A stretch of 64,000 bases of DNA, from the NCBI RefSeq assembly GCF_900107585.1, contig NZ_FNQM01000003.1, positions 248,001-312,000 on the forward strand, given 5' to 3'. Made by a program: the position numbers and the translations under genes. Positions 1 through 64,000 of this stretch are shown here, piece by piece. The notes below the pieces were generated by a model. The model worked only from the letters and a program-made list of their open reading frames with translations, was not told where the DNA came from and made no database searches. This DNA is from Rubrimonas cliftonensis (lineage in GTDB: Bacteria; Pseudomonadota; Alphaproteobacteria; Rhodobacterales; Rhodobacteraceae). Every line of letters begins with the position of its first letter. Position 1 is the stretch's first letter.

Positions 1-112
1 GCCGTTCCTCGGGGTGGTTCCGGTGCGCTTCGGGCTCGATGCGGAGGGCGGGCACCATCACGTCCCCCTGCTGCTGTCGCCCTACGGATACTCGACCTAC
101 CGGGGAAGCTGA
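1..112 (+). CDS. uraH: 5-hydroxyisourate hydrolase, C-terminal end (partial)
   Basis: The window opens inside a reading frame (codons from base 2) whose last 36 residues match the end of transthyretin-like hydroxyisourate hydrolase. A His-rich [16 protein letters not shown] stretch is followed by the family-terminal YRGS tetrapeptide and a stop. The enzyme hydrolyses 5-hydroxyisourate, the product of urate oxidation, to OHCU in the cytoplasm. The stop codon overlaps the xdhA start (TGATG), so it is translated with the xanthine dehydrogenase genes. This fits a purine-degradation operon that starts upstream of the window. Only the C-terminus is visible; the N-terminal catalytic His and Arg residues cannot be checked. 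Confidence 0.9.
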
Positions 113-1554
113 TGGCGCGCGACCATGTCCGGCTGCTGCTGAACGACGACGCGGTGTCGGCGCGGCCCGGCCCGCGCGACACGCTGCTCGACTTCCTGCG
201 GCTGGAGCGCCGGCTGCGTGGAACCAAGGAGGGCTGCGCCGAGGGCGACTGCGGCGCCTGCACGGTGCTCGTCGGCAGGCCGGACGGCGACGGCATGTCC
301 TATGCGCCGGTCAACGCCTGCATCCGCCTGACGGGTTCGCTCGACGGCGCCCATGTCGTAACGGTCGAGGGACTGGGGACGCCGGCGGCGCCGCACCCGG
401 TTCAGGCGGCTATGGTGGCGCATCACGGCAGCCAGTGCGGCTTCTGCACGCCGGGGATCGTCATGGCGCTGGCCGCGCTCCGGATGCAGGGCGGCAGGCC
501 GTCGGACGCCGAGATCGACCGCGCGCTGCAGGGCAACCTCTGCCGCTGCACCGGCTACGCCCCCATCGTGCGGGCTGCGGAGGCCGCCTGCGCCGCGCCG
601 CGCGAGGCCGATCCGCTGACGGCCGGCGCCGGGGCGGTCGCGGCGCGGCTTCGCGCGATGGCGGACGGCGCGCGGATCGACATCGGCGCGGGAGAGGACC
701 GCCTCATCGTCCCCTCCGACGCCGACGACCTCGCCGCCGCGCTGGCGGAGGCGCCGGGGGCGACGCTGGTCGCCGGCGCGACGGACGTGGGCCTGTGGAT
801 CACCAAGAACCTGCGGCCGGTCGGGGCGACGATCCTCATCGGCGGCGTCAGGGAGCTGCACGTCATCGAGGAGAGCGCGGCGGGCCTGCGCCTCGGCGCC
901 TGCGTCAGCTATGCGCAGGCGGCGCCCGCCCTGCTGCGGGCGCATCCCGAACTTGCGGCGCTGTGGTCGCGGATCGGCGGGCCGCAGGTGCGGGCGATGG
1001 GCACGATCGGCGGCAACATCGCCAACGGTTCGCCTATCGGCGACACGCCGCCGCCCTTCATCGCGCTTGGCGCGCGGCTGACGCTGCGGCGCGGCGCGGC
1101 GCGGCGGGAGACCGCGCTGGAGGACTTCTTCCTCGGCTACGGCGAACAGGACCGCGCGGCCGACGAGTTCATCGAGAGCGTGTTCCTGCCCGCTCCGGGG
1201 CCCGGCGAGCGGCTCCGCGTGGCGAAGCTCTCAAAGCGGCGCGACGAGGACATCTCGACGGTCTGCGGCGCGATGTGGCTGCGGCTCGACGCCTCCGGCA
1301 CGGTCGAGGCGGCCCGCATCGCGTTCGGCGGCATGGCCGGCACGCCCGCCCGCGCCCCGTGCGCCGAGGCCGCGCTGGTCGGAAAGATCTGGGGCGAGGC
1401 GGCGGCGGAGGCCGCGGCGGCGGCGCTGGCGGCGGACTTCGCGCCGCTCAGCGACTGGCGCGGCTCGGCCGCCTATCGCCGCATCGCCGCCGCCAACCTG
1501 CTGCGCCGCTTCGCGCTGGAGGACGCCGGCGCGCAAGGGCTGGAGGTCGCCTGA
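112..1554 (+). CDS. xdhA: Xanthine dehydrogenase small subunit (2Fe-2S and FAD domains)
   Basis: This is the electron-transfer subunit of bacterial xanthine dehydrogenase, 480 residues, a normal length for the two-subunit form. The plant-type 2Fe-2S ligands are visible as GCAEGDCGAC (C42, C47, C50) with C70. The second cluster uses QCGFC (C109, C112) and NLCRC (C144, C146). A FAD-binding domain follows from about residue 195, with VAGATDVG and GGNIANGSPIGD motifs, and then the CO-dehydrogenase flavoprotein C-terminal domain. It passes electrons from the molybdenum centre in XdhB to NAD+. The start overlaps the upstream uraH stop, and the stop lies one base before the xdhB start. All expected cofactor ligands are present. 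Confidence 0.97.
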   Translation: MARDHVRLLLNDDAVSARPGPRDTLLDFLRLERRLRGTKEGCAEGDCGACTVLVGRPDGDGMSYAPVNACIRLTGSLDGAHVVTVEGLGTPAAPHPVQAAMVAHHGSQCGFCTPGIVMALAALRMQGGRPSDAEIDRALQGNLCRCTGYAPIVRAAEAACAAPREADPLTAGAGAVAARLRAMADGARIDIGAGEDRLIVPSDADDLAAALAEAPGATLVAGATDVGLWITKNLRPVGATILIGGVRELHVIEESAAGLRLGACVSYAQAAPALLRAHPELAALWSRIGGPQVRAMGTIGGNIANGSPIGDTPPPFIALGARLTLRRGAARRETALEDFFLGYGEQDRAADEFIESVFLPAPGPGERLRVAKLSKRRDEDISTVCGAMWLRLDASGTVEAARIAFGGMAGTPARAPCAEAALVGKIWGEAAAEAAAAALAADFAPLSDWRGSAAYRRIAAANLLRRFALEDAGAQGLEVA

Positions 1555-1555
1555 C

Positions 1556-3892
1556 ATGAACCGCCACGCGCCTCCGGCGGGGTCGCCCGCCCCGCGCCTG
1601 AAGCCGCCCGAAGGCGACACGGCCGACCGTCACGAGAGCGCGTGGCTGCACGTCTCGGGCCGCGCGGAGTACATCGACGACCTGCCCGAGCCGGAAGGCT
1701 GCCTGCACGCCTGCCTCGGCCTGTCAGAGCGCGCCCATGCGCGGATCGCCGCGCTCGACCTCGCGGCGGTTCTCGCGGCGCCCGGCGTGGCGGGCGTGCT
1801 GACGGCGCGGGACGTGCCTTGCGTCAACGACATCTCGCCCACCCACCGCCATGACGAGCCGGTGTTCGCCGAGGACCGCGTGCTGTTTCACGGCCAGCCG
1901 ATCTTCGCCGTGGTCGCCGCCACCCGAGCGCAGGCCCGCGCGGCGGCGCGGCTGGCGCGGGCGGACTACGAGGCGCTGCCGCACGCCGTCGACATCGAGG
2001 CGGCCGAGGCGATGGGCCTGCCGCTCGTCACGCCGCCGCTGACGCTGTCGCAGGGCGACGCCGCGGCCGGGCTGGCGGCGGCGCCGCGGCGGCTCTCGGG
2101 CGAGATGCGCATCGGCGGGCAGGACCATTTCTACCTCGAGGGCCACATCGCGCTGGCGATCCCGCAGGACGACGGGATCGTGATCCATTCCTCCACCCAG
2201 CACCCCAGCGAGGTGCAGCACATGGTCGCCGCGGCGCTCGGCCTGCCGGCGAACGCAGTGACGGTGCTGGTGCGGCGGATGGGCGGCGCGTTCGGCGGAA
2301 AGGAGACCCAGAGCAACCTGTTCGCCGTCGTCGCGGCGCTGGCGGCGCTGCGCTGGGGCCGCGCGGTGAAGCTGCGTCCCGACCGCGACGACGACATGAT
2401 CTCAACGGGCAAGCGGCATGACTTTCGCGTGCGCTATGAAGTCGGCTTCGACGATGACGGGCGCATCCTCGCCGTCGACGCCGGTTTCGCGGCGCGGTGC
2501 GGGTTCTCGTCGGACCTGTCGGGGCCGGTGACGGACCGGGCGCTGTTCCACGCCGACAACGCCTATTTCTACCCTGCAGCGCGGCTCGTCTCGCAGCCGC
2601 AGATGACGCACACCGTCTCCAACACCGCCTTCCGCGGCTTCGGCGGACCGCAGGGCGTGGTCGGCGCCGAGCGCATCATCGAGGAGATCGCCTATGCGAC
2701 CGGGCGCGACCCGCTGGAGGTGCGAAAGCTCAACTTCTACGGCGAAGGTCGCGACGTAACCCCCTATCATCAAAGGGTCGAGGACAACATCCTGCCGCGG
2801 CTCGTCGCGGAGCTGGAGGCGTCGTCCGACTATGGGGCGCGACGCGCGGCGGTCCTCGCCTTCAACCGCGACAGCCGGATCGTGCGCAGGGGAATCGCGC
2901 TGACGCCGGTGAAGTTCGGCATCAGCTTCACCGCCACCTGGTACAATCAGGCCGGCGCGCTGGTGCATGTCTACCAGGACGGCTCGGTGCAGGCGAACCA
3001 TGGCGGCACGGAGATGGGTCAGGGCCTGCACACCAAGGTGCGCGGCGTGGTGGCGGAGGTCTTCGGTTTGTCGCCTGAGCGCGTGCGGGTGACGGCGACG
3101 GCGACCGACAAGGTGCCCAACACCTCGGCGACGGCGGCCTCCTCCGGCGCGGACCTCAACGGCATGGCGGCGCTCGCGGCGGCGACGACGATCCGCGACA
3201 GGCTGCGGGCGTTTCTCGCCGAGAGCCGCGGCGTCGGCGCGGAAAGCGTGCGATTCGAGGGCGGCATGGTGCTGGCGGGCGACGTCGCCGAGCCCTTCGC
3301 GCAGGTCGTGAAGGCGGCCTACATGGCGCGCGTCCAACTTTCGGCCTCGGGGTATTACCGCACGCCAAAGGTCCATTGGGACAGGGAAAAGGGCCGGGGG
3401 CGGCCGTTCTACTACTACGCCTACGGCGCGGCGGCCTCGGAGGTGTCGGTCGACACGCTGACCGGCGAGCATGTCGTCGACCGCGTCGACATCCTGCACG
3501 ACGCCGGCAAATCGCTGAATCCCGAAATCGACCTCGGACAGGTCGAGGGCGGCTTCGTGCAGGGCATGGGATGGCTGACCTCGGAGGAGCTGTGGTGGGA
3601 CGAAGCGGGCCGGCTGCGGACCCACGCGCCGTCCACCTACAAGATCCCGCTCGCCTCTGATCGCCCGCGCGTCTTCAACGTGGCGCTCGCGGACTGGTCG
3701 GAGTGCCGCGAGATGACCATCAAGCGCTCCAAGGCCGTGGGCGAGCCGCCGCTGATGCTGGCCGCCTCGGTGCTGGAGGCGCTGTCGATGGCGGTGGCCT
3801 CGCTGGCCGACTACCGCGAGTGCCCGCGGCTGGACGCGCCGGCGACGCCCGAGAGGCTGCTGATGGCGGCGGAGCGCCTGCGTGGCCGCTGA
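1556..3892 (+). CDS. xdhB: Xanthine dehydrogenase large (molybdopterin-binding) subunit
   Basis: This 778-residue catalytic subunit oxidises hypoxanthine and xanthine to urate at a molybdenum cofactor. Family motifs appear in order: GGAFGGKETQ for cofactor binding, FRGFGGPQG, GTEMGQGLHTK, and near the C-terminus KAVGEPP, whose Glu is the catalytic base known for this family. Its length and motif order match the bicistronic XdhB of Rhodobacter-type enzymes. It begins one base after the xdhA stop, and its last bases contain the GTG start of xdhC. The three genes are therefore one translationally linked operon. Confidence 0.97.
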   Translation: MNRHAPPAGSPAPRLKPPEGDTADRHESAWLHVSGRAEYIDDLPEPEGCLHACLGLSERAHARIAALDLAAVLAAPGVAGVLTARDVPCVNDISPTHRHDEPVFAEDRVLFHGQPIFAVVAATRAQARAAARLARADYEALPHAVDIEAAEAMGLPLVTPPLTLSQGDAAAGLAAAPRRLSGEMRIGGQDHFYLEGHIALAIPQDDGIVIHSSTQHPSEVQHMVAAALGLPANAVTVLVRRMGGAFGGKETQSNLFAVVAALAALRWGRAVKLRPDRDDDMISTGKRHDFRVRYEVGFDDDGRILAVDAGFAARCGFSSDLSGPVTDRALFHADNAYFYPAARLVSQPQMTHTVSNTAFRGFGGPQGVVGAERIIEEIAYATGRDPLEVRKLNFYGEGRDVTPYHQRVEDNILPRLVAELEASSDYGARRAAVLAFNRDSRIVRRGIALTPVKFGISFTATWYNQAGALVHVYQDGSVQANHGGTEMGQGLHTKVRGVVAEVFGLSPERVRVTATATDKVPNTSATAASSGADLNGMAALAAATTIRDRLRAFLAESRGVGAESVRFEGGMVLAGDVAEPFAQVVKAAYMARVQLSASGYYRTPKVHWDREKGRGRPFYYYAYGAAASEVSVDTLTGEHVVDRVDILHDAGKSLNPEIDLGQVEGGFVQGMGWLTSEELWWDEAGRLRTHAPSTYKIPLASDRPRVFNVALADWSECREMTIKRSKAVGEPPLMLAASVLEALSMAVASLADYRECPRLDAPATPERLLMAAERLRGR

Positions 3893-4664
3893 GCGCGCCG
3901 CCTGGGTGCTGGCGACGATCGAGGCGGCGGAGGGCTCGGCGCCGCGGGGGCCGGGCGCCTGGATGCGGGTGTTCGCGAACACGGTGGAGGGCAGCGTCGG
4001 CGGCGGCGCCCTGGAGCACCGCGCCATCGCCCGCGCCCGCGCGATGCTGCGCGAGGGCGCAGGGCCCGGCGCGGGCGCGGAGACGCTGACGCTGCCCCTC
4101 GGGCCCGATCTCGGCCAGTGCTGCGGCGGGCGCGTGCGGCTGCGGCTTGAGCCGGGCGGCGACGCAGGCCCGCTCGCGGCGGCGGAGGCGGCCGCGCGGC
4201 CCGTCGCGATGATCCACGGCGCGGGGCATGTCGGCCGGGCGCTGGCGGCGGCGCTGGCGCTGCTGCCGGTGCGGACGGTGGTGCTCGACGGGCGCGAGAG
4301 CGAACTGGCGCAGGCGCCCGGCGCGGTCGAGCGGCGGCTCACGGCCTTGCCGGAGGCCGAGGTGGCCGCCGCCCCGGCCGGGGCGGCCCATGTGGTGACG
4401 ACCCATGACCACGGGCTCGATTTCCTCATCGCGACGGCGGCGCTGGCGCGGGGCGATGCGGCCTATGTCGGGCTGATCGGCTCGGCGACCAAGCGCGCCC
4501 GCTTCGAGCGGTTCGCGCGCGGGCGGGGGGTGGACCCCGCCCCGCTCGTCTGCCCCGTGGGCGCGATGGGCGGCGCCGGGCTGGCGGACAAGCGCCCGGC
4601 CGTGATCGCCGCCATGGTCGCGGCGGAGCTGATGGCGGCCTTCGCGGCCGCGCGCGGCGGCTGA
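3882..4664 (+). CDS. xdhC: XdhC, xanthine dehydrogenase molybdenum cofactor insertion/sulfuration factor
   Basis: XdhC binds molybdopterin cofactor and delivers it in sulfurated form to XdhB. The 260-residue protein has the N-terminal XdhC/CoxI domain (TIEAAEGSAPRGPGAWM, a GGALEH motif, and GQCCGGRV with the conserved paired Cys). A Rossmann-like C-terminal half follows (IHGAGHVGRALA, YVGLIGSATKRARF). The start is a GTG at 3882, eleven bases inside the end of xdhB, which gives the conserved N-terminus without an extension. It is the last gene of the xdh operon and converges on the aldolase gene 22 bases downstream. Confidence 0.95.
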   Translation: MAAERAAWVLATIEAAEGSAPRGPGAWMRVFANTVEGSVGGGALEHRAIARARAMLREGAGPGAGAETLTLPLGPDLGQCCGGRVRLRLEPGGDAGPLAAAEAAARPVAMIHGAGHVGRALAAALALLPVRTVVLDGRESELAQAPGAVERRLTALPEAEVAAAPAGAAHVVTTHDHGLDFLIATAALARGDAAYVGLIGSATKRARFERFARGRGVDPAPLVCPVGAMGGAGLADKRPAVIAAMVAAELMAAFAAARGG

Positions 4665-4686
4665 ACCCCGGCCCAGCGGCGCCGGC

Positions 4687-5463
4687 TCAGGGAGCAAAAC
4701 CCTCCAGCGCGGCGTCCTTCGCCGCCAGCGCCGCGCTGGCCCCGGCCACCACGAGCGCGGTGTCGCACGGCCCGATGACAAGGCGGTAGCCCAGCTCGAA
4801 CAGCTCGCGGAACCCGCGCCCCGGCAGGGTGATGGTGCCGATGAGGGCGCCCGAGGCGGCGGCCTTCGCCTCGATCTCGGCATGGGCGGCGTTCATCTCG
4901 GCGCAGTCCAGCTCGTTGAGCCGGCCCATCGAGCCGGCGAGGTCGTTCGGCCCGACAAAGCCCATGTCGACGCCGGGCGTCGCCATGATCGCGTCGAATT
5001 CGGCGACGGCGGTGACGTGCTCGATCTGCACCATCAGCAGCAGCTCGTCGGCCGCGGCCTTCTGATAGCCGACGTCGGTTCCATAGCCTGCGGCGCGCAC
5101 GGCGCGGGCGAAGCCCCGGCGGCCGAGCGGGGGGTAGCGGCATGCGGCCGCGACCGAGGCGGCGATGGCGGCGTCGTTGACCATCGGCGCCATGATCGAC
5201 TTCGCGCCGCGGTCCAGCGCGCGCTTGAGCGTCGCATCGTCGCCGAAGGGCACGCGCAGAATCGCCTCGCCGCCCGCGGCCTCGACGGCTCGGATCATGC
5301 CGGCGGCGCTCTCTACGCCGGCGCAGCCGTGCTCGCAGTCCACGACGATCACATCCCACCCAGCGCGCACCAGCGCCTCGGCGGCGTCCGGCGAGCCGAG
5401 CTGCGCCCAGGCCCCGCACAGGCGCTCACCCGCGGCGAGCCGCGCCTTCAGTCGGTTCCGCAT
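4687..5463 (-). CDS. HpcH/HpaI family class II aldolase
   Basis: This 258-residue cytoplasmic enzyme belongs to the HpcH/HpaI aldolase family, which cleaves 4-hydroxy-2-oxo acids to pyruvate and an aldehyde. Visible motifs are VDCEHG (catalytic His), QIEHVTA (metal-binding Glu) and GFVGPNDLAGSMG (metal-binding Asp). The start at 5463 was chosen because it has a GAGGGG ribosome site nine bases upstream and gives the family N-terminus MRNRLKARLAAG. The frame stays open further upstream, but only as arginine-rich sequence that looks non-coding. It lies between purine genes, but its substrate cannot be read from the sequence. It could act in aromatic or sugar-acid degradation. Confidence 0.92.
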   Translation of the reverse strand: MRNRLKARLAAGERLCGAWAQLGSPDAAEALVRAGWDVIVVDCEHGCAGVESAAGMIRAVEAAGGEAILRVPFGDDATLKRALDRGAKSIMAPMVNDAAIAASVAAACRYPPLGRRGFARAVRAAGYGTDVGYQKAAADELLLMVQIEHVTAVAEFDAIMATPGVDMGFVGPNDLAGSMGRLNELDCAEMNAAHAEIEAKAAASGALIGTITLPGRGFRELFELGYRLVIGPCDTALVVAGASAALAAKDAALEGFAP

Positions 5464-5495
5464 ATCATGTTCCCCTCGTTCGCGCGGCGCCGGGA

Positions 5496-6935
5496 TCAAC
5501 CTGCGCCGGGTTCGGCCGATCGCCCGCGCCGCAGCGACGCGAGCAGGGCGCCGCAACCGGCGAGCGCGATCCATAGCCCGATCGGCGCCGCCACGTCGAC
5601 GACGAGCGCCGGTGCGACCCGCACTATCGCCGCGGCGGCCAGCCATGCGAGGACGCAGGCCAGCGTCGCGCCGGCTGCGGCTAGTCGCGAGAGCCTGGCC
5701 CAGGCCGTCGCGAGCGCCAGCGCCACCGCCAGAAATGCGGCGTGCTCCGCCAGCACGAGGGCGCGGGGTCGCGAGAGCGTCGCGCCGGAGATGAGCGCAT
5801 CGATGGCGACGGCGACGACTTCGGCGCCCGAAATGACTTCGCCGTGGGCCGCGCTGAACGCCGGCGCGAGGCCCGCCGCGTCGACGCCGATCACCGCGAC
5901 GCGGCCGGCGACGGCCCGCCTTGCGGCTTCGCTGGCGGCGTCGGCCGTCTCGGCGCCGCCCGGGCTCCGGTCAGAGCCGCCCCCCTCGCCGACGAGGTCG
6001 CTCGCCTCGACGCGGCCCACGCGCGCGGCGCCGCCGGCGAAGTCGAGAAACACGCGCCCGGCCGCGTCGGTGCGCACCCTGCGCCCGCCCACCACGACGG
6101 CGGCCACGCCGGATTCCCGCGCAATCACCGTTCCGCTGCGGCCCATCGCGGCGACGGCGGCCACGGCCAGCGACGGGTGCGCCACTCCGCCGGCGAAGAA
6201 CACGGTCGGCGCCCTGCGGAGCACGGCGTCGGCGTCGGGCGTCAAGTTTGCCGCGCCTTCGGTGGTGGCGCCTGCGCGGATCGGCTGGGCGGCCGCCGCG
6301 ACGCCCTCATAGGCCGGCGTCCGCTCCGCCGGCGCGCCGACCATGGTCAGGGCGAAGGGGCCGCGGCTTTCGCTCGAGGCCGGCCGGTCGGTGACGGAGG
6401 TCGCCAGCGCGCTTCGGACCTTGCGCAGCGCCTCGGCGAGCGCCGCGTCCGACGGCGGCGGCTCCGGGGCCTGGCGCAGGCCGCCGTCGCCGGGTCCGCC
6501 GTCGCCCGGGCCGCCCTCCTGCCTGGGGCGGTCGGGGTCGAGGACGTCCGGCGCCTCGAGCAGCAGGTTCAGGACGACGACCTCGGCGCCCGCCTGCGTC
6601 GCGGCCTCGACGACGCCGGCCAGCCGGTCGCGCGGCCACGGCCACGGGCCGATCTCCGCAATACTGCGGTCGCCGACGCCGACGACCACCGGCGCGGGCC
6701 GCTCCAGCGCGGAGACCGGACCCACGCCCTGGAGCGCGTCGAAGCCGAGCGCCTGCAGGCGCTCCACCGGCCACGGCGCGGAGACGCGCAGGAAGAATAA
6801 GCCGACGGCGATCACGACCAGCGCAAGCCAGATCCAGCCCCCCCTGTCGCCGCCGCGGCGGGCGGGCGCCGCCCGCGCCGGCGCGGCCTCGTCACCCGCG
6901 TCGTCCGGCGTCGCGCCGTCAGTCTCGGCGATCAT
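5496..6935 (-). CDS. CHASE2 domain membrane protein without an output domain
   Basis: The 479-residue protein has one N-terminal membrane helix (about residues 34-52) and a large extracytoplasmic region resembling CHASE2. The supporting signs are a VVVGVGDRSIAEIGPWPWPR motif near residue 85, an aliphatic strand VVVLNLLLEAP, and a late VAVIGVDAAGL segment. About three closely spaced C-terminal helices follow, then a short basic tail. CHASE2 is normally the sensor part of adenylate cyclases, histidine kinases, diguanylate cyclases or serine/threonine kinases. Here the protein ends right after the membrane helices, so no enzymatic output is present. It sits between the aldolase and guaD on the same strand. 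Function unknown; a stand-alone sensor or scaffold is an inference. Confidence 0.8.
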   Translation of the reverse strand: MIAETDGATPDDAGDEAAPARAAPARRGGDRGGWIWLALVVIAVGLFFLRVSAPWPVERLQALGFDALQGVGPVSALERPAPVVVGVGDRSIAEIGPWPWPRDRLAGVVEAATQAGAEVVVLNLLLEAPDVLDPDRPRQEGGPGDGGPGDGGLRQAPEPPPSDAALAEALRKVRSALATSVTDRPASSESRGPFALTMVGAPAERTPAYEGVAAAAQPIRAGATTEGAANLTPDADAVLRRAPTVFFAGGVAHPSLAVAAVAAMGRSGTVIARESGVAAVVVGGRRVRTDAAGRVFLDFAGGAARVGRVEASDLVGEGGGSDRSPGGAETADAASEAARRAVAGRVAVIGVDAAGLAPAFSAAHGEVISGAEVVAVAIDALISGATLSRPRALVLAEHAAFLAVALALATAWARLSRLAAAGATLACVLAWLAAAAIVRVAPALVVDVAAPIGLWIALAGCGALLASLRRGRSAEPGAG

Positions 6936-7113
6936 GGCGCTGCGACTTCCGTCCGGCGACGAGACGGCGGCCGGCCGGCGCCGTGGCGAAGCCGTCGCAC
7001 AGGCGCGGAGCGCGCCGCAGTCGGCGGGTCGTTCAGCATCACTGGCGTCCTTTCAGCCTCGCTGGTCAGCCTCGCTGGCGCCGTCGGCCCCGGCGTCGCC
7101 GGCGCGGCGCAGG

Positions 7114-8415
7114 TCACGCCGCTGCGCGGCGCTTGCGCGGGGCGCCGGCGACATAGGTCTCCGCCACCGTGCGGTCGTCCCCCAGTGTACTGACGAGAAA
7201 CAGCCTGTCAGCCAGCGTTTCGGCCCGTTCGGCCCGCAGCCGGGCCTGCGGCGTGGCGGCGGGGTCGAGCACCACGAGATCGGCCTCGAAGCCCGGCGCG
7301 ACGCGGCCGATGCGGTCGGCGAGGCCCAGCGCCTCGGCGCCCCCCAGCGTGGCGAGGCGGAACGCCTCGAAGGGATGCAGCCGCTGACCGAGCAGCTGGG
7401 TGACAGAATGGGCGGCGCCGAGCGTGCTGGGCAGCCCCCACGCCGTGCCGCCGCCAATATCGGTCGCCACCGCGACTCGCACGCCGGCGGCGGAGAGGCG
7501 CGCGCGATCGAACAGGCCGCTGCCGAGAAAGAGGTTCGAGGTCGGGCACCAGACGGCGACGGCGCCGGCCTCGGCCATCGCCGCCGCCTCCCGGTCCGAG
7601 AGGTGGATGCAGTGCCCCATCAGGCTGCGCGGCCCGAGCAGGCCGAAGCGGGCGTAGACGTCGGTGTAGTCGCGCGCCTCGGGGAACAGGCGCGCGGCCT
7701 CGGCGATCTCGGCGCGGTTCTCCGAGAGATGGGTCTGCACGAGGCAGTCGGGGTGCGCGGCGACCAGCGCGCCGGCCACCTCGAGCTGCGCGGGCGTGGA
7801 GGTCAGCGCGAAGCGCGGCGCGACGGCGTAGCCCAGCCGCCCGCGCCCGCGCCAGCGCGCGATCAGCGCCTCGGTCTCGTCATGGGCGCGCTCTGGCGTA
7901 TCGAGCAGGGCGTCGGGCGCGCCGCGGTCCATCAGCACCTTGCCGCCCAGCATCCGCATCTCCCGCCGCAGCGCCTCGGCGAAGAAGGCTTCAACGCTGG
8001 CGGGGTGCGAGGTGCAGAAGGCGCAGGCGGTGGTCGTGCCATGGGCGATCAGCGCGTCGAAGAATCGTGGCGCGATCGCGCGCCCATGCTCGGGGTCGGC
8101 GAAGCGCGCCTCTTCGGGAAAGGCGCCGCGGGCGAGCCAGTCGAGCAGGGCCTCGGCGTGGACGGCGGTGGCCTGGGCCTGCGGGAAGTGGATGTGGGGG
8201 TCGACGAAGCCGGGCAGGATCAGCTTTCCGCGCCAGTCGTCGCTCGGCAAACCGGCGGCTGCGGCGCGCGGGCCGATCTCGGCCCAGTCGCCGACGGCCT
8301 CGATCAGGCCGTCGCGGAGGACCACGGCGCCGTCTTCCCGGACATCCGGCGCGGGGTCTTCGCCCGGCCGGAAGCTGACGACGGTTCCCCGGAGCAGGCG
8401 GGCGGCGGCGCTCAC
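7114..8415 (-). CDS. guaD: Guanine deaminase
   Basis: The 433-residue amidohydrolase converts guanine to xanthine, the substrate of XdhAB. Metal and catalytic motifs are GFVDPHIHFPQ (HxH), QTHLSENRAEI, GHCIHLSD and ATDIGGGT (Asp ligand). The LILPGFVDPHIHFPQ block and CAFCTSHPASVEAFF are typical of guanine deaminase. The start is the GTG at 8415, which overlaps the puuD stop (GTGA) and has a GGAGG-like site inside the puuD end. An open frame continues far upstream, but only as the shadow of puuD. With puuD it forms a two-gene coupled unit for purine breakdown. Confidence 0.95.
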   Translation of the reverse strand: MSAAARLLRGTVVSFRPGEDPAPDVREDGAVVLRDGLIEAVGDWAEIGPRAAAAGLPSDDWRGKLILPGFVDPHIHFPQAQATAVHAEALLDWLARGAFPEEARFADPEHGRAIAPRFFDALIAHGTTTACAFCTSHPASVEAFFAEALRREMRMLGGKVLMDRGAPDALLDTPERAHDETEALIARWRGRGRLGYAVAPRFALTSTPAQLEVAGALVAAHPDCLVQTHLSENRAEIAEAARLFPEARDYTDVYARFGLLGPRSLMGHCIHLSDREAAAMAEAGAVAVWCPTSNLFLGSGLFDRARLSAAGVRVAVATDIGGGTAWGLPSTLGAAHSVTQLLGQRLHPFEAFRLATLGGAEALGLADRIGRVAPGFEADLVVLDPAATPQARLRAERAETLADRLFLVSTLGDDRTVAETYVAGAPRKRRAAA

Positions 8416-9617
8416 CTGCCCTCCTCGTACCAGGCGGCGATCAGGGCGCGCTCCTGAGGCTCCAGCCAGGTCACGTTGCCCGGCGGCATGGCGCGGCTGA
8501 CGCCGGCCTGAAGATAGACGCCGTGAGCGTGGCGCAGGATGTCGGCGTCGGTCTCCAGCATCACGCCCTTCGGCGCGACGGCGAGCCCGTCCCACAGCGG
8601 CTCGGCCGCGTGACACATCGCGCAGCGGCTGAGCACGACGTCCCGCACGCCCTCGAAATGCGCCGACGCCAGAAGCGGGCCAGCCGCCGCCGCCGTCTCC
8701 TCGCGCGGCTCGGGGCGGAAGCCCGACAGCCAGACGATGACGAGAAACAGCGCCGCCGTCGCGGCCCAGGTCCACCAGAGCATCCCCCCGCCGGCGTGCA
8801 TCGTGTTGAAGAAGTGGCGGATGGTCACGCCCGACAGGAACACCAGCGCGGCGATGACCCAGTTGAACTCGGTTGCGAAGGCGAGCGGATAATGACCGGA
8901 CAGCATGAGGAAAAGCACCGGCAGCGTCAGGTAGTTGTTGTGCAGCGAGCGCTGCTTGGCCTGCGCGCCGTAGATCGCCGCGGGCGTCTCGCCGGCCTTG
9001 AGCGCGGCGACCACCTTGCGCTGGTTGGGGATGATGATGTGCGCGACATTGGCGGCCATGATCGTGGCGGTGAAGGCGCCGAGATGCAGGAGCGCCGCGC
9101 GACCCGTGAAGACCTGCGCATAGCCCCAGCTCATGACCGCAAGCACGCCGAACAGGATCAGCATGAGCCGGTTCTGGTCGGCGCCCAGCGGCGACTTGCA
9201 CAGCCTGTCGTAGAGCAGCCAGCCGAGCGCCAGCGACGCTACCGAGATCGCGGAGGCCTGCAACGGCGTGAGGTCGGCGATCTCGGGGTCGATCATGTAG
9301 AGCTCGGCCCCGAAGTAGTACATCACCACCAGCAGCGCGAAGCCCGACAGCCAGGTGGAGTACGCCTCCCACTTGAACCAGATCAGATACTCCGGCATGT
9401 GCGGCGGAGCGATCATGTATTTCTGGATGTGGTAGAAGCCGCCGCCATGGACCTGCCACTCCTCGCCCGCGACGCCCTGCGGCAGGTTCGGCGACTTGCG
9501 CAGGCCCAGATCGAGCGCAATGAAATAGAACGACGAGCCGATCCACGCTATGCCCGTGATGACGTGCAGCCATCGCAGGCCGAAGCTCAGCCAGTCCCAC
9601 GCCATCGCCGCAACCAT
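8412..9617 (-). CDS. puuD: Urate hydroxylase PuuD (membrane protein with cytochrome c tail)
   Basis: PuuD oxidises urate to 5-hydroxyisourate in the membrane and replaces soluble uricase in many alphaproteobacteria. The 401-residue protein starts with the family block LRWLHVITGIAWIGSSFYFI. It has about eight hydrophobic helices, including FEWKWEAYSTWL-type and HNNYLTLPVLFLMLSGHY segments. It ends in a small cytochrome c domain with a CAMCH haem motif near residue 330 and a later AMPPGN Met ligand region. A GGAGGG site six bases before the ATG at 9617 supports this start. It is followed by guaD with a four-base overlap. Its product feeds UraH, whose end is at the left edge of the window. Confidence 0.95.
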   Translation of the reverse strand: MVAAMAWDWLSFGLRWLHVITGIAWIGSSFYFIALDLGLRKSPNLPQGVAGEEWQVHGGGFYHIQKYMIAPPHMPEYLIWFKWEAYSTWLSGFALLVVMYYFGAELYMIDPEIADLTPLQASAISVASLALGWLLYDRLCKSPLGADQNRLMLILFGVLAVMSWGYAQVFTGRAALLHLGAFTATIMAANVAHIIIPNQRKVVAALKAGETPAAIYGAQAKQRSLHNNYLTLPVLFLMLSGHYPLAFATEFNWVIAALVFLSGVTIRHFFNTMHAGGGMLWWTWAATAALFLVIVWLSGFRPEPREETAAAAGPLLASAHFEGVRDVVLSRCAMCHAAEPLWDGLAVAPKGVMLETDADILRHAHGVYLQAGVSRAMPPGNVTWLEPQERALIAAWYEEGR

Positions 9618-9691
9618 GATCGCCCTCCGCCGCCCTCGCAGCGCAGCATGGCCCGGCTTGCGGGCTTAGGGAAGCCGGCGCGGCGGCAAGT

Positions 9692-10429
9692 TCAGCGACG
9701 GCAGTAGACGTCGCCGGAGTTGGCGGCGTCGGGCAGCGCGGCGATGGCGGCGTCCATGGCGGCGGCGTCGGTCCACTCCCCGGCCCAGACATGACTTTCG
9801 CCGAGCGAGAGGCGGAAGTCGCGGTAGCCGAGCGCGGCGGCGCGCGCCAGCGCCGCGCGGCCGGCGCCGCGGAACGCCGCGACCACCTCGAAGGAGAGCG
9901 CCGGCGGCGGCAGCGACAGCCCGGCGAGCACCTCCGCCTCGAACCCCTCCACGTCGATCTTGACGAAGGCCGGCGGGCCGTGGGCGGCGATCAGGGCGTC
10001 GAGCGTCGCAGCGGGCACGGTCTCGCGGCCTAGCCACCGCTGGTTCTCCCAGCCCGGCGCGCCCGCGGCGGCGGCGACGAAGCCGCGCGAGCGGGTGGCG
10101 ACGGTAGGGTTGGCGGGATTGAGCAGCAGGACCGCCTCGCCGTCCTCGGGCCCGAGCGCGGCGCGCAGCACGCGCACGCCGGGGTCGCGGCCATGCAGCA
10201 GGCGCAGGACGCGCACCAGACGGGCCTGCGGCTCGACGGCGACGACGCGCGCGCCCAGCGCGCGGAAGGCGGCGACGCGGTCGCCCACATGGGCGCCGAC
10301 GTCGATGACCAGATCGCCGGCCCCGACGAACTCCCCGTAGATCCGGCGCAGGCCCCTCGCGTGGGCCCGGTCGAGACGGTAGACGCGCAGCGAGCGCGCC
10401 ACCGCGAGCCATTCGTTCAGCACGCCCAT
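9692..10429 (-). CDS. FkbM family SAM-dependent methyltransferase
   Basis: This 245-residue protein has the FkbM fold. LVIDVGAHVGDRVAAF is the SAM-binding motif I, VVAVEPQ is motif II, and a characteristic late VKIDVEGFEAEVLAG motif follows. FkbM enzymes methylate hydroxyl groups on sugars, polyketides or glycans; the substrate here is not evident. The start at 10429 (MGVLNEWLAVARSLR) was chosen because it lies 22 bases after the stop of the upstream DUF1178 gene. The longer open frame is proline/arginine-rich and overlaps that gene. The two genes are probably co-transcribed. Confidence 0.85.
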   Translation of the reverse strand: MGVLNEWLAVARSLRVYRLDRAHARGLRRIYGEFVGAGDLVIDVGAHVGDRVAAFRALGARVVAVEPQARLVRVLRLLHGRDPGVRVLRAALGPEDGEAVLLLNPANPTVATRSRGFVAAAAGAPGWENQRWLGRETVPAATLDALIAAHGPPAFVKIDVEGFEAEVLAGLSLPPPALSFEVVAAFRGAGRAALARAAALGYRDFRLSLGESHVWAGEWTDAAAMDAAIAALPDAANSGDVYCRR

Positions 10430-10451
10430 GGCGGCGCTCCGGCTTCGGGGG

Positions 10452-10982
10452 TCAGTCGTCGCGGCGCGGGAAATGCGGCAGGGGCGCGATGGGAACACCC
10501 TCCTCCAGCAGCGCCTTCGCCTCCGCGGCGCTGGCCTCGCCCCAGACGGGGCGCGCGCCCTCTCCCTCGCCGTGGCGGGCGCGGGCCTCCTCGGCGAAAC
10601 GGGGGCCGACATAGTCGGCGGTCTTCTCGACATGGGCGCGAAGCTCGGCCAGCGCGCGGGCGATCTGCGGCGGGACGGGGCCTGACATCGCCGGGCCGGG
10701 CGTCGCGGCTTTCGAGGTCGTGCGGCCCGGGGACGGCGGGAGCGGCGCGGTCCGATCCGGCGCCCCCGATGACGGCGAATCCGCCCGCCGCTCGGGCCCG
10801 CCCTGCGTGGGCGCTGCGCGCTCGCGCACGGCCGGGGCCATCAGCGCCTTCTCGACGTCGCGCCCGCCGCAAAGGGCGCACTCGACCTGACCCGCCACAC
10901 GCTGCGTCTCGAAGGCCGCGCTGTCGCTGAACCAGGCCTCGAAGCCATGGCCGTCTCGGCAGCGCAGGGCGTAACGGATCAT
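10452..10982 (-). CDS. DUF1178 family protein
   Basis: The 176-residue protein begins MIRYALRCRDGHGFEAWF and has a CALCGG motif at about residues 36-40. This is the typical N-terminal zinc-ribbon-like pattern of DUF1178, a family widespread in alphaproteobacteria with no established function. The middle (residues 55-100) is low-complexity and rich in Pro, Ala and Ser. The C-terminus KTADYVGPRFAEEARARHGEG...PVWGEA is the conserved DUF1178 block. It is the first gene of a short minus-strand pair with the FkbM methyltransferase. It lies divergent from the PhoR-like kinase, so a promoter probably sits in 10983-11141. Confidence 0.9.
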   Translation of the reverse strand: MIRYALRCRDGHGFEAWFSDSAAFETQRVAGQVECALCGGRDVEKALMAPAVRERAAPTQGGPERRADSPSSGAPDRTAPLPPSPGRTTSKAATPGPAMSGPVPPQIARALAELRAHVEKTADYVGPRFAEEARARHGEGEGARPVWGEASAAEAKALLEEGVPIAPLPHFPRRDD

Positions 10983-11141
10983 GGCGGCGCATCTCCCCTC
11001 GGCATGGCTGCGTAACAGCTTCCGGACTCCACATATATGACGCAGCGGTGAATTCCATATTTCTCGTTGCGGCGCGGCCTCCGTGCTATGGCTCCGCGCG
11101 ACAGGGAGGCGGCGTTGGACGAGAGCGGGAGAGAGGCGGGC

Positions 11142-12512
11142 ATGGCGGCGCGCGCGGCCGAGGAGGCGCCCGCGATCCTCGCGGCGGCCGGCGTCGCGGC
11201 CGCGGCGGGGCTCGCGCTAGGGGCCGCAGGCGCGCCGGCCGCGCTGGCGGCGGCGTTCGGGGCCGCGCTCGGGGCCGCGTTTCGGGCGTCTCTCGGGGTA
11301 GCGGCGGGCTGCGCCGTGGCGCGCCTTGGCGGGTTCGGCGCCGCAACGCCCGCGCCGCCGAGCCCCGCGGCTGTGGACCAAGCCCCTCCACCGACGCTCG
11401 ACGCGCTGGCGCCGGGCCTCGGGCGGGCGCTGCTGGAGCAGCTGCCGGCCGGCGTGCTGCTGATCGACGAATTCGGCCGGGTGATCTTCCAGAACGCCGC
11501 AGCGACGGATGTGGTCGAGCGCTCGGTGGCCGGCCTGCCTTACGCGGCCGCGCTGCGGGCGCCGGCGATGACCGAGGCGGTCGCCGCTGCGCTCGCCGAC
11601 CAGCGCCCGGCCGACATCGACGTGACGCTCCAGCGGGCCAAGGAACGGGTGATCCACGCCGCGATCCGCCCGCTGCCGCGCGCCGAGCTGTCGGCGCCGG
11701 GGGCCGACGGGGAGCCGCCGAGGCCTGCCGTGCTCATCATGCTGGAGGACCGCACCCGCGCCGCCAAGGCCGAGGCGCTGCGCCGCGACTTCGTCGCCTA
11801 CGCCAGCCACGAGCTCAAGACGCCGCTCGCCTCGATCTCGGGCTTCATCGAGACGCTGCAGGGCCACGCGAAGTCTGACCCCGCCGCGACCGAGCGCTTC
11901 CTGCGGATCATGGCGCAGCAGACCGAGCGCATGAAGCGGCTGGTCGAGGATCTGCTCTCGCTCAACCGCATCGAGATCAACGAGCATGTGCGCCCGCGCG
12001 ACCCGGTGGATCTGGCGACGGTGGCCTGGGAGGTCGCCTCGGCGCTGTCTCCCCTTGCGCAGGCGCAGGGCACGCGCATCGAGGTGAGCCTGCCGCGCGA
12101 AGGCATGATGACCCGCGGCAGCCATGACGAGGTGGCGCAGGTGTTCGTCAACCTGATGGACAACGCGGTGAAATACGCCGGCCATGGCGGGCCGGTGCGC
12201 GTGACGCGCGCCCAGCCGACGCCGGGCCGGGCGGGCATGATCGGCGTCACGGTCGCCGACAGCGGGCCGGGCATCGCGCGCGAGCACCTGCCGCGCCTGA
12301 CGGAACGGTTCTACCGCGTCGACGCCGCGCGCTCGCGCGAGCGCGGCGGCACCGGGCTGGGGCTCGCCATCGCCAAGCACATCCTGAACCGCCATCGCGC
12401 CGATCTGAGCGTGACCAGCAAGCTCGGCGAGGGCTCGCGCTTCACGGTGTGGTTCCCGGCGACGCCCGACGAGGCCGCCGCGCCGGAGCCGCCGGTCGGC
12501 GCGGCTCAGTAG
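11142..12512 (+). CDS. PhoR-like sensor histidine kinase
   Basis: The protein is about 456 residues. An alanine-rich hydrophobic N-terminal stretch is followed by a PAS-like region (GVLLIDEFGRVIFQN), a HisKA phospho-acceptor ASHELKTPL (His near residue 223), and an HATPase domain. N-box (VNLMDNAVKY), G1 (DSGPGI) and G2 (GGTGLGLAI) motifs are visible. The GIAREHLPRLTERFYRVD signature and domain order are typical of PhoR, which senses phosphate limitation with PhoB. No phoB, phoU or pst gene is in the window, so the assignment is by similarity only. Start uncertain: ATG 11142 has a GAGAGAGG site, while ATG 11088 and TTG 11067 are in frame upstream. Confidence 0.85.
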   Translation: MAARAAEEAPAILAAAGVAAAAGLALGAAGAPAALAAAFGAALGAAFRASLGVAAGCAVARLGGFGAATPAPPSPAAVDQAPPPTLDALAPGLGRALLEQLPAGVLLIDEFGRVIFQNAAATDVVERSVAGLPYAAALRAPAMTEAVAAALADQRPADIDVTLQRAKERVIHAAIRPLPRAELSAPGADGEPPRPAVLIMLEDRTRAAKAEALRRDFVAYASHELKTPLASISGFIETLQGHAKSDPAATERFLRIMAQQTERMKRLVEDLLSLNRIEINEHVRPRDPVDLATVAWEVASALSPLAQAQGTRIEVSLPREGMMTRGSHDEVAQVFVNLMDNAVKYAGHGGPVRVTRAQPTPGRAGMIGVTVADSGPGIAREHLPRLTERFYRVDAARSRERGGTGLGLAIAKHILNRHRADLSVTSKLGEGSRFTVWFPATPDEAAAPEPPVGAAQ

Positions 12513-12553
12513 CGGCGGGCGCGCGGCGCGGCGCCGCGTCGCCGCCGCATGGT

Positions 12554-12597
12554 TTGACGCCGGCGGCGGGGACGCGCTAGCTTGGAATCATTCCAGA
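12554..12597 (+). promoter_or_regulatory. mbfA promoter with candidate Irr operator (ICE-like box)
   Basis: A sigma70-like pair, TTGACG (12554-12559) and TAGCTT (12578-12583) with 18-base spacing, precedes mbfA. Overlapping the -10 element is the near-perfect inverted repeat TTGGAATCATTCCAGA (12582-12597; arms GGAA/TTCC around TCA). Its layout resembles the Irr-binding iron control element described upstream of mbfA in rhizobia. The placement over the -10 and start region would give repression. The match is from memory of the consensus and has not been scored. Confidence 0.55.
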
Positions 12598-12611
12598 GTG
12601 GGAGCGTCACG

Positions 12612-13592
12612 ATGATTCCGGGCTTCACGTCTCGGCGCCGGTTCAGCGACCTGAGCGAGCAGGAGATCCTGGCGCTCGCCATCTCCTCGGAGGAGGACGA
12701 CGCGCGGATCTACCGCTGGTTCGCCGCGCGGCTGCGCGAGGACGGCGCGCCCGACTCCGCCGCCGCCTTCGACGGCGTCGCCGCCGCCGAGGACGCCCAC
12801 CGCCGCGCCCTGATCGACCTGCACCGCACCCGCTTCGGCGAGGCGATCCCGCTTCTGAGACGCGAGCATGTGGCCGGGTTCTACGCCCGTCGCCCGGTCT
12901 GGCTGATGAAGACCCTGGGCCTCGAGCGCATCCGCGAGGAAGCCGCGCGCATGGAGAGCGACGCGCACGACTTCTACCAGCGCGCCGCGGCCTCGGCGAC
13001 GGACGCCGCGACGCGGAAACTGCTGGGAGACCTCGCCGCGGCGGAGGCTGGTCACGAGAACACCTGGGCGCAGCTCGAGCGGGCGCACCTGCCCGCCGAG
13101 CGTCGGGCGGCCGAGGACGAGGAGGCCCATCGCCGCTTCGTGCTAACCTATGTTCAGCCGGGGCTGGCGGGGCTGATGGACGGCTCGGTCTCCACGCTGG
13201 CGCCGATCTTCGCCGCCGCCTTCGCGACCGGCGACACCTGGCAGACGTTTCTCGTCGGGCTCGCGGCGTCGGTCGGCGCCGGCATCTCGATGGGCTTCAC
13301 CGAGGCGGCCTCCGACGACGGCGTGATCTCCGGGCGCGGCTCGCCGGTGACGCGCGGGGTGGTGACGGGCCTGATGACGGCGGTGGGCGGGCTCGGCCAC
13401 GCCCTGCCCTACCTTATCCCGCATTTCTGGACGGCGACGGCCATCGCCATCGCGGTCGTCTTCGTGGAGCTGTGGGCGATCGCCTGGATTCAGAACCGTT
13501 TCATGGAGACGCCGTTCTGGCGCGCGACGCTGCAGGTGGTCGTCGGCGGCGCGCTGGTGCTGGCGGCGGGAATGCTGATCGGGCTCGCCTAA
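12612..13592 (+). CDS. mbfA: Membrane-bound ferritin A (ferritin-like plus VIT1/CCC1 domain), iron exporter
   Basis: The 326-residue protein couples an N-terminal rubrerythrin/ferritin-like di-iron domain to a C-terminal VIT1-type membrane domain. The di-iron ligands are seen in SSEEDDARIYRWF, AEDAHRRALIDLH, EEAARMESDAHDFY and AEAGHENTW. The membrane part starts near residue 180 with GLMDGSVSTLAPIFAAAFATG and GISMGFTEAASDDG. In Agrobacterium and Bradyrhizobium, MbfA exports iron and protects against peroxide. ATG 12612 was chosen over the in-frame TTG at 12582 because a GGGAG site lies eight bases upstream and the TTG falls inside the operator. The gene is monocistronic; an Rrf2 regulator converges on it downstream. 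Confidence 0.92.
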   Translation: MIPGFTSRRRFSDLSEQEILALAISSEEDDARIYRWFAARLREDGAPDSAAAFDGVAAAEDAHRRALIDLHRTRFGEAIPLLRREHVAGFYARRPVWLMKTLGLERIREEAARMESDAHDFYQRAAASATDAATRKLLGDLAAAEAGHENTWAQLERAHLPAERRAAEDEEAHRRFVLTYVQPGLAGLMDGSVSTLAPIFAAAFATGDTWQTFLVGLAASVGAGISMGFTEAASDDGVISGRGSPVTRGVVTGLMTAVGGLGHALPYLIPHFWTATAIAIAVVFVELWAIAWIQNRFMETPFWRATLQVVVGGALVLAAGMLIGLA

Positions 13593-13607
13593 CGCCCCGC
13601 CGGCGGC

Positions 13608-14054
13608 TCAGATTGGCGCAAGGGCCCGGTCGAGCCGTTCGAGCAGCGCGCCGCGGTTGGCGGCGATGTCGGCGATCGTCAGCCCGTCCAGCACCGCGAA
13701 GAAGGCCGCCGTCGCCTCGTGCAGCTTGAGCGACAGGCGGCAGACGCCGAGCAGCGGGCAGGTGTTGCTGGACGGATTGAAGCACTCGACCAGCTCGATC
13801 GGGCCTTCGGTCAGCCGCACCACCTCGCCCACGCTGATCTCGGCGGCGGGGCGCGCGAGCCGGAAGCCGCCGCCCCTGCCCCGCAGCGTTTCAAGATAGC
13901 CGGCGCGGCCGAGCTCATGCACCACCTTGGTGATGTGGGCGCGGCTGAGGCCGTGCGCCTGCGAGACCTCCTCGACGCGCGTGAGGCCAGGCGCGCGGAG
14001 CGCGGCGAGCTGCAGCGTGCGCAGGGCGAAGTTCGTGTAGGCCGTCAGCTTCAT
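13608..14054 (-). CDS. Rrf2 family iron-sulfur transcriptional regulator, NsrR-like
   Basis: The 148-residue protein has an N-terminal winged helix (MKLTAYTNFALRTLQLAAL, VSQAHGLSRAHITKVVHEL, wing RGRGGGFRLARP). Three conserved Cys at 91, 99 and 105 (ECFNPSSNTCPLLGVC) would bind an Fe-S cluster. The pattern is closest to NsrR, the nitric-oxide-sensing repressor. The Cys spacing (7 and 5 intervening residues) differs slightly from E. coli NsrR, and RirA/IscR-type roles in iron control cannot be excluded. Its neighbour is the iron exporter mbfA, converging 16 bases away, which makes an iron-related role plausible. No target operator was confidently found. Confidence 0.82.
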   Translation of the reverse strand: MKLTAYTNFALRTLQLAALRAPGLTRVEEVSQAHGLSRAHITKVVHELGRAGYLETLRGRGGGFRLARPAAEISVGEVVRLTEGPIELVECFNPSSNTCPLLGVCRLSLKLHEATAAFFAVLDGLTIADIAANRGALLERLDRALAPI

Positions 14055-14252
14055 CGCGTCGCATCCATGTCGTGCGGCCCGGCCGCCGGGCGCGTCCGTG
14101 CGGGTATGACCGTAAAAGATATACGACAGATGACGCTTTCAACAAGCCAGTCCGCCGGGCTCGCCCCACGGCGCCGACGCCGCCGGAGATGGCGGCGGCA
14201 AAGCTTGAGGAGGGCGCGCGCGTCCGGTCGTTCCGGGCTGTCGGCGCGGCGC

Positions 14253-14885
14253 TCAGCTGCGCACGCGCTGCCGGTCGCGGTCGCGGCGGCTCGACATCGG
14301 CTGGAACGCGACCGCGACATGCGCCGCGCAGTACGGCTTGCCCTGCTGCGCGGGCAGGCCGCAGAAGCGGAAGGCGGGGTCGGTCGGGTCGCCGATCGGC
14401 CATTTGCAGACGCGCTCGGTCAGGTCCATCAGCGTCACGCGGCGCGCGGTCTTCTCGATCTCGGCGAGATTGGCCAGCACCTCCAGCCGCTCCTCGGTCA
14501 TCGGCGCGGGCTCCCGGCGCAGCGGGTCGCGGGCCGGCGCGCGGGCGACGGCGGGTTCCGGGGCCTCCTCGTCCGCATCCGTCGCGGCCTCGACCGGCTC
14601 GGGCTCCGTTTCGGGCTCGGGCGACGGCGCCGCCGCCGCGGGCTGCTCGGCAGGTTTGGAGGCGGGAGGCGACGCGGCCTCCTCGGCGACGGCGGCCGAC
14701 GCCGGCTCCTCCGCCGGTTCGGTCGCGCGCGGGGCCGCCGCGCGGTTCGACAGCCCGAGCCGATGCACCTTGCCGATCACCGCGTTCCGGGTGACGCCGC
14801 CCAGCGCCTTGGCGATCTGGGCCGCCGACTGACCCTCGGCCCAGAGTTGCTGGAGCTTCTCGACGCGCTCATCCGTCCACGACAT
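14253..14885 (-). CDS. gcrA: GcrA cell cycle regulator
   Basis: GcrA is an alphaproteobacterial sigma70 co-activator that acts at CcrM-methylated GANTC promoters and controls cell-cycle genes. The 210-residue protein has the conserved N-terminal helix-turn-helix MSWTDERVEKLQQLW...GGVTRNAVIGKVHRLGL. A long acidic Ala/Pro/Glu linker (about residues 50-130) follows, then the C-terminal sigma-binding block with CKWPIGDPTDPAFRFCGLP and YCAAH. The start at 14885 has a GGAGG site nine bases upstream; an in-frame GTG at 14900 lies on that site and is less likely. It is divergent from the ABC permease gene. Confidence 0.95.
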   Translation of the reverse strand: MSWTDERVEKLQQLWAEGQSAAQIAKALGGVTRNAVIGKVHRLGLSNRAAAPRATEPAEEPASAAVAEEAASPPASKPAEQPAAAAPSPEPETEPEPVEAATDADEEAPEPAVARAPARDPLRREPAPMTEERLEVLANLAEIEKTARRVTLMDLTERVCKWPIGDPTDPAFRFCGLPAQQGKPYCAAHVAVAFQPMSSRRDRDRQRVRS

Positions 14886-14993
14886 GTCCATCGCCTCCAC
14901 CGCGCTGCGCGCGCCCTCGACGCCGCGCGCCTACATGTTAGGTTCCGCCGCGTTTCCCGCAACCGGAACGCCGCCAGATAGAGGTTTTCTCCG

Positions 14994-15932
14994 ATGCGCG
15001 CCACACCGGACGCCGCCGCGACGCGACATGCCCCGCAGCCCGAGGCGCCGGGCGGCGCGAAGCGCGGCGGCGAAGGCCCCGCGCACCCGGCCCGAACGCA
15101 CCCGACACCCGACCGCGCGAGCGGGGCGGCGCCGGAGCGCCCCGGCCCGGGCGTCCGTCGCTTCGGGAGGACCAACTGGCTCGGACTTTGGACGCTGATC
15201 GGCCGCGAGGTGCGCCGTTTCGCGAAGGTCTGGGGCCAGACCCTTCTGGCGCCGCTGGCGACCGCCGCGCTGTTCATGGCGGTGTTCCACTTCGCGCTCG
15301 CCGAGCGGCGCGGCGACGCGATGGGCGTGCCGTTCATCGATTTCCTCGCACCGGGGATCGCGATGATGACGGTGATCCAGAACGCCTTCGCCAACACCTC
15401 CTCGTCGCTGATGATCGCCAAGATCCAGGGCTCGATCGTGGACACGCTGATGCCGCCGCTCTCGTCGGCGGAGATCCTGACCGGCTATGCGCTGGGCGGC
15501 GTGGCGCGGGGTGCGGCGGTGGGTCTCGCGGTCTGCGCGCCGGTCTTTCTCGCGCTCGGGATCGTTCCGGCGCACCCGTTCTGGGCGCTGCTCTTCATCC
15601 TGCTCGGCGCGCTGGCGATGGCGCTGGCGGGGCTGATCGCGGGCGTGTTCTGCACGAAGTTCGACCAGATGGCGGCGATCACCAACTTCGTGGTGACGCC
15701 GCTCGCGTTTCTCTCGGGCACCTTCTATTCGATCTCCGACCTGCCGGGGCTGGTGTACGGGCTGAGCCACGCCAACCCGGTGTTCTACCTCATCGACGGC
15801 TTCCGCTACGGGATCATCGGCGTGAGCGACAGCCCCCCGCTGCTGTCGGCGGGAGTGGCGCTGGCCAGCTGCGCGGCGCTGTGGCTCTGGGCGCTGCGGC
15901 TGATCACCAGGGGCACGGGGTTGAAGAACTAG
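14994..15932 (+). CDS. ABC-2 type transporter permease
   Basis: The 312-residue protein has about 60 low-complexity Pro/Ala/Arg residues, then an ABC-2 membrane domain with six predicted helices. The family pattern FIDFLAPGIAMMTVIQNAFANTSSSLMI and the later TPLAFLSGTFYSISDLPG block are visible. This type exports polysaccharides, drugs or lipids together with a separate ATPase. No ATPase gene is next to it: gcrA lies upstream on the other strand and a terminator hairpin follows. Its partner must therefore be encoded elsewhere. Substrate unknown. Confidence 0.9.
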   Translation: MRATPDAAATRHAPQPEAPGGAKRGGEGPAHPARTHPTPDRASGAAPERPGPGVRRFGRTNWLGLWTLIGREVRRFAKVWGQTLLAPLATAALFMAVFHFALAERRGDAMGVPFIDFLAPGIAMMTVIQNAFANTSSSLMIAKIQGSIVDTLMPPLSSAEILTGYALGGVARGAAVGLAVCAPVFLALGIVPAHPFWALLFILLGALAMALAGLIAGVFCTKFDQMAAITNFVVTPLAFLSGTFYSISDLPGLVYGLSHANPVFYLIDGFRYGIIGVSDSPPLLSAGVALASCAALWLWALRLITRGTGLKN

Positions 15933-15964
15933 GCTGCTGGATCAGGCGCGGCCCCAAAACAAAT

Positions 15965-15987
15965 GCGCGCCCCGCATCGGGGCGCGC
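15965..15987. terminator. Bidirectional terminator hairpin
   Basis: A perfect 9-bp inverted repeat (GCGCGCCCC / GGGGCGCGC) with a five-base loop lies between the convergent ABC permease and the VPLPA-tailed protein gene. AAAACAAA precedes it on the plus strand, which gives a T-rich tract after the stem for the minus-strand transcript. Confidence 0.65.
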
Positions 15988-16018
15988 ACGCGTGGCGCAG
16001 CATGGATGAGCGGCTGAT

Positions 16019-17050
16019 TCAGCAGGCGCGGCGGCGGGCGACGCCAGCCGCCATCGCGATGCCGCTGACCAGCAGCCACATCGATGCAGGCAGCGGAATT
16101 GGCGGAACGGTCGGATCGGTCGGAACGTCCGGGTTGACCACGCTCGCGGTACCGGTCAGATCGAGCACCGCCACGAAGATGTTGTCGTTGACCGAAGGGT
16201 TGAGCGTGTCGACGCTCAGCAACGTGTCGCCGGCGTTGACGTAGGGCGCAAGGTCGTAGCGCTCGGTGTCGGCTGCGTAGCTGGGAAGAAACGCGGAGGG
16301 CGCGTCGTCGAAGCTGCCCATCGTAATCAGGGAGCCGTTGGCCTGCTGCAGCCCGTCGTCGAAATTGCCGGAGTTCCGCGAGATCAGCGTGCCGTTCACG
16401 GTGATGTTCGAGGCCTGATTGCAGCAGCTGTAGCCGATGCCGAGGAACATCTCGAGATTGAAGCCAGGCGCAGTGGGGTCGAGCGGCACGCCGAACGTGA
16501 CGTCGAAGGTGTCGCCAGCGATGTCGGAGAAGCCGTCGAGCACCGCAACGGTCCGGTCGCTGAGGGCCGGATTGTCGTAGACGACCACGAGGGCGCTGCC
16601 GTCGATGCCGGTCCTACCGTTCTCGACGCCGGCATTGTTCTCGTTGTATGCGAAGTCGTAAACGCCGCCAGCGCTGCCGTCGATGACCGGCTTGACCGTG
16701 CTGGTCACGTCCGCGCGATGGGCGGTAAGCCGGGAATATGACGGGTTCTGGATGCTCTGGGTGTAGGTCACCGCATCGCCATCGAGCGTGACCGTCGTCG
16801 GCGCGACCGTCGAGAAGCCAACCTCGTCATAAGTCGACGTGTAGAGATACGCTGCGATCACGGTGGAGCCGCTCGGCGCGCTGGCGCTGATGGTTCCGAC
16901 GCCGCTGGTGGAGCCGAAGCCGTCGGTGGAGACGCCCACCGAGCCGGTGTACACGAACGCCGGCGCAAGCGCCGCGCCGGCCGAAGTCGCAAACGCCAGC
17001 GACATAGAGACGACCGCTGCGGCCGCAGCGGCATGGGAAACCGAAACCAT
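16019..17050 (-). CDS. Secreted protein with VPLPA-CTERM sorting tail
   Basis: The 343-residue protein has a signal peptide (about residues 1-26, ending ATSAGA) and a long beta-rich extracellular region with NG/DG turns. A VTFGVPLDPTAPGFNLEMF block lies mid-protein, with a rare CC pair (IGYSCCNQ). The C-terminus is the three-part sorting signal IPLPAS, hydrophobic helix, then ARRRAC, a variant of VPLPA-CTERM recognised by exosortase-type enzymes. Start 17050 was chosen because GGAGAG lies six bases upstream; ATGs at 17056 and 17068 are in frame. One sampled 60-base line is only 58% G+C, well below neighbours, which suggests acquisition or relaxed codon use. Function unknown, possibly a surface or biofilm component. 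Confidence 0.87.
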   Translation of the reverse strand: MVSVSHAAAAAAVVSMSLAFATSAGAALAPAFVYTGSVGVSTDGFGSTSGVGTISASAPSGSTVIAAYLYTSTYDEVGFSTVAPTTVTLDGDAVTYTQSIQNPSYSRLTAHRADVTSTVKPVIDGSAGGVYDFAYNENNAGVENGRTGIDGSALVVVYDNPALSDRTVAVLDGFSDIAGDTFDVTFGVPLDPTAPGFNLEMFLGIGYSCCNQASNITVNGTLISRNSGNFDDGLQQANGSLITMGSFDDAPSAFLPSYAADTERYDLAPYVNAGDTLLSVDTLNPSVNDNIFVAVLDLTGTASVVNPDVPTDPTVPPIPLPASMWLLVSGIAMAAGVARRRAC

Positions 17051-17540
17051 TTTCATCTCTCCAAACAACTTTCGATGCCTTCAACCTTTACCTTAGGGGA
17101 GGCGATTCGCAATCGCCTTGAGGTTGAGTACTTAATTTTTGGTGAAGCCGGCCAGCGCCTGGTGCTCCGGGCGCGCAACATGGGGCGGCCCCAGCGCCGA
17201 CGGGGCGCGGCGCCGCAAGCGACGTTCCTGCTCGCGCGGCGCCGGCCGGGAGGCTCGGCCCGTCCGGCCGGCGCGCCTCTCCCGCACCGGCCGCGAAAGC
17301 GCCCCCTCGAGGCCGGCGCGGCTCGGATTCCCGAATGGTATCACTTCAGAAGGCGCATCCTGGAACGGTCGCACGACGCCGCGCGCTCGCCCGGAATGGC
17401 GGCCGATGAGAACGCGCCGTCGCTGCGCAGGACGCGGCGCGCGAAACTCTGGCCCATCGGCGCCGGTGTCCGAAGCGTCCTTCGGATCGTGGCGGTCGCA
17501 GCGGCCGCGCGAACAGGCCGTCCGCGTCGGCCGCTCGGAT
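17051..17540. other. Non-coding interval with a palindrome upstream of the VPLPA protein gene
   Basis: No convincing gene is seen in these 490 bases; the open frames crossing it are arginine/proline-rich shadows. Close to the 16019-17050 gene there is a perfect palindrome GGCGATTCGCAATCGCC (17101-17117). It is flanked by TCAACCT (17081-17087) and its complement AGGTTGA (17121-17127), with A/T-rich sequence beyond (17128-17145). This could be an operator or 5' leader hairpin for that gene. The remainder up to the acs stop shows nothing recognisable. Confidence 0.5.
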
Positions 17541-19475
<1,935 letters not shown>

Positions 19476-19663
19476 TGAAGGAGCTCCCCCCGGGGCTTCT
19501 GCGCGCCGGCGGCGCGGCGCGCGTTTGCTTTTCGCTGCGCAAGATTATGGCGCGCCGCGCAGACACCGCAACCACTGGCGGCGCCGCAGTCGCAAGCGCG
19601 CGCCGCCGAGCGGGACGACGGCTTCCATTGACTGCGGCGCGGGCCCCGGCGCCTTGATCGTCG

Positions 19664-21124
19664 TCAATCGCCGGGCGGGCGCGCCGGCGCGCTGACGCGG
19701 AAGCGCGCGCCGCCCTCGCCGCTGGCGACCAGCGTCAGGGCGCCGCCCTGCATCTCGGCGAGATCGCGCGCGATCGCGAGGCCGAGCCCCGTTCCGGCGC
19801 GCCCGGCGCCGCCCCGGAACGGCTGGAACAGGTTGTCGAGCGCCTTTCTCGGCAGGCCCGGCCCTTCGTCGGCCACGTCGATCTCGACCATCGCGCCCGC
19901 CTGCCGCGCCGACAGCCGCACGACGCCGGACCGGCCCGCCCCCTCGATGGCGGCGCGGGCGTTGCGCACGAGGTTGACGAGCACGCGGTGGAGCTGGTCG
20001 GGGTCGGCCCAGACGCAGAGCTTCCCGGCGACATCGATCTCCAGGCGCACCGGCGCCGTGTCGCCGTTCTCGGCGTCGGGAAACACCGCGTCGGCGACCT
20101 CGGCGGCGAGCCGGGCTACGGGCGTCTCGCGCGGGGCCGGCGGCGCCTCCTGCGCCGCGCCGAAGCGCAGGGTGGACTGGCAGAGCGCCACGGCGCGGTC
20201 CAGCGAGCCGACGAGCTTCGGCCCGACGCGCGCCGCCACCGGATCGGCGGAGCCCTCCAGCCGGTCGGCGAGCAGCTGCGCGGTGGAGAGCAGGTTGCGC
20301 AGGTCGTGCGCGATGCGCGCGACCGCCTCGCCGAGGCTCGCCAGCCGCGCCTTCTGGCGCAGGGCGGCGCGCAGCTCGGTCTGCATCGCGGCCAGCGCCT
20401 CCTCCGCGACGGCCACCTCGGTCACGGCGCTGGAGGGGACGAACACCGGCTCCGGACCCTCCGGGTTCTCGCGGAAGGCCGCCATGCTCGCCACGATGCG
20501 CGCCATCGGCCGCACCAGCAGCCGCCGCGTGAGCAGGTAGAGCAGAACCCCGACGAACATCGAGATGATCAGGGAAAGCTGGAGGATGCGCAGCGCGTAG
20601 GCGCGGCCGGCCTTGAGCAGCGGCGCCTCCTCCATGGTGATCTCGACCACGTCCATCCCGGCGGCCGGCGCGCCGATGACGCGGATGACGCGGTCGCCGT
20701 CCGAGAACAGCAGCATCACCGCGTCGGCGATGAGTTCGGGCGCCTGCGCGTCGCGCAGGTCGTAGGTCTCCTGCACCATGCGCGCCATGGGGTCGCTCAG
20801 CGCCAGCGCGCGGGCGCCGCCGCGGCGCAGCACGATCGAGGCGGCGTCGGCGCGACGCAGCAGCTGCGCCTCGAGCTCGGGGTCGAGCATCCCCTCCGGC
20901 GTCGCCAGCAGGGCGAGCGAGGCGAGTTCGGCCATCCGCAGCCGGCCGAGCAGATAGTCCTCGCGGAAGCGGGCCACCGAAGGCAGGAAGATGACGACCT
21001 CGACGACCATCACGGCGAGGATGGCGAGGATCAGCAGCCTGCCGGAGAGGCTCCTGGTCAGGCTTCTCGCCACCCCCTTCGCTCGCACGGTTCCTGCCCC
21101 CCCGGAGCGGCGACCGGGGCGCAC
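19664..21124 (-). CDS. Membrane sensor histidine kinase
   Basis: The protein is up to 486 residues. It has a first membrane helix (about residues 28-48), a periplasmic sensor region of about 130 residues and a second helix (about 178-200). A HAMP-like LLVRPMARIVASM follows, then a HisKA box ARIAHDLRN and an HATPase domain with VNLVRNARAAI (N box), DEGPGLP (G1) and GTGLGLAI (G2). The HDLRN form of the H-box resembles NtrB/DctB-like kinases. No response regulator is adjacent. Its position just upstream of acs suggests, but does not show, a link to acetate or carbon sensing. Start uncertain: GTG 21124 gives the longest form, GTG 21088 is also plausible. Confidence 0.87.
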   Translation of the reverse strand: MRPGRRSGGAGTVRAKGVARSLTRSLSGRLLILAILAVMVVEVVIFLPSVARFREDYLLGRLRMAELASLALLATPEGMLDPELEAQLLRRADAASIVLRRGGARALALSDPMARMVQETYDLRDAQAPELIADAVMLLFSDGDRVIRVIGAPAAGMDVVEITMEEAPLLKAGRAYALRILQLSLIISMFVGVLLYLLTRRLLVRPMARIVASMAAFRENPEGPEPVFVPSSAVTEVAVAEEALAAMQTELRAALRQKARLASLGEAVARIAHDLRNLLSTAQLLADRLEGSADPVAARVGPKLVGSLDRAVALCQSTLRFGAAQEAPPAPRETPVARLAAEVADAVFPDAENGDTAPVRLEIDVAGKLCVWADPDQLHRVLVNLVRNARAAIEGAGRSGVVRLSARQAGAMVEIDVADEGPGLPRKALDNLFQPFRGGAGRAGTGLGLAIARDLAEMQGGALTLVASGEGGARFRVSAPARPPGD

Positions 21125-21204
21125 CCTCGCCCCGCGCCGCAGCTAAGCGGCGCGGACCGGTTTTCGCAAGGCGGGCAGACGGATTGAGGGCGGCGGCGGC
21201 GGCG

Positions 21205-22644
21205 TCACCCGAAGCGGGCCAGCAGCCTGACGGCGCGCTTCACCCAGGGATTTCCGAACAGCTTCGGCGCAAAATGGGCGCCGGCGGCGCGCTTGGCGGC
21301 CTCGCCGTAGGTGGGATAGGGCGCGACCATGCCGGCGAGGTCGCCCGCCTTCAGCCCCTTCGAGACGGCCAGCGCCACGACGCCGATGAGCTCCCCCGCG
21401 CCGCGGCCGACGACGGTTCCGCCCAGCACCCTGCCGCCCGGCCCGATCAGGAGCTTCGCGAACCCCTCCGTGGCGCGCTCGGCCCGGGCGCGGTCGACCT
21501 CGGCGAGGTCCAGCCGCGCGACGGAGAAGCGGTCGCCATGGGCGGCGCGGGCCTCCGCCTCGGAGGGGCCCACGGCCGCGATCTCGGGGTCGGTGAAGGT
21601 GACGCGGGGAATGTGGTCGCCGCGCGCCTTCACCGGCAGTCGGAAGAGCGCCGAGCGAATCACGAGCCCGGCATGGTGGCCGGCGAGATGGGTGAACTGC
21701 CCGCGCCCCGCGACGTCGCCGACGGCGTAGACGCGGCGGTTGGAGACCGAGCGCAGGCCCGCGTCCACGGTCACGCCGCGGTCGTCATGGGCGATGTTCG
21801 CGGCGTCGAGCCCCAGACCGTCGAGCGCGGGCGCGCGCCCCACGGCGACGAGCAGGTGCGAGCCGGCGACCGTCTCGCCCCCCTCCAGCGTCAGCGTCAC
21901 GCCGTCTCCGCCGGCCGCGGCGGCGACCTTGGCGTTCTCCCGGATCGCGACGCCCTCGGCCCGCAGCGCGACGAGCGCGACGGCGGCGGCCTCGGGATCC
22001 TCCCGGCCCAGCGCGCGCCCCGCCTCCAGCACGGTGACGGCGCAGCCGAGGCGGCGATGCGCCTGCGCCATCTCCATGCCGATGGGACCGCCGCCGAGGA
22101 TCAGCAGATGCGCGGGCTTCTCCGCCAGCGCGAACAGCGTCTCGTTGGTGAGGTGCGGCGTCTCGGCGAGGCCGGGGATTGGCGGCACCCGCGGGCGCGA
22201 GCCGGTCGCGATAACGAAGCGCCGCGGGCGGACGGTCGCGCCGCCGGCCTCGACCGTCCGATCGTCCACGAAGCGGGCGAAGGCGCGCAGGACGGTGACG
22301 CCGAGCCCCTCGAAGCGCTCCTGCGAATCGTGCGGCGCGATGGCGTCTATCACGCCGCGGACATGGGCGCGCACCGCCGACCAGTCGACCTCCGCCGGCT
22401 GCGGGCGCACGCCGAAGGGCGCGCCGGCGCCCATCATGTGCGCATGCTTCGCGGCCGCGAGGAGGGCCTTGGAGGGCACGCAGCCGGCGTTCAGGCAGTC
22501 GCCGCCCATCTCTCCAGCCTCGATCAGCACGACCGAGGCGCCCATCTGCACCGCCCCGGCCGCGACCGAGAGCCCGCCGGAGCCGGCGCCGATCACGCAG
22601 AGATCGGGCGTCAGCGTCCCACGCGACGCGCCGTCCCGCGCCAT
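21205..22644 (-). CDS. FAD-dependent pyridine nucleotide-disulfide oxidoreductase (mercuric reductase-like)
   Basis: The 479-residue flavoprotein has an N-terminal FAD motif CVIGAGSGGLSVAAGA, the redox-active disulfide GGDCLNAGCVPSK, a central NAD(P) motif ILGGGPIGMEMAQ, and a second FAD motif VYAVGDVAG. The family is that of dihydrolipoamide dehydrogenase and mercuric reductase. The C-terminus YPTYGEAAKRAAG lacks the HxxxxE pair of true lipoamide dehydrogenase and the MerA Cys pair, so neither activity should be assumed. It follows the TMEM64-family gene by three bases on the same strand, a pairing that suggests a shared membrane-linked role. Substrate unknown. Confidence 0.9.
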   Translation of the reverse strand: MARDGASRGTLTPDLCVIGAGSGGLSVAAGAVQMGASVVLIEAGEMGGDCLNAGCVPSKALLAAAKHAHMMGAGAPFGVRPQPAEVDWSAVRAHVRGVIDAIAPHDSQERFEGLGVTVLRAFARFVDDRTVEAGGATVRPRRFVIATGSRPRVPPIPGLAETPHLTNETLFALAEKPAHLLILGGGPIGMEMAQAHRRLGCAVTVLEAGRALGREDPEAAAVALVALRAEGVAIRENAKVAAAAGGDGVTLTLEGGETVAGSHLLVAVGRAPALDGLGLDAANIAHDDRGVTVDAGLRSVSNRRVYAVGDVAGRGQFTHLAGHHAGLVIRSALFRLPVKARGDHIPRVTFTDPEIAAVGPSEAEARAAHGDRFSVARLDLAEVDRARAERATEGFAKLLIGPGGRVLGGTVVGRGAGELIGVVALAVSKGLKAGDLAGMVAPYPTYGEAAKRAAGAHFAPKLFGNPWVKRAVRLLARFG

Positions 22645-22647
22645 CGC

Positions 22648-23436
22648 TCAGCCCCCCTTGCGGCGGATGCGCCGCGCCAGCGCAGGCAGCAGCGAGAGCG
22701 CGGCCAGCCCCAGCAGCGGGCCCAGCACCGCCGGCCTGAAGATCACGCCGAGGTCCGGCCGCTCGCCCAGCGCGAACAGTTCGCCGAGCCCCGCGCCGAC
22801 GGAGGCGTAGATGAAGGTCGCCGGCATGATCCCCACGAAAGTCGTCCAGAGATAGGTGACGAACGGCACGCCGAGGAAGGCCGGCGCGAGGTTGGCGACG
22901 AAGAACGGCACCACCGGCGCGAGCCGCATCGCCAGCATGAAGCTCACCGCGTTCTCGCGCACGCCGCTTTCGAACCGGGCCAGCCAGCCGCCGGCCCGGG
23001 CGCGCAGCATGTCTCCCAGGCCGGTGCGCGCGGCGAGGAAGATCGCGGCGGCGCCGAGCGTGGCCCCGATAACGGTCAGCGCGCCGCCCGCCAGCGCGCC
23101 GAACAGGAAGCCGCCGCCCAGCGTCAGCCAGATCGCGCCGGGCAGCGACACCGCAACCGCGAGCGCATAGACGGCCACGAAGCCCAGGGCGGCCAGCGGA
23201 TAGGAGGCGTCGCGCCAGGCGATGAGGGCGGCGCGGTTGCGCTCCAGCGCCTCGAAGCTCAGCACGTCGCCGAAGGCCCAGAACGCGGCCGCGCCGGCGA
23301 GCGCGAGCGCGGCGAGCGGCGCGAGCCGCCGCAGCCGGGCCGCGCGGCCGCCGGGCCGGTCCGCCGAGCGGCCCTCGGCGGCGCCCCCGCGCGCTCCGTC
23401 AGCCGCCGCATCGTCTTCGATCGCCATGGCGCGCAT
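22648..23436 (-). CDS. TVP38/TMEM64 (VTT/DedA-like) membrane protein
   Basis: The 262-residue integral membrane protein has a charged N-terminal tail and five to six hydrophobic helices. It carries the family signature from LPGAIWLTLGGGFLFG to FLAARTGLGDML, then RLAPVVPFFVANLAPAFLGVPF. VTT-domain proteins are implicated in lipid scrambling or transport; the bacterial TVP38 members are uncharacterised. It is the first gene of a two-gene unit with the flavin disulfide oxidoreductase. The start may be 23436 or the ATG at 23427. Confidence 0.9.
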   Translation of the reverse strand: MRAMAIEDDAAADGARGGAAEGRSADRPGGRAARLRRLAPLAALALAGAAAFWAFGDVLSFEALERNRAALIAWRDASYPLAALGFVAVYALAVAVSLPGAIWLTLGGGFLFGALAGGALTVIGATLGAAAIFLAARTGLGDMLRARAGGWLARFESGVRENAVSFMLAMRLAPVVPFFVANLAPAFLGVPFVTYLWTTFVGIMPATFIYASVGAGLGELFALGERPDLGVIFRPAVLGPLLGLAALSLLPALARRIRRKGG

Positions 23437-23566
23437 CGCCTCCCCCGATTCGACTGCCGGACGCCCCGGGTACTTACACCTCTGCGGCCCTCTCGCGAGC
23501 GGGCGTCACGACAGCTTGACCGCGGCGCGACCAGGCGCGATCACGCAGCCAGACGCAAGGCGCGCG

Positions 23567-23595
23567 TTGACATCCGCGCCGCGCCGCGCTACCCG
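23567..23595 (+). promoter_or_regulatory. Putative promoter of the rpmH-rnpA-yidD operon
   Basis: A consensus -35 TTGACA (23567-23572) is separated by 17 bases from TACCCG (23590-23595), about 58 bases before the rpmH start. The -35 is perfect and the -10 is weak, as is common in GC-rich alphaproteobacteria. A second TTGACG lies at about 23606. Confidence 0.45.
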
Positions 23596-23652
23596 CCACG
23601 GCTCAATTGACGCGCCCGCGAGGCGCGCGGAACAGCCAAGGAAACCGCCGCC

Positions 23653-23787
23653 ATGAAACGCACGTTTCAGCCGAGCCGGCTCGTCCGCAAGCGCCGCCAC
23701 GGCTTCCGTGCGCGCATGGCGACGAAGAACGGCCGCAAGATCGTCAACGCCCGCCGCCGCCTCGGCCGCAAGCACCTGACGGCGTAA
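23653..23787 (+). CDS. rpmH: 50S ribosomal protein L34
   Basis: The 44-residue protein begins [18 protein letters not shown] and ends [11 protein letters not shown], the near-invariant L34 sequence. It is a component of the large ribosomal subunit. An AAGGAAA ribosome site lies upstream. rnpA starts 24 bases after its stop, the conserved bacterial rpmH-rnpA arrangement. Confidence 0.98.
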
Positions 23788-23811
23788 CCTCGCCGGGCGG
23801 GCGCCGCGCCG

Positions 23812-24213
23812 ATGGAGACCATCGCAAGGCGGCGGGACTTCATCGCCGCCTCCCGCGCCCGCCGCGCGGGCGCGGCCTCTCTCAACCTGCAGGGACGCAG
23901 CCGCGCGCCGGGCGAAACGCCCGACCCCGCGACCGTGCGCGTGGGATACACCTGCTCCAAGAAGGTCGGAAACGCGGTCCGGCGCAACCGCGCCAAGCGC
24001 CGGCTGCGCGCGGCGGCGGCGGCGGTGCTGCCGCGCCTCGGCCGGCCGGGCTGGGACTATGTGCTGATCGGCAAGCCCGAGGCGACCGCCGCGCGGCCCT
24101 TCCCCGACCTGCTGGCCGACCTGGAGGGCGCGCTCGCGCGCGTGCACGGGGCCGGCGGGGGCCGCGACCGGCCCCACAGGCCGAAAGCGACCGCGCCGGC
24201 CGTTTCGCCGTGA
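23812..24213 (+). CDS. rnpA: Ribonuclease P protein component
   Basis: The 133-residue basic protein is the protein subunit of RNase P, which matures tRNA 5' ends. The diagnostic block [24 protein letters not shown] is at about residues 43-66, followed by DYVLIGKP. N-terminal [13 protein letters not shown] also fits. Its C-terminus (after about residue 108) is a non-conserved basic tail that overlaps the GTG start of yidD by four bases. Confidence 0.96.
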
Positions 24214-24431
24214 GCCCGCTCGCCCGCGTCCTCAGCCTGCCGGTCCTGCTCTACCGCGCCACCTTCTCGCCGCTCGTGGGCATGTCCTGCCGGTTTCAGC
24301 CCACCTGCTCGGCCTATGCGCTGGAGGCGCTGGAGCGCCACGGCGCCCTGCGCGGCGGCTGGCTCACGCTTTGGCGGGTGCTGCGCTGCCACCCCTGGGG
24401 CGGCTCCGGCTACGACCCGCCGCCCGAGTGA
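24210..24431 (+). CDS. yidD: Membrane protein insertion efficiency factor YidD
   Basis: The 73-residue protein begins at a GTG overlapping the rnpA stop (GTGA). It shows the YidD signature [27 protein letters not shown] and [13 protein letters not shown]. YidD assists YidC in inserting inner-membrane proteins. Conserved cysteines in CRFQPTC and RCHPWG are present. Position between rnpA and yidC is the conserved order, although here two extra membrane-protein genes intervene before yidC. Confidence 0.95.
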
Positions 24432-24468
24432 GTCGCGCTCCCATGGCCTCGCTTGCGGAGACGCGCGC

Positions 24469-25086
24469 ATGACGCCGCTCTGGCTCTCGGCACTCGACAT
24501 GGCGGCGGTGTTCGTCTTCGCCGTCTCCGGCGCGCTGCTTGGCGGGCGCGCGCGGATGGACGCGTTCGGGATGCTGGTCGCCGCCTTCGTCACCGGGGTC
24601 GGCGGCGGCACGCTGCGCGACCTGCTGCTCGACCGCCCGGTGTTCTGGCTGGTGGACGCGCGCTATCTCGCGGCGGCGATGGCGGCGACGGCGCTGGTCT
24701 GGCTCTTCGGGGCGCGGCTGGAGCGGCTGAGCCGGCCGCTGAGCTGGGCCGACGCGCTGGGGCTCGCCATCGCCGCGCCGCTGGGCCTCGCCGCCGCGCG
24801 TTCGGTTGGGGCGGTCTGGCCGGTGCAGATCGCCATGGCGGTGGTGACGGGCACCTTCGGCGGGCTGACCCGCGACCTGCTGTGCGGCGCAAGGCCGATG
24901 ATCCTGCACCGCGAGATCTACGCAACCGCCGTCGCGGCCGGCGCGGCCGTGGGCGTGCTGGCCGACGCCGCCGGCGCGCACCCCTACGTCTCGGGCGCCG
25001 CCTGCGGCGCGTCGGTCTTCGCCGTGCGCGCCGCGGCGATCCTGCGCGGCTGGGAGAGCCCGCAATGGCGCGGGCACGCGCCATGA
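24469..25086 (+). CDS. Trimeric intracellular cation (TRIC) channel family protein (UPF0126/YicG)
   Basis: The 205-residue membrane protein has about seven hydrophobic helices in two related halves. FAVSGALLGGRARMDAFGMLVAAFVTGVGGGTLRDLLL is in the first, and VVTGTFGGLTRDLLCG with REIYATAVAAGA in the second. The repeated GGGTLRD/GGLTRD motif is typical of bacterial TRIC channels, which conduct monovalent cations. The ATG at 24469 has a GGAG site upstream. The gene is inserted between yidD and yidC, with a 37-base gap from yidD. Confidence 0.92.
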   Translation: MTPLWLSALDMAAVFVFAVSGALLGGRARMDAFGMLVAAFVTGVGGGTLRDLLLDRPVFWLVDARYLAAAMAATALVWLFGARLERLSRPLSWADALGLAIAAPLGLAAARSVGAVWPVQIAMAVVTGTFGGLTRDLLCGARPMILHREIYATAVAAGAAVGVLADAAGAHPYVSGAACGASVFAVRAAAILRGWESPQWRGHAP

Positions 25087-25183
25087 GGCCGGGCCGGGCG
25101 CCGTCCGCCGCAGGCGTCCCGGCGCCGCGCCGACACCTTGTCGCAAGGCGTCCGCTCCCCGACGCCGCACCCGAGGTCTCGCC

Positions 25184-25537
25184 ATGACCCTGCCTCCCGC
25201 ACTCGTCCCCTACGTCGCCGTCGCGCTGCTGGTCGGCTCGAACGTATTCATGACGTTCGCATGGTACGGCCACCTGAAGTTCAAGGCGGCGCCGCTTTAC
25301 GTCGTCGTCCTGGCGAGCTGGGGCATCGCCTTTTTCGAGTACTGCCTGCAGGTGCCCGCGAACCGAATGGGCCACGGGCATTTCTCCGCCGCGGAGCTGA
25401 AGACGATCCAGGAGGTCGTCACGCTGCTGGTCTTCGCCGGCTTCTCGGTCTGGTGGCTGGGCGAGCCGCTGCGCTGGAACCATGCGGTCGGCTTCGCGCT
25501 GATCGCCGGCGGCGCAGCCTTCGTGTTCTACAGATAG
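25184..25537 (+). CDS. DUF486 / DMT-like small membrane protein
   Basis: The 117-residue protein has four hydrophobic helices and the DUF486 signature FMTFAWYGHLKF, WGIAFFEYCLQVPANR, and FSAAELKTIQEVVTLLVFAGFSV. The family is related to small multidrug-resistance/DMT transporters but has no proven substrate. It lies on the same strand as the TRIC and yidC genes, in the middle of the membrane-protein insertion locus. Confidence 0.92.
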   Translation: MTLPPALVPYVAVALLVGSNVFMTFAWYGHLKFKAAPLYVVVLASWGIAFFEYCLQVPANRMGHGHFSAAELKTIQEVVTLLVFAGFSVWWLGEPLRWNHAVGFALIAGGAAFVFYR

Positions 25538-25677
25538 GGCGCGACGGGCCGCCGCCGCTATTGGCGGGCCGCGCGGTCTCGCTTTCCGCCGCCGCAGCGG
25601 CTACATCGCCCGCGGGCGGGCCTGCGCACCGCCCCCGATCCAACCAAGCCGGATCCTGCACGAACGGAGCGACCGCC

Positions 25678-27468
25678 ATGGGCGAACAGAAGAACATGAT
25701 CCTGGCGGCGGCGCTGAGCTTCCTCGTCATCGTCGTGTGGCAGGTGTTCCTCGCGCCGCCGCCGCCGGCGCTCAACCCCCAGCTCCCGCCCGCCGAGTCC
25801 GTGGCGGGCGCGCCGGACGCGCCCGGCCCGATCGCCGCGGCGCCGACGTCCGTCCCGCGGGCCGAGGCGCTCGCGCGCAGCGCGCGCGTGCCGATCGACA
25901 CCCCGAAGCTGCGCGGCTCGCTCTCGCTGAAGGGCGGCCGCATCGATCACCTCGACCTCACCGCCCACCGGCAGACCAACGACCCCGGCTCGCCGGCCGT
26001 GGAGCTGCTGGAGCCGACCGGCGCCGCCAATCCCTACTACGCGCTCTGGGGCTGGACGCCGGCGCGCGGCTCCCAGACGGGCCCGCTGCCAGACGCCGAG
26101 ACGGAGTGGGCGCTGGCCGCCGGCGACCGCCTCGCGCCCGGCGCCCAGGTGACGCTGGAGTGGGACAACGGCGCCGGCCTCGTCTTCCTGCGCGAGATCG
26201 CGGTGGACGAGAACTACATGTTCACCGTCACCCAGACGGTCGCGAACCGGACCGACGCGGCGCTGAGCCTCGCGCCCTACGCCATCATCGCGCGCCACGG
26301 CGAACCGCAGACGATCAATTTCTACATCCTGCACGAAGGCGCCATCGGCGAGATCGACGGGGTGCTGAAGGAGTACAACTACAGCGACATGCTCGAACTG
26401 CCCGCCGACCCCGCCGAGGGCGGACCGGTCGAGCGGCTGCCGGTCGCCAACAACGGCTGGCTCGGCTTCACCGACAAGTACTGGATGACGGCGCTCGCCG
26501 GCGGCGCCGACAGGCCGTTCACCGCCGTTTTCAAGGCCACCGGCGCCGGCCTGCCGGTGTTCCAGACCGACCTGCGCCAGCCGGCGCTCACCGTCGCGCC
26601 CGGCGAGAGCGCCTCGGCCTCCTCCATGCTCTTCGCCGGCGCCAAGGAGACGCGGCAGCTTCAGGAGTACGAGGATACGCGCGGCATCGGCGGCTTCGTG
26701 GACGCGGTCGACTGGGGCTGGTTCTTCTTTCTCACCAAGCCGATCCACTGGATGCTGCTGTTCATCCACGACATCGTCGGCAACATGGGCTGGGCGATCA
26801 TCCTGCTCACCGTGGTGATCAAGACGCTGCTTTTCCCGCTCGCCTACAAGTCCTTCGTCTCCATGTCGCGCATGAAGAACCTTCAGCCGGAGATGGAAAA
26901 GATCAAGGAGCGCGTCGGCGACGACAAGATGAAGATGCAGCAGGAGATGATCGCGCTCTACAAGCGCGAGAAGGTCAACCCGGCCGCCGGATGCATCCCG
27001 ATCCTGCTCCAGATCCCGATCTTCTTCTCGCTCTACAAGGTGATCTTTGTGTCCCTGGAACTGCGGCACGCGCCGTTCATCGGCTGGATACAGGATCTCT
27101 CGGCGCCCGACCCGACCTCCTGGATGAACCTTTTCGGCCTGCTGCCCTTCGAGACCTCGGCGATCCCCGCCTTCCTGACGCTGTTCTCGATCGGAGTCTA
27201 TCCGATCATCATGGGGATCACGATGTGGATGCAGCAGAAGCTGAACCCCGCGCCCACGGACCCGATCCAGGCGCAGATCTTCGCTATCATGCCGTTCATG
27301 TTCATGTTCCTGCTGGGCACCTTCGCGTCCGGGCTGGTGATATACTGGATCGCCAACAACGTGCTGACCTTCGCGCAGCAGTACACGATCATGCGAAGCC
27401 AGGGCGTCGACGTGAACTTCTTCGGCAACGTCAAGCGCACCTTCAAGCGAAAGCGTCCGGTCGAATGA
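25678..27468 (+). CDS. yidC: Membrane protein insertase YidC
   Basis: The 596-residue insertase places proteins into the inner membrane, alone or with Sec. It has the N-terminal anchor MILAAALSFLVIVVWQVF, a periplasmic beta-sandwich domain (about residues 60-325), and five conserved C-terminal helices starting at DWGWFFFLTKPIHW. The family blocks FPLAYKSFVSMSRMKNLQPEM and PAAGCIPILLQIPIFFSLYK are intact. Length is normal for alphaproteobacteria. Its last codons (KRKRPVE, stop) form the first part of a 32-bp tandem repeat, and the stop overlaps an ATG (ATGA) that opens the first mini-ORF of the array. Confidence 0.97.
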   Translation: MGEQKNMILAAALSFLVIVVWQVFLAPPPPALNPQLPPAESVAGAPDAPGPIAAAPTSVPRAEALARSARVPIDTPKLRGSLSLKGGRIDHLDLTAHRQTNDPGSPAVELLEPTGAANPYYALWGWTPARGSQTGPLPDAETEWALAAGDRLAPGAQVTLEWDNGAGLVFLREIAVDENYMFTVTQTVANRTDAALSLAPYAIIARHGEPQTINFYILHEGAIGEIDGVLKEYNYSDMLELPADPAEGGPVERLPVANNGWLGFTDKYWMTALAGGADRPFTAVFKATGAGLPVFQTDLRQPALTVAPGESASASSMLFAGAKETRQLQEYEDTRGIGGFVDAVDWGWFFFLTKPIHWMLLFIHDIVGNMGWAIILLTVVIKTLLFPLAYKSFVSMSRMKNLQPEMEKIKERVGDDKMKMQQEMIALYKREKVNPAAGCIPILLQIPIFFSLYKVIFVSLELRHAPFIGWIQDLSAPDPTSWMNLFGLLPFETSAIPAFLTLFSIGVYPIIMGITMWMQQKLNPAPTDPIQAQIFAIMPFMFMFLLGTFASGLVIYWIANNVLTFAQQYTIMRSQGVDVNFFGNVKRTFKRKRPVE

Positions 27469-27668
27469 CCGCCGGCAAGCGAAAGCGTCCGGTCGAATGA
27501 CCGCCGGCAAGCGAAAGCGTCCGGTCGAATGACCGCCGGCAAGCGAAAGCGTCCGGTCGAATGACCGCCGGCAAGCGAAAGCGTCCGGTCGAATGACCGC
27601 CGGCAAGCGAAAGCGTCCGGTCGAATGACCGCCGGCAAGCGAAAGCGTCCGGTCGAATGACCGCCGGG
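27445..27668 (+). repeat. Seven-copy 32-bp tandem repeat across the yidC/MOSC junction
   Basis: Seven head-to-tail copies of a 32-bp unit start at 27445, 27477, 27509, 27541, 27573, 27605 and 27637. The first six are identical and the last differs only in its final base. Each unit begins AAGCGAAAGCGTCC and carries GAATGACC, that is a stop and start fused as ATGA. The first copy is the end of yidC; the ATG of the last copy is the start of the MOSC gene. Between them the units create six mini-ORFs of 11 codons, each MTAGKRKRPVE, at 27465, 27497, 27529, 27561, 27593 and 27625. Each overlaps the next by four bases. There are no spacers, so this is not CRISPR. It looks like slippage or unequal-crossover expansion of one junction. 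Confidence 0.95.
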
Positions 27669-28469
27669 GAGCAGGCGCCGGCGCCCGGCGGCGGGACCGG
27701 CGCGAGGCGCAGCGACGCCGCGGGCGGCGCGCTGGCCGCGATCCATCGTCACCCGGTCAAGAGCCTCGGCGTCGAGGCGCTGGAGCGCGTTACGCTCGCC
27801 CCGGGCGCATGGATGCCGTTGGACCGCGTCTGGGCCGTGACGCGGGCGGGCGCGGCCTTCGACGCCGCGAACCCGGACTGGGTGGAGCCCAACAACTTCG
27901 CGCGCGTCACCCATGCGCCGCGGCTGGCCCAAGCCCGCGCCGGGTGGGACGGCGCGACGCTCACCCTCGCCCACCCCGACGCGCCGGTGCTCTCGGTCGA
28001 CCCCGAGACGGCCGAAGGCCGCGCCGCCATCGAAGCGTGGGTCGCGCCGCTCGTCGAGGACGCGCTGAGCGGGCCGTTCCGCCTCGTCCGCGCGCGCCAG
28101 CCTCTGACCGATGTCGATCGGCCGTGGCTATCGCTGCACTCGATGGCGTCGCTGAGGGCGCTTTCGGAGGCCGCCGGCAAACCGCTCGATCCGCTGCGCT
28201 TCCGCGGCAACCTGTGGGTGGAGCGGCTGGCGGCCTGGGAGGAGACGCAGTGGCCGGGCCGCGTGATCGCGGTCGGCCCCGTCAGGCTCAGGGTGGTCGA
28301 GCCGATCTGGCGCTGCGCCGCCACGCAGGCCAACCCCGACACCGGCGCGCGCGACGCCGACACCCTGCGCGCCATGCGCGAACTCGTCGGCGACACCTGC
28401 TTCGGCGTCTACGCAGAAGTGGTCGAGGGCGGGGAGATCGCGCTGGGCGACGTCGTCCTGCCGGTCTGA
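27657..28469 (+). CDS. MOSC domain-containing protein
   Basis: The 270-residue protein has an N-terminal MOSC beta-barrel region (IHRHPVKSLGVEALERV, PLDRVWAV) and the C-terminal MOSC domain with RFRGNLWV and the conserved Cys in RCAATQANPDTGARD. MOSC proteins bind sulfurated molybdenum cofactor or related ligands, as in MOSC sulfurase tails and mARC/YiiM. The exact role of this one is unknown. Its first four codons (MTAG) come from the final unit of the tandem repeat. In other alphaproteobacteria a MOSC gene also sits between yidC and engB, so the order is conserved even though the junction has expanded here. Confidence 0.93.
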   Translation: MTAGEQAPAPGGGTGARRSDAAGGALAAIHRHPVKSLGVEALERVTLAPGAWMPLDRVWAVTRAGAAFDAANPDWVEPNNFARVTHAPRLAQARAGWDGATLTLAHPDAPVLSVDPETAEGRAAIEAWVAPLVEDALSGPFRLVRARQPLTDVDRPWLSLHSMASLRALSEAAGKPLDPLRFRGNLWVERLAAWEETQWPGRVIAVGPVRLRVVEPIWRCAATQANPDTGARDADTLRAMRELVGDTCFGVYAEVVEGGEIALGDVVLPV

Positions 28470-28475
28470 GCCGCC

Positions 28476-28574
28476 ATGTCCGCACCCGAAACCCGCCAGT
28501 CCGACCTTTCAGGCGCCGCGGCGCCTACGATCCGCGGCGCGGGCGGCGCCGCTCCGGAGACCGTGCGCCCATGA
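28476..28574 (+). CDS. Possible 32-residue small ORF coupling MOSC gene to engB
   Basis: A 32-codon frame (begins MSAPETRQSD, ends APETVRP) starts six bases after the MOSC gene stop. It ends with a TGA that overlaps the engB ATG (ATGA). This fills the 101-base gap exactly. It has no recognisable family, membrane segment or strong ribosome site. It may be a translational coupling leader rather than a functional peptide; chance cannot be excluded in GC-rich DNA. Confidence 0.35.
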   Translation: MSAPETRQSDLSGAAAPTIRGAGGAAPETVRP

Positions 28575-29224
28575 CCGACATGCCGACCGACGCGCCGATG
28601 TTCGACGAAGAGGCGGTCGAGGCCGCGCGAAAACTCTTCGCGGGGCCCTGCGACTTCGTGAAGGGCGTGGTGGCGCTCGGCGGGCTGCCGCCGGCGGACC
28701 GGCCGGAGGTCTGCTTCGCGGGGCGCTCCAACGTCGGCAAGTCCTCGCTGATCAACGCGCTGACCGGGCGCAAGGGGCTGGCGCGGGCGTCGAACACGCC
28801 GGGCCGCACGCAGGAGCTTAACTTCTTCGACCTCGGCGGCCGGCTCTGGATGGTCGACCTCCCAGGCTACGGCTTCGCGGAGGCGCCGAAGGCGAAGGTC
28901 GCGGCCTGGCAGGCGCTGCTGAAGGACTATCTCGCCGGCCGCCCCACGCTACGCCGCGCCTTCGTGCTGGTGGACGGGCGGCACGGACTGAAGCCGCCGG
29001 ACCTCGAGATCATGGCGCTGCTAGACGGCGCCGCAGTGGCCTATCAGGTGGTGCTGACCAAGGCCGACAAGCCGCGCGGCGGCGCCATCGTCGCGACGGC
29101 GGAGGGCGTGCGGGCGGGGCTGGCGAAGCGGCCCGCCGCGCACCCCCACATCCACCTGACCTCCTCGGAGACGGGACATGGCCTGCCGGAGCTGCGCGCC
29201 GAGATCGCCGCGCTGGCGGGCTGA
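28571..29224 (+). CDS. engB: Ribosome biogenesis GTPase EngB (YihA/YsxC)
   Basis: The 217-residue GTPase is needed for large-subunit assembly and cell division in many bacteria. G motifs are all present: G1 GRSNVGKSS near residue 51, G2 region NTPGRTQELNFF, G3 DLPGYG, G4 TKAD and G5 SSETG. Length is normal. The ATG overlaps the stop of a preceding small frame. It closes the rpmH-to-engB cluster and converges with the alcohol dehydrogenase gene. Confidence 0.96.
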   Translation: MTDMPTDAPMFDEEAVEAARKLFAGPCDFVKGVVALGGLPPADRPEVCFAGRSNVGKSSLINALTGRKGLARASNTPGRTQELNFFDLGGRLWMVDLPGYGFAEAPKAKVAAWQALLKDYLAGRPTLRRAFVLVDGRHGLKPPDLEIMALLDGAAVAYQVVLTKADKPRGGAIVATAEGVRAGLAKRPAAHPHIHLTSSETGHGLPELRAEIAALAG

Positions 29225-29241
29225 ACGGGAGGCGCCCGCGG

Positions 29242-30276
29242 CTACATCCGCAGCACCACGCGGCCCTCGATCGCGCCCTGCCGCATCCTGTCGAAGATCG
29301 CGTTGATGTTGTCGAGCACGTCCCAGGAGTAGTGGCTGCTCACCCTGCCCTCGCCGGCGAAGGCGAGCGCCTCGGCGAGATCGTTGCGGGTGCCGACGAT
29401 GGAGCCGCGCACGGTGATGCGCTTCAGCACGACCTCGAAGATCGGCAGCGGGAAGTCGCCCGGCGGCAGCCCCACCAGCGACAGCGTGCCGTGGCGGCGC
29501 AGCATCCCCACCGCCTGCGCGAAGGCCTGCGTGCTGACGGCCGTCACCAGCGCGCCATGCACTCCGCCAATGAGCTTCTGCGCCTCCGCCGCCACGTCGC
29601 ACTCAAGCCCGTTCAGGGCGATCTCCGCGCCGAGCGAGCGGGCGAGCGCGAGCTTGTCCTCGGCGATGTCCACCGCGATCACGCGCAGGCCCATGGCGCG
29701 GGCGTACTGGACAGCCATGTGGCCGAGGCCGCCGATGCCGGAGATCGCGACCCACTGGCCGGGCCGCGCCTCGGTCTCCTTCAGGCCCTTGTAGACCGTG
29801 ACGCCGGCGCAGAGCACCGGCGCGGCGGCGCCGAACTCCAGCCCGTCGGGCAGCCGGCCGACATAGTTGGCGTCCGCCAGGACATACTCCGCATAGCCGC
29901 CGTCGACGGTGTAGCCGGTCATCTGCTGGCTCTCGCAGAGCGTCTCCCAGCCGCCGGCGCAGTGCTCGCAGCGCCCGCAGGCGGTGTGCAGCCACGGCAT
30001 CCCCACCCGGTCGCCCTCCTTGAGGTGCGTCACGCCGGCCCCGAGCGCGGCGACCTCGCCGACGCCCTCATGGCCGGGGATGAAGGGCGCGGTCGGCTTC
30101 ACCGGCCAGTCGCCCATCGCGGCGTGCAGGTCGGTGTGGCAGACGCCGGAGGCGCGCACGCGGGCGACGATCTGACCGGGGCCGGGCCGCGGCACGGCGA
30201 CCTCGCGGATCTCCAGCGGCGCGCCGAGGCGCGTCACGACGGCGGCCTTCATTGTGTTCGGCAGGGCTTCGGGCAT
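29242..30276 (-). CDS. adhP: Zinc-dependent alcohol dehydrogenase, AdhP type
   Basis: This 344-residue medium-chain dehydrogenase oxidises primary alcohols with NAD+. Catalytic zinc ligands are in SGVCHTDLH and GHEGVGEV. The structural zinc Cys set is CGRCEHCAGGWETLC, and the coenzyme fold has GIGGLGHMAVQYA. The AdhP-specific DWPVKPTAPFIPGHEG block is present. It is transcribed toward engB and separated from hisE by about 90 bases that contain no other gene. Confidence 0.95.
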   Translation of the reverse strand: MPEALPNTMKAAVVTRLGAPLEIREVAVPRPGPGQIVARVRASGVCHTDLHAAMGDWPVKPTAPFIPGHEGVGEVAALGAGVTHLKEGDRVGMPWLHTACGRCEHCAGGWETLCESQQMTGYTVDGGYAEYVLADANYVGRLPDGLEFGAAAPVLCAGVTVYKGLKETEARPGQWVAISGIGGLGHMAVQYARAMGLRVIAVDIAEDKLALARSLGAEIALNGLECDVAAEAQKLIGGVHGALVTAVSTQAFAQAVGMLRRHGTLSLVGLPPGDFPLPIFEVVLKRITVRGSIVGTRNDLAEALAFAGEGRVSSHYSWDVLDNINAIFDRMRQGAIEGRVVLRM

Positions 30277-30369
30277 GGGCTGGCTCCAGCGGTTCGGGTT
30301 GCGCCCGCCCGTGATCCCCCCTGCGCCGCGCGGCCGCCTTGAGGCGGATCAATCCGCGACGAGAGCGGA

Positions 30370-30687
30370 TCAGCCGCCCTTGCGCGAGGCCTTCTCGACG
30401 ACGCCGGAGACGCCCTCGCGCCGCTCCAGCTCGGCCAGGACGTCCGCGAGGCCCAGGCCCTGGGCGGCGAGCATCACCGCCATGTGATAGAGGACGTCGG
30501 CGCATTCGGCGACCAGCGCGGCGCGATCTCCCTGCGCAGCGGCGATGATCGCCTCCACCGCCTCCTCGCCGAATTTTTCAGCGCATCTGGCCGGCCCCTT
30601 CGCCAGCAGCCCGGCGGTGTGGGACGAGGCCGGGTCCGCCGCCTTGCGGGCCTCGATGGTCGCCGCGAGGCGGTCGAGCACGGTCAT
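30370..30687 (-). CDS. hisE: Phosphoribosyl-ATP pyrophosphatase
   Basis: The 105-residue enzyme hydrolyses phosphoribosyl-ATP to phosphoribosyl-AMP, step 2 of histidine synthesis. The all-alpha MazG-like motifs are visible: [28 protein letters not shown] and [14 protein letters not shown], with the metal-binding EE and EXXD residues. It starts within the hisF stop (ATGA) and is the last gene of the his operon in this window. No hisI is fused to it. Confidence 0.95.
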
Positions 30688-31445
30688 TGCAGCCTCACGG
30701 GGATGCCGGCGGCGGCCATGTGGGCCTTGGCCTCCGCGATGGAGTGCTCGCCGAAATGGAAGATGGAGGCGGCGAGCACGGCGTCGGCATGGCCCTCGCG
30801 CACGCCGTCGACGAGGTGATCGAGCGTCCCCACGCCCCCCGAGGCGATCACAGGCGCGTCCACCGCGTCGGCCACGGCGCGGGTGAGCCCGAGGTCGAAG
30901 CCGATGCGGGCGCCGTCGCGGTCCATCGAGGTCAGCAGGATCTCGCCGGCGCCGAGGCTGGTGACGCGTTTCGCGAACGCCACCGCGTCGATGCCGGTGG
31001 GCGTGCGCCCGCCATGGGTGAATATCTCCCAGCGGCCCGGGCCGACGGCCTTGGCGTCGATGGCGACCACGACGCACTGGCTGCCGAACTTCTCGGCCGC
31101 CGCGCGCACAAGCTCGGGGTTCTTCACCGCCGCGGTGTTGATCGAGGCCTTGTCGGCCCCGGCGAGCAGCAGCTGGCGGATGTCCTCCACCGCGCGCACC
31201 CCGCCGCCCACGGTCAGCGGCATGAAGCAGCGCTCGGCGGTGCGGGCGACCACGTCGAGCAGGGTGCCGCGGTTCTCATGGCTGGCGGCGATGTCGAGGA
31301 AGCACAGCTCGTCGGCGCCGGCGGCGTCATAGACGGCGGCCTGCTCGACCGGGTCGCCGGCGTCGCGCAGGTCGACGAAGTTGACGCCCTTCACGACGCG
31401 CCCCTCCTTGACGTCGAGGCAGGGGATGACGCGGGCCTTCAGCAT
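30684..31445 (-). CDS. hisF: Imidazole glycerol phosphate synthase cyclase subunit
   Basis: This 253-residue TIM barrel partners HisH to make imidazole glycerol phosphate and AICAR from PRFAR and ammonia. Catalytic Asp residues are in [15 protein letters not shown] and [15 protein letters not shown], with phosphate-binding GGGVR and ASGGVGTL loops. The ATG at 31445 gives the canonical [12 protein letters not shown]-terminus and has a GAGGAGGAG site upstream. The upstream small gene ends seven bases inside it, and hisE starts at its stop. Confidence 0.97.
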
Positions 31446-31678
31446 GGCTCCTCCTCTCCGGCGCAGGCGGCGCACCAGCGCACGTCCTCCCAGCCGCGAT
31501 TGCGCAGGCGGCGCAGGGTGTTATCCGCGTCCCGCCGGTTCTCGAACGGCCCGTGCCACACCACCGGCTCGCGCCCGACGAGCGCGCCCGAGAGCCCGCC
31601 CGGCCCCCAGCCGCAGCCATCGACATGACCGCGCCCCCGCGCGCGCGACGGCGTCTCGGCGACCCACCAGCGCGTCAC
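31439..31678 (-). CDS. Small Cys-containing protein with SPOR-like segment (hypothetical)
   Basis: The 79-residue frame starts at a GTG ([11 protein letters not shown]) and ends seven bases inside hisF. Its second half, [20 protein letters not shown] then [13 protein letters not shown], has the GPF...A...L..L...G spacing of a single SPOR-type beta-alpha-beta repeat. It lacks a signal peptide or membrane helix. The similarity is weak and made by eye. It lies between the LysE-type exporter and hisF, and its end carries the hisF ribosome site, so translation is plausible. Function unknown. Confidence 0.5.
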
Positions 31679-31715
31679 CGGCCGCCGCGCGCGTGCGCCG
31701 CCAAGCCGCCCGCGC

Positions 31716-32360
31716 TCACGCCGCCCGCCGCGTCAGCGCCATCGCCGCGCCGGCCGCCATCAGCGCGCCGCCCCCGATCCGGTTGACCAGCCGCATCGCC
31801 CGCGGGCTGCGCGCCAGCCGGCCGGCCCGCGCGCCGGCCAGCGCGTAGCCGAGCGCGTTGACGAAGGCGAGCGTCACGAAGGTCGCCGTCAGCGTCGTCA
31901 TCTGCGGCGCGAAGGCGCGCGCCGGATCGACGAACTGGGGCGCGAAGGCGACGAAGAACAGGATAGACTTCGGGTTTAGCACCGTCACCAGAAAGGCGTG
32001 GCCGAGCATCCTCTCGGGCGGCGCCGCGTCGGCGCGGGCCTCAACCGGCGTCGCGCCGCCAGCGCGCCAGAGCTTCAGCCCGAGCCACGCGAGCCATGCG
32101 GCGCCGATCCACTTCACCGCCATGAACAGCGTCGCAGAGGCCGCGAGCAGCGCGCCCACGCCGAGCATCGCAGCGGTCATCGCGACCAGATCGCCGAGCG
32201 CCACGCCGACGGCCATCGGCGCCGCGACCCGCCAGCCGCGCCCCATCGCATAGCTCACCACCAGCAGCACGGTCGGGCCGGGGATCAGCAGCAGCGCCGT
32301 GGACGCGGCGGCGAAGGCGGCCCATGTGGCGAAGTCCATTCCGAAGTCCATTCCGCTCAC
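31716..32360 (-). CDS. LysE/RhtB family amino acid exporter
   Basis: The 214-residue membrane protein has five to six helices and the family signature [20 protein letters not shown], then [29 protein letters not shown] and [21 protein letters not shown]. The family exports amino acids such as lysine, homoserine or threonine. The GTG at 32360 overlaps the hisA stop (GTGA), with in-frame ATGs at 32351 and 32339. Its coupling inside a his operon raises the possibility of a histidine or related-metabolite efflux role, which is an inference. Confidence 0.93.
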
Positions 32361-33079
32361 CCCCTCAGCAGCGCCACGGCCTCGGCGAGGTCGATGCGGC
32401 CGTCATAGAGGGCCCGGCCCGAGATGGCGCCGTCAAGCGGCGCGCCGCAGGCCTTGAGCGCGCGCAGGTCGTCGAGCGAGGAGACGCCGCCCGAGGCGAT
32501 CACCGGGATCGAGACGCCGCGGGCGAGCGCGGCGGTGGCCTCGACGTTCGGCCCCTGCATGGCGCCGTCGCGGTCGATGTCGGTGTAGATCAGCGCCGCC
32601 ACGCCGGCGTCCTCGAAGCGGCGGGCGAGGTCGAGCGCGGAGATGTCGGTGTTCTCCGCCCAGCCCTCGACCGCCACCATGCCGGCGCGGGCGTCCACAC
32701 CCACCGCGACCCTGCCAGGAAAGGCGCGGGCGGCCGCCTTCACCAGCGCGGGGTCGCGCACCGCGACGGTGCCGAGGATGACGCGCGCCAGGCCCTTCCC
32801 CAGCCACGCCTCGATGGCGGCCATGTCGCGGATGCCGCCGCCGAGCTGACAGGGGACGGAGACGCGGGCGAGGATCGCCTCCACCGCCGCCGCATTGACC
32901 GCCCTGCCGGCGAAGGCGCCGTTGAGGTCCACCAGATGCACCCACTCGCAGCCGGCGCTGACGAAGGCCTCCGCCTGCGCGGCGGGGTCGTCGTTGAAGA
33001 CGGTCGCCGCCTCCATCGCGCCGCGCAGCAGGCGGACGCACTGGCCGTCCTTCAGGTCGATGGCGGGGTAGAGGATCAT
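32357..33079 (-). CDS. hisA: ProFAR isomerase
   Basis: This 240-residue TIM barrel isomerises ProFAR to PRFAR in histidine synthesis. The catalytic Asp pair is in [15 protein letters not shown] near the N-terminus and [15 protein letters not shown] after the middle. GGGIRD and [11 protein letters not shown] phosphate loops are present. The ATG overlaps the hisH stop and its own stop overlaps the LysE-type gene start, both by four bases. Confidence 0.97.
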
Positions 33080-33720
33080 GGCGTCCAGCTCAGGAAATTG
33101 GCGATGAGGCGCAGGCCGGTCCTCTGGCTCTTTTCCGGGTGGAACTGCACGCCGGCGATGTTGTCGCGGCCGACCGCGGCGGCGAAGCGCCCGCCATGGT
33201 CGGCGGTCGCGAGCACATGGGCGGGGTTCTCGGCCCGCAGATGATAGGAGTGGACGAAATAGGCGTGGTCGCCCTCTGCGATCCCGTCGAACAGCGGGTG
33301 GTCGGCGACGCTCAGCGCGTTCCAGCCGATCTGCGGCACCTTGAGGCGCGGGCCGTCGCCCTGCGTCGGTTCAAGCCGCGCGACCTCGCCAGGGATCCAG
33401 CCGAAGCCCGGCCAGTCGCCATGCTCGCGCCCCACAGTCGCCAGAAGCTGCATCCCTACGCAGATGCCGAGGAACGGCGCGCCTCTGGCGATCACCTTTT
33501 CCTCCAGCGCCGCGCGCAGGCTGGCGGCCTCGACGCCGCGCGCGCAGTCGGCGAAGGCGCCGACGCCGGGCAGCACGACGCGATCGGCGCGCATCATCGC
33601 CTCTGGGTCGGCGGTGAGCGAGACGGGGCCGCCGCGGCCGGTCTCCTCCGCCATGCGCTGAAACGCCTTGAGTGCGGAGCGCAGGTTGCCGGAGCCGTAA
33701 TCGAGAATGACGGTGCTCAT
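33076..33720 (-). CDS. hisH: Imidazole glycerol phosphate synthase glutaminase subunit
   Basis: This 214-residue class I glutamine amidotransferase supplies ammonia to HisF. The nucleophile Cys is in [10 protein letters not shown] and the His-Glu pair is in [10 protein letters not shown]. The N-terminal [13 protein letters not shown] and [12 protein letters not shown] motifs are standard. The ATG at 33720 overlaps the stop of the DUF2628 gene by four bases; the longer frame adds only five non-conserved residues. Confidence 0.97.
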
Positions 33721-34127
33721 CCCGGCGCGCCCCAAGGTCCGGAGGGCGCCGCGGTCGGGACGGCGGCGCCGGCGCGGCGGCGCAGCCAGCGCAGGGCGGC
33801 GGCGTCGGCGCTGTCGGCGGTCACGCCGCCGAGGTCGCGCCAGCCGCGCAGCCGCAGCTCGAGCCGGGAGGCGGCGCCGGCCTCGAAGCCCATCGCCAGC
33901 CGCACCGCGAGATCGACGGCCGCCGCAGCCGCAGGGCCGCCCGTCATCGCGAGCGCGGCCGTCCCGGCGCCGGCGGCCAGCAGGGCGAGGGCCAACAGCC
34001 AGCGCCGGTTCCAGAGCGCCCAGAGCAGCGGCAGCGCGAAGGCCGTCCAGCGCCAGCGGTCCTCGATCAGCACGGCGCGCGCCGGGTCGGCCCTCTCCGG
34101 CAGATGCACGGTGAACAGACGGCTCAT
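33717..34127 (-). CDS. DUF2628-like small membrane protein in the his operon
   Basis: The 136-residue protein begins [25 protein letters not shown] and has two or three hydrophobic helices (about residues 28-62). A region with [20 protein letters not shown] follows, matching the pattern of DUF2628 proteins found between hisB and hisH in Rhodobacterales. It overlaps hisB and hisH by four bases each. A membrane role linked to histidine genes is not established. Confidence 0.85.
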
Positions 34128-34717
34128 GCGCTCAGCGTGCCCTTGGTGGACGGCGGGCCGGCGGGGGCGCGCGGGTCGGGCTCGACCGCCTCGCGCAGGG
34201 CGCGCGCGACGGCCTTGAACGCGCTTTCCGCGATGTGGTGGCTGTTGGCGCCGGCGAGCCCCTCGACATGGAGCGTGACGCCGCCGTTCATCGCGAATCC
34301 TGTGAAGAACTCGCGCACCAGTTCGGTGTCGAAGGAGCCGATCTTCTGCGTCGGGAACGGCAGCGACCACACCAGGAAGGGCCGGCCGGAGAGGTCTAGC
34401 GCGGCGCGCGTCAGCGCCTCGTCCATCGGCAGCAGGCACGATCCGTAGCGGCGTATCCCCGCCTTGTCGCCCAGCGCCTCGCGGAGCGCCCGGCCAAGCA
34501 GGATGCCGCAGTCCTCCACCGTGTGGTGGTCGTCGATGTGCAGGTCGCCCTTCGCGCGGAGAGTGAGGTCGAACAGCGCGTGGCGCGCGATCTGTGCGAG
34601 CATGTGGTCGAAGAAGCCCACGCCGGTGGCGACGTCGCAGCGCCCCGAGCCGTCGAGAGCGAGCGAGAGCGAAATCTGCGTTTCGGACGTGTTCCGCGAT
34701 AGCTCCGCCTTGCGCAT
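34124..34717 (-). CDS. hisB: Imidazoleglycerol-phosphate dehydratase
   Basis: The 197-residue enzyme dehydrates imidazole glycerol phosphate in histidine synthesis. It has the paired metal-binding motifs [10 protein letters not shown] and [11 protein letters not shown], plus the [18 protein letters not shown] block. It is the monofunctional form, without the histidinol-phosphatase domain seen in enterics. It is the first gene of the minus-strand his operon here; its promoter should lie in 34718-34789. Confidence 0.97.
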
Positions 34718-34789
34718 GTCACCCTCCGTCTCGCGCCGCGCCCGCTTCTAGGGCGCCGCGCGCGGGAGGGAAAGGCGCGCGCGGCGGCG

Positions 34790-35305
34790 TCAGAGCGCGC
34801 CGATGGCGGCGAGACGGTCGGCGAGCTCGGCGGCGCCGGAGATGGCCTCGCTCAGCGCCGCGATGCGCGCGTCCGGGGTCAGCCCCGCATAGCGGTCGGC
34901 GCTGGTCTGGCGCAGGAAGTCGGCCGCCGCCTGCGCCTCCGCCGGCGGCAGCTCCGCGATGGTGGCCGGCGCCTCCAGCGCCCGCCGGATCGCGGCGCGG
35001 GAGCGCGCGAGGTCGAGCTCCAGCGCCTCGATGCGCGCCGCGTTGGCGGCGACCTGCGCCTCGGCCTCGGCGGCCTGCCGCGCCGCGGCGGCCTCGGTCT
35101 CGCCGAGATCGTCGACGGTCGCCTGTCGCTCGTCCACACGCGCCTGGTAGCCGCCGCCCGCGACGCCCGCGACGCCTGACAGCAGGCCGCCGGCGGCGGG
35201 GTCGGCTTTCGGCGCGCAGGCGGCCATGGCCGCCGCCGCCGTCGCTGCGAGGACAGCCGCGGCGAGGCGCGGCGCAGGCGGGCGGGTTCTGCGGTCAGAT
35301 GTCAT
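34790..35305 (-). CDS. Coiled-coil lipoprotein (hypothetical)
   Basis: The 171-residue protein has a signal peptide ending in a lipobox (AMAAC, Cys at about residue 30). It then has a Gly-rich segment and a long Ala/Glu/Arg-rich helical region (residues 60-120, ETEAAAARQAAEAEAQVAAN-like) predicted to form a coiled coil. A conserved-looking SADRYAGLTPDARIAALSEAIS tail follows. It starts 11 bases inside the end of the upstream lipoprotein gene. It is the last member of a four-gene cassette with that lipoprotein, a caspase-like protease and a barrel protein. No family recognised. Confidence 0.75.
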   Translation of the reverse strand: MTSDRRTRPPAPRLAAAVLAATAAAAMAACAPKADPAAGGLLSGVAGVAGGGYQARVDERQATVDDLGETEAAAARQAAEAEAQVAANAARIEALELDLARSRAAIRRALEAPATIAELPPAEAQAAADFLRQTSADRYAGLTPDARIAALSEAISGAAELADRLAAIGAL

Positions 35306-35996
35306 TGGCGAGCGTCCCGGCGATGTCGCGCATGGAGGCGATGCGGTCGGCCAGCAGCGTCAGGTAGCCGTCCACCTGCTCGCCGGCGGCGACCTCGGCG
35401 GGCGGCGCGTCGCCGGCGGTGACGACGATGCCGCGGGTCTCGGCGAACACCTGTTCGCGCGCCTCGGCCCCGGCGATGGCCTTGTTCATCTCGGCGAGGT
35501 TGCGCTCGGCCCGCTCGCGCTCTCGCGCAAGCTGCGCCTGGGTGGCGGTGTTCGCCGCGACGGCCCGTTCGAGGCCGGCGATCCGCGCCTGCTGCGTCTC
35601 GAGCACCGCGCGCATGGAGGCGAGCGCCGCCTCGACCTCGTCGATCGAGAGCTGCAGGTCCGCCGCGATCTGCTCGAGCTGGGCCTCGCGGTTCGCGAAG
35701 TCGCTCTGCAGCGCCTTGAGGTAGATGCCCGCGCCCGCCCCGGCGAACTGGCCGAAGCGCGCGCCCTGAAAGGCCGCGCCGACATTGCCGGTGGCCGCGC
35801 CGAGCGCCGCGCCGATCGCCGCGCCGGCGAGGCTGCCCTCCCCCACCGTCGCCTGCAGCGCCTCCGCCTGCTCGCGCAGGGCGCGCTCGGCGTCAGTCTC
35901 CGGCTCCCAGCTAAGCACCCCGGAGCCGGCGCAGGCGGCCAGCGCCAGCAGGACGAGGAAGCCGGCGATCAGCCGGGCAGGAAGTCGGCGAGCCAT
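35295..35996 (-). CDS. Coiled-coil lipoprotein with glycine zipper (hypothetical)
   Basis: The 233-residue protein has a classic lipoprotein signal (FLVLLALAACAGSG, Cys near residue 22). A glycine-zipper segment GSLAGAAIGAALGAATG suggests membrane insertion or oligomerisation. A long heptad-rich coiled coil follows (about residues 95-190, with repeated A/L/E/Q patterns). It starts 28 bases inside the end of the caspase-like gene, so the two are translationally linked. Likely an envelope lipoprotein; function unknown. Confidence 0.77.
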   Translation of the reverse strand: MARRLPARLIAGFLVLLALAACAGSGVLSWEPETDAERALREQAEALQATVGEGSLAGAAIGAALGAATGNVGAAFQGARFGQFAGAGAGIYLKALQSDFANREAQLEQIAADLQLSIDEVEAALASMRAVLETQQARIAGLERAVAANTATQAQLARERERAERNLAEMNKAIAGAEAREQVFAETRGIVVTAGDAPPAEVAAGEQVDGYLTLLADRIASMRDIAGTLANDI

Positions 35997-37579
35997 GCGA
36001 TGGTGCCTCGTGTCTGCGGGTTGGACGATTTTCGCACATGCTCCGCAAAGAGGCGCATGTCCGCCTGGAGGGCGGCGTCGCCGATGGCGGGGGCCGCGGC
36101 CTCGGCGCCGCCTTCTGGCTGGCTGCGCGTGAGCCCGCCGAGGGCGCGGGCGGTCTCCTCCGGAAAGTTGCGCACGGCCCGGTTCAACTGGCGGGCGTAG
36201 TACTCGCGGCTCTGGTCGAGCCGCGCGAGGATGCGGTCGCGGGCCTCGTCGATCTGGGCGACCTGGGCTGCGGCCTGCGCCAGCAGCGGGGCGGCGTCGG
36301 GGCGGTCGGCGGCGAGCGCGCGCAGTTCGGCCTGCGCCGTCGTCGCGACCTCCCAGACCTTCTCCACGCTCGCCAGCGCCGCCATGTCGACGCGGATGCG
36401 CCGCGCGACGGAAGCCCCGACCAGGGCGGTGGCGCGCGCCGCTTCGGCGTAGACCTGAGCGGGCCGCACGGCGCCGCCGCGCAGACCGGCCGAGCGCAGA
36501 TAGGAGGCCGCGGCCCCGGTCAGCGCCGCGACGTCCGCGACTTCGGCCTGCGCCTCCGGCAGATGGCCGAGCGCGGCCAGCGCTGCGCCGAGCCGCGCCG
36601 GCTCCGCCGCGGCGGTGAGCGACGCGGCGTCCACCGGTGCGTCGTCGGACTGGCCGCCGGCGAAGCGCTCCAGCCTGCGCCGCGCGAGTTCCTTGAACAC
36701 GCCGTCCGGAAACTCGGCGAGATAGGCCTTGAGGTCGGCGGGATCATCAGGGTCGAGGGACGACCAGAGGGCGATCTCGTCAACGATCGGCGGGCTCTCG
36801 CCGTCGCGCGGCCGCAGTTCGAGCCCTTCGAGCAGAGACTCCTCGACCCAGGGCACCTGCGCCCCGCCCGAGGCGAGCACCACGTCCTGCCGCACCCTTC
36901 CGAACACCAGCCGGATGTCGAGGCCCGGCGTCGCGAGATGCTGGAGCAGCGCGGTGGTGAAGGTCGAGTTGTTTCCCTCCCCGTCCTCCGCGACGTTGCC
37001 GGGATCGGTCGCATAGGCGATGAGATAGCCCGGCAGGGCCCGCGGCGTCGGCGCGAGGCCCACCGCGGCGCGCAGCTCAGCCTCCGCGCTCCCGTCGCCC
37101 AGCACAGGGGTGTTGCGGCAGGCGTCGAGGATCAGGATCGAGCTCTCAGGCCGCGCGCGCGCAAAGACCTCGCGCAGCCGCGTGAGGGTGACGGCGTTGC
37201 GCTCGATCGCCGGCAGCGTCGCGGCGTCGAGACTGGCGCTGAGGAAGTAGTTCTCGCCGCCGATCTGAAGGCCGTGGCCGGCGAAGAACAGCGCGCCGAC
37301 CTCGGCGCCCTCGAGCTTCGCCGCGAAGCCGTCCAGCGCCGCGTCCAGCGCCGCGATGCCCGCGTCTGCGACGACCGTGACATCGAAGCCCAGCCGCTCG
37401 AATACCGGTCGCAGCGCATTGGCGTCGTTCACCGGGTTGCGCAGGTCGAGGTCGTCGGCGGCGTAGTCGCCGACGCCGATCAGCAGCGCGACACGGTCCT
37501 GCGCCGCGGCCCGCCCCGCGAGGGGCGGGACGCAGGCCGCGACGAGGCCGAGCGCAAGCGCGACGACACGGCTCCGCAC
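35969..37579 (-). CDS. Exported caspase-like protease (peptidase C14 family)
   Basis: The 536-residue protein has a signal peptide (VRSRVVALALGLVAACVPP..., cut near AAAQ). A caspase-hemoglobinase domain follows: RVALLIGVGDYA, LFFAGHG with catalytic His102, and ILILDACRNTP with catalytic Cys154. Both catalytic residues are intact. A helical region follows after about residue 265 (DPADLKAYLAEFPDGVFKELARRRLERF), then a long Ala/Glu-rich C-terminal half. The GTG start at 37579 is 13 bases after the stop of the barrel protein gene and gives a clean signal peptide; no strong ribosome site is seen. It would act in the periplasm. Substrates unknown. Confidence 0.87.
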   Translation of the reverse strand: MRSRVVALALGLVAACVPPLAGRAAAQDRVALLIGVGDYAADDLDLRNPVNDANALRPVFERLGFDVTVVADAGIAALDAALDGFAAKLEGAEVGALFFAGHGLQIGGENYFLSASLDAATLPAIERNAVTLTRLREVFARARPESSILILDACRNTPVLGDGSAEAELRAAVGLAPTPRALPGYLIAYATDPGNVAEDGEGNNSTFTTALLQHLATPGLDIRLVFGRVRQDVVLASGGAQVPWVEESLLEGLELRPRDGESPPIVDEIALWSSLDPDDPADLKAYLAEFPDGVFKELARRRLERFAGGQSDDAPVDAASLTAAAEPARLGAALAALGHLPEAQAEVADVAALTGAAASYLRSAGLRGGAVRPAQVYAEAARATALVGASVARRIRVDMAALASVEKVWEVATTAQAELRALAADRPDAAPLLAQAAAQVAQIDEARDRILARLDQSREYYARQLNRAVRNFPEETARALGGLTRSQPEGGAEAAAPAIGDAALQADMRLFAEHVRKSSNPQTRGTIAWLADFLPG

Positions 37580-37592
37580 GCGCGCGGGCCGT

Positions 37593-38882
37593 CTAGAACT
37601 GCGCCCCGAAGCTGAGTCGGAACCCGTCATAGTCCGCATCCGTGAAGATGTAGGAGACGCCGAGCCGGAACGAGTCCCAGACCAGCCCGTTCTGCGACGC
37701 CTCCGTGCCGATGGTGAACGAGATCTCGTTGGCGTTCTCGACAAAGAGCGAGTCGCCGAAATAGAGCGTGTTGACGAACGACGCCTCCCAGGTGAGCGGC
37801 TCGCCGTAGAGCTCGGACCCGATCCCGCCGGAAACGCCGAGACCGTTGCGCGTGACGACGTTCTGGAGGTCGTAGTCGATGTCGGAGTCCTGGAACTCGA
37901 CCGGGATGGTCTGCAGGTACGCGACGCTGTTGCCGAGCCTGAAGCCCAGGCCGAAGGCGTCGAGCTGGAAGCTGGACGTGATCGAGCCGCTGTACAGCAG
38001 CGACGCCGCGCCGAGCTCCTCGGAGCCGGTGCCGCCGAACCGCAGCGCCGGCGTCACGAACCAGTTGTCGAGCACGGGCACGCGCAGACCGACGCCGACC
38101 GACGCGGCGTAGGTGTCGGTCCCCTCGGTCTCGACATAGGTGAGCGGCGCGCTGATGTTCACCGCCCAGCGCGGATCGGCCAGCGGAATGACGTAGCCGA
38201 TCGGCAGATCGACCACGTTGCTCTGGAAGCCGCCGGCGCTGAAGGAGCCGAAGCGCGCGCCCAGGCCGATCAGGTTCGGCGCCGATCCGGCTTCATCGGC
38301 GGCTTCGCCCGTCTCGCCGCTGCCCGTGCGAGACACGTTGGCGAAGGACGTCCCGTTGCCGATGCCGGACGCGATGGCGAAGTCGGACTCGACCATCTTG
38401 CTCTGGAGACTGTTGGGGTTGCCCGCCACGGGATCGACCGGCGACTGCTCGGCCAGCGCCTGCAGGATCTGGGTCAGAAGCCCTTCCTCGTTGTCGCGCA
38501 GGAAATCCTCCAGAGCACGCTCGCTTTCGCCGCGGGTCGCCTCGGAGAAGGTCTCCGACACGCCGATCGACGGGATTTCGAAGGTGAGCGTGGGGCCCTC
38601 GTCGCGGTACGCCACGATCGCGTCGAGCCCGCGGATGTTGCTGATGCTCTCCATCAGCGACTCCTGTGTGTAGTCCGGGTTGATCGCCGCGAAGTCGCCG
38701 TTCTCGATGATCGTCACGATGTCGTCGATGTTGCCGAAAGCGGTGCTGCCTGTCGACTCGCCCTCCCCCTGCGGCACGGTGACGGTGATCGTGAAGAGAT
38801 CGGCCGCGGCGACCGGCGTCGCCATGGCGACGACTGTAGCGGCCAGGGCGGCGAGGCAAGGCGAAAATCTGCTCTGATCCAT
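37593..38882 (-). CDS. Outer-membrane beta-barrel-like protein (hypothetical)
   Basis: The 429-residue protein has a signal peptide ending MATPVAAA and an N-terminal soluble region of about 170 residues (DLFTITVTVPQGEGESTGSTAF-type opening). About 200 residues of alternating polar and aromatic strands follow, and the chain ends FRLSFGAQF. The terminal Phe and strand pattern are typical of outer-membrane barrels. Start 38882 (MDQSRFSPCLAALAATV) has a GAGGG site. It is the first gene of a cassette with the caspase-like protease 13 bases downstream, and is divergent from the glycosyltransferase. No named family recognised. Confidence 0.78.
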   Translation of the reverse strand: MDQSRFSPCLAALAATVVAMATPVAAADLFTITVTVPQGEGESTGSTAFGNIDDIVTIIENGDFAAINPDYTQESLMESISNIRGLDAIVAYRDEGPTLTFEIPSIGVSETFSEATRGESERALEDFLRDNEEGLLTQILQALAEQSPVDPVAGNPNSLQSKMVESDFAIASGIGNGTSFANVSRTGSGETGEAADEAGSAPNLIGLGARFGSFSAGGFQSNVVDLPIGYVIPLADPRWAVNISAPLTYVETEGTDTYAASVGVGLRVPVLDNWFVTPALRFGGTGSEELGAASLLYSGSITSSFQLDAFGLGFRLGNSVAYLQTIPVEFQDSDIDYDLQNVVTRNGLGVSGGIGSELYGEPLTWEASFVNTLYFGDSLFVENANEISFTIGTEASQNGLVWDSFRLGVSYIFTDADYDGFRLSFGAQF

Positions 38883-39124
38883 GGTGGAGACCCTCGTTCT
38901 GTAGCGGACTTCGCCGCGTTGTGACGCAGGGTAAGTCAGCCGCGGCCCGCCAAGCCCGCCGCCGGAGCGCCTCATCACCTTTTTCGTAGATTTGATGCGA
39001 AAATGCTACATTTCCGCAATTGCTTGGCTGCCGGAGCGCAGACTCTTCCATGTTTGTTGCGCGGCGCGGCGACGCGGGGGATTTTCTTGCGGTGGTTGGG
39101 CGGTCGCTGAGGGTTGTGAGACGC

Positions 39125-41119
39125 ATGGACAAGAGCGAGCCCGACGCGGATGCCGCCGGCGACCGGCAAAACGCAGAGCAGGTCTTGAACGCGGTGGCGA
39201 GCGCCGCCGTGGCGGCGCGGCAACGCCTCGGGTCGCTGATGGTGGAGATGGGCCTTCTCGACGCCGCCCAGCTCGACAGCGCGCTTTCGGCCCAGCGCGA
39301 GAGCGCCGCGCGACTTGGGCTGATCGTGGCGCACACCGGGCTCGCGAGCGCCGGCGCCGTCGCAGGGGCGGCGGCGCGTCAGGCCGGGCTGCAACGCGCC
39401 GACCTGCGCGCGAGCCCGCTCGACGCCTCGCTCCTGCAGGGCGAGAACGCCCTCGCCGTCTGTCTCGCCCACAGGATCGCGCCGTGGAGGCGGAGCGGGA
39501 ACGCCGTCGTCTATGTCGCCGCCGACGAGGCCGAGGCGCGGCGCGGGCTCGCGACGCTCGGCGTCGCGCCCGACGCCGCGATCCTGGCGCTGGCGCCGGC
39601 GCAGGAGATCGCCGAGGCGATGCTCGCCGCCCACGGTCCCGCGATCGCGCAGGCCGCCGCGACGCGGGCGCCAGCGGCGACGAGCGTCAGGACGGGTCTC
39701 TTCGCGCGCTGGCGCTGGCCGCTGCTCGGCGCGCTCGCGCTGGCCGCCTCGCTCGCGCCGGCGGCCCTGCTGATATCGGCCATCACCGGGCTCTTTGCGA
39801 TCAACGCGCTCAACGCGGCGGTGCGGATCGCCGTCCTGCGCGCCGCGCTCATCGCGCCGCGCGACCCCGAGCCGGCGACGCCGGCGGACGCCGTGTCGCT
39901 GCCGGCGCGGCTGCCGCCGCCCCGTGTCACCCTGCTGATACCGCTGCTTGACGAGCCGGAGACGGCGCCCGTTCTGTTCGACGCGCTCGAGCGCCTCGAC
40001 TGGCCGCGCGAGCTGCTCGACGTCAAGCTGATCCTTGAGGAAGGCGACCTCCGGACCCGCGCCGCGCTGGAGGCGACGCCGCCGCCACCCTTCTGCACGG
40101 TCATCACCGCGCCCGCGGGCGCGCCGCGCACCAAGCCGCGCGCGCTGAACGTCGCGCTGGACTTCGCCGAGGGCGAGATCATCGGGGTCTATGACGCGGA
40201 GGATCTTCCCGAGCCGGACCAGATCCGCCGCGTCGCCCGCATCCTGCGCAACGCGCCGCCCGAGGTCGCCTGCGTGCAGTGCCGCCTCGCCTACTACAAC
40301 GCGCGCGAGAACTGGCTGACGCGGTGCTTCGCGATCGAGTACGCGATGTGGTTCGACGTGCTGCTGCGCGGCTTCCGGGCGTTGAGCCTGCCGATCCCGC
40401 TCGGGGGCACGTCGGTGTTCTTCCGCCGCGCCGCGCTGGAGCAGGTCGGCGGGTGGGACGCGCACAACGTCACCGAGGACGCCGAACTCGGCATGCGGCT
40501 GGCGCGGGCGGGCTTCCGCTGCGAGATCAGCGCCTCATGCACCTTCGAGGAGGCGTCGAGCCAGACGGGCCAGTGGCTGAGGCAGCGCTCGCGCTGGCTG
40601 AAGGGCTTCATGGCGACGTGGCTGGCGCACATGCGCCGGCCGGCGGCGCTGTGGCGCGACCTCGGGGCGCGCGGCTTCATCGGCTTTCAGGCGCTGTTTC
40701 TGGGGGCTGCGGCGGCCTATCTCGGCCTGCCGGCGTTCTGGGCGTTCTGGATCATGGGGATGTTCGGCGCCGCGCCGGCCTGGTTCGCCGAGGCGCCGGG
40801 CTGGCTGGTCTGGGGCCTGGCGACGACGCAGATCGCCGGCTGGTGCGCGATGATCGCCGCCGCGCTCATCGCCACCCACCGGCGCGGCGAACGCTGGCTG
40901 TGGAAGTGGATACCCTCGCTGACGCTCTACTGGCCGCTGGGCGCGGCGGCGGCGTGGCTGGCGGTCGTCGAGCTCTTCGTCTCGCCGACGCTGTGGCGCA
41001 AGACGCCGCACGGCCTCGGGCGCGGCGCGGAGGCGCTGAGGGCGCGGGCGGCGTCGCGGCGCGCCGAGCAGGGCCCGGCCGCGGCGCGCGCGGCCGGTCA
41101 GCGCATCTCGGGCTCGTAG
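39125..41119 (+). CDS. Membrane family-2 glycosyltransferase fused to an MshEN/GspE-N-like domain
   Basis: The protein is about 664 residues. Residues 33-160 resemble the N-terminal domain of type II secretion ATPases (RLGSLMVEMGLLDAAQLDSA repeated in pattern by RLGLIVAHTGLASAGAVAGA). Two membrane helices (about 195-228) precede a cellulose-synthase-like GT2 domain. That domain has VTLLIPLLDEPETAPVL, a DAEDLPEPDQ motif, the TEDAELGMRLARAG motif and QRSRWLKG (QxxRW). Three or four C-terminal helices follow. It probably polymerises an exported glycan; product unknown. MshEN domains bind cyclic-di-GMP in some proteins, so allosteric control is possible. The start may also be upstream at 39050 or 39020. 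Confidence 0.87.
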   Translation: MDKSEPDADAAGDRQNAEQVLNAVASAAVAARQRLGSLMVEMGLLDAAQLDSALSAQRESAARLGLIVAHTGLASAGAVAGAAARQAGLQRADLRASPLDASLLQGENALAVCLAHRIAPWRRSGNAVVYVAADEAEARRGLATLGVAPDAAILALAPAQEIAEAMLAAHGPAIAQAAATRAPAATSVRTGLFARWRWPLLGALALAASLAPAALLISAITGLFAINALNAAVRIAVLRAALIAPRDPEPATPADAVSLPARLPPPRVTLLIPLLDEPETAPVLFDALERLDWPRELLDVKLILEEGDLRTRAALEATPPPPFCTVITAPAGAPRTKPRALNVALDFAEGEIIGVYDAEDLPEPDQIRRVARILRNAPPEVACVQCRLAYYNARENWLTRCFAIEYAMWFDVLLRGFRALSLPIPLGGTSVFFRRAALEQVGGWDAHNVTEDAELGMRLARAGFRCEISASCTFEEASSQTGQWLRQRSRWLKGFMATWLAHMRRPAALWRDLGARGFIGFQALFLGAAAAYLGLPAFWAFWIMGMFGAAPAWFAEAPGWLVWGLATTQIAGWCAMIAAALIATHRRGERWLWKWIPSLTLYWPLGAAAAWLAVVELFVSPTLWRKTPHGLGRGAEALRARAASRRAEQGPAAARAAGQRISGS

Positions 41120-41550
41120 GACGAGTAGAGGCCGCCGGACGGCATCCGCGGCAGGGGCGCGCCGTCCGCGCCGCCGGCGCCATGGATGCGACGGGCGAGT
41201 TCTCCACAGGCGCCCAGCGCCTCCGGCGACGTCTCCGACGCCGCATCGACAGCAAGCGCGGCGCGCGCGGCCTCGCGCGTCGGGCGGTCCATGGCGGCGT
41301 CGAGCGCAGCCTCGATCAGCGCCATGTCGGCGGACATGCGCCAGACGCGCTGGTGGCCGCGGGTCCAGACCGTGACGGCGAGCCGCGCCGAGGCCCGCGC
41401 GATCTCGGCCTCGAGAACCTCGCCGCATCTCAGCAGCAGCGAGAGATCCTCCCGCGTCTGGGGGCGCCAGGCGGGCGATCCCGCGGCGGAAGCGGCGGTG
41501 GCGAGCAGTGCGGCGAGCGCACCGGCGGACATGACTTTCCTGAACCCCAT
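41098..41550 (-). CDS. Small secreted protein (hypothetical)
   Basis: The 150-residue protein has a signal peptide (MGFRKVMSAGALAALLATAASA). The mature part has two Cys (LLRCGEVLEAE and GACGELARRI) and mostly helical composition. It ends in a disordered Gly/Ser/Pro tail. It converges on the glycosyltransferase gene and the two coding sequences overlap by 22 bases at their 3' ends. No family recognised. The 20-residue mature start resembles small periplasmic proteins of unknown role. Confidence 0.65.
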   Translation of the reverse strand: MGFRKVMSAGALAALLATAASAAGSPAWRPQTREDLSLLLRCGEVLEAEIARASARLAVTVWTRGHQRVWRMSADMALIEAALDAAMDRPTREAARAALAVDAASETSPEALGACGELARRIHGAGGADGAPLPRMPSGGLYSSYEPEMR

Positions 41551-41683
41551 CGCTGAACCTCCGCGACAGCGCGCGGACGCCCGGGAAAGCCGGGCGAGAA
41601 ACCGCGCCGATGTCGACAGAATAGCGACAGATTAATGACGCTTCGGTTAACCAGAGAAGCCCTTACGCGCCTAAAGGTCGCAC

Positions 41684-41722
41684 CCGCCCCGAGCCTGCCG
41701 CAGGCGGGCGGGTTCGGGGCGG
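41684..41722 (-). terminator. Strong hairpin downstream of tkt
   Basis: Outer arms CCGCCCCGA (41684-41692) and TCGGGGCGG (41714-41722) pair perfectly, and an inner GCCTGC/GCAGGC-like stem extends the hairpin. It lies 17 bases beyond the transketolase stop. No clear T run follows on the minus strand, so it is either an unconventional terminator or an RNA-stabilising 3' stem. Confidence 0.5.
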
Positions 41723-41739
41723 AGCGAGCGCGCGCCGGT

Positions 41740-43779
41740 TCAGAGCAGCGACTTCGCCTTGCTGGCGACCGCCTCCGCAGTGATCCCGAAATGGGCGTAG
41801 AGTTCCTTGTAGGGCGCCGAGGCCCCGAAGCCCTCCATGCCGACGAAACCGGTCTTGCGCGCGTCGCCGCCCTCGCCGCAGAGCCAGCGGTCCCAGCCCT
41901 GGCGCATGGCGGCCTCGACGCCGACGCGCACCGGGCCGCGCGGCAGAACGCGCTTGCGATAGGCCTCGGGCTGGGCCTCGAACAGCTCCCAGCAGGGCAT
42001 CGAGACGACGCGGGCGCCGATCCCCTCCGCCTCCAGCAGGGCCTTGGCGCCCATGGCGATCTCGACTTCCGAGCCGGTGGCCATCAGCACGACGCGGCGC
42101 TTCGCGACCGACTCGGCGATGACGTAGGCGCCCTGTGCGACGAGGTTCTTCGACGTGTGCGTTGTGCGCAGCAGCGGCAGGTTCTGCCGCGTCAGCGCCA
42201 GCGCCGACGGCGTGCGCGTCGAGGACAGCGCCAGCTCCCACGCCTCGGCGGTCTCGACGCTGTCGGCGGGGCGGAACACCATGAGGTTGGGCGTCGCGCG
42301 CAGCATGGCGACCTGCTCGACCGGCTGGTGTGTCGGGCCGTCCTCGCCTAGGCCGATGCTGTCATGGGTCAGGACATGGACGACGCGCAGCCCCATCAGC
42401 GCCGAGAGGCGAATGGCCGGGCGGGAATAGTCCGCGAAGACGAGGAAGGTGCCGCCATAGGGCGCCACGCCGCCATGGGCCGCCATGCCGTTCATCGCCG
42501 CGGCCATGCCGTGCTCGCGGATGCCGTAGTGGATGTAGCGCCCGGCGTGGTGCTCCGCGGTGAACACGCTCATGTCGCCGCTTCGGGTGTTGTTCGAGCC
42601 GGTCAGGTCGGCGGAGCCGCCCAGCGTCTCGGGCATCACCGGGTTGATCGCGTTGAGCGCGGTCTGCGAGGCGGCGCGGGTCGCGACCGCCTTGCCCTCG
42701 GCGGAGAGCGTCTTCTTGAGCGCGCGCACGACGGAGGCGAGACGTGCGGGCGGTTCGCCGGCCATGCAGCGCTCGAACTCGGCGCGCTTGCGCTCCGACA
42801 GCGCCGCGATGCGGGTGAGCCACTCCGCGCGCAGGCTGGCGCCGCGGCCTCCAGCCGCCGCCCACAGCTTCGCGACGTCGGCGGGGATCTCGAAGGGGCC
42901 GTGCTCCCAGCCATAGGCGGCGCGGGCCCCGGCGATCTCGGCCTTGTCGGTGATGGCGCCATGGGCGGGCGCGGTGCCCTCCTTGGTCGGGGCGCCGAGA
43001 CCGATGCGGGTGCGACAGGCGATCATCGTCGGCCGGTCGGCCTTCTTCGCCTCGGTCATCGCGGCGTCGACGGCGTCAGGGTCGTGGCCGTCCACGTCGA
43101 GCACGTTCCAGCCGGCGGACGCGAAGCGGGCGCGCTGGTCGGTGCTGTCGGCGATGGAGAGCGGGCCGTCGATGGACACCCCGTTGTCGTCGAACAGCAC
43201 GATCAGGCGGTCGAGACGCAGGTGGCCGGCCAGCGTGATCGCCTCCTGGCTGACGCCCTCCATCAGGCAGCCGTCGCCGGCGATCACCCAGGTGCGGTGG
43301 TCGACCGCCCTGCCGAAGCGCGCCGCGAGCGAGCGCTCGGCGATCGCCATGCCGACGGCGTTGGCGAGCCCCTGCCCCAGCGGGCCGGTGGTCGTCTCCA
43401 CGCCCGGGCAGTGGCCGTATTCGGGGTGGCCGGCGGTCCTGGCGCCGAGCTGGCGAAAGTTCCTCAGCTCCTCGATAGGCACGTCCTTGACGCCGGTCAG
43501 GTGCAGCAGGCCGTAGAGCAGCATGGAGCCGTGGCCGGCGGAGAGCACGAAGCGGTCGCGGTCGGGCCAGGCGGGGTCGGCGGCGTCGTAGCGCAGATGC
43601 TTCGAGAACAGCACCGTCGCGACGTCGGCCATGCCCATCGGCATCCCGGAATGGCCGGAGTTGGCGGCGGCGACCGCGTCGAGCGTCAGCACGCGCAGCG
43701 CGGTGGCCATGCGGAAGTGCTCGGGATGGCGGGCGCGTAGCGCGGCGATGTCGACGGCGGGGGTCGCGGCGTTGGTCAC
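41740..43779 (-). CDS. tkt: Transketolase
   Basis: The 679-residue thiamine-diphosphate enzyme transfers two-carbon units in the pentose phosphate and Calvin pathways. The ThDP motif [13 protein letters not shown] with [10 protein letters not shown] (about residues 158-192) is present. So are [18 protein letters not shown], the catalytic region [15 protein letters not shown] and [16 protein letters not shown]. Length is standard. It is divergent from a coiled-coil/zapA gene pair, the arrangement seen in related Rhodobacterales. Confidence 0.97.
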
Positions 43780-44029
43780 GGGAGAAGGCCTCGCTGTGGC
43801 GGCGGCGCTGGCGCTGCGCCGGGGTGGAGCGTCGTGTCGATGCTTCGTCTGGCGCGGCCGGAGCCGCGGCTGGCCCGCTCTTGCTGCGCGAGGGCGCTTC
43901 GGTCAAGGCTCGGCGGCGTCGCGGCCGCGGTTGTGGGCCGGTGGCGGGGTTGAAATACTGCCCGCGCGACGGCGGCTCAGGGCGATTCGCGCCGGGCGCG
44001 CCGAGCACTTGGACGGCGGAGTTGAGCGC

Positions 44030-44314
44030 ATGGGCGAAGCGGCGACGCGGGCGGCGCGGCTGGAGGAGCTGATCGACCGGCTCGAAACCGCGCTCGCCGC
44101 GCGGGCGAAGGCGCTGCAGGCGGCGCGCGCGGCGCAGGCGCAGGCGGAGGCCGAGCGCGACGAGGCCGCGGCGGACCGGGACGAGGCGCTGCGCGAGCGC
44201 GCCGCGCTGTCGGCGGAGCTCAAGCGCGAGACCGCCCGGCGGGCGGCCGCCACCGCCGAACTCGACGCGGCCATCGCCGAACTGCGCGCGCTGGCCGAGG
44301 AGGAAGGCGCATGA
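44030..44314 (+). CDS. Small coiled-coil protein upstream of zapA
   Basis: The 94-residue protein is almost entirely Ala/Glu/Arg heptads (LEELIDRLETALAARAKALQ onward), which predicts one continuous coiled coil. A small protein of this type commonly precedes zapA in alphaproteobacteria and may act with the division machinery; no function is proven. Its stop overlaps an ATG (44311) that opens an 11-codon mini-ORF ending three bases before the zapA start, with the zapA ribosome site GGGGGAGGG inside it. Confidence 0.75.
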   Translation: MGEAATRAARLEELIDRLETALAARAKALQAARAAQAQAEAERDEAAADRDEALRERAALSAELKRETARRAAATAELDAAIAELRALAEEEGA

Positions 44315-44349
44315 GGGTCGCGGCGACGAAGCTGGGGGAGGGCTGAGCG

Positions 44350-44634
44350 ATGGCGACGCTGGACGTGTCGGTAGGCGGGCGCAGCTACCAGCTCGCCTGC
44401 GAGGACGGTCAGGAGAAGCGGCTGGCGGAGCTGGCGCGCGTGGTCGACGCCGAGCTGCGGGCGCTGGCCGCCCAGATCGGCGCTGTCGGCGAGGCGCGGC
44501 TGCTGCTGATGGCCGCGCTGGTGCTGGCCGACAGGCTTTCGGATGCGGAGACGGCGGCGGCCCCTGAGGACTTCTCCGGGATCGACGCGGCGACCGCCCG
44601 GCTGGAGCGGCTGGTCGCGGACGCCGGGGCGTGA
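44350..44634 (+). CDS. zapA: Cell division protein ZapA
   Basis: The 94-residue protein promotes FtsZ bundling at the division site. It opens ATLDVSVGGRSYQLACEDGQEKRLAELARVVD, the ZapA domain start. It continues through LLLMAALVLADRL and the C-terminal helix IDAATARLERLV used for dimerisation. It is preceded by GGGGGAGGG and followed by the 6S RNA locus and ygfA, the conserved zapA-ssrS-ygfA order. Confidence 0.92.
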   Translation: MATLDVSVGGRSYQLACEDGQEKRLAELARVVDAELRALAAQIGAVGEARLLLMAALVLADRLSDAETAAAPEDFSGIDAATARLERLVADAGA

Positions 44635-44678
44635 TCCCGCGCCGCGCCGGGCCGCCAGAGGGCCCGCGCAGCGCCCTG

Positions 44679-44706
44679 TTGCGCGGCGCGCGCGAGCCAT
44701 TAGATT
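44679..44706 (+). promoter_or_regulatory. Putative promoter of the 6S RNA
   Basis: TTGCGC (44679-44684) and TAGATT (44701-44706) are separated by 16 bases in the zapA-ygfA interval. The predicted start near 44713 coincides with the 5' arm of the 6S closing stem, which supports the pairing. Confidence 0.5.
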
Positions 44707-44711
44707 ACGCG

Positions 44712-44875
44712 GAGGCGGGTTCTGTCCTTCTCGTGCGCGGTTTGAATCCCGGTGGCCTTAAACATACTCGCGGGAGCTGGCTCTGCGACTGGCCCTGGCC
44801 TATCGCACCTGGCGCCCACCTGGATCTCCAGGCTCGCGAGGATCAACGCCGCCACGGTCGCGACGGGCCCGCCGC
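44712..44875 (+). ncRNA. ssrS: 6S RNA
   Basis: The interval between zapA and ygfA holds a structured element of about 160 bases, at the conserved genomic place of 6S RNA. The outer stem can form from GGCGGG (44714-44719) with CCCGCC (44868-44873). An inner stem pairs GGTGGC (44751-44756) with GCCGCC (44848-44853). CTCGCGGGAGCTGG (44767-44780) pairs with CCAGGCTCGCGAG (44828-44840). The centre has the alphaproteobacterial pattern ACCTGGCGCCCACCTGG. 6S RNA binds sigma70-RNA polymerase as an open-promoter mimic in stationary phase. Ends are estimated from stems only. Confidence 0.75.
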
Positions 44876-44896
44876 CCCTGACCGCCGGCGCACGCC

Positions 44897-45472
44897 ATGA
44901 GCGCAGTCAAGGCTGACAAGCGCGTTGCACGCGACGCCGCCGCCGCGAGACGCGACGCCGCCCACGCCGCCGCGCCCGGAGCGGCCGAGGCTGCGGCGGA
45001 GCGGCTCGACGCGGCCCTCGCGGACCTGCCCCCCGGCGCGACGGTCTCCGGATATCTGGCGTTCCGCAGCGAACTCGACCCCGCGCCCGCGCTGACGCGC
45101 CTCGCCGCGCGCGGCGCCGCGCTCTGCATGCCCGTGGTCGAGGCGAAGGGCCGGCCGCTGGTCTTTCGGCGCTGGCGGCCCGGCGCGCTCACGACCATGG
45201 GCGTGTTCGGCGTGGAGATCCCCGCCGACGAGACGACCCTGACGCCGGACGTGGTGATCGCGCCGATGCTCGCCTTCGACCGGGCGGGCTTCCGGCTCGG
45301 CTACGGCGGCGGCTTCTACGACCGCACGCTGGCCGCCTTGCGCGCCGCGGGGGCGGTGCGCGCCATCGGCTTCGCCTACGCCGGGCAGGAGGTCGCGGCG
45401 GTCCCGCGCGAGCCGACCGACGCGCGCCTCGACATGATCGTGACCGAGAGCGAACTCATCAGATGCGGCTGA
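44897..45472 (+). CDS. ygfA: 5-formyltetrahydrofolate cyclo-ligase
   Basis: The 191-residue enzyme converts 5-formyl-THF to 5,10-methenyl-THF using ATP. Family blocks are GYLAFRSELDPAPAL, PDVVIAPMLAFDRAGFRLGYGGGFYDRTLAAL and GFAYAGQEV...EPTDARLDMIVTE. The folate/ATP motif LGYGGGFYDR is intact. It follows 6S RNA, as in many proteobacteria, and its last bases overlap the start of the YmdB-type gene by ten bases. Confidence 0.96.
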   Translation: MSAVKADKRVARDAAAARRDAAHAAAPGAAEAAAERLDAALADLPPGATVSGYLAFRSELDPAPALTRLAARGAALCMPVVEAKGRPLVFRRWRPGALTTMGVFGVEIPADETTLTPDVVIAPMLAFDRAGFRLGYGGGFYDRTLAALRAAGAVRAIGFAYAGQEVAAVPREPTDARLDMIVTESELIRCG

Positions 45473-46287
45473 TCTATCTCGGCGACGTCGTCGGCCGCGC
45501 CGGGCGCGACGCGGTGGCGGAGCGGCTGCCGGGCCTGCGCGCCGGGCTGGGCGCCGATTTCGTGGTGGTGAACGCCGAGAACGCCGCCGGCGGCTTCGGC
45601 TGCACCGGCAAGATCGCCGCGGAGATCCTCGCCGCCGGCGCGGACGTCGTGACGCTGGGCGACCACGCCTTCGACCAGCGCGACATGCTCCAGGCCATCG
45701 AGAAGGAGCCGCGGGTGCTGCGTCCGCTCAACATCGGCCGCACGGCGCCGGGCGCGGGCTTTCGCGTGTTCGACGCGCCGCGGGGCCGCCGGGTGGCGGT
45801 GGCCGTCGCGCTGGGGCGCGTGTTCATGAAGCAGCCCTACGACGACCCGTTCTCGGCGCTGGACGCCGCGCTGAAGGCGTCGCCCCTCGGCGCCGGCGGC
45901 GTCTCGGCGGTGATCGTCGAGATCCACGCCGAGGCGACCTCGGAGAAGATGGCGATGGGCCACTGGCTCGACGGCCGGGCGACGCTCGTCGTCGGCGCGC
46001 ACACCCATGTGCCGACGGCCGACGCGCAGGTGCTGGCGAAGGGCACGGGCTTCCAGGCCGACGCCGGCATGTGCGGCGACTACGACAGCGTGATCGGGAT
46101 GGCGAAGCTGGAGCCCCTGCGCCGCTTCGTCACCGGGATGCCGGGCGAGCGCTTCGAGCCCGCCGCGGGGCCGGCGACGCTCTGCGGCGTGGTGGTGGAC
46201 GCCGACCCCGCCACCGGCGCGGCGCGGCGCATCAGCCCGCTGCGCGTCGGCGGGCGGCTGGCCGAGGCCTTGCCGCCCGCCCCCTGA
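45463..46287 (+). CDS. YmdB family metallophosphoesterase
   Basis: The 274-residue protein belongs to the TIGR00282/YmdB family, metal-dependent phosphodiesterases active on cyclic nucleotides. The ordered motifs are LIYLGDVVGRAGRDAV, NAENAAGGFGCT, VTLGDHAFDQRDM, EIHAEATSEKMAMGHW and GAHTHVPTADAQVL. All metal ligands expected from these motifs are present. It overlaps ygfA by ten bases, so the two are co-translated. Whether it degrades cAMP or another nucleotide here is unknown. Confidence 0.94.
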   Translation: MRLIYLGDVVGRAGRDAVAERLPGLRAGLGADFVVVNAENAAGGFGCTGKIAAEILAAGADVVTLGDHAFDQRDMLQAIEKEPRVLRPLNIGRTAPGAGFRVFDAPRGRRVAVAVALGRVFMKQPYDDPFSALDAALKASPLGAGGVSAVIVEIHAEATSEKMAMGHWLDGRATLVVGAHTHVPTADAQVLAKGTGFQADAGMCGDYDSVIGMAKLEPLRRFVTGMPGERFEPAAGPATLCGVVVDADPATGAARRISPLRVGGRLAEALPPAP

Positions 46288-46344
46288 CACGGTTTTGCTC
46301 CAGGCGCCGCCCGCGACGGGCCGGCGCAGGCGAGCGCGCCGGGT

Positions 46345-47619
46345 TCAAGCGCGGCGACGGCCCGCCAGGCCCAGCGCGCCGAGCCCGCCGAGCAGCAGCC
46401 ATGCGGCGGCCGGCAGCGGGATCGGCGCCGGCGACACGGCGACGTCGACCCAGACCAGACGGTGATCGGAGCTCGGGAACGGGAAGTCGCCGGCGAGTGC
46501 GAACAACGGATCGTTCGGCTTGGGCCAGAATACGCCCGCCGCGATGAGGTCGAGCGTCGCGGAGGGCAGAACGTAGTCGGCGCGCAGGTTGCCCGGCGCG
46601 CTGTCGGCGAAGTCGGCGGTGTCGAAGAACGGGTCGCCGACATGGCTGAGATTGGCGCCGCCCTGCCGCGAAGCGGCGTCGACGCCGCCCTCCGAGCCCG
46701 GCGTCAGCGAGGTGTTCACCAGCGGGTCGTCGAGCAGCTGCTGCGCCGCGCCGGGCAGGCTGTCGCCGTCGACCGGATCGGAGTTGAGATCGCCCACGAT
46801 GACGAACTTCGCGTCGGCGCCGAGGCCGCCGAGACCGCCCAAATCGTCGTAGAAGTAGTCCTCGCCGTTGACGTAATCCGCCCAGAAGCGGATCTCGTCG
46901 GCGTTGCGCAGGCCGTTGCGGTCCTCGGGGCCGTCGAACACTGGCGGCGTCGGGTGGCTGGCGAGCAGGTGGACCGTCTCGCCGCCGACGATGACGGGCA
47001 GATCCCAGTGGCTCTTGGACGACAGCGGCAGCACGGCGAGGTCCTCGTCGGAATACCACGCCGCGCCGTCGGCGGGGTCGACCGGCAGGCGGGCGCCCGG
47101 CATGTCCTTCCACAGGAAGTTCTGGAAGGTGCGCGCGTTCGCGGCGTCGATCTCGTATTTCGAGAATACGGCCATGCCGAACTGGCCCTCGAAGAAGCCG
47201 AAGCCCTTGGCGTCGTTGGGTCCGCCGACCGAACCGTTGTTGTCGAGGTCGAATCCCGAGGCCACGCCGGTGTTGGAGGGCGCCGTGAAGCTGTAGGCGT
47301 AGTCGACCGGCGCTGCCGGGCCCGCGCCGGAGACGTTCTGGCCGATGTTGAGGTAGTTGCTGTTGAAGAGCGCGGGCAGATCGCCGGCGGCCTCGTAGTC
47401 GAACTCGTTGATCAGCAGCACGTCGGGGTCCACCCGCTGGATGATCTCGGCGATCGTCCTGAGCTGCTGGTTGGTCCCGCTTTCGAGGTCGGCGCGAAGC
47501 TCGCCGGCGGCGTTGCGGTTCATCGAGGCGTTGAACGTCGCGATGCGGATGGTGTCGGCGGCGGCTGCGCCGGCCAGAGCGGCGGCGGCGGCGGCGAGAA
47601 GCATGATGCGTGGCGTCAT
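46345..47619 (-). CDS. Secreted endonuclease/exonuclease/phosphatase family protein with VPLPA-CTERM tail
   Basis: The 424-residue protein has a signal peptide ending AGAAAA. A full EEP domain follows: RIATFNASMNRN (Asn), DVLLINEFDYE (metal-binding Glu), FVIVGDLNSDP (Asp/Asn) and SSDHRLVWVD (catalytic His). The C-terminus is the sorting signal PIPLPAAAWLLLGGLGALGLAGRRRA. The catalytic set is complete, so a surface-anchored or released DNase or phosphatase is likely. Start 47619 has an AGGA site upstream and removes a non-conserved extension. It is divergent from glgC. Confidence 0.92.
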   Translation of the reverse strand: MTPRIMLLAAAAAALAGAAAADTIRIATFNASMNRNAAGELRADLESGTNQQLRTIAEIIQRVDPDVLLINEFDYEAAGDLPALFNSNYLNIGQNVSGAGPAAPVDYAYSFTAPSNTGVASGFDLDNNGSVGGPNDAKGFGFFEGQFGMAVFSKYEIDAANARTFQNFLWKDMPGARLPVDPADGAAWYSDEDLAVLPLSSKSHWDLPVIVGGETVHLLASHPTPPVFDGPEDRNGLRNADEIRFWADYVNGEDYFYDDLGGLGGLGADAKFVIVGDLNSDPVDGDSLPGAAQQLLDDPLVNTSLTPGSEGGVDAASRQGGANLSHVGDPFFDTADFADSAPGNLRADYVLPSATLDLIAAGVFWPKPNDPLFALAGDFPFPSSDHRLVWVDVAVSPAPIPLPAAAWLLLGGLGALGLAGRRRA

Positions 47620-47831
47620 CGGGTGGTTTCCTGCCGCTGTCGCGGCTCTGCTGGTGGTTGAAGCGCTTGCGTCGAACTCGCGCCAAAAAGTGTTAACGCC
47701 GGCACGCGACAGTTCCAAGACACATCCATCCTCGCGCCTTGATCGTTGCGCCGCGATACCCGTTCGGTCATCGTGGCCGCAGCGGCCAGGGGCGAACCGA
47801 AGCCCGGAGAAGCGCCGCATCAGGGGGATGG

Positions 47832-49097
47832 ATGGCGCTGGATCGGGTCGAGACGGGGGCGCTGGCGCGCCAGTCGATGGCTTTCATTCTGGCCGGCGGG
47901 CGCGGGTCGCGGCTGCGGGAGCTGACCGACACCCGCGCCAAGCCGGCGGTCTATTTCGGCGGCAAGAGCCGGATCATCGACTTCGCGCTGTCGAACGCGC
48001 TGAACTCCGGCATCCGGCGCATCGGCGTCGCGACCCAGTACAAGGCGCACTCGCTCATCCGCCACCTCCAGCGGGGCTGGAGCTTCCTGAACGCGGGCCG
48101 CGGCGAGGGTCTCGACATCCTGCCCGCCTCCCAGCGCGTCGACGAGCGGAGCTGGTATCTCGGCACCGCCGACGCCGTGACGCAGAACATCGACATCATC
48201 GAGGGCTACGCGCCGCGCTACATCGTGATCCTCGCGGGCGACCACATCTACAAGCAGGACTATTCGCTGATGATCGCCGCCCATGTCGAGTCGGGCGCCG
48301 ACGTGACGGTGGGCTGCATCGAGGCGCCGAGAATGGAGGCTACGGGCTTCGGCGTCATGGCGACCGACGCCGCCGGGCGCATCACGGCCTTCGTCGAGAA
48401 GCCCGCCGACCCGCCCGCGACGCCCGACAACCCCGACCTCGCTCTCGCCTCCATGGGCATCTACGTCTTCGAGACGAACTTCCTTATCGAGCAGCTCCAG
48501 CGCGACGCAGCCGACCCCGACACCGAGCATGATTTCGGGAAGAACGTCATTCCGTACATCGTGGAGAACGGCCGCGCGATGGCGCACCGCTTCAGCGACA
48601 GCTGCGTGATGACCGGGACGGAGCGCGAGCCCTACTGGCGCGACGTCGGGACGGTCGACGCCTTCCACGCCGCCAACCTCGACCTGACGGATTTCGAGCC
48701 CGCGCTCGACATCTACTCCGAGGACTGGCCGATCTGGACGCACACGGAACTCTCGCCGCCCGCGAAATTCATCCATGACGAGGACGGGCGGAGGGGCATG
48801 GCGGTGTCGTCGCTGGTCTCCGGAGGCTGCGTCGTCTCGGGCGCGTCGGTCTCGCGCAGCCTGCTGTTCACCGGGGTGCGGGTGAACTCGTTCTCGCGAC
48901 TGGAGGGGGTGGTGGCGCTGCCGCGCTGCGTCATCGGGCGCGGGGCGCAGCTGCGCGACGTGGTGCTCGACCGCGGCGTTATCATCCCGCCCGGACTGGT
49001 GGTGGGCGAAGACCCGACCGCCGATGCAAAGCGCTTTCGCGTCAGCGAGAAGGGCGTTACCCTCATAACGCAGGCGATGCTCGACCGCCTGAGCTGA
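47832..49097 (+). CDS. glgC: Glucose-1-phosphate adenylyltransferase
   Basis: The 421-residue enzyme makes ADP-glucose, the committed step of glycogen synthesis. Motifs are the nucleotide-binding [16 protein letters not shown], the [20 protein letters not shown] activator/substrate region, GTADAVTQN, and the substrate block [16 protein letters not shown] left-handed beta-helix domain at the C-terminus has [18 protein letters not shown] repeats. A GGGGGA site precedes the ATG at 47832. It is the first gene of the glg operon and divergent from the nuclease gene. A possible operator lies in the 212-base upstream region. Confidence 0.97.
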
Positions 49098-49166
49098 GCC
49101 ACGCCGACCCGAGCACGCCGACCCGAGCACGACCGCGCGATCTGACCCCGAGGACCGCTCCCCCCC

Positions 49167-50578
49167 ATGAAGGCGCTGTTCGCCGTCTCCGAATGCGCGC
49201 CGTTCGTCAAGACCGGCGGCCTCGCCGATGTCGCCGGCGCGCTGCCGCTGGCGCTGGCGCGGCTGGGCGTCGAGGCGCGCGTGCTGATGCCGGCCTATCC
49301 CGCCGTCGCGGCGCTCGGCGGCGAGGATCTGGGCGGCTTCGACGGCGCGCGGCTGCGCGGCGTGCGGGCCGAGGGGATCGACCTCCTGCTCTACGACGAC
49401 CCTGCGCTCTTCGCCCGCCCCGGCGGCCCTTACCTCGACGAGGGCGGGCGCGACTGGCCCGACAACGCCGAGCGCTTCGCCGCGCTCTCGCGCGCGGCGG
49501 CGCATCTGGCGCGCGAGGGCGTCGGCGACTGGCGCCCCGACGTGCTGCACCTGCACGACTGGCAGACGGCGCTCGCGGCGGTCTATCTGCGGGCGCGGCC
49601 GGGCGGGCCGCCCTGCCTCCTGACCATCCACAACATCGCCTTCCAGGGCGTCTTCCCGCCGGATCTGCCGCCCCGGCTGGGGTTGCCCGCCGACGGCTTC
49701 ACGCCCTCGGGCTACGAGTTCTGGGGGCAGGTCGGCTTCCTGAAGGGCGGGCTGACGGCGGCCGACCGCATCACGACCGTCTCGCCCGGCTATGCGCGGG
49801 AGCTGACCTCGCCGGCCTTCGGCATGGGGCTGGAGGGCGTCATCGCCGAGCGTCGGGCGGAGGTGGAGGGCGTGCTCAACGGCGTGGACGACGCCGTGTG
49901 GAACCCCGCCGCCGACCCGCACATCCCCGCCGCCTACGACGCCGACACCCTGCCCCGCCGCGCCGTCAACCGGGAGGCGCTGGCGCAGCGCTTCGGGCTG
50001 GCGCGCTCGCCGGACGCGCCGCTCTTCGGCGTGGTGAGCCGACTCACGCGCCAGAAGGGGCTCGACATGCTGCTCGACGCCCTGCCCCGGCTGCTCGACC
50101 GCGGCGCCTCGCTCGCCGTCATCGGCAGCGGCGACGCCGACCTCGAGCGCGCCTTCCGCGGCGCGGCCTCGGCGCATCCCGGCCGCGTCGGCGTGGTGAT
50201 CGGCTACAGCGAGCCGCTGTCGCACCTGCTGCAGGCCGGCGCCGACTGCCTGCTCGTGCCCTCGCGTTTCGAGCCCTGCGGGCTGACCCAGCTCTATGCG
50301 CTGCGCTATGGCGCGCTGCCGCTGGTGGCGCGCACCGGGGGGCTCGGCGACACGGTGATCGACGCCAACCCCGCCGCCATGCAGGCGGGCTGCGCCACCG
50401 GCTTCCAGTTCTCGCCGATCGCGGAGGGGCCGCTCGGCGACGCGATCGACCGGGCCTGCGACGCCTTCGCCGACGTCGCGCTGTGGGAGACGATGCAGCG
50501 CAACGCCATGGCGCAGGACGTGAGCTGGACCGTCTCCGCCGCGCGTTACGCCGACATCTATCGGGAGCTCTGCGCCGC

Positions 50579-50582
<4 letters not shown>
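49167..50582 (+). CDS. glgA: Glycogen synthase
   Basis: The 471-residue GT5 enzyme adds glucose from ADP-glucose to the glycogen chain. The ADP-glucose site KTGGLADVAGALP is at residues 15-27. LHLHDWQTAL, the HNIAFQGVFPP block and the C-terminal DCLLVPSRFEPCGLTQLYALRYGALPLVARTGGLGDTV are all standard. Its stop overlaps the glgX start (ATGA). Confidence 0.97.
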
Positions 50583-56339
<5,757 letters not shown>

Positions 56340-56469
56340 GCCGGCCGAAGGCGGCGCCCCACCGCCACGCCAAGCGCAAACGTCGCGCTGGCGCGCTCAA
56401 AGCTTGGTTTGACCGCCGCAACCTGCGGGCGCATCGTCAGGCGCCAATCCTGAGGGGGAGAAACCACCC

Positions 56470-57894
56470 ATGAGCGCCGAGCCGAGCTTTCGCCAGTCCG
56501 TCGACATCATGTTCAACCGCGCCGTCGCGCTGATGGACCTTGCGCCGGGGCTTGAGGAGAAGATCCGCGTCTGCAACTCCACCTACACGGTGCGCTTCGG
56601 GGTGCGGCTGCGCGGGCGCATCCACACCTTCACGGGCTACCGCTCGGTGCACTCCGAGCACATGGAGCCGGTCAAGGGCGGCATCCGCTACGCGCCCAGC
56701 GTCAATCAGGACGAGGTCGAGGCGCTCGCCGCGCTGATGACCTACAAGTGCGCGCTGGTCGAGACGCCGTTCGGCGGCTCCAAGGGCGGGCTCTGCATCG
56801 ACCCGCGCGAGTGGGAGGCCGACGAGCTGGAGCGCATCACCCGCCGCTTCGCCTTCGAGCTGATCAAGCGCAGCCTGATCCACCCCTCGCAGAACGTGCC
56901 GGCCCCCGACATCGGCACCGGCGAGCGCGAGATGGCCTGGATCGCCGACCAGTTCGCCCGGATGAACCCCACCGAGATCGATGCGCGCGCCTGCGTCACC
57001 GGCAAGCCGCTGAACGCCGGCGGCATCGCGGGCCGCGTCGAGGCTACGGGGCGCGGCGTGCAGTACGCCCTGCGCGAGTTCTTCCGCCACAAGGAGGCGG
57101 TGGACGCGACCCGCATGAGCCCCGGCCTCGGCGGCAAGCGCGTCATCGTGCAGGGCCTCGGCAATGTCGGCTACCACGCCGCGAAGTTCCTCTCCGAGGA
57201 GGACGGCTGCCTCATCGTCGGCATCGCGGAGCGCGACGGCGCGATCATGGACGCCCGCGGCCTGCCGGTGGAGCGGGTGAAGGAGCACATGGCCCAGACC
57301 GGCGGCGTGCGCGGCTTTCCGGGCGCGGACTACGTCGCCGCGGGCGCCGACGTGCTGGAAGGCGACTGCGACATCCTGATCCCCGCCGCCTTCGAGGCCG
57401 CGATCAACCTCACCAACGCCGAGCGCATCCGCGCGCCGCTGATCATCGAGGCCGCCAACGGCCCTGTGACGGCGGGCGCCGACGAGATGCTGCGCAAGAA
57501 GGGGACGGTGATCATCCCCGACATGTACGCCAACGCCGGCGGCGTGACGGTCAGCTATTTCGAGTGGGTGAAGAACCTCAGCCACATCCGCTTCGGCCGG
57601 ATGCAGCGCCGGCAGGAGGAAGGCCGGCACCAGCTGCTGATCGACGAGCTGGAGCGGCTGTCCAAGGACACCGGCGTGGGCTGGCAGCTCTCGCCCGACT
57701 TCAAGGAGCGCTACCTCCGGGGCGCCGACGAGCTGGAGCTGGTGCGCTCCGGCCTCGACGACACCATGCGCATCGCCTACCAGTCGATGCACAGCGTCTG
57801 GACCTCGCGCAACGACGTCACCGACCTGCGCACGGCGGCCTACATCGTGTCGATCGGCCGGGTTGCGTCGAGCTACGCGGCGCTCGGTCTCTGA
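56470..57894 (+). CDS. gdhA: Glu/Leu/Phe/Val dehydrogenase (glutamate dehydrogenase type)
   Basis: The 474-residue enzyme catalyses NAD(P)-dependent oxidative deamination of an amino acid, most likely glutamate. The substrate site VKGGIRYAPSVNQDEVEALAALMTYKCALVETPFGGSKGG contains the catalytic Lys residues; a PAPDIGTGEREMAW block follows. The Rossmann motif is VIVQGLGNVGYHAAKFL. A GGGGGAGAAA site precedes the ATG. The dedicated family member (Glu versus Leu) cannot be set with certainty; length and the EATGRGVQYALREFF block favour glutamate. Confidence 0.93.
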   Translation: MSAEPSFRQSVDIMFNRAVALMDLAPGLEEKIRVCNSTYTVRFGVRLRGRIHTFTGYRSVHSEHMEPVKGGIRYAPSVNQDEVEALAALMTYKCALVETPFGGSKGGLCIDPREWEADELERITRRFAFELIKRSLIHPSQNVPAPDIGTGEREMAWIADQFARMNPTEIDARACVTGKPLNAGGIAGRVEATGRGVQYALREFFRHKEAVDATRMSPGLGGKRVIVQGLGNVGYHAAKFLSEEDGCLIVGIAERDGAIMDARGLPVERVKEHMAQTGGVRGFPGADYVAAGADVLEGDCDILIPAAFEAAINLTNAERIRAPLIIEAANGPVTAGADEMLRKKGTVIIPDMYANAGGVTVSYFEWVKNLSHIRFGRMQRRQEEGRHQLLIDELERLSKDTGVGWQLSPDFKERYLRGADELELVRSGLDDTMRIAYQSMHSVWTSRNDVTDLRTAAYIVSIGRVASSYAALGL

Positions 57895-57939
57895 CGGCCT
57901 GCCGGGGCCTGATCCGAAACGCCGTTCCGGGTCAGGCTA

Positions 57940-58875
57940 TCAGGGCGCCGCCTCAAAGGCCCTCTCGACGCCCGCATGCGCGACGATGGGGCCGAATCCC
58001 TCCGCAACGGCCGTCGGGTCGGCCTCCGCCAGAAGCGGCGCGCGGAGCATCATGTTGCGGGAGGGCGCCACCAGCGCTTCCGCGACGGCGGCGACCATGT
58101 CCGTCGGCGTGTCCGCCCGCGCCACCAGCAGCGCCGCGACGCCCAGGGTCGGCACCGGGCCGTCAACGCCGGAATAGAGCCCCGCGGGGATTCGCTCGGT
58201 CCGGAAGAACGGCGCACGCGCCGTCGCGGCGACGACCCGCGGCCCGGCGAACGGCGTCAGACGCGCGCCGCACGCATCGATCGCCTTCGCGACGAGCGCC
58301 GAAGGATGCCCGACGATGAGCATCACCGCGTCGAGCGCGCCGTCGCAGAGCGCCTCCACGGCGTCCGACCCCGTGCGGCGCGACAGCTCCGCGAAGGAGG
58401 CGGCGGGCGTCTCCAGCGCCTCGAGCAGCGCCGTCAGCGTGGCGTTGCGGCCCGACGCCGGCGGCCCGATGTCCACCCGCGCGCCGAGGAGATCCTGAAG
58501 ACCGTCGAAGCGCATCCCCGGCCGGATCAGCAGCGCGAGCGTCTCGACGTAGAGCATGCTCGCCACGCGCAGCTCCACGCCCGCCTCCACGGCCTTCCAG
58601 GCGAGGTCCGACTGCGTGATCGCCATGTCCAGTTCGCCGCTGGCCAGCGCATCGATGTTGTAGCGCGAGCCCGGCGTCGTCTCCGGCGAACAGCGCAGCC
58701 TGCCCCGCTCCCTGTCGTTCACCGACGCGCAGAGCGCCCGCGCGGCGTCATGATAGCCGCCGTCGAGTTCGCCCGAGCCGAGCGAGAACAGGCGCATGCT
58801 CCCTTGCGCCCATGCCGGCCAGCCTGCGAGCGCGCAGCAGAGCGCCGCCACGAGTTTCACTCTGCGCGACATCAT
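57940..58875 (-). CDS. TAXI family TRAP transporter solute-binding protein
   Basis: The 311-residue secreted protein has a signal peptide ending WPAWAQG. It has the TAXI-type binding fold: LFSLGSGELDGGYHDAARALCASVN, CSPETTPGSRYNIDALASGELDMAITQSDLA and the later LLGARVDIGPPASGRNATL. This family captures substrates such as organic acids for TRAP transporters. No TRAP membrane subunits lie nearby, so its partner is elsewhere or it acts as a sensor. The start may be 58875 or 58872 after a GGGGGA site. Confidence 0.88.
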   Translation of the reverse strand: MMSRRVKLVAALCCALAGWPAWAQGSMRLFSLGSGELDGGYHDAARALCASVNDRERGRLRCSPETTPGSRYNIDALASGELDMAITQSDLAWKAVEAGVELRVASMLYVETLALLIRPGMRFDGLQDLLGARVDIGPPASGRNATLTALLEALETPAASFAELSRRTGSDAVEALCDGALDAVMLIVGHPSALVAKAIDACGARLTPFAGPRVVAATARAPFFRTERIPAGLYSGVDGPVPTLGVAALLVARADTPTDMVAAVAEALVAPSRNMMLRAPLLAEADPTAVAEGFGPIVAHAGVERAFEAAP

Positions 58876-58983
58876 GGTCCCCCGCCGCCCGCCTCGCCCA
58901 ATCATCGTCACTTTACTGCCGGCGTCGCCGCGCGATAGCCTTCGCATCGACCGAATTGAAATCGCCCGAAGGCCGCAGCGCAG

Positions 58984-59784
58984 ATGCCGGAGTTTCTCAA
59001 GGAACTGCCGCAGGCCGATCTGGCGCTGCTTTGCGTCGCCGCCACGGTCGGCGTGACATGGCTCGGCGTGCTGCTCGTGAAGCCGTTCCTGCGGCTGCTT
59101 GTCGGCGGCGAGGCCAACGTCAACGCCACCATCGGCTTCGCGACCTCGGTGTTCAGCCTGTTCTACGGCCTGCTGGTGGGCCTGCTGGCCGTTGCCGCCT
59201 ACCAGAACGCCGAGGCGGTGGAGCGGGCGGCGTTCAACGAGGCGGCGAGCGTCTCTTCGCTCTACGCCGACGCCGCGAGCTACCCCGACCCGATGCGGTC
59301 GGAGCTGCGCGAGATGCTGCGCGACTATGTGCTCTACACCATCCTGAAGGACTGGCCGGCGCACCGGCGCGGCGAAATCCTTCTCGGCGGTTCCCATCGG
59401 GCGGACGCGATGCGGCAGCGTCTCGCCGGCTTCTCGCCGGAGACGCCGTCGCAGGACATCCTGCACCGCCAGGTGACGCAGGTGTTCCACGAATTCTCCC
59501 GCGCGCGGGACGCACGGCTCGGCGGCGTCCTGACGCGAATCCCCGCGGTGCTGTGGTACGCCGTGATCGCCGGGGCGGCAGTGAACATCGCATTCCTCAT
59601 CATGCTGAAGATCCGCCCCGCCCCGCATCTCGTGCTCGGCGGCCTGGTGTCGTTCTTCCTCGGCGTGATGCTTTTCGTGATCATCGCGCTGGACGACCCG
59701 CTGCGCGGCGACGGCGGGCTGCGGCCCGAGGCGATGTCGGCGCTGTGGGAGACCCGCATGGTCTTCGACGAGCCGCAGGTCTGA
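58984..59784 (+). CDS. DUF4239 membrane protein
   Basis: The 266-residue protein has four hydrophobic helices, two N-terminal and two C-terminal, around a soluble helical middle. The DUF4239 signature is visible (FATSVFSLFYGLLVGLLAVAAYQNAEAVERAAFNEAASVSSLY, then LLGGLVSFF-type helices). The family resembles bestrophin-like proteins but has no proven role. It is five bases before an AIM24-family gene, and divergent from the TAXI protein. Confidence 0.88.
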   Translation: MPEFLKELPQADLALLCVAATVGVTWLGVLLVKPFLRLLVGGEANVNATIGFATSVFSLFYGLLVGLLAVAAYQNAEAVERAAFNEAASVSSLYADAASYPDPMRSELREMLRDYVLYTILKDWPAHRRGEILLGGSHRADAMRQRLAGFSPETPSQDILHRQVTQVFHEFSRARDARLGGVLTRIPAVLWYAVIAGAAVNIAFLIMLKIRPAPHLVLGGLVSFFLGVMLFVIIALDDPLRGDGGLRPEAMSALWETRMVFDEPQV

Positions 59785-59789
59785 CGGCC

Positions 59790-60470
59790 ATGGCCCGCTT
59801 CACCGTGCGCGACGTGGAGGGCATGCGGCAGCTCCGCATCGATCTCGCCGGAGAGACCGTGCGAACGGTGCGCGGCGCGCTCTCGCGACTGGAGGGCGAC
59901 ATCCGCATGACGGCGCCGCTGCCGGGGCCCGGAACGCTTCTGCGCTCGATGATCTCGCGCGAGGGCGCCGTGCGGCCGCGCTACACCGGCTCGGGCGCGG
60001 TGCACCTGCAACCCTCGATGCGCGGCTACCATGTGTTCGAGGCGCGGGAGATGCGCTGGATACTCGAACCGGGCGTGTTCTGGGCGGCCGAGGGCGACGT
60101 GAGGCTGGGCCTGCGGCTGGAGCGCATCGTGCCCTCGCTCTTCGCCGGCGACGGGCTGTTCAAGCTGCAGACGACCGTGGTGGGCGAGGGCAAGGTGGTC
60201 ATCAACGCGCCCGGTCCGGTCGAGGAAGTCGCCATCGACGACGCCGAGATCCTCGTGAAGGGACGCCTCGTGCTGGGGCGGACCGACGGCCTGCGCTTCT
60301 CGACCAAGCGCCCGGGCGGACTGATCCGCGCACTCATCGCCGGGGAGCCCCTCGCGAGGGCCTATCGCGGGACCGGCAAGCTGCTGGTCTGCTGGACGCC
60401 CTACTGGAACCAGTACATCCACGACATGATGAACCCCGATCTCAGGCCGTCCTCCGGCCTGTGGGAGTGA
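59790..60470 (+). CDS. AIM24 family protein
   Basis: The 226-residue protein is a beta-rich AIM24/TIGR00266-type protein. The core YTGSGAVHLQPSMRGYHVFEA is followed by repeated strands ending FKLQTTVVGEGKVVINAPG and TGKLLVCWTPYWNQYIHDM. No signal peptide. In other organisms AIM24 proteins have unclear roles, some membrane-associated. It is probably co-transcribed with the DUF4239 gene. Confidence 0.85.
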   Translation: MARFTVRDVEGMRQLRIDLAGETVRTVRGALSRLEGDIRMTAPLPGPGTLLRSMISREGAVRPRYTGSGAVHLQPSMRGYHVFEAREMRWILEPGVFWAAEGDVRLGLRLERIVPSLFAGDGLFKLQTTVVGEGKVVINAPGPVEEVAIDDAEILVKGRLVLGRTDGLRFSTKRPGGLIRALIAGEPLARAYRGTGKLLVCWTPYWNQYIHDMMNPDLRPSSGLWE

Positions 60471-60507
60471 GCGGCCGGCGGCGGGATGGGGCCGCCGACC
60501 GAAACCT

Positions 60508-60924
60508 TCAGCCGCGCTTCACGGCGATGCGCTTGCCCTGCGCGATGCTGTCGGCGCGCCGCGCGATGGCGACCGTCAGCACCCCGTCGGCGTGCGACGC
60601 CTCGACGGCGTTCGGGTCCGCGTCCGCCGGCAGGCGGAAACTGCGCTGGAAGGCGCCGTACTCGCGCTCGCTGAAGAAATAGGTGCGGCCCTCCACCCTG
60701 CGTTCGGCGCGCTTCTCGCCGCGCACGATCAGCGCGCCGTCATGCATCGAGAGCTCGATGTCCTCGGGCTTCACGCCCGGCAGCTCGATCGTGATCTCAT
60801 AGCCCGCCTTGTCGGTCGCCGCCTCGCTGCGCGGCGCGAACCAGTCGGCGACGCGCTGACCCGCGGCGCGCAGCGGCTCGAACAGCGCGGGCCACCAGTG
60901 GCTCGCATCGGTCTTTTCGACCAT
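60508..60924 (-). CDS. Hsp20/alpha-crystallin small heat shock protein
   Basis: The 138-residue chaperone holds unfolded proteins in the cytoplasm. The alpha-crystallin domain spans about residues 40-130, with ELPGVKPEDIELSMHDGALIVRGEKR and FQRSFRLPADADPNAVEASHADGVLTVAI. The C-terminal AQGKRIAVKRG replaces the common IxI tail. Start 60924 has a GGAGG site five bases upstream. Nothing in the surrounding sequence identifies a heat-shock promoter or ROSE element with confidence. Confidence 0.94.
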   Translation of the reverse strand: MVEKTDASHWWPALFEPLRAAGQRVADWFAPRSEAATDKAGYEITIELPGVKPEDIELSMHDGALIVRGEKRAERRVEGRTYFFSEREYGAFQRSFRLPADADPNAVEASHADGVLTVAIARRADSIAQGKRIAVKRG

Positions 60925-61005
60925 GAACGCCTCCTCTCCCAAGGTGTCGATGGCGAGAGGATGGCGCCGGAGCGATCGCCCGCCTTGACGGCGGTCAATC
61001 GCCGG

Positions 61006-62127
61006 TCAAGGCAACGGGCCGGTCCGGTGGAGGCGCACCTTGAGGGGGCCGTGCGGAACCGGCGGGCCAGGCGGCAGGAAGGGCAGCCCCGCGGCCTGCG
61101 CCAGCGCCGGCTCGCTGGTCACGACGCCGACGCGCCAGCCGCGGAAACGCTCCCGCAGCGCCTGCCCGAGCGATCCGTAGAGCGCGCGCAGGTCGCCCTT
61201 CTCGCCGATGCGCTCCCCGTAGGGCGGGTTCACGACGACGAGGCCGGGCTCGCCCTCCAGCGCCTCCGGCGGGGCCAGCGCGCTGACGGCCTGCCGGCGG
61301 AACACGGCGGCGCCGGCGACCCCGGCGCGCGCCGCGTTGGCCTCGGCCGCCTCGACGGCCCCGGCGTCGCGGTCCATCCCGAAGAACCGCGGGCGGCCCG
61401 GGGCCGCGCCGGGCGACCTCATCGCGGCGAAGGCGGCGGCGTCGAAACCGGGGAACCGCTCGAATGCGAAGGCTCGCCCCCTGCCCGCATCGAGCCCCAG
61501 CGCGATTTCCGCCGCCTCCAGAACGAAGGTGCCCGAGCCGCACATCGGGTCCACGACCGGCTCCGCGCCATGATGGCCGCAGGCGCGCAGGAACAGCGCC
61601 GCGAGCGTCTCGCGCAGCGGCGCCTTGCCGACGGCGAGCTTGTGGCCGCGCTTGTGGAGCGGCTCGCCGGAGGCGTCGATGCTCACCACGCAATGGTCCT
61701 CGACGATGCGGGCGAGGATGCGGAAACCGGCTTCCGGCGCCTCCGTCCCGCCGACGGCCTCCGCCGCGGCGCGCGCGATCCGCTGCGCGGCGGCGCCCGC
61801 GTGCCAGATTCGGGAGCGCTGGCAGGCGGCGTCCACCCGCAGCGTGGCGCCCGGCGGCAGAATGTCCGACCAGGGCAGCCGCCTGGCGCGCTTGTCGAGC
61901 TGGGCGAGGTGCACGGCGTGGAAGGCGCCGACGCGCGCGAGCACCCTTCCCGCGCCGCGCAGCTTCAGGTTCGCGCGCCAGACCTCGGGCCAGCCGCCCC
62001 GCGTCAGCACCCCGCCGGGCGAGACCTCGGCGCCGCGGAAACCGAGCGCCGCCGCCTCGTCGCGCAGCAGCGGCTCCAGGCCCGGCGGCGCGGCGAGGAA
62101 GATGTCGAACTCCGCAGGGGCGGTCAT
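61006..62127 (-). CDS. THUMP domain RNA methyltransferase (RlmL-like N2G type)
   Basis: The 373-residue protein has a THUMP-like N-terminal region for RNA binding and a Rossmann methyltransferase domain. VDPMCGSGTFVLEAAEIALG is motif I and VVNPPYGERIGEKGDL is the catalytic NPPY motif. It resembles RlmL/RlmKL, which modifies guanine in 23S rRNA, but is a short single-domain form, so the exact target base is not certain. It follows the Hsp20 gene in transcription order; the two are 81 bases apart. Confidence 0.92.
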   Translation of the reverse strand: MTAPAEFDIFLAAPPGLEPLLRDEAAALGFRGAEVSPGGVLTRGGWPEVWRANLKLRGAGRVLARVGAFHAVHLAQLDKRARRLPWSDILPPGATLRVDAACQRSRIWHAGAAAQRIARAAAEAVGGTEAPEAGFRILARIVEDHCVVSIDASGEPLHKRGHKLAVGKAPLRETLAALFLRACGHHGAEPVVDPMCGSGTFVLEAAEIALGLDAGRGRAFAFERFPGFDAAAFAAMRSPGAAPGRPRFFGMDRDAGAVEAAEANAARAGVAGAAVFRRQAVSALAPPEALEGEPGLVVVNPPYGERIGEKGDLRALYGSLGQALRERFRGWRVGVVTSEPALAQAAGLPFLPPGPPVPHGPLKVRLHRTGPLP

Positions 62128-62224
62128 AGCGTCGGCTCGCGGATCGGGAGGGGCGTCGCCGCCTGCGGCGCGGGAGAGGCCCCATGCCCCGCCGCGGCCG
62201 CGATTGCAACGCCGCCGCGCGCGG

Positions 62225-62734
62225 TCACTTCGTCTTCTTGCCCTCGGCGATGTAGTCCGTCAGGGCGAACAGCACGCCGGAGACGACGAAGGCGACATGG
62301 ATGCCCACCTGCCAGGCCAGCGCCTCGGCGCTGTGCCCCTCCGGCTGGAGGAAGGACTTCAGCAGCTCCACCGCGGAGATCGCGACGATGGCGCCGATGA
62401 GCTTCAGCTTGAGATCGGCGAATCCCACCTTGCCCATCCACGGCGGCCGGTCCTCATGGTCGGCCGCCCCCATCTTCGAGACGAAGTTCTCGTAGCCGGA
62501 GAAGACGATGATGAGCAGGAGGCTGGCGATCAGCGTCGTGTCCACCATGGTCAGGATGCGGATCACGGCGTCGTCGGACGTGCCGCCCAGCACGTCGTCG
62601 GCAAGGCCCACCAGATCCTTGCAGAACTTGTAGAGCAGGGCGACGATGCCGAGGATCAGCCCCAGGAAGAACGGAGCCAGCAGCCAGCGGCTGAGAAATA
62701 TCACCCGCTCCAGCGCGTTTTCCAGCCAAAGCAT
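62225..62734 (-). CDS. YqhA/TIGR00645 family membrane protein
   Basis: The 169-residue protein has three or four hydrophobic helices (RWLLAPFFLGLILGIVALLYKF, ILTMVDTTLIASLLLIIVFSGYENFVSK, then two later) with the UPF0114/YqhA signature. Function is unknown. ATG 62734 (MLWLENALERVIFLSRW) is the family start. The longer open frame upstream is arginine/alanine-rich and overlaps no conserved sequence. Confidence 0.92.
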   Translation of the reverse strand: MLWLENALERVIFLSRWLLAPFFLGLILGIVALLYKFCKDLVGLADDVLGGTSDDAVIRILTMVDTTLIASLLLIIVFSGYENFVSKMGAADHEDRPPWMGKVGFADLKLKLIGAIVAISAVELLKSFLQPEGHSAEALAWQVGIHVAFVVSGVLFALTDYIAEGKKTK

Positions 62735-62857
62735 CCCTGCACCCTTCCGCCTCGCGCCGCCCGTCGCCGCGGCGGCTGCGACACATAGCCGATCCGGCAG
62801 CTTTGTCAGCATCCCGGCGCGGAGAACAGACCCTGACGCGCGCCGCGCCGCGGCCGC

Positions 62858-62885
62858 TTGCAATCCCCGGCGCGCGGCCTTAAAC
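62858..62885 (+). promoter_or_regulatory. Putative tRNA-Lys promoter
   Basis: TTGCAA (62858-62863) and TTAAAC (62880-62885) with 16-base spacing lie ten bases before the tRNA gene. The TTG/TTAAAC pair is typical of stable-RNA promoters in alphaproteobacteria. Confidence 0.5.
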
Positions 62886-62895
62886 GGCGCGGCAT

Positions 62896-62949
<54 letters not shown>

Positions 62950-62971
<22 letters not shown>

Positions 62972-64000
62972 TATCCCTCAACGGTTTTCGAGCTTCGCCT
63001 CAAGCGTGGCCAGCTTATTTTGGAAGCTGTTTTGGAGTTTGAGCGCCGCCGACTGGGCGAGCGAGCCATCATTCTTGAGGTAGTGGCGGTCGAGGATTCG
63101 GCTCACGTCGGCCCTCTTGTGTCCCGTTATCGCGCTGATCTCCTCGATGGTGCAGCCCGCATGTCGCAACATGGTGGCGGCAGTCCCTCGGAGGTCAGAG
63201 AACCGGCGATCGGCGATCGCAAGCATCTCATCGGCGTACTTGATGGCGTCTTTTCCGACGGCGGCTTCGCGAAGCGCGCACGCCGCTTCGACCACGGCCT
63301 TACGGGCCTTCCGGAACTCGCATCTGAATCCGCCCGACGTCCAGCGCTGGCCCTCCAACGTTGTGAGGACGGTGTCATCCGGCCCCTGGGCCGGGATCGC
63401 GTTCATCATTGCCGCCAGAGGCCCCCAGACCGGCACCTTGACATGAACGTCAGTCTTGGACTGCCGCACATCGAGAAAATCGGGACCGCACCGCCGCCAA
63501 ATGATGTCAAGGCAATCACGCTGGCGCTGGCCGCTGAAGCCGCCGAGAAGCACGCCACGGGCGACGCGCGCCGGCGCATGGTCGACAAAGAACTCGAGCT
63601 GCGCCACTGACCAGATGGTCTCTACGCGAGTGCCCGCATACACGCGCCCCGGGCGCAAGACCGGGTTTCGGCCAAGGAGCTCGAGGTTAACGCCAAAACT
63701 GAAGAGAGCGCTCAGGACACTCATGGCATAGTCGGCACTCCGCGGACGATCTTCAGCGATCTCATCGCGCCACTCGATGAAAACTTCACGGCTGCCGCGC
63801 TCTTCGACAGCGGCTAGGGGCATTTCGCCAAACTCGTCCTCGATCTCGTCGAGATAGCGGCGATAGTCCTTCTGTGACTTCTCTTCGAGTGCGAGATAGC
63901 CTTTTTGGGTGCCGCTCTTGTTACGGCTCTTCTCGTATCGCCTGATGAGACTGGCAACATTTGGAGGTGCGACCGGGGGCGGACCGTCTTTGGCGCGCTG
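62950..64000. mobile_element. Left end of a genomic island integrated at tRNA-Lys (inferred)
   Basis: A tRNA-proximal tyrosine recombinase reading toward the tRNA 3' end, with a drop in G+C, is the usual signature of an integrative element using the tRNA 3' end as its attachment site. The direct repeat that would mark the other end is outside the window, so the limits and cargo are unknown. Confidence 0.6.
62978..64000 (-). CDS. Tyrosine site-specific recombinase (integrase), truncated by the window edge
   Basis: At least 340 residues are visible and the frame is open at the right edge. A SAM-like N-terminal DNA-binding region (EKSQKDYRRYLDEIEDEF, SREVFIEWRDEIAEDRPRSADYAM) precedes a tyrosine-recombinase catalytic domain. 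FSGQRQRDCLDIIW holds the first Arg, RQSKTDVHVKVPVW the Lys, then FSDLRGTAATMLRHAGCTIEEISAITGHKRADV (Arg, second His) and DRHYL (Tyr nucleophile). In related enzymes the LR box is preceded by His (HDLR); here it is Ser (SDLR). It probably mediates island integration at tRNA-Lys. One sampled line is 58% G+C, lower than the chromosome average. Confidence 0.93.
   Translation of the reverse strand, partial: QRAKDGPPPVAPPNVASLIRRYEKSRNKSGTQKGYLALEEKSQKDYRRYLDEIEDEFGEMPLAAVEERGSREVFIEWRDEIAEDRPRSADYAMSVLSALFSFGVNLELLGRNPVLRPGRVYAGTRVETIWSVAQLEFFVDHAPARVARGVLLGGFSGQRQRDCLDIIWRRCGPDFLDVRQSKTDVHVKVPVWGPLAAMMNAIPAQGPDDTVLTTLEGQRWTSGGFRCEFRKARKAVVEAACALREAAVGKDAIKYADEMLAIADRRFSDLRGTAATMLRHAGCTIEEISAITGHKRADVSRILDRHYLKNDGSLAQSAALKLQNSFQNKLATLEAKLENR

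Follow-up and report, generated by a model that had tools for sequence, protein, structure and literature searches.

How a chain of identical, minute reading frames came to lie between two adjacent genes of Rubrimonas cliftonensis, and whether it serves to tune their expression, are the questions raised by the junction of yidC with a downstream gene for a MOSC-domain protein. Within the 64,000-nucleotide stretch of DNA that was analysed as a whole (hereafter the window), yidC, coding for the membrane insertase (25678-27468, forward strand; Pfam PF14849, 2.9e-72, and PF02096, 3.2e-60), is followed on the same strand by an intact gene for a MOSC-domain protein of 270 aa beginning with MTAGEQ (27657-28469; PF03473, 5.1e-16, and PF03476, 8.1e-7), and these domain matches bear out the gene names given in the initial annotation. 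At their junction TRF recovers a 32-bp tandem array on the forward strand (27444-27667; unit CAAGCGAAAGCGTCCGGTCGAATGACCGCCGG), which scores 448 and comprises 7.0 perfect copies with 100% matches and 0 indels. As the runners-up in TRF reach only 131 within the window and 166 across 304 kb of this contig, chance can be ruled out, the array scoring far above the level at which it operates. The array ATGs fall at 27465+32k (k=0 to 6): the first overlaps the TGA stop codon of yidC (27466-27468), which lies within copy 1 and terminates a product ending in KRTFKRKRPVE, and the seventh, at 27657, is the start codon of the MOSC gene. The contents of the unit match both the yidC tail and the MOSC start, and the earlier claim that these had been copied in tandem is thereby upheld. 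The array described in that annotation exists, but the span assigned to it, 27445-27668, is one base late, and this shift accounts for an apparent base change in its last copy: the base in question is the first one after the array, and the seven copies are identical. With near-identical units arranged head to tail (7.0 copies at 100%) and a unit length inside the range of 15-100 bp given for such elements (PMC4473831), the array has the anatomy of a VNTR or minisatellite; its count of seven copies comes from a draft assembly of 4.86 Mb (98 contigs, 99.7% completeness) in which it lies on a contig of 580 kb.

Each unit contains a single ATG and a single TGA, overlapped as ATGA, and apart from these no stop codon and no ATG, GTG, TTG or CTG. 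With a length of the form 3n+2 and with the only start and only stop of the unit overlapping, a chain of reading frames forms automatically, here comprising six mini-ORFs of 11 codons each, linked in the -4 register on the forward strand (27465-27500, 27497-27532, 27529-27564, 27561-27596, 27593-27628 and 27625-27660). The first is joined to the yidC stop by an ATGA overlap, and the stop of the sixth overlaps the MOSC ATG in the same way (ATGA, 27657-27660). Translation agrees with the earlier reading of six copies of MTAGKRKRPVE connected by ATGA joints, a peptide in which residues 1-4 of the MOSC protein (MTAG) are joined to the last seven of YidC (KRKRPVE). The generality of this geometry was assessed in silico by duplicating all overlap-spanning segments of 12-60 bp, both in a joined single-copy version of the Rubrimonas junction and in the junctions of 52 relatives. 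The full mini-ORF chain emerged from all 3n+2 duplications at the Rubrimonas junction itself (536/536, 100%) and from 27412 of 27872 (98%) at those of the relatives; duplications of length 3n or 3n+1 gave 0 chains across the same set. The mini-ORF register is thus a matter of arithmetic, available to one in three unit lengths, and bears no sign of design. The surprise voiced earlier over 32 being indivisible by three is accordingly misplaced, as any 3n+2 duplication across ATGA furnishes each unit with a start and a stop. In the same simulations any copy number of a 3n+2 unit leaves yidC and the MOSC gene both whole, so that expansions of this kind would be easily tolerated.

A comparison of copy number at this junction in related genomes, as had been recommended in the initial annotation, was run on 67 relatives, of which 66 are genomes from the family and the last is a named Rhodobacterales record. 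A 4-nt overlap of the yidC stop and the MOSC start is present in 52 of the 67 (38 ATGA, 14 GTGA), a 1-nt overlap in five and other layouts in the remaining ten, so that the pair displays the conserved stop/start overlap by which coupled genes are recognised; the junctions are single-copy, and none of the 67 carries a tandem array there. The named Rhodobacterales record, the sole match in that record search, has a single-copy ATGA overlap; together with gene order, it indicates that the family probably falls within the Rhodobacterales. The sole other genome of the same genus that was compared, belonging to a different species, shows one junction only, in which a GTG lies 7 nt past the yidC stop, so that the 4-nt overlap is not invariant. 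The near relatives added through a DNA search likewise have no array at the junction. Since the relatives' junctions are single-copy and devoid of arrays, the array would have arisen in the Rubrimonas lineage, most likely as a lineage-specific tandem duplication of the single-copy overlap. The earlier proposal of a recent expansion is supported both by the single-copy 4-nt overlap being the norm of the family and by the exactness of the array, which looks like a recent copying accident and not like an evolved switch. A search of 219 genomes of the phylum for the pattern of four ATGA at a period of 32 returned the Rubrimonas array and one other genome only (G356; L117, L119, L121), where the matches are TCCCCGCTTTCGCGGGGATGACGG-type repeats that look like common palindromic intergenic repeats agreeing with the pattern by chance.

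The downstream partner seems to be dispensable in the family: of 120 family genomes, 100 contain a MOSC orthologue at E <= 1e-30 and 20 gave no match at this threshold. Several of the near relatives from the DNA search have no MOSC match past yidC in the stretch that was read, and four such relatives (L093, L096, L099 and L100) suggest that MOSC is dispensable at the yidC locus. The MOSC proteins of relatives have an HP(I/V)K motif about 10 codons past the start, and the N-terminus of the Rubrimonas protein (window 27657-27740) includes a Gly/Ala-rich stretch of about 20 residues that is absent from most relatives. Further downstream, a 32-codon ORF (window 28476-28574; MSAPETRQSDLSGAAAPTIRGAGGAAPETVRP) spans the gap between MOSC and engB, a gap that is much shorter in most relatives, and its stop overlaps the engB start (ATG 28571) as ATGA.

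Gene ends in the Rubrimonas genome gather short tandem expansions. A survey covering 564 kb of the one contig, in which the adjoining stop codons were called by eye from translations and at least one of them (136536) is uncertain, found three perfect arrays of at least 3 copies, namely the 32-bp yidC array, a 20-bp array of 3.4 copies and one with a 14-bp unit (4.5 copies if perfect, 6.4 if variants are counted). The 20-bp and 14-bp arrays start at a gene's stop codon, and so do several shorter ones with periods other than 3n; a 13-bp array of 2.85 copies is among others at or just past a stop codon; altogether, all eight perfect arrays in the 564 kb with a period of at least 12 that is not 3n (8/8) lie at or shortly past a likely stop codon. 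The 14-bp array (L087:10209-10298; contig position 178209) has two unit variants and a period of the 3n+2 type, and starts at the stop of a gene that we take, from the look of its translated tail, to code for a branched-chain aminotransferase. Further short perfect arrays at stops or a few bases past them occur at L107:8955-9022, L107:17944-17989 (minus strand), L082:4528-4564, L085:8536-8572, L079:11912-11938 and window:49100-49131. The yidC array is the longest and, among the arrays examined, the one that also takes in the start codon of the next gene; the other contig arrays at stop codons form no mini-ORF chains. That other short arrays occur at stop codons on the same contig favours a tolerated recent expansion at yidC as well.

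The consequences of such an expansion depend on how MOSC is translated. The SD-like energy at its start is -2.3 against a background median of -2.7 and -6.6 for engB, so that no SD-like sequence stands out above background there; the opening energy is 15.4 at the MOSC start as against 10.0 for yidC and 9.7 for engB; and no sigma-70-like promoter was found between yidC and MOSC. The weak SD-like energy and the high opening energy make strong independent initiation at MOSC unlikely. Coupling is reported to be most efficient at a spacing of -4 to +3 nt (PMC12548453), and 13 of the 14 overlapping pairs put to the test proved to be strictly coupled (PMC6728339). The family-conserved overlap, the weak MOSC start and the missing promoter fit termination-reinitiation, and we infer that MOSC would be translated mainly by ribosomes restarting at the overlapping ATG, formerly and now. 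The ribosome relay from yidC to MOSC that had been raised earlier as a possibility is likewise strengthened by the family norm of overlap and by a MOSC start with no better than background SD. Coupling should suffer sharply from a plain insertion of some 190 nt, whereas the array keeps the -4 joint throughout. We therefore propose, as the probable reading of this locus, a young minisatellite of an ancestral coupling junction, in which a single termination-reinitiation step was passively turned into seven, probably at the cost of some MOSC translation. Under this proposal the ancestral 4-nt yidC/MOSC overlap would have been tandemly duplicated into a young, lineage-specific minisatellite, on which ribosomes would terminate on each preceding frame and restart at the overlapping ATG; seven steps in series would replace one, i.e. 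six would be added, and MOSC output per yidC translation would drop, scaling roughly as e^6 with e the efficiency of reinitiation at each step. For assumed values of e this factor comes to 0.74 (e=0.95), 0.26 (e=0.8) and 0.016 (e=0.5), so that the loss of MOSC output could be small if e is near 0.95 and large if it is near 0.5. The 11-residue peptides would be by-products, and the array would be tolerated because no change in copy number damages either full gene and because the family can apparently do without MOSC.

The nearest known kind of element is the mycobacterial MIRU, which the array resembles in its working without being one. MIRUs (Supply et al. 1997, as described in PMC4473831 and PMC12548453) contain a small ORF oriented with the operon whose ends overlap the neighbouring ORFs, and they are dispersed in mycobacterial genomes, are without dyad symmetry and appear mobile. 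The six 11-codon ORFs of Rubrimonas similarly overlap contiguous ORFs in the same orientation, with ATGA at each joint (-4 nt), and added units keep the coupling. Their unit differs in being derived from the junction of two genes of its own host; in being shorter, at 32 bp, than the 40-100 bp stated for MIRU units (PMC2734929); and in having a 5-bp dyad round ATGA. Nor is it dispersed: in the whole genome, searched with up to 3 mismatches, the unit is present in the seven array copies only, and the array region has no match in the plasmid and phage collections searched. Had a mobile or interspersed repeat of the MIRU type inserted at the start codon of MOSC, it too would present a small ORF with -4 nt overlaps on either side (PMC12548453, PMC4473831), but a unit at a single locus of this draft genome, absent from those collections and wholly accounted for by the yidC tail and the MOSC start, makes such an origin exceedingly improbable, and an interspersed or mobile repeat was rejected. 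The rnc-fpg1 VNTR of M. tuberculosis is comparable as a lineage-specific tandem expansion in a once very short gap between genes, longer arrays correlating with changed downstream expression; it differs in starting 40 bp past the rnc stop and in its complex 55/79-bp unit, and the available portion of its description gives no chain of coupled mini-ORFs (PMC2734929). In bicistronic designs and uORF-coupled genes the stop of a short leader ORF overlaps the start of the real gene and supplies it with ribosomes (PMC12548453). These have one leader ORF as against six serial mini-ORFs in Rubrimonas. Synthetic leader ORFs of this type, moreover, have a strong ribosome-binding site of their own. Our literature search found no natural tandem chain of coupled mini-ORFs outside MIRUs.

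Other explanations of the array differ in what they make of its sequence, its count or its effect. Every unit contains a 14-nt hairpin round ATGA (CGGTC-GAAT-GACCG, -6.2 kcal/mol), which speaks for a role as DNA or RNA structure (protein sites, an mRNA stabiliser), a possibility that may be taken together with an action of the basic peptide; against this, the structure of the array is not stronger than that of shuffled sequences (z -0.8 for RNA, -0.6 for DNA), Rfam gives no match within the array (one sub-threshold match lies elsewhere) and no terminator-like site occurs in it, so that we regard such roles as very unlikely. A known RNA element was likewise rejected in view of the array having no Rfam match, as was a promoter or terminator in the array, none being predicted. 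A further doubt attaches to the count, which an assembly error could have placed above or below the true value: short reads cope poorly with a perfect array of 224 bp, and the assembly is a draft in 98 contigs. Any tandem copy, however, requires reads over a unit-unit joint, and the shorter, in-read 14-bp array (6.4 copies, 90 bp, two unit variants) suggests that real expansions occur; we hold such an error to be improbable. Slightly more credible, though still unlikely, is that 30S subunits bind the MOSC ATG directly, so that the gene is translated independently and the mini-ORFs are barely translated and functionless. Local structure at the array ATGs is indeed weaker (opening at 15-17) than the random median (18.7) and than that of the joined single-copy junction (19.5); nevertheless, the MOSC start has no SD-like sequence upstream, and the stop/start overlap, a hallmark of coupling, is conserved in the family.

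The boldest suggestion of the initial annotation was a phase-variation-like rheostat, in which slippage would vary copy number between cells or strains and so tune MOSC while sparing both genes, as a selected, translational analogue of phase variation. The architecture allows it, inasmuch as every copy-number change keeps both genes, and in M. tuberculosis the length of the tandem repeat upstream of fpg1 correlates with fpg1 expression (PMC2734929). Yet none of the 67 relatives with the yidC-MOSC pair carries the array, MOSC is a housekeeping-type enzyme domain untypical of contingency genes, one in three random unit lengths would fall into the 3n+2 register, and comparable arrays where other genes of the contig end build no mini-ORF chains. 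We consequently find no support for the rheostat and judge it distinctly doubtful, a judgement that extends in equal measure to a serial ribosome relay in which the number of mini-ORFs would set, and slippage would vary, the expression ratio of two coupled genes with no frame shift. What stands of the earlier interpretation is thus the origin of the array, its recency and the possibility of a relay; the surprise at its register, the rheostat and the changed base fall away.

Read as a young minisatellite of the coupling junction, the array is a genuine and probably recent accident with a forced and testable consequence. Its geometry is unusual and useful for the study of serial reinitiation, and neither its origin nor its register needs a special explanation. 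Even if an accident, it offers a natural test of how often a ribosome can terminate and restart serially, and the fall of MOSC output with copy number could give the per-step efficiency of ATGA coupling without a Shine-Dalgarno sequence. More generally, when a 4-nt gene overlap is tandemly duplicated, neither gene is damaged, whatever the copy number; and, because one in three unit lengths gives a chain, gene-dense genomes should show such chains repeatedly, and design should not be read into them.
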